Assembly (NCBI GenBank): GCA_017861415.1 | Contig: JAGFXS010000014.1 | Span: forward strand, 1 to 15,057 | DNA: 15,057 nt | Direction of reading: 5' to 3' | Origin: Bacillota bacterium | GTDB taxonomy: Bacteria > Bacillota > Clostridia > Oscillospirales > Oscillospiraceae | Shown: positions 1 through 15,057 of the stretch, piece by piece | Position numbering within the stretch: position 1 is the first letter of the stretch | Layout of the letters: each line of letters starts with the position of its first letter | Made by a program: the position numbers and the translations under genes | The notes under the pieces: generated by a model | What the model saw: the letters and a program-made list of their open reading frames with translations, nothing else | Databases searched by the model: none | Told to the model about the DNA's origin: nothing

Positions 1-99
1 TATCAGGGCGAGATCCGTGTGGAGTCGGATGTGGGGATGGGTACCCGCTTCTATATAACCTTCCGCCGCGGCCCCGGGAAGGAGAGCAGCTATGTTTAA
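1..99 (+). CDS. Sensor histidine kinase, C-terminal end only (partial)
   Basis: The reading frame is open from base 1 and ends at TAA 97-99, so only the last 32 residues are in the window. They include GEIRVESDVGMGTRFYITF, which matches the G2-box end of a HATPase_c domain, the ATP-binding lobe of histidine kinases. The stop overlaps the start of the response regulator at 92 by 8 bases, so the pair is translationally coupled and very likely a cognate two-component system. Given the type of regulator, the kinase is probably of the CitA/DcuS class, which senses external carboxylates through a periplasmic PAS domain. That part lies outside the window, so the class is inference. Confidence 0.85.
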   Translation, partial: YQGEIRVESDVGMGTRFYITFRRGPGKESSYV

Positions 100-808
100 G
101 GTGGCAATTGTGGAAGACGACCACATGGTTTCTATGCTTAACAGGAGTTTTACCTCTCGAGATAAGCGTTTTCAGGTGATGAAGGATTTTTCTTCGGGGA
201 AAACAGCTTTGCCGTGGCTTTTGGCAAATCCAGTGGATCTTGTGATCATGGATGTATATATGCCGGTTCTCACTGGGCCGGAGCTGTTGTGGCAGCTTCG
301 AGGAGCGGGATCCGGGGTGGACGTGATAGTGGTAACTGCGGCCCACGATACTCAAACCCTTGGCGATTTGCTGAAAATGGGAGTTGTGGACTATCTGGTA
401 AAACCCTTTACAGCGCAGCGTTTTCAGCAGGCGCTGGATACCTTTTGCCAAAAACGCCTTGCGCTGGAGGGACAGACACGGGTGAGTCAGGCGGAGATTG
501 ATTGGATTTTGTCTGGCCCTGCCGCTGCAAAACCACCCCTACCCAAGGGGCTTCAGGATAAGACCATGGAGCTGATTCGCAGGGAATTGTATGAGCTGGA
601 GGAGGGCACCTGTGAGGCAATTGCAGCCAGGGCAGGACTCTCCATGGTGACCACCAGACGGTACCTGAATTATCTTTTAGATAATTGGGAGGCGGAGAGC
701 AAAACCCGCTATGACACGGGGGGACGCCCCTGCGCTGTCTACCGCATGGTGGGCAGGGTGGAGACCTTTGGTATAGATCATCAGGAACAGAACAAAGATC
801 TCATATGA
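92..808 (+). CDS. Response regulator, CitB/DcuR (CitT/DpiA) type
   Basis: This 238-residue cytoplasmic regulator has an N-terminal receiver (about 1-120) and a C-terminal helix-turn-helix domain (about 155-225). The receiver has the full set of key residues: acidic pocket E8-D9-D10, phospho-acceptor D54 in IMDVYMP, T82 and K104 in the DYLVKPF motif. The C-terminal part (EAIAARAGLSMVTTRRYLNYL) resembles the HTH of the CitB/DcuR/DpiA family, which controls uptake and use of citrate, malate or other dicarboxylates; this length is usual for the family. The start has an AAGGAG site at 79-84, 7 bases upstream, and overlaps the kinase stop. Its target genes are not evident: the next genes are a protease-like membrane protein and, on the other strand, a transporter. 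The family call is good, the carboxylate role is inference. Confidence 0.88.
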   Translation: MFKVAIVEDDHMVSMLNRSFTSRDKRFQVMKDFSSGKTALPWLLANPVDLVIMDVYMPVLTGPELLWQLRGAGSGVDVIVVTAAHDTQTLGDLLKMGVVDYLVKPFTAQRFQQALDTFCQKRLALEGQTRVSQAEIDWILSGPAAAKPPLPKGLQDKTMELIRRELYELEEGTCEAIAARAGLSMVTTRRYLNYLLDNWEAESKTRYDTGGRPCAVYRMVGRVETFGIDHQEQNKDLI

Positions 809-909
809 ACTCTTAGTAAACAGGAAGACAGAGGAAATCTCACCAATGGTTGGATATATTAACATATTTCATTTTTGAATTGAGGGAATCAGAAAAATAA
901 GCAAAAAGT

Positions 910-917
910 GGAGGGGG
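910..917 (+). promoter_or_regulatory. Ribosome binding site supporting a TTG start
   Basis: GGAGGGGG at 910-917 lies just before TTG 922; its GGAGG core is 7 bases from the codon. No in-frame ATG comes before residue 52, inside a membrane segment, so the TTG is the only start that keeps the N-terminal helix. Confidence 0.75.
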
Positions 918-921
918 TTCC

Positions 922-1872
922 TTGGGAGAGGGGACACAACAAAATTTGCCACACCCTGGCAACGGCAGGTTGCTAGACAATCGAGCCCCTTTTCGGAGAC
1001 TAGCGTTGGGGCTGATAGTTCTTTTACTGTCTCAGGTAGCAGCAAGTTTCTTATTTAACCTTATAGCGGTGCTAATGGGTTTTGGCGAGGGCTGGCTGGG
1101 CACCATGAGCGGACAGGTATATATTACTTATGGCGCCATGTATTTGGTGGGATTGCCGCTGATGCTGTACCTGGTGCGACCCATCCCGGATCATCCACCC
1201 AACGCAGCGGCCCACGAGAAGCTTGGGTTGGGAGAATTGGCGGCGTTACTGGCGGTCTTGTTTGCTGCAGCAGGGATCGTTGCCATGGTGATGAATGGTG
1301 TGATGGGTCAGGCGCCCCAGACCAAGGTGGATTCCGTCCTGGCTTCCGATGAGAGTCCGTGGCCGTTATTTATCATTGTAGTAATTGTGGCGCCAATCAT
1401 GGAGGAATATGTCTTCCGCTATCTGCCTTACCGTAAGCTAGGGGGGTATGATCCGCGGCTCTATGTAGTGTGGACCGCCGTTGCCTTTGGCCTTTTTCAT
1501 ATGGACCTGGTGCAGAGTACGTATACCATCGTGGTTGGTTTGGTGCTGGGGGTCATCATGATCAAAACCGGGTCCCTTAAATATGTTATTGCTCTACATA
1601 TGATCTTTAATCTGGTTGGGGTGTGGGGCTTTGGGGGATTAATTTTAAGGAGCGGGAATGAGTTGGCGGTTTTGCTTTACGGATTTTTCCACCTGATTTT
1701 ACTGGGGGCAGGGGTGTTCTTTGGGATCAAATTGTGTTGGCGTGGCTTTTTTACCTTCTCGGAATTGGAGCCTTGGACACCAAGCATCTGGCGACCGGCA
1801 TTTCGCAATGCTGGATTTCTAATGTTTGCATTGCTGTGCGGTAGCGCGATCCTAGTGCTGCTGATCAGATGA
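922..1872 (+). CDS. CPBP-family intramembrane metalloprotease (CAAX protease / bacteriocin-processing-like)
   Basis: A 316-residue, strongly hydrophobic protein with roughly eight membrane segments. It carries the conserved CPBP (Abi) motifs: E161-E162 with R166 in EEYVFR, a FxxxH motif ending at H193 (FGLFH), and H226 with N230 (HMIFN). In the family these residues line an intramembrane metal-dependent or glutamate-based protease site like that of the CAAX protease Rce1. Bacterial members serve in bacteriocin self-immunity, peptide processing or signalling, and most have no known substrate. No bacteriocin-like small ORF was recognised next to it, so the role is open. The gene stands alone: 113 bases separate it from the response regulator and a terminator directly follows its stop. 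The start is TTG. Confidence 0.85.
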   Translation: MGEGTQQNLPHPGNGRLLDNRAPFRRLALGLIVLLLSQVAASFLFNLIAVLMGFGEGWLGTMSGQVYITYGAMYLVGLPLMLYLVRPIPDHPPNAAAHEKLGLGELAALLAVLFAAAGIVAMVMNGVMGQAPQTKVDSVLASDESPWPLFIIVVIVAPIMEEYVFRYLPYRKLGGYDPRLYVVWTAVAFGLFHMDLVQSTYTIVVGLVLGVIMIKTGSLKYVIALHMIFNLVGVWGFGGLILRSGNELAVLLYGFFHLILLGAGVFFGIKLCWRGFFTFSELEPWTPSIWRPAFRNAGFLMFALLCGSAILVLLIR

Positions 1873-1924
1873 AAAAACCCACGAGGGAATCAACCGAGTA
1901 CGGTTGATTCCCTCGTGGGTTTTT
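1873..1924. terminator. Perfect bidirectional intrinsic terminator between convergent genes
   Basis: Two 24-base arms (1873-1896 and 1901-1924) are perfectly complementary around a 4-base AGTA loop. The core is ACCCACGAGGG...CCCTCGTGGGT, flanked by an A-run on the left and a T-run on the right, so the hairpin has a U tract when read on either strand. It starts directly after the protease stop codon and lies about 50 bases beyond the stop of the minus-strand transporter, so it should end both transcripts. Confidence 0.95.
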
Positions 1925-1976
1925 GGGAAGGGTGGGTAAAATTAGAAAAGGGATAAGCTTAGAAGAGATAAATACA

Positions 1977-3422
1977 TTACTCTTCAATATCTGTGAAGTG
2001 GGACTGGGCGGTAGTGGTCACCCCGGAAACTACCTGAGCTGCTCGGTCTACTTTATTGACGCCCACGTACTCCAAAAAGACGCAGAGCAGGATCCCGATG
2101 AGCAAACCAATAGAAGGGTTTGGACTGACGGCAATGGCACCGCCGCAGAGTCCGGCTACGCCACGCTCTACATTGGTTCGGCACATATTAACGCCGATAT
2201 AGAAACAGGCGAAGGCCTGAATCATCCAGGTAAGCTCCATGGCCAGCACCAAAAAGGGCCGCACCAGAGCAATCGCGGGCACAAAGAGATGGCATAACAT
2301 CTTTGTTACGTTAAAGGTGCAGACACCGCCGAATATGGAATACATATTTTGCTCACCGCTTTTATAGCGCTCCGCTATGGTGACATTCATGCCGGCCCAA
2401 ATGGGGCCGGACATAGTGCAGGTGGGCGCAAAGAGGCATTCCACGAGGTTTCGGATGCCGCAGCAGACATGAGTGCGGTTGGTGTTCATATCAATGCTCT
2501 CATCAGGCCGATAGGTATGAGCCTCCTTCAGTACGGAAGTGCCATTCACCATGTCTCCAAAGGCAATGAGATAACAGGCGATGGCAATAGGAACGGCGGA
2601 GGCCACAATGGACAGAGGTGGTAAACCGAGGGCGAAGAATGAGAACGTTTCATGTACTTCTCTCAAATGGGGAAAGGGGTTAAAGAAAATGTGAGACAAA
2701 TCTAATGTGGGGAAGGGGAGCTCACCGACCATCATGCCTACAATACCGCCCACCAAAAGGGCCGGTACAAAACCAAACTTACTGATGGCTTTTATTAATT
2801 TGTTTTTGCTGGTAAACTTTAGTTTGCCAAAGCCGTAAGAATAGAGCAAATAAAGGGCGAGGACGACACCTACTGAAAAGCTGATGGGGTTGGCCCAAAA
2901 ACCGGCACCACCCTGCTCCAGGGAACGGAAGCCGTACTTGCCAGTACAGGCTGCGAAGCTGGATCCCACCAAAATGCCTGCCTTAAGGGAGCGGGGGCAG
3001 AGCTTAACTAGCTTTGCTCCAAGTCCCGTAATGCCCAAAATAAAAAACATAAGACCCAGTACCAGTTCTAGGGAGAGCAAGGCCCATATCCGGTTTGGTC
3101 CGGACTGCTGGTATAGGTAGACCACAATCAAGGGAAGCCCCGGCGTGATCCAGCCACCTACCAAAGGGTCACCTAAAAAGTTATTAACAAGATATAACGC
3201 CTCATGGACGATGACTATGGACAATGCCATCTCAAAGGAAATGCCGAAAAGATCCTGAAGGTATGCGGTCGCTGCAGTGCCTGTGACAAATACCACCATA
3301 GCCTGAATCATTTCGGGAAACTCCCATTCCCAGTGGAGGAATGGAAGTCTCAGTTTGAAGAGACCTAAGGGGATATAAGGTTGCTCCTCACCTGGCTGTC
3401 TTTTGTATCTGGGCAGTAACAT
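1977..3422 (-). CDS. Polytopic membrane transporter, UraA/SulP-fold-like, paralogue 1
   Basis: An integral membrane protein of 481 residues with about 12-14 hydrophobic segments. Segments such as GGWITPGLPLIVVYL, the SLKAGILVG stretch and the NRTHVCCGIRNLVECLFAPT region resemble in layout the NCS2 (nucleobase) and SulP (anion) transporters of the 7+7 inverted-repeat fold; D290 in LIAFGD sits where such transporters keep a key acidic residue. This assignment is inference, and the substrate is unknown. It is a clear paralogue of 4454-5956: in one aligned stretch of 87 residues I counted 51 identities. The frame is open back to 3527, overlapping the ANTAR gene, but alignment with the paralogue puts the start at ATG 3422 (MLLPRYK). 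The site before it is modest (AAAGGG about 11 bases upstream), so coupling to the ANTAR gene, which ends 67 bases upstream, is likely. The two form one operon. Confidence 0.8.
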   Translation of the reverse strand: MLLPRYKRQPGEEQPYIPLGLFKLRLPFLHWEWEFPEMIQAMVVFVTGTAATAYLQDLFGISFEMALSIVIVHEALYLVNNFLGDPLVGGWITPGLPLIVVYLYQQSGPNRIWALLSLELVLGLMFFILGITGLGAKLVKLCPRSLKAGILVGSSFAACTGKYGFRSLEQGGAGFWANPISFSVGVVLALYLLYSYGFGKLKFTSKNKLIKAISKFGFVPALLVGGIVGMMVGELPFPTLDLSHIFFNPFPHLREVHETFSFFALGLPPLSIVASAVPIAIACYLIAFGDMVNGTSVLKEAHTYRPDESIDMNTNRTHVCCGIRNLVECLFAPTCTMSGPIWAGMNVTIAERYKSGEQNMYSIFGGVCTFNVTKMLCHLFVPAIALVRPFLVLAMELTWMIQAFACFYIGVNMCRTNVERGVAGLCGGAIAVSPNPSIGLLIGILLCVFLEYVGVNKVDRAAQVVSGVTTTAQSHFTDIEE

Positions 3423-3489
3423 AGCAAGTTCATCCCTTTCTGTTTCGAAACCATCAGCCAACGGCAGATAGGAAAAATAACTCCGAAAA

Positions 3490-4083
3490 TCAGACAGTAG
3501 TATATTTGCGGATAATATCGGAAGCAATGACGGTCTTTTTTACGCAGGCATCCATGGCCTGTTTTTCTATAAAGTAATGAGCATCTTCTTCGTTTAGCTT
3601 TAGGCGATCCATCAAAATAAGCTTTGCCCGATTGACTAGGCGGTCACCCTCAAGCTTCTGTTGCAGCTTATCGGCTCTACTTTCCAGCTTGCGGATCTTT
3701 GCCTGAAAGGTGAGAAGCAGTCGGATGGTTTGCATAATCAGATGGGCATCGAGGGGTTTTTTAAAAGTTACAATGCCCATTCGTTCTGCCTGATAAAGGG
3801 TCTTTTCATAAACCGATGAGTCCACCAACAAGATGATACCGGAGGAGAGTGATTTACCTCGAACTAAATCCATGGCAAACTGGACGCTTTCTTTAAAAGA
3901 AAGGTGAGAGTCCAAAATAATCAAATCCATATCTGTGTTGATGAGAGAACGCTTGGCTTCGCTGACACTGGAAACGCAATGGGCGGGAGCAAAACCTTCA
4001 GACAACAGCATACTGTCAAGCTCTCGTGACAGAGAGGGGGAAGCGACAATCAGTATGCTTGCGAGAGCAAGAAAATCCGGCAT
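3490..4083 (-). CDS. ANTAR-domain transcription antiterminator with degenerate receiver domain
   Basis: A 197-residue cytoplasmic protein with a receiver-like domain (about 9-125), a coiled-coil linker (about 126-147) and a C-terminal ANTAR domain (about 145-195: EGDRLVNRAKLILMDRL...EEDAHYFIEKQAMD). ANTAR proteins such as AmiR, NasR and EutV bind paired hexaloop hairpins in leader RNA and block a terminator. The receiver keeps an aspartate at the phospho-acceptor place (D58 in LIILDSH) and a lysine (K109), but the usual acidic pair is replaced by Ala-Ser (ILIVASPS). Classical phosphorylation therefore looks doubtful, as in the pseudo-receiver of AmiR. The start at 4083 is chosen because AGGTGG lies 8 bases upstream; the frame extends to a TTG at 4134 without a good site. 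The gene leads an operon with transporter 1, and its own leader holds a terminator with an ANTAR-type hairpin. No sensor partner is adjacent. Confidence 0.88.
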   Translation of the reverse strand: MPDFLALASILIVASPSLSRELDSMLLSEGFAPAHCVSSVSEAKRSLINTDMDLIILDSHLSFKESVQFAMDLVRGKSLSSGIILLVDSSVYEKTLYQAERMGIVTFKKPLDAHLIMQTIRLLLTFQAKIRKLESRADKLQQKLEGDRLVNRAKLILMDRLKLNEEDAHYFIEKQAMDACVKKTVIASDIIRKYTTV

Positions 4084-4091
4084 CAGCATCA

Positions 4092-4097
4092 CCACCT
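4092..4097 (-). promoter_or_regulatory. Ribosome binding site fixing the ANTAR gene start
   Basis: Read on the minus strand, AGGTGG lies 8 bases before ATG 4083. It is only 2 bases from the other ATG at 4089 and about 35 bases inside the longer TTG-initiated frame (4134), so ATG 4083 is preferred. Confidence 0.7.
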
Positions 4098-4150
4098 TTC
4101 TCTGGAACGACGTGGCTCGGAGGAAGTGAGGCAAAGCAAATGGATAAAAT

Positions 4151-4205
4151 AAAAAACGATCACGACAAACAAGGAGAACAATATGTCTCCCCTCGCTGTC
4201 AGTGA
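4151..4205 (-). terminator. Leader terminator in the 5' UTR of the ANTAR operon
   Basis: On the minus strand a long imperfect hairpin forms from TCAC-GACA-GGGGAGA (4205-4186) and TCTCCTT-TGTC-GTGA (4177-4160), with one bulged base, a small internal loop and an 8-base apical loop. It is followed by TCG and six T (4156-4151), which is the form of an intrinsic terminator. It lies between the promoter at 4269-4297 and the ANTAR start at 4083, so it would stop transcription before the coding region unless relieved. Its 5' arm shares bases 4201-4205 with the hexaloop hairpin just upstream. Confidence 0.78.
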
Positions 4206-4246
4206 ACGCCTTTGCCCACCCAACTTCATTTCATCAATGCAGAAAT
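4201..4246 (-). promoter_or_regulatory. Candidate ANTAR-binding RNA element, autoregulatory leader
   Basis: On the minus strand a clear hairpin (4219-4202) has arms GTGGGC and GTTCAC, two G-U pairs, and a six-base loop AAAGGC (4213-4208) with A at position 1 and G at position 4. These are the bases ANTAR domains recognise. Its 3' arm overlaps the 5' arm of the terminator at 4151-4205, so the two structures exclude each other. The expected first hairpin is less clear: the stretch 4246-4228 can pair ATTTC with GAAAT around a 9-base loop containing ATTGAT, which also has A1 and G4, but the stem near the loop is poor. The likely binder is the protein encoded directly downstream. Confidence 0.68.
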
Positions 4247-4268
4247 TGTTTATTATTAACTATATAAA

Positions 4269-4297
4269 AGTATACAAAAGGGAAGTATTTATGTCAA
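4269..4297 (-). promoter_or_regulatory. Sigma-A type promoter for the ANTAR-transporter 1 operon
   Basis: On the minus strand TTGACA (4297-4292), a perfect -35 box, is followed by a 17-base spacer and TATACT (4274-4269). Start of transcription near 4262 is expected, giving a leader of about 180 bases that contains the hexaloop hairpin and terminator. Confidence 0.85.
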
Positions 4298-4327
4298 TAT
4301 CTATTCGGAGAAAACCTAGAAACAGCA

Positions 4328-4359
4328 TTTTCCCCTGCCATTTGCACGGCAGGGGAAAA
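4328..4359. repeat. 12-bp perfect inverted repeat without a U tract
   Basis: Arms 4328-4339 and 4348-4359 (TTTTCCCCTGCC and its complement) flank an 8-base spacer. It lies about 95 bases beyond the stop of transporter 2 and 30 bases upstream of the -35 box of the ANTAR promoter. In neither direction is the stem followed by a T-run outside the stem, so it is not a standard terminator. It may still cap the transporter 2 transcript, with its A-T base flaring, or be an operator-like palindrome. The rest of the gap between 4360 and 4453 shows nothing I can name. Confidence 0.6.
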
Positions 4360-4453
4360 CACCGAGGGACAATAATTATGAGATGAGAAAAATGAAGAAT
4401 AACCTTAGATTTGAATTATGAACGATTTCAGTGATGAGAACTGGGTATTCGCA

Positions 4454-5956
4454 TTAATTATGAACGGTCAGCTTGCCCTCAAACTTCAGAGCAGCGCGTT
4501 CAGCTTCTTCGATTTCTGGAGTGACCTGAGCCATCCCGTCGGCCACAAGGCGCGCGCGCTCCTTGCGGTTTGTGTTGATAAACTCGCAGACTATGGAGAG
4601 AACAATGCCAACGAAGAGGCCCAGGGAAGGTGTGGCGCTGGTGGCGATAACGCAGGCGGTGATGCCAGCCACGCCGCGCTCGATGTTGGTACGGCAGAAG
4701 GTCATTCCCACATAGAAGGAGCCAAAGGCCTGGATCATCAGGGTTAGGGACATAGCCAGTGGCAGAACGGGGCGAACCAGAGCCATCAGGGGGATACAAG
4801 CACAGCTGAGCACCTTAAAGAGGTTGAAGGTACAGGCGCCGCCGAAGATGGAGTACATGTTATCCTTGCCGGACTTGTAGCGCTCGGCAACGGTAACGGT
4901 CATGGCGGTCCACAGGGGGCCGGACATGGTGCAGGTGGGGGCGAAGCAAGCTTCGAAAATGTTACGAATGCCGCAGCAGAGGTTGGTTCTGTCTGCGCTG
5001 ATATCCATATCCTCGTCTTCGCGGAAACGCTTGGTTTCGCTATAGAAAGCGGTGCCGGCAACCACGTCGCCAAAAGCGATGATGTAGGTCATGACGGCCA
5101 TGGGCAGAGCGGTAAGGAAGATATGTGCCGGGGGCAGGCCTACGCCGAAGAGGGTAAAGTTATGGAAAGCCCAAGCAAGGCCGGGGAAGGGATTCAAGAC
5201 GATACCGGGTTCGGTGAACACGGGAGTGCCGATTTCTTTAATGGCCATGCCCACAACATAGGCGACCAACAGGGCGGGAACGAAGCCCAGCTTGGAAATC
5301 AGCTTGATAAAGGGATTGTGACCGCGCTTTACCTTGCCAAAGCCATAAGAGAACAGCAGGAAGAGGGCCAGAAGGACACCGATGGTGAAGGTGATGGGCA
5401 TGGCCCAGAAGCCTTTACCACCATTTTCAACGGTTTTGAAGCCGTATGTACCGATACAGGCCGACATACCTGCACCCATAAGGATACCACCCTTAAGGGA
5501 AGACGGACACCAGCCCACAAGTTTGCCTGCGAGTTTGGTAACGCCCAAGCCCACATACAGCACGCCAAGTAATATTTCCAAGGCAAGCAGTGCGTGTATC
5601 CGGTCGTAAACACCAGCAGCGGGGTTATAGTCATACTGACCTAAATAGGTGATGATAAGCGGAACCGCCGGGGTGATCCAGCCGCCTATGAGTGCGTCGC
5701 CCATCATATTTTGCCAGAGGTATAAGAACTCGTGAACGATAATAATGGAGATTGCGGTTTTGAAATCCAGACCAAATTGCTGTTCCAGATATACGGTTGC
5801 GGAAGCGCCGGTCATAAAAACGATCATACCCTGAATGGCTTCCGGGACTTCAATCTCCCAATGAACCAGGGGCAGACGGATATGGAACATACCGGCCTTA
5901 ATGTGGGGCTGCAACTGACCATGCTCGCGGACTGCACTTTTGAACATGATTGGCAT
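4454..5956 (-). CDS. Polytopic membrane transporter, UraA/SulP-fold-like, paralogue 2
   Basis: A 500-residue integral membrane protein with about 12-14 hydrophobic segments and a charged C-terminal tail (about 463-500). It is the paralogue of 1977-3422 over the whole length. Shared landmarks are RLPLVHWEIEVPEAIQ (27-42), GGWITPAVPL (91-100), the GFVPALLV stretch near 224-231, D297 in IIAFGD, and a cysteine-rich block from C327-C328 (CCGIRN) to C342 (APTCTMSGP). The layout recalls NCS2 and SulP transporters, where the acidic residue in the eighth helix contacts the substrate, but this is a distant resemblance and the substrate is unknown. The start is firm: AGGAGG at 5969-5964 lies 7 bases before ATG 5956. 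The leader upstream holds a promoter, two hexaloop hairpins and a terminator, so expression should depend on the ANTAR protein encoded nearby. Confidence 0.82.
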   Translation of the reverse strand: MPIMFKSAVREHGQLQPHIKAGMFHIRLPLVHWEIEVPEAIQGMIVFMTGASATVYLEQQFGLDFKTAISIIIVHEFLYLWQNMMGDALIGGWITPAVPLIITYLGQYDYNPAAGVYDRIHALLALEILLGVLYVGLGVTKLAGKLVGWCPSSLKGGILMGAGMSACIGTYGFKTVENGGKGFWAMPITFTIGVLLALFLLFSYGFGKVKRGHNPFIKLISKLGFVPALLVAYVVGMAIKEIGTPVFTEPGIVLNPFPGLAWAFHNFTLFGVGLPPAHIFLTALPMAVMTYIIAFGDVVAGTAFYSETKRFREDEDMDISADRTNLCCGIRNIFEACFAPTCTMSGPLWTAMTVTVAERYKSGKDNMYSIFGGACTFNLFKVLSCACIPLMALVRPVLPLAMSLTLMIQAFGSFYVGMTFCRTNIERGVAGITACVIATSATPSLGLFVGIVLSIVCEFINTNRKERARLVADGMAQVTPEIEEAERAALKFEGKLTVHN

Positions 5957-6115
5957 AAGGTTCCCTCCTTTTTTCGAGTTCTCTCTACAAATTCAGATTT
6001 GCTTAAAAGGGGCTTCCACCGGGTGTTGAGAAACCGGAGTAGAGCCGCAGCGGAGGATGCTGTAGGCGACTTTGCCTCCTTTCCAATCTTGAAATAACTA
6101 GAAAAGCGAAAAATG

Positions 6116-6169
6116 AAAAAGCGCTCACCGAACAAAGGGTATCAATTACCCTTGTTGTCCGGTGAGCGC
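6116..6169 (-). terminator. Leader terminator upstream of transporter 2
   Basis: On the minus strand GCGCTCACCG (6169-6160) pairs perfectly with CGGTGAGCGC (6130-6121). Inside, AACAAGGGT (6156-6148) pairs with ACCCTTTGTT (6140-6131) with one bulge, around a 7-base loop. Five T follow directly (6120-6116). This is a strong intrinsic terminator placed 160 bases before the transporter start and about 50 bases after the likely transcription start, so it is an attenuator and does not end an upstream gene: the neighbouring gene on the other side is divergent. Its 5' arm shares bases 6160-6169 with the loop and 3' arm of the second hexaloop hairpin. Confidence 0.9.
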
Positions 6170-6209
6170 CATTGCTCACATCAGAAGCCAGTGAACTTCA
6201 TTGCTCACT
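6162..6209 (-). promoter_or_regulatory. Tandem hexaloop ANTAR-target RNA (P1 and P2 hairpins)
   Basis: On the minus strand two hairpins follow each other. P1 (6209-6190) has arms AGTGAGC and GTTCACT (seven pairs, one G-U) and loop AATGAA (6202-6197). P2 (6179-6162) has arms GTGAGC and GCTCAC (six perfect pairs) and loop AATGGC (6173-6168). A 10-base linker separates them. Both six-base loops have A at position 1 and G at position 4, the known hallmark of ANTAR targets, and both hairpins share the 10-mer GTGAGCAATG. P2 cannot form together with the terminator at 6116-6169. ANTAR binding to P1 and P2 would therefore let transcription run on into the transporter gene. The binder is presumably the protein at 3490-4083. 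Confidence 0.85.
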
Positions 6210-6223
6210 TCCTATTTGATGAT

Positions 6224-6252
6224 ACTATATCACTAGCATACAGAAAAGTAAA
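6224..6252 (-). promoter_or_regulatory. Promoter for the transporter 2 leader
   Basis: On the minus strand TTTACT (6252-6247), a 17-base spacer and TATAGT (6229-6224) fit a sigma-A promoter with 4 of 6 and 5 of 6 consensus bases. Transcription would begin near 6217, a few bases before hairpin P1. Confidence 0.65.
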
Positions 6253-6301
6253 GAGGAATATTAAAAATTTGTTCACTTTTTATGTTGGGAAGGTAAATGC
6301 C

Positions 6302-6330
6302 TTGAAAGAAACCAAACAACCATTTATATA
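6302..6330 (+). promoter_or_regulatory. Candidate promoter for the secreted propeller gene
   Basis: TTGAAA (6302-6307), a 17-base spacer and TATATA (6325-6330) fit a sigma-A promoter. It would give a leader of about 150 bases before ATG 6490. I see no riboswitch or terminator in that leader; it is AT-rich and otherwise unremarkable. Confidence 0.5.
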
Positions 6331-6489
6331 AATAAGCTATCTTATAAATAAAAAATGAGTATACAAACGAAAAATGACGCACCGGTTGGCTATTTTGATC
6401 TAGTTTTAAATTATCAATTTCACAGGAACTTTTTTCCGAACCTTGCGTCTGAGAAAACAAGCAAATCAAAACAGTAAGGAGGGTTATCA

Positions 6490-8778
6490 ATGAAAAAGTT
6501 GATCTCAGGCATTTTGACGGTTGCCCTGGGTGTAGGTTGCATTTTGGGTGTGCTGCCCAGTGAGACGCGGGCCGCCGGGAATCTGGAGCCTAAGACGCTG
6601 TATCTCCATATTGGGAGTCCTATTGCGCTGTCCCAAGGGAAGACGGTATCGGTGGATGGAACAAACCCTGATCTGGTCCCTGTGATTCACAAAGGGCGCA
6701 CCTTAGTGCCATTGCGCTTTGTGAGCGAGTTTTTTGGCGCTGAGGTACAGTATGAAGCGACAACCCGCACCGGTGTGGTGAAGGTGAATGGAAAGACGGT
6801 TCAATTCCCTGTGGGTGAGTCCTACTACCTCTTGGACGGCAAGAAAATGTCCTTGGATACAGAGACGCTGAATATCTCCGGCCGTATCTTCCTGCCTCTT
6901 CGTGCCATCAGTGAAGATGTCATGGATCTTAAGGTGGCGTACCAGAATAAGGTGATTGCAATCGGAGATCAGGCTCCCTTGGGCAGTGATGAGGTAGATG
7001 TTATCAAGGAAAGAATTGGAGCCTATGTAAAGGTATCCAGCCTGACAGAATTGAAGAACTATTTGATCCAGAGCAAGGAGAACTACCGATACCTCACCGA
7101 TAAGTCCACTCAGACGGACGGTGCTGCTGCTCCCGCCCCTGCGGAAAGTCCCTCCAGAGAAAGCGCGGCTGTGGAGGGCGAAAGCGCTTCCCAGGACAAT
7201 GCCGGGGGGGCGGGGGATTATTCCACCACCAATACCCAGGTAGAGGGGGTGGATGAAGCGGATATCATCAAAACCGATGGTCGCTACATTTATATGCTCA
7301 ATGGGAATGTGATTCACATTGTGAAAGCCGGGGAAGCCATGGAGCTGGCGGCAAAGGTATCTCTGGAGGATGGCTATCCCCAGGAGATGTATGTGGATGG
7401 AGACCGCTTGGTGGTCATTGGCAGCCGCTATGAAGGCGATGTCAATCCTGAGGCAAGAGGAGATAAGACCGTAGAGGACGTGGTGCGTATTATGCCCGTC
7501 TACGGAAAGAGCCTAACCTATGTGGAAGTGTATGACATCAGCGACATGAGCAATGTGCAGAGTGTTCGTAGTTTTGAGATAGAGGGAAGCCTGACAACCA
7601 GCCGGAAACAGGGCGATTACCTGTATTTATTAAGTAATCTCAATATCTGGAATTGGGGTGACGGAGAGATTCGTCCCATGATGGGTGAGAACGGCAAGCT
7701 GGCGCCCATGCCAATAGATGATATCATGGTGATGCCGGGTCGTCCCGCGGAAGCTTATCTGACCCTTACCGCCATCAACGTGGCGGAGGCATCTGAGGCG
7801 GTGAGCAGCGAGACCATCGCCGGCAGCGGCTATACCACTTATATGTCCAACGAAGCAATGTATATTGCCCTCAATAGCTGGTACTATGATGAAGATGCCA
7901 AGCTGGACATTGCCCGCTTTACTGTTTCTGACGGCAGCATCGGATATGCCGGCTCTGGTCAGGTGAAGGGCTGGCTGAATGATCAGTTTAGCATGGATGC
8001 CCATGAGGGGTACCTTCGTGTGGCCACTACCTATTGGAATCAGTCTGAAGAACAGAATGAGAATAACCTCTACGTCCTAGACGACGGTATGCAGATTTCC
8101 GGTGCTCTTTTAGGCTTTGCCCCCGATGAGAGAATTTACTCCGCCCGCTTTATGGGAGATCGTGGCTATGTGGTAACCTTCCGTCAGGTGGATCCCCTTT
8201 TTGTTTTTGACCTCAGTGACCCCACAAATCCCAAGATTACTGGCGAGTTGAAGGTTCCGGGCTTCTCCTCTTACCTGCATCCCATTTCTGATACAGTAAT
8301 CCTAGGTGTGGGTAGCGATGTGAAGGATGTCTATGTCAAGGACAAAAATGGAAAAGAAGTGGTGATTAGCCAACAGACCGGGGGCATTAAGTTATCCCTC
8401 TTCGACGTGTCTGATATGGGTAAACCTCGTGAGATCGATAGCCTTGTCATCGGCGACCGTGGCTACACGGAACTACAGTACAACCACAAGGCCGCCATGT
8501 TTAAGGGGAATCAAAGCCTTCTGGCCTTCCCTGCCAGTCTGAGCAGTTACGACTATAAGGACAACTGGGAAGGGGCCTTGTTGGTTTCCTACAGTGGGAA
8601 CAAACTGACAGAACTTTCTAAAATTGCGGCAGCCCAAGTGACAGAGGATGGCTATTACGGAGGTTTCGGCCAGCGGCTGGTTTACATTGGTGATACCCTG
8701 TACTATGCCCAGGGCCATGTGATTCGCAGCTTCGACAGCCACAGCTTCCAAGAGACCGGAAACCTTGATCTGAGATAA
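6490..8778 (+). CDS. Secreted protein: copper-amine-oxidase-N-like domain plus beta-propeller domain
   Basis: A 762-residue exported protein. Residues 1-29 form a signal peptide (lysines at 2-3, hydrophobic core, likely cleavage after ETRA or ETRAA). Residues about 50-160 resemble the copper amine oxidase N-terminal-like domain common in Firmicute envelope proteins, with the twin motifs RTLVPLRFVSEFFGAEV and RIFLPLRAISE; despite the name, this domain is thought to be structural or wall-associated. A linker (about 205-250) rich in Ala, Pro, Ser and Glu follows. Residues about 250-760 match the secreted beta-propeller family whose first blade begins GVDEADIIKTDGRYIYMLNG. The family has no settled function; a cell-surface binding or scaffold role is likely. 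AGGAGG at 6477-6482 lies 7 bases before the ATG. The gene is monocistronic, with its own terminator. Confidence 0.88.
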   Translation: MKKLISGILTVALGVGCILGVLPSETRAAGNLEPKTLYLHIGSPIALSQGKTVSVDGTNPDLVPVIHKGRTLVPLRFVSEFFGAEVQYEATTRTGVVKVNGKTVQFPVGESYYLLDGKKMSLDTETLNISGRIFLPLRAISEDVMDLKVAYQNKVIAIGDQAPLGSDEVDVIKERIGAYVKVSSLTELKNYLIQSKENYRYLTDKSTQTDGAAAPAPAESPSRESAAVEGESASQDNAGGAGDYSTTNTQVEGVDEADIIKTDGRYIYMLNGNVIHIVKAGEAMELAAKVSLEDGYPQEMYVDGDRLVVIGSRYEGDVNPEARGDKTVEDVVRIMPVYGKSLTYVEVYDISDMSNVQSVRSFEIEGSLTTSRKQGDYLYLLSNLNIWNWGDGEIRPMMGENGKLAPMPIDDIMVMPGRPAEAYLTLTAINVAEASEAVSSETIAGSGYTTYMSNEAMYIALNSWYYDEDAKLDIARFTVSDGSIGYAGSGQVKGWLNDQFSMDAHEGYLRVATTYWNQSEEQNENNLYVLDDGMQISGALLGFAPDERIYSARFMGDRGYVVTFRQVDPLFVFDLSDPTNPKITGELKVPGFSSYLHPISDTVILGVGSDVKDVYVKDKNGKEVVISQQTGGIKLSLFDVSDMGKPREIDSLVIGDRGYTELQYNHKAAMFKGNQSLLAFPASLSSYDYKDNWEGALLVSYSGNKLTELSKIAAAQVTEDGYYGGFGQRLVYIGDTLYYAQGHVIRSFDSHSFQETGNLDLR

Positions 8779-8784
8779 GAAACC

Positions 8785-8822
8785 AAACAGGGAGCGCAAG
8801 CAAACGCTTGCGCTCCCTGTTT
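8785..8822. terminator. Intrinsic terminator after the propeller gene
   Basis: A perfect 17-bp stem (8785-8801 and 8806-8822, core CAGGGAGCGCAAGC) with a 4-base AAAC loop begins 6 bases after the stop codon. The T tract is short (TTTGCAATTT). Confidence 0.9.
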
Positions 8823-8958
8823 GCAATTTAAGCAAGGCTTAAATACCGAAAAGCTTGTTTACTGAAACTTAGGTTTTGCAAGATGCTTTAGCTGATATTG
8901 CATGTCGTGATAATAGAGTCGGAATTGATAGTTATGAATATTAAAGGTTATTGTAATG

Positions 8959-8987
8959 TTGCATTTTGATGGATTTTATGGTAATAT
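8959..8987 (+). promoter_or_regulatory. Candidate extended -10 promoter for the chemoreceptor gene
   Basis: TTGCAT (8959-8964), a 17-base spacer and TAATAT (8982-8987) preceded by TGG, an extended -10 pattern. The -35 match is weak (3 of 6). The gap 8823-9078 shows no sigma-D flagellar promoter of good quality and no recognised riboswitch. Confidence 0.4.
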
Positions 8988-9064
8988 CTAGTTGAGATTT
9001 TGCTGTTCGCGCCTAGGGAAGTGTTACCTTAGTTCCTGCTGCAGCAAGAAAGAGAAAGAGACAG

Positions 9065-9069
9065 AGGAG
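9065..9069 (+). promoter_or_regulatory. Ribosome binding site fixing the chemoreceptor start
   Basis: AGGAG at 9065-9069 lies 9 bases before ATG 9079. The frame is open back to a TTG at 8992, but that would add a Cys- and Lys-rich stretch before the first membrane helix and has no good site, so 9079 is preferred. Confidence 0.7.
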
Positions 9070-9078
9070 AAATATGGA

Positions 9079-11172
9079 ATGAGATCGATAAAGCTAAGAC
9101 TGATTGTTATGTTCACGCTTGTGATTCTCGCTGTGACAGCAGCACTGGGTATGATTACCCTGAATGTTGTAAGAGATGACCTGATACAGACGGCGCGGGC
9201 CGACCTGGAAGAAATGGCCCGGGTTCAGGCCAAATATGTCACAGCCAGATCCAGCGCCCAAGTGGAGTATCTCACATCTTTGGCGCAAAACCCCCTGATT
9301 ACCAATCCAAATGCGACGTTGGAAGAGAAGATTGCTTTTTTTGAGCAGGAAGCCCAGCGGACCAATTACCAGCGCTTTGCCATTGCGGATAAAGCGGGTA
9401 ACGCCCAGCTTTTAACCTCTAGCCGGGAGATCAATCAGGTAGCAGACCGGGAGTTTTTCCAGACCGCTTTAAAGGGAGAAGCTACCATGTCGGACCTCCT
9501 CTTCAGTAAGCTGGATGATCAGCCTGTGGTGGTGTATGCGGCACCCATTAAGGTCAATGGAGAGATTGTCGGTGTGCTGTATGGTGCGAGAGACGGGTTG
9601 ATCCTCAGTGAGATCACCAAAGACGTACTGTATAAGACTACTGGTTACGGCTACATTGTGAACAACGAAGGAACAACCGTTGGACACAAGAATACCGATC
9701 TGGTTATCGCCAAAGACAATGATATCGAAAACGCAAAAACGATTCCTGAGCTTAAGCAGTTGGGTGCCCTGACGGAGCAGATGATTACCCGTACCGTGGG
9801 CACTGGCGAATATACATATAACAACGTCAGCAAGCTGGTGGGCTATGCCCCCATTGAAAATACGCCTTGGATTATGGCACTGACGGTAGAGCAGAGCGAG
9901 ATTCTTCAGGGCGTGACAGATCTGACCCGTATCTTGCTGATTCTGTGTGTTGTGGTGCTGGTGGTGGGTGTGGCCGCTACTTATGTCATTAGCGGCAGGA
10001 TTTCGAAACCCATCGTGAAGATCACCAGGGCCGCCCAGGAAATTGCCGATGGCACCTTCAACGTCACTTTGGATGTGAAATCCAACGATGAGATCGGTAG
10101 TCTGGCTGAGGCCTTCCGGTTGACCATTGACCGGTTGGTAAATTACCAAGGCTATATCGACGAAGTGTCCGACTGCCTACGGGAGATTGCAGGTGGCAAC
10201 CTGACGATAGAGCTCCACCGAGAGTATACTGGACAGTTCCGCCAGGTAAAGGATAACATGCAGGCCATGATCGAGCGGCTAAACGATACATTGGTGCAAA
10301 TCAATCAATCTGCCGACCAGGTCAACAACCACGCCGACCAGGTTGCCCACGGGGCCCAGGCTTTGTCCCAGGGTGCAACAGAGCAGGCCAGCTCTGTGGA
10401 GGAGCTCTCCGCTTCCATTTCGGAAACTGCAGAGCAAATCCGCAGAAACGCGGAGCACGCGGCTACTGCCCATGAAAAAGCGAATTTTGCTGGCAGCGAG
10501 CTCCGGCAGAGCAATGAACAAATGAGCGCCATGGTGGATGCCATGAATGAGATTGCCCGGAAATCCGACGAGATTTCCAAAATTATTAAGGCTATTGATG
10601 ACATTGCCTTCCAGACGAATATTCTGGCGCTTAATGCTGCGGTTGAGGCTGCTCGTGCTGGGGCTGCGGGCAAGGGCTTTGCCGTTGTTGCTGATGAAGT
10701 AAGAAATCTGGCAGGGAAATCCGCCCAGGCCGCCACGGATACCACCGCTTTGATTGAGGAAACCCTGGTGGCCGTCCGCAACGGCAGCAAGATGGCTGAG
10801 GTTACGGCGAAATCCCTGGGTGAGAGTGGCCGGGAAACCGGAGAAGCCATTACTCTCATTAATCGGATTGCGGAAGACTCCAAGGAGCAGGCGGATTCCG
10901 TAATGCAGATCAACCTGGGTGTGGAGCAGATCTCCGCTGTGGTGCAGACCAACGCTGCCACCGCCGAGGAAAGCGCTGCTACTAGCGAGGAGCTTACCGC
11001 TCAGTCCAATCTCCTGAAAGAGCTACTGTCTCACTTCCGTCTACGGCAAACGGACCGTACTGCCTTCGTCACTCCTGTGGCAGCACGGAAGACACCCTCT
11101 GCCTATGAGACTGGGTCTTCATACGATACTGCGCCTTTGTATACCCCCAAATATGAGGACAATTATTATTAA
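9079..11172 (+). CDS. Methyl-accepting chemotaxis protein (dCache sensor, double HAMP)
   Basis: A 697-residue membrane chemoreceptor. Membrane helix 1 spans about 8-29. An extracellular sensor of about 250 residues follows, of double-Cache type (features include [31 protein letters not shown] and [17 protein letters not shown]). Membrane helix 2 spans 285-304, then a HAMP domain (about 305-357) and a second HAMP-like segment (about 365-405: [13 protein letters not shown]...[13 protein letters not shown]). The signalling coiled coil runs from about 420 to 685 with the invariant CheA/CheW-binding tip at 511-545 ([32 protein letters not shown]). Such receptors bind small ligands, often amino or organic acids; the ligand here is unknown. 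The C terminus has no NWETF-like CheR tether and instead ends in a tyrosine-rich tail with 6 Tyr in the last 22 residues. The gene stands alone with its own terminator. Confidence 0.95.
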
Positions 11173-11191
11173 AAAGAACTGAAGCGAACTA

Positions 11192-11228
11192 AAAACGGAC
11201 CTCCGGCCTTGTGCCGGAGGTCCGTTTT
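11192..11228. terminator. Bidirectional intrinsic terminator between convergent genes
   Basis: A perfect 16-bp stem (11192-11207 and 11213-11228, core CGGACCTCCGGC) with a CTTGT loop has an A-run on the left and a T-run on the right. It ends the chemoreceptor transcript and, read the other way, the hydrolase transcript that stops at 11278. Confidence 0.93.
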
Positions 11229-11277
11229 ATTAGGAGGTGAGGGAAGCAAATCGTCCTGGAAATGTCCGCTTTTGGCG

Positions 11278-12630
11278 CTAGAGGCCCTTGTCTTTCAGTC
11301 CTTGAACCAATGCCACATAAAATTCGCAGATATCAAAGCCGGGGATGTTTCGGCGGGTAAGATCAATCATATCTCCGTGGGAAATCCCCACGGCTCCTGG
11401 GGGAGTTGCTTCTATATAATGTTCGCCCCAAGGCATGGACGAGGTAGCAACCAAGCCGTCGTTGTCGCCTTCTACCCCATGAACGATGCGATAGCTCATA
11501 TTCAGAGGGAAGGGGGCGCTGGATTCGTGGGCCATCTTTGCACCAACACTTTGGTAATAGACCCCCGGAGCATTTGGAAGGCGCTGATTCAAGTCCGCGC
11601 AAGCCTCTGGCGTCAGGTCGGAAACAGTGCCGTAAAAATCGGGGTACTGATCCTCTAACTGGGACAGCAGACGATCTCGTTGGGAGGAGAGGGACTCTGA
11701 CAGTGGCTGAGGCAGGTGATCCAGCGCGCCTTCTGCAAAGAGACAACCGCGGTGGGGCGTGCAGATGGTGGTGAGGGAAGCAACCTGATGGTGAAGCCCC
11801 AAGGCGCTGATGGCGTAACGGGCATCCAGCCCCCGGCTGGAATGGGCGACGATATTGATCTTTTCAGCGCCGCTCGTCTCCATGAGATTCTGGACAAAGG
11901 TACAAAGCTCCTCTGCGCGCTGGGATACCGACGAGGAGGTGGGGCGGTTGCCGTAAAAAATCAAGGCACCGTTCTTCTCCAGCGCATCAGGAATGCGGCC
12001 CCAGCAGGTTGTGGGCTTCCAGTCCGGGTAAAAATTGCTGTGAAGGAGCAGCAGGGGGAATTTGGTACGGCAGATCTGTTCATGGTGCCGCTGAAGATCC
12101 CGCTGGTACTGGGTGCGAACAAAGGAAAGCTCCTGTTTGGCAGCCCGATAGGTGGGCAGGTTCAGGAACACACCGATTAAGGGGAGCCACCAGGTGGCCA
12201 GAATCAAATAACGGAGAAGAGCGTCAAACTGCTCCGCAGCGTAAAGTAAACGGATCAAGGAGGCGGTTAGAGGGAGGATTAGAAGACCCATCCCAGCAAA
12301 AAAATTGCCTGCAAACAGAAGGTTGGGAGGCCGCATAGCGGGCATGGCCAGGAGTGCAGCGTGCTCTAATATCAGCAGAATGGCTATCAGAAGCGTCGTC
12401 TCATAGATGGCGCAGCCTTCCTCCAGCTGACGCAGCTTTTTGGGCAAGGATGGATTGTTCAGTCCCGGGCGAATACAGCACCATAGCAATAATCCGCCGA
12501 GGACAAGGGCGATAAAGATCCCCACGGGAAGGGTCAAAGAAAGGCGGGAAAACAAAAAGAGCGGATTTCCCAGCCCCAGCATAACGAAAATGAGCAGCAA
12601 CCGCTTTGGAACAGACATGATACGCACCAT
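11278..12630 (-). CDS. Membrane-anchored alpha/beta-hydrolase, lipase-like
   Basis: A 450-residue protein with about five hydrophobic helices in the first 160 residues and a lipase-type alpha/beta-hydrolase domain from about 190. The nucleophile motif is IVAHSSRGLDARYAIS with S264; D389 or D391 in GDNDGLV and H418 in ISHGDMIDL complete a likely Ser-Asp-His triad. The surrounding pattern (NIVAH...GLDARY, TICTPHRG) is that of triacylglycerol lipases and related esterases that act on lipids or esters. One oddity: where the elbow is normally G/A-x-S-x-G, the last glycine is Arg266. The membrane part suggests that the enzyme works at the membrane, with the side uncertain. ATG 12630 has AGAGG directly against it; ATG 12618 (four residues later) is an alternative start. 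The gene is divergent from the HAD gene. Confidence 0.78.
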   Translation of the reverse strand: MVRIMSVPKRLLLIFVMLGLGNPLFLFSRLSLTLPVGIFIALVLGGLLLWCCIRPGLNNPSLPKKLRQLEEGCAIYETTLLIAILLILEHAALLAMPAMRPPNLLFAGNFFAGMGLLILPLTASLIRLLYAAEQFDALLRYLILATWWLPLIGVFLNLPTYRAAKQELSFVRTQYQRDLQRHHEQICRTKFPLLLLHSNFYPDWKPTTCWGRIPDALEKNGALIFYGNRPTSSSVSQRAEELCTFVQNLMETSGAEKINIVAHSSRGLDARYAISALGLHHQVASLTTICTPHRGCLFAEGALDHLPQPLSESLSSQRDRLLSQLEDQYPDFYGTVSDLTPEACADLNQRLPNAPGVYYQSVGAKMAHESSAPFPLNMSYRIVHGVEGDNDGLVATSSMPWGEHYIEATPPGAVGISHGDMIDLTRRNIPGFDICEFYVALVQGLKDKGL

Positions 12631-12669
12631 CCTCTACAGTAAGACAGACCGGTTTAGGCCGCCAGTTGC

Positions 12670-12698
12670 ATTATATAGAATAATCTCCTTGGAAACAA
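12670..12698 (-). promoter_or_regulatory. Sigma-A type promoter for the lipase-like gene
   Basis: On the minus strand TTGTTT (12698-12693), a 17-base spacer and a perfect TATAAT (12675-12670). Transcription would start near 12663, about 33 bases before the ATG. Confidence 0.82.
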
Positions 12699-12776
12699 GG
12701 GCAGAAAGGGTAGTTTTCTGGAATTAAGAAGATAAGAAGAGAAACGAGCAATCCAGAGAGGAATTTTTGCCGTTTC

Positions 12777-12805
12777 TTGTGAGGGGCCACTGTGTCTGTT
12801 ATACT
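12777..12805 (+). promoter_or_regulatory. Sigma-A type promoter for the HAD phosphatase gene
   Basis: TTGTGA (12777-12782), a 17-base spacer and TATACT (12800-12805). The expected start near 12812 lies just before the AGGAGG site at 12833-12838 and excludes the longer frame starting at 12792. Confidence 0.82.
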
Positions 12806-12845
12806 GAATATCAGTAAGCATCCACGTTATAGAGGAGGAAGGGAC

Positions 12846-13724
12846 ATGGAGCAGTATGAGCGGAGATACAAGGAAGGAAAGCCGGTTCTGGCCATCTGTT
12901 ATGACTTTGACAGGACACTCACGCCGGACGATATGCAGGCCCAAGGCTACATTCAAGATCTGGGTCTGGATGTGAAAGCCTTTTGGGATGCATCCAATGC
13001 CCTGGCCCACGAAAACGATATGGACCGGAACCTGGCCTACATGTACAAAATGGTTGAGGAAGCCGACGGAAGAATTATTGTAAAGCGAAATGCCTTGGCA
13101 GAGTATGGGGCACGCGTCACCCTGTTTCCGGGGGTGGAAGATTGGTTTTCTCGTATGAGACAGTACGGTGCGGACCACGGCATCATTGTGGAGCACTACA
13201 TCATTTCTTCAGGTCTGAAGGAGATGATTGAAGGCACTGTGATGGCTAAGAACAACGAGTTTGAACGCATTTACGCCAGTGCTTTTTACTTTAATGAACG
13301 GGGCACAGCCAAGTGGCCTGCTCAGGCCATCAACTATACCAATAAGACACAGTTTCTCTTCCGCATTGAAAAGGGGATTCTGGATATCAACGATCCCGGC
13401 GTGAACGATGCCATTCCGCCTGAGGAGCTTCGGATTCCTTTCCGGAACATGGTCTACATTGGCGATAGTGACACGGATATCCCCTGTATGAAGCTGGTAA
13501 ACACCTACGGTGGTCACGCCATTGGTGTTTTTGATCCAGAGACAGGAGATAGGGAAAAAGTTTATCAGATGATACGGGAAAATCGGATTCGCTATTTTGC
13601 CCCTGCAGACTATCGACCCGAATCTGAACTGGATAAAATTCTTCGGGCGATTATTGATAAGACGCATGCCTATGAGATATTGCAGCGTAGACACGAAGAA
13701 AATCTAAAGGAAAGCAGCTGCTAG
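12846..13724 (+). CDS. HAD-superfamily hydrolase (phosphoserine-phosphatase-like)
   Basis: A 292-residue cytoplasmic enzyme with all four HAD motifs: motif I DFDRTLT with nucleophile D20 and acid D22, motif II S121/S122 in IISSG, motif III K167 in TNKTQFLF, and motif IV GDSDTDIP with D207 and D211. HAD enzymes of this kind remove phosphate by way of an aspartyl-phosphate. The helical cap between D22 and S121 (about 90 residues) should set the substrate, which I cannot tell. The start at 12846 follows AGGAGG (12833-12838) by 7 bases; the frame is open to 12792, but that lies upstream of the -10 box. The gene is monocistronic and divergent from the lipase-like gene. Confidence 0.88.
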   Translation: MEQYERRYKEGKPVLAICYDFDRTLTPDDMQAQGYIQDLGLDVKAFWDASNALAHENDMDRNLAYMYKMVEEADGRIIVKRNALAEYGARVTLFPGVEDWFSRMRQYGADHGIIVEHYIISSGLKEMIEGTVMAKNNEFERIYASAFYFNERGTAKWPAQAINYTNKTQFLFRIEKGILDINDPGVNDAIPPEELRIPFRNMVYIGDSDTDIPCMKLVNTYGGHAIGVFDPETGDREKVYQMIRENRIRYFAPADYRPESELDKILRAIIDKTHAYEILQRRHEENLKESSC

Positions 13725-13739
13725 TATTTGAAAACAAAT

Positions 13740-13775
13740 CCACGCGGCGCAGCCTGAAAGGGCCACGCCGCGTGG
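13740..13775. terminator. Terminator-like hairpin between convergent genes
   Basis: Arms CCACGCGGCG (13740-13749) and CGCCGCGTGG (13766-13775) pair perfectly around a 16-base loop. The T tract is poor on the plus strand; on the minus strand the stem is followed by ATTTGTTTTC. It most likely ends the acyl-CoA synthetase transcript and perhaps also the HAD transcript. Confidence 0.65.
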
Positions 13776-13787
13776 GTGAATGATTGT

Positions 13788-15057
13788 TTAGGACATGGAC
13801 TCCCATTCCCGCAAATCACGTTTCTTGATTTTGCCACTGATGGTTTTCGGCATTTCCCGAACTACCTCCAGCTGGCGAATCCACTTGTACTCTGAGGTGC
13901 GCTCGTTACAAAAACGGCGGATATCCTTTTTTAGCTCCGCTGTCTCATCAACGCCGGGTGCCAAAAGGACAAAAGCCTTGATAGCTTGCCCTCTCAGGGG
14001 ATCCGGAACGCCTACCACAGAACATTCCATCACGGCTGGATGTTCCATGAGGACGTTTTCAATCTCAAAGGGGCCCACCCGATAGCCGCCGGTTTTGATA
14101 ATGTCATCAGCCCGGCCATTGAACCAGAAGTAACCATCCTCATCCTGCCAGGCGGTGTCTCCTGTGTGGTAGACGCCTCCCCGCCAGACATAGCGGTACA
14201 GCTCCTCGTTGTTGCAGTAGCTGTAGAAGAGCCCAGTAGGACGCTGTCCGTGTTCGTCGGGGAGCACGACAAGCTCTCCCACCTCTCCGGGGGGGACAGG
14301 GTTGCCCTCACTGTCCTGAAGGGCGATCCGGTATAGGGGCGTGGGTTTGCCCATAGAACCTGGCTTTAAGGCGCTGCACGACAGGTTCACCAGAAGGGGA
14401 GTTGACTCCGTCTGCCCGTAGCCCTCCATGATGGTTAGACCGGTGGCCTCCCTAAACTTATAAAAGACCTCGGGATTGAGAGCCTCCCCTGCAGTGGTGA
14501 CATGCCGCAGACTTTTCATGGGGACAAGTCCTGTCTTCACCAGATAGCGGTAGATGGTGGGGGGCGCACAGAAGCTGGTTACCTGATACCGATTAATTAC
14601 CCCCATCAGCTGCCTGGGGTCAAAGCTATCGAAGTCGAAGACCATGACGGCGGAACCTACCAGCCACTGGCCGTAGAGCTTTCCCCAGGAGGCTTTCGCC
14701 CAGCCGGTCTCTGCCACGGTAAAGTGGAGTCCACCGTCAAAGGCCTTTTGCCAGTGTCGTGCGGTGAGGATGTGAGCCAGGGAATAGGCGTGGTTGTGGA
14801 TGACGCCCTTTGGATAACCTGTTGTGCCAGAGGTAAAATAGGCAAACATGGGCTCCTGGGCTAGGGTGTCCACCCGGGCAAGAGAATCAGAAGCGGACGC
14901 CATGGCTTCGGTCAAGTTTACACAACCGGGATGGGCTGTGCGCACGGTGAAAATGGTCTGAAGCTCCGGCGCAGCCGCTTGGGCCTCCAGAAAATGATCG
15001 GGGGCGTGGTCCTCACAGGTGCATACGGCGGCCTTCATATGCCCTTCTTTTACCCGG
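13788..15057 (-). CDS. AMP-forming acyl-CoA synthetase, medium-chain (ACSM)-like, N-terminus beyond the window
   Basis: The reading frame is open to the window edge: upstream of Met 15038 it continues in frame as RVKEGH, so this Met is internal. Family members have about 550 residues, so roughly the first quarter is missing. The visible part has the ANL-superfamily motifs in order: the phosphate-binding loop TSGTTGYPKGV, the GYGQTES adenine motif, YHTGDTAW, the hinge region GRADDIIKTGGYRVGPFEIEN, and the catalytic-lysine motif PKTISGKIKKRDLRE near the end. The stretch AETGWAKASWGKLYGQW and FCAPPTIYRYLV match the medium-chain acyl-CoA synthetase branch better than acetyl-CoA synthetase. The enzyme would activate a fatty or aromatic acid to its CoA thioester by way of an acyl-AMP; the exact acid is unknown. 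Confidence 0.92.
   Translation of the reverse strand, partial: RVKEGHMKAAVCTCEDHAPDHFLEAQAAAPELQTIFTVRTAHPGCVNLTEAMASASDSLARVDTLAQEPMFAYFTSGTTGYPKGVIHNHAYSLAHILTARHWQKAFDGGLHFTVAETGWAKASWGKLYGQWLVGSAVMVFDFDSFDPRQLMGVINRYQVTSFCAPPTIYRYLVKTGLVPMKSLRHVTTAGEALNPEVFYKFREATGLTIMEGYGQTESTPLLVNLSCSALKPGSMGKPTPLYRIALQDSEGNPVPPGEVGELVVLPDEHGQRPTGLFYSYCNNEELYRYVWRGGVYHTGDTAWQDEDGYFWFNGRADDIIKTGGYRVGPFEIENVLMEHPAVMECSVVGVPDPLRGQAIKAFVLLAPGVDETAELKKDIRRFCNERTSEYKWIRQLEVVREMPKTISGKIKKRDLREWESMS

What the first reader, a model, noticed from the sequence alone, without database searches (positions are those of the whole stretch)
6116..6209. Complete ANTAR antitermination switch in the leader of an uncharacterised transporter
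Seen directly: on the minus strand two hairpins with loops AATGAA and AATGGC (A1 and G4 in both), a 10-base linker, and an intrinsic terminator whose 5' arm reuses bases of the second hairpin (6160-6169), all between a promoter (6224-6252) and the start of the transporter (5956). Established: ANTAR proteins such as EutV and NasR bind dual hexaloop hairpins and prevent terminator formation. Inference: the ANTAR protein encoded at 3490-4083 controls this gene. I know of no described ANTAR-regulated transporter of this type.
Basis: partly seen in the sequence, partly recalled or inferred. Interest (0 to 1): 0.85.

Follow-up and report, generated by a model that had tools for sequence, protein, structure and literature searches.

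The report
ANTAR antitermination leader before PurT-like transporter
A clostridial bacterium appears to switch on a probable nucleobase transporter by letting a neighbouring RNA-binding protein block a stop signal in the transporter's messenger RNA; the mechanism is known, while the target gene and a one-hairpin second copy of the switch are the new parts.

Summary
On the minus strand, 6209-6162 folds into two hairpins (7 and 6 bp) with A1/G4 hexaloops AATGAA and AATGGC, a 10-nt linker, and an intrinsic terminator (6169-6121, then U5) that uses the 3' half of the second hairpin. In 100 shuffles of the window no dual motif with overlapping terminator arose. A covariance model made only from the two [Clostridium] viride leaders finds the site at E 5.4e-14. 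A model from all three leaders, run over 19 genomes, scores only these three above 70 bits, each before a transporter with an orthologous ANTAR gene beside it; the next hit has 22.4 bits. The transporter matches PurT of known structure (7tak, E 1.7e-87), so nucleobase uptake is the best guess. Best reading: a local ANTAR circuit, perhaps self-regulated. New member of a known kind; binding and antitermination are inferred.

The parts
6224..6252 (-). promoter-like site TTTACT-17-TATAGT with TG before the -10
   Evidence: consensus match only
6190..6209 (-). P1 hairpin, 7 bp, hexaloop AAUGAA (A1, G4)
6180..6189 (-). 10-nt linker between P1 and P2
6162..6179 (-). P2 hairpin, 6 bp, hexaloop AAUGGC (A1, G4)
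6116..6169 (-). intrinsic terminator (stem 6169-6121, U5 6120-6116) sharing 6169-6162 with P2; mutually exclusive with P2
   Evidence: z -9.56
4454..5956 (-). transporter Tr1, 500 aa, PurT-like (7tak, E 1.7e-87)
4269..4297 (-). promoter-like site TTGACA-17-TATACT (11 of 12) before the ANTAR gene
4201..4220 (-). single ANTAR-type hairpin GGUGGGC-AAAGGC-GUUCACU (A1, G4); 16 of 18 core bases as in the P2 of one C. viride locus
4151..4210 (-). second intrinsic terminator (stem 4210-4155, U-run to 4151) overlapping that hairpin
   Evidence: z -4.99
3490..4083 (-). ANTAR protein (pseudo-receiver, coiled coil, PF03861 54.5 bits); the listed ORF starts at a TTG at 4134
1977..3527 (-). paralogous transporter Tr2 (53% to Tr1, 71% to C. 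viride Tr2); real start probably near 3422 (my estimate from homology)
1875..1922 (-). terminator after Tr2, end of the ANTAR-Tr2 unit

Best explanation
It is an ANTAR-controlled transcription attenuator. RNA polymerase starts just upstream of P1, and by default the nascent RNA folds the strong terminator and stops before Tr1. When the neighbouring ANTAR protein is activated by an unknown signal, its dimer binds the A1/G4 hexaloops of P1 and then P2, holds P2 closed, and so keeps the terminator's 5' arm from pairing; the transporter is then made. The same protein may also act on the single hairpin in its own leader, adding autocontrol of ANTAR and Tr2. Shown: hairpins, overlap, terminators, conservation in three loci, association with the orthologous ANTAR gene. 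Inferred: transcription start, binding, antitermination, the signal, and the substrate (nucleobase, by homology to PurT).
For: Mutually exclusive folds. Same layout in both C. viride loci with different terminator cores that still fold through the P2 3' arm. 39 of 39 base-pair cells kept in three leaders, 2 of 13 pairs with a change on both sides. Leave-one-out model E 5.4e-14. Of 16 genomes of the genus, a close ANTAR orthologue (48-51%) was found only in G000 and G006, and only these hold sites above 70 bits. ANTAR domain 54.5 bits against a cut-off of 27.3. EutV contact residues named by Walshe et al. 2022 (PMC8934654, abstract and passages), mapped by me through the alignment with an inferred offset of 2: K149, E160 and M172 kept, K143 and K147 are R, R177 is K, Y164 is H as in AmiR.
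Against: No experiment. EutV R142, R168, N173 and R175 are not kept at the aligned positions. Covariation in three sequences does not exceed shuffles (111 of 500 reach it). Window Tr1 is not the sister of the C. viride Tr1 copies in the tree. In C. viride the ANTAR gene is inverted and neither its leader nor the Tr2 leader has a hairpin of this sequence. The second leader lacks a good P1. The own genome is 73% complete, so another ANTAR protein cannot be excluded.
Confidence: 0.85

Rival explanations
1. The element is an ANTAR target, but the acting protein is another ANTAR protein of the cell and not the one at 3490-4083.
For: The held genome is 73% complete; many relatives carry ANTAR genes (188 of 300 genomes of the family).
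Against: Only one ANTAR gene is found in the held genome; the three strong sites lie beside the orthologous ANTAR gene and no other site in 19 genomes comes near their score. C. viride, 99% complete, has 2 PF03861 matches (places not printed) and 2 orthologues of the window's ANTAR, presumably the same two.
Confidence: 0.06
2. A constitutive or differently controlled attenuator: a terminator with a fortuitous upstream hairpin pair, or a leader read by another RNA-binding protein or ligand.
For: Intrinsic terminators in leaders serve many switches (recalled); three sequences give little covariation.
Against: A1/G4 hexaloops, linker length and P2-terminator overlap are kept in three loci; 0 of 100 shuffles give the whole arrangement; no riboswitch family matches.
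Confidence: 0.07
3. The hairpins are only a decayed repeat copied with the transporter genes and have no present role.
For: The second leader (4220-4155) looks like a copy that has lost its first hairpin.
Against: Terminator cores have diverged while hairpins and pairing are kept; the strong motif was not seen before 27 other transporter genes scanned.
Confidence: 0.02

Closest known systems
EutV / eut leaders of Enterococcus faecalis (PMC3369931: abstract, section 10, passages; PMC8934654: abstract, passages)
   Same: Dual hexaloop hairpins with A1 and G4, linker 10 nt (5-12 in the E. faecalis eut genes), P2 overlapping an intrinsic terminator, ANTAR regulator.
   Different: Target is a PurT-like transporter; the receiver domain here lacks the usual N-terminal acidic pair, and no kinase was among the 9 window proteins scanned.
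AmiR / amidase operon of Pseudomonas aeruginosa (1qo0; mechanism from passages of PMC8934654)
   Same: Pseudo-receiver plus coiled coil plus ANTAR; His where EutV has Tyr164.
   Different: No AmiC-like partner among the 9 window proteins scanned; different target.
Glutamine-synthetase-linked ANTAR proteins of Clostridia
   Same: Nearest ANTAR relatives outside C. viride among those found (up to 40%); a GS-like gene lies in the flank in 28 of the 29 loci L152-L180.
   Different: The window protein sits between two transporters; no GS match in the window.
PurT, 7tak
   Same: Tr1 aligned over residues 9-457, E 1.7e-87.
   Different: Substrate of the window's proteins untested; I met no report of ANTAR control of PurT in the searches.

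Membership tests
ANTAR-target RNA (dual hexaloop antiterminator) | two hairpins with hexaloops, A at 1 and G at 4 | tested here: met
ANTAR-target RNA (dual hexaloop antiterminator) | short linker between the hairpins | tested here: met
   10 nt; eut linkers 5-12 nt (PMC3369931 passages)
ANTAR-target RNA (dual hexaloop antiterminator) | intrinsic terminator overlapping P2, mutually exclusive | tested here: met
ANTAR-target RNA (dual hexaloop antiterminator) | conserved in homologous leaders | tested here: met
   3 of 3 Tr1 leaders (the window's included) beside the orthologous ANTAR gene
ANTAR-target RNA (dual hexaloop antiterminator) | ANTAR protein binds and prevents termination | not testable with these tools
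   needs gel shift and in vitro transcription
ANTAR protein | PF03861 over the curated cut-off | tested here: met
   54.5 against 27.3 bits
ANTAR protein | RNA-contact residues of EutV | tested here: inconclusive
   K149, E160, M172 kept; K143 and K147 are R, R177 is K, Y164 is H; R142, R168, N173, R175 not kept at the aligned positions
phosphorylated EutV-type response regulator | receiver with acidic pair and phospho-acceptor Asp | tested here: not met
   an Asp is present in DLIILD, but the acidic pair is absent (ILIVASP) in the window and both C. viride copies; the pair as a criterion is recalled knowledge
second leader as dual hexaloop ANTAR target | well-formed P1 | tested here: not met
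   only a weak P1 candidate with three non-standard pairs; no second A1/G4 hairpin of 4 bp or more in that leader
PurT-like transporter | sequence relation over nearly the whole length | tested here: met
   7tak E 1.7e-87, query 9-457 of 500; no Pfam match for Tr1, BenE below its cut-off for Tr2

The most novel reading that the evidence does not exclude
The ANTAR gene's own leader (4220-4155) is a natural single-hexaloop ANTAR attenuator that works: one A1/G4 hairpin overlapping a terminator suffices for weaker autocontrol of ANTAR and Tr2, next to a full dual-hairpin switch for Tr1 in the same locus. Walshe et al. 2022 propose that single-hexaloop sites may exist (passages); this would be a native pair for testing it.
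Probability: 0.3. Interest if true: 0.55.

Novelty: new member of a known kind. Interest (0 to 1): 0.4.

Why it matters
It would place a PurT-like, probably nucleobase, transporter among ANTAR targets, fitting the link of ANTAR regulons to nitrogen supply reported by Ramesh et al. 2012, and it offers one locus with a dual-hairpin and a single-hairpin leader of nearly the same sequence, probably read by one protein: a direct natural test of how many hexaloops antitermination needs.

Tried and rejected
Rfam scan of the window at E up to 5 gave three hits, all below their gathering scores, none on the leader strand of the finding.

A wider regulon was sought with model R1 in 19 genomes at E up to 5: 31 rows. 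Three are the strong sites, one (17.2 bits) is the second leader. Of the other 27, five were checked against ORF lists and lie inside open frames that I recognise by eye as DnaA (22.4 bits, opposite strand), a LysM-type repeat protein (three tandem hits) and an oxidoreductase subunit (opposite strand); two were read as sequence only; 20 (E 0.9 or weaker) were not examined. So weaker members of the regulon are not excluded.

Pattern GTGNGCAANGNCGYTCAC with up to 2 mismatches gave 12 matches in G000 and 9 in G006 against 5 and 10 for the reversed control, so matches with 2 mismatches are background; only the 4 exact ones and 2 with one mismatch, all in the focal loci, stand out.

PurT-like genes beside an ANTAR gene: in 391 genomes of the class 12 (own included) held a transporter match; of the other 11, only G484 and G591 had an ANTAR match at E up to 1e-15, on other contigs. 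In 300 genomes of the family 22 held a transporter match; among the ANTAR places printed (a capped list) G270 has a 29% ANTAR about 4.5 kb away, without the dual motif before its transporter.

One search scanned upstream of 33 transporter genes (34 rows; 6 genes are in the three focal loci): 3 strong motifs, all in the focal loci, plus 2 weak AT-rich matches (L031, with a T-run nearby, and L034) that I judged chance. One search also shows dual A1/G4 hairpins without a terminator in L093, L098 and L100 (one similar place in each) and a weak 4-bp case with a terminator-like repeat in L145. The strict single-hairpin test (8 contiguous pairs) does not pick the second leader, whose terminator base has mismatches; one search shows the fold. 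In the tree, two rows with an internal stop (L086, L100), the interrupted Tr2 fragment and 7 of 13 class loci were left out. Structure prediction was not run.

Full report
What is there. The minus strand from 6252 to 5956 holds a promoter-like site, two hexaloop hairpins, a terminator and the start of a 500-aa transporter. P1 (6209-6190) has 7 pairs and loop AAUGAA, P2 (6179-6162) has 6 pairs and loop AAUGGC, the linker is 10 nt. Folded alone, the 48-nt piece gives exactly these two hairpins; the 6169-6111 piece gives a terminator of -35.9 kcal/mol, z -9.56. The terminator uses the last two loop bases and the whole 3' arm of P2, so P2 and terminator exclude each other, while P1 does not overlap it.

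Chance. In 100 dinucleotide shuffles of the window, dual A1/G4 hairpins with stems of at least 6 bp occurred 0.03 times on average and none had an overlapping terminator; the window has one with it.

Relatives. C. viride has two copies of the locus, each with transporter 1, an ANTAR gene on the other strand, and transporter 2, interrupted in one copy. Both transporter-1 leaders show the same two hairpins, loops AATGAC/AATGGC and AATGAC/AATGAC, linkers 10 and 9. Their terminator cores differ in sequence from the window's but fold through the same part of P2. Over the dual hairpin all 39 cells form standard pairs and 2 of 13 pairs show a change on both sides, but with three sequences this is within shuffles (111 of 500).

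Independent search. A model from the two C. viride leaders alone finds the window site at 55.6 bits, E 5.4e-14. The model from all three, run over 19 genomes, gives three hits of 71-75 bits (its own members); the next has 22.4 bits and lies on the opposite strand of an ORF that I recognise as DnaA. The pattern GTGNGCAANGNCGYTCAC without mismatch occurs 4 times in G000 and G006 together, each time in one of these loci; with two mismatches it is at background. So the circuit appears local, although 20 weak model hits were not looked at.

Association with the ANTAR gene. Of 16 genomes of the genus, 10 have a match to the transporter (G002 only a fragment, G012 in pieces). Only G000 and G006 have a close ANTAR orthologue (48-51%); G007 has one at 34%, beside an ORF that I recognise as glutamine synthetase, and G002, G011 and G014 have more distant ones at 19-23%. 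Only G000 and G006 have strong leaders. With the G007 glutamine synthetase ORF as query, 28 of the 29 class loci of the best ANTAR relatives (L152-L180) and 20 of 30 family loci (L038-L067) have a match in the flank. The window's ANTAR gene thus looks like a GS-linked type moved to a transporter locus; this is inference.

The regulator. It carries an ANTAR domain over the Pfam cut-off and matches EutV (6wsh), AmiR (1qo0) and Rv1626 (1s8n); the names EutV and Rv1626 for these entries come from Walshe et al.. Using the contacts of that paper (abstract and passages seen) and an offset of two between chain index and residue number that I inferred, Lys149, Glu160 and Met172 are kept, Lys143 and Lys147 are Arg, Arg177 is Lys, and Tyr164 is His as in AmiR; Arg142, Arg168, Asn173 and Arg175 are not kept. 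The receiver has an Asp in DLIILD but not the acidic pair, so control by a ligand or partner protein, as for AmiR, seems likelier than by a kinase; this is inference.

The transporter. Pfam and NCBIfam give no family for Tr1 and sub-cut-off BenE hits for Tr2, but Tr1 matches PurT, 7tak, over residues 9-457 with E 1.7e-87. That PurT is a proton-coupled nucleobase transporter is recalled; the paper I tried is not held. In the tree of 36 rows, Tr2 of the window pairs with Tr2 of C. viride (96/92), whereas Tr1 of the window groups with genes of another genus (97/91) and the C. viride Tr1 copies with G008 (99/97); the shared leader therefore points to an older state with losses, or to transfer.

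Second site. In 972,282 bases (both strands of 43 sources) 12 places match that P2 with up to 4 mismatches; 6 of them have a stem of 6 bp or more with A1/G4, and these 6 lie in the three focal loci. A terminator, -25.7 kcal/mol, z -4.99, starts within its loop. No good first hairpin precedes it: the leave-one-out model aligns a weak one with three non-standard pairs (16.1 bits, E 0.0039). In C. viride no hairpin of this sequence was seen in the ANTAR or Tr2 leaders; other A1/G4 hairpins there are two weak ones in the C1 ANTAR leader and a 6-bp one next to the start of the C1 Tr2. Walshe et al. define a single hexaloop as the minimal binding motif but need contact with each loop for antitermination (abstract); NasR binds a single hairpin with poorer affinity, about 12 uM (passage of PMC7496416). 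So this site is either a weaker switch or decaying.

Print. Ramesh et al. 2012 list ammonium, urea, nitrate and nitrite transporters among ANTAR targets (section 10 read), and the words permease, purine, uracil and viride do not occur in their main text; supplements could not be read. PMC8164766 reports ABC and MFS transporters and aquaporins in actinobacteria (12 of 18 passages seen). Searches for ANTAR with purine, with xanthine and permease, with nucleobase (10 of 11 listed), and with Clostridium viride (no paper) listed nothing that, from title and start of abstract, describes an ANTAR-controlled PurT-like transporter.

Noticed in passing
L023:9288-14975 (C. viride): The second transporter of one C. 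viride copy is split: its pieces lie about 11 kb apart (G006:C1:226305-226946 and 237995-238846, the latter with stops), and three ORFs that look like recombinases lie between.
   Followed up: no
window 4220-4155: Single-hexaloop ANTAR-type hairpin overlapping a terminator in the ANTAR gene's own leader.
   Followed up: yes
L023, just before 9288: A 6-bp A1/G4 hexaloop hairpin (AATTCG-AAAGGG-CGGATT) next to the start of Tr2 in one C. viride copy, possibly over the ribosome-binding site; may be chance.
   Followed up: no
L152-L180: Closest ANTAR relatives across the class lie beside glutamine synthetase-like genes (28 of 29 loci).
   Followed up: partly
window 92-808: DcuR-like response regulator (140 bits to PRK10430, below its cut-off), possibly unrelated.
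   Followed up: no
window 11165-11240 and 13733-13830: Sub-threshold Rfam matches (BSnc120, tfoR) that look like plain terminator hairpins.
   Followed up: no
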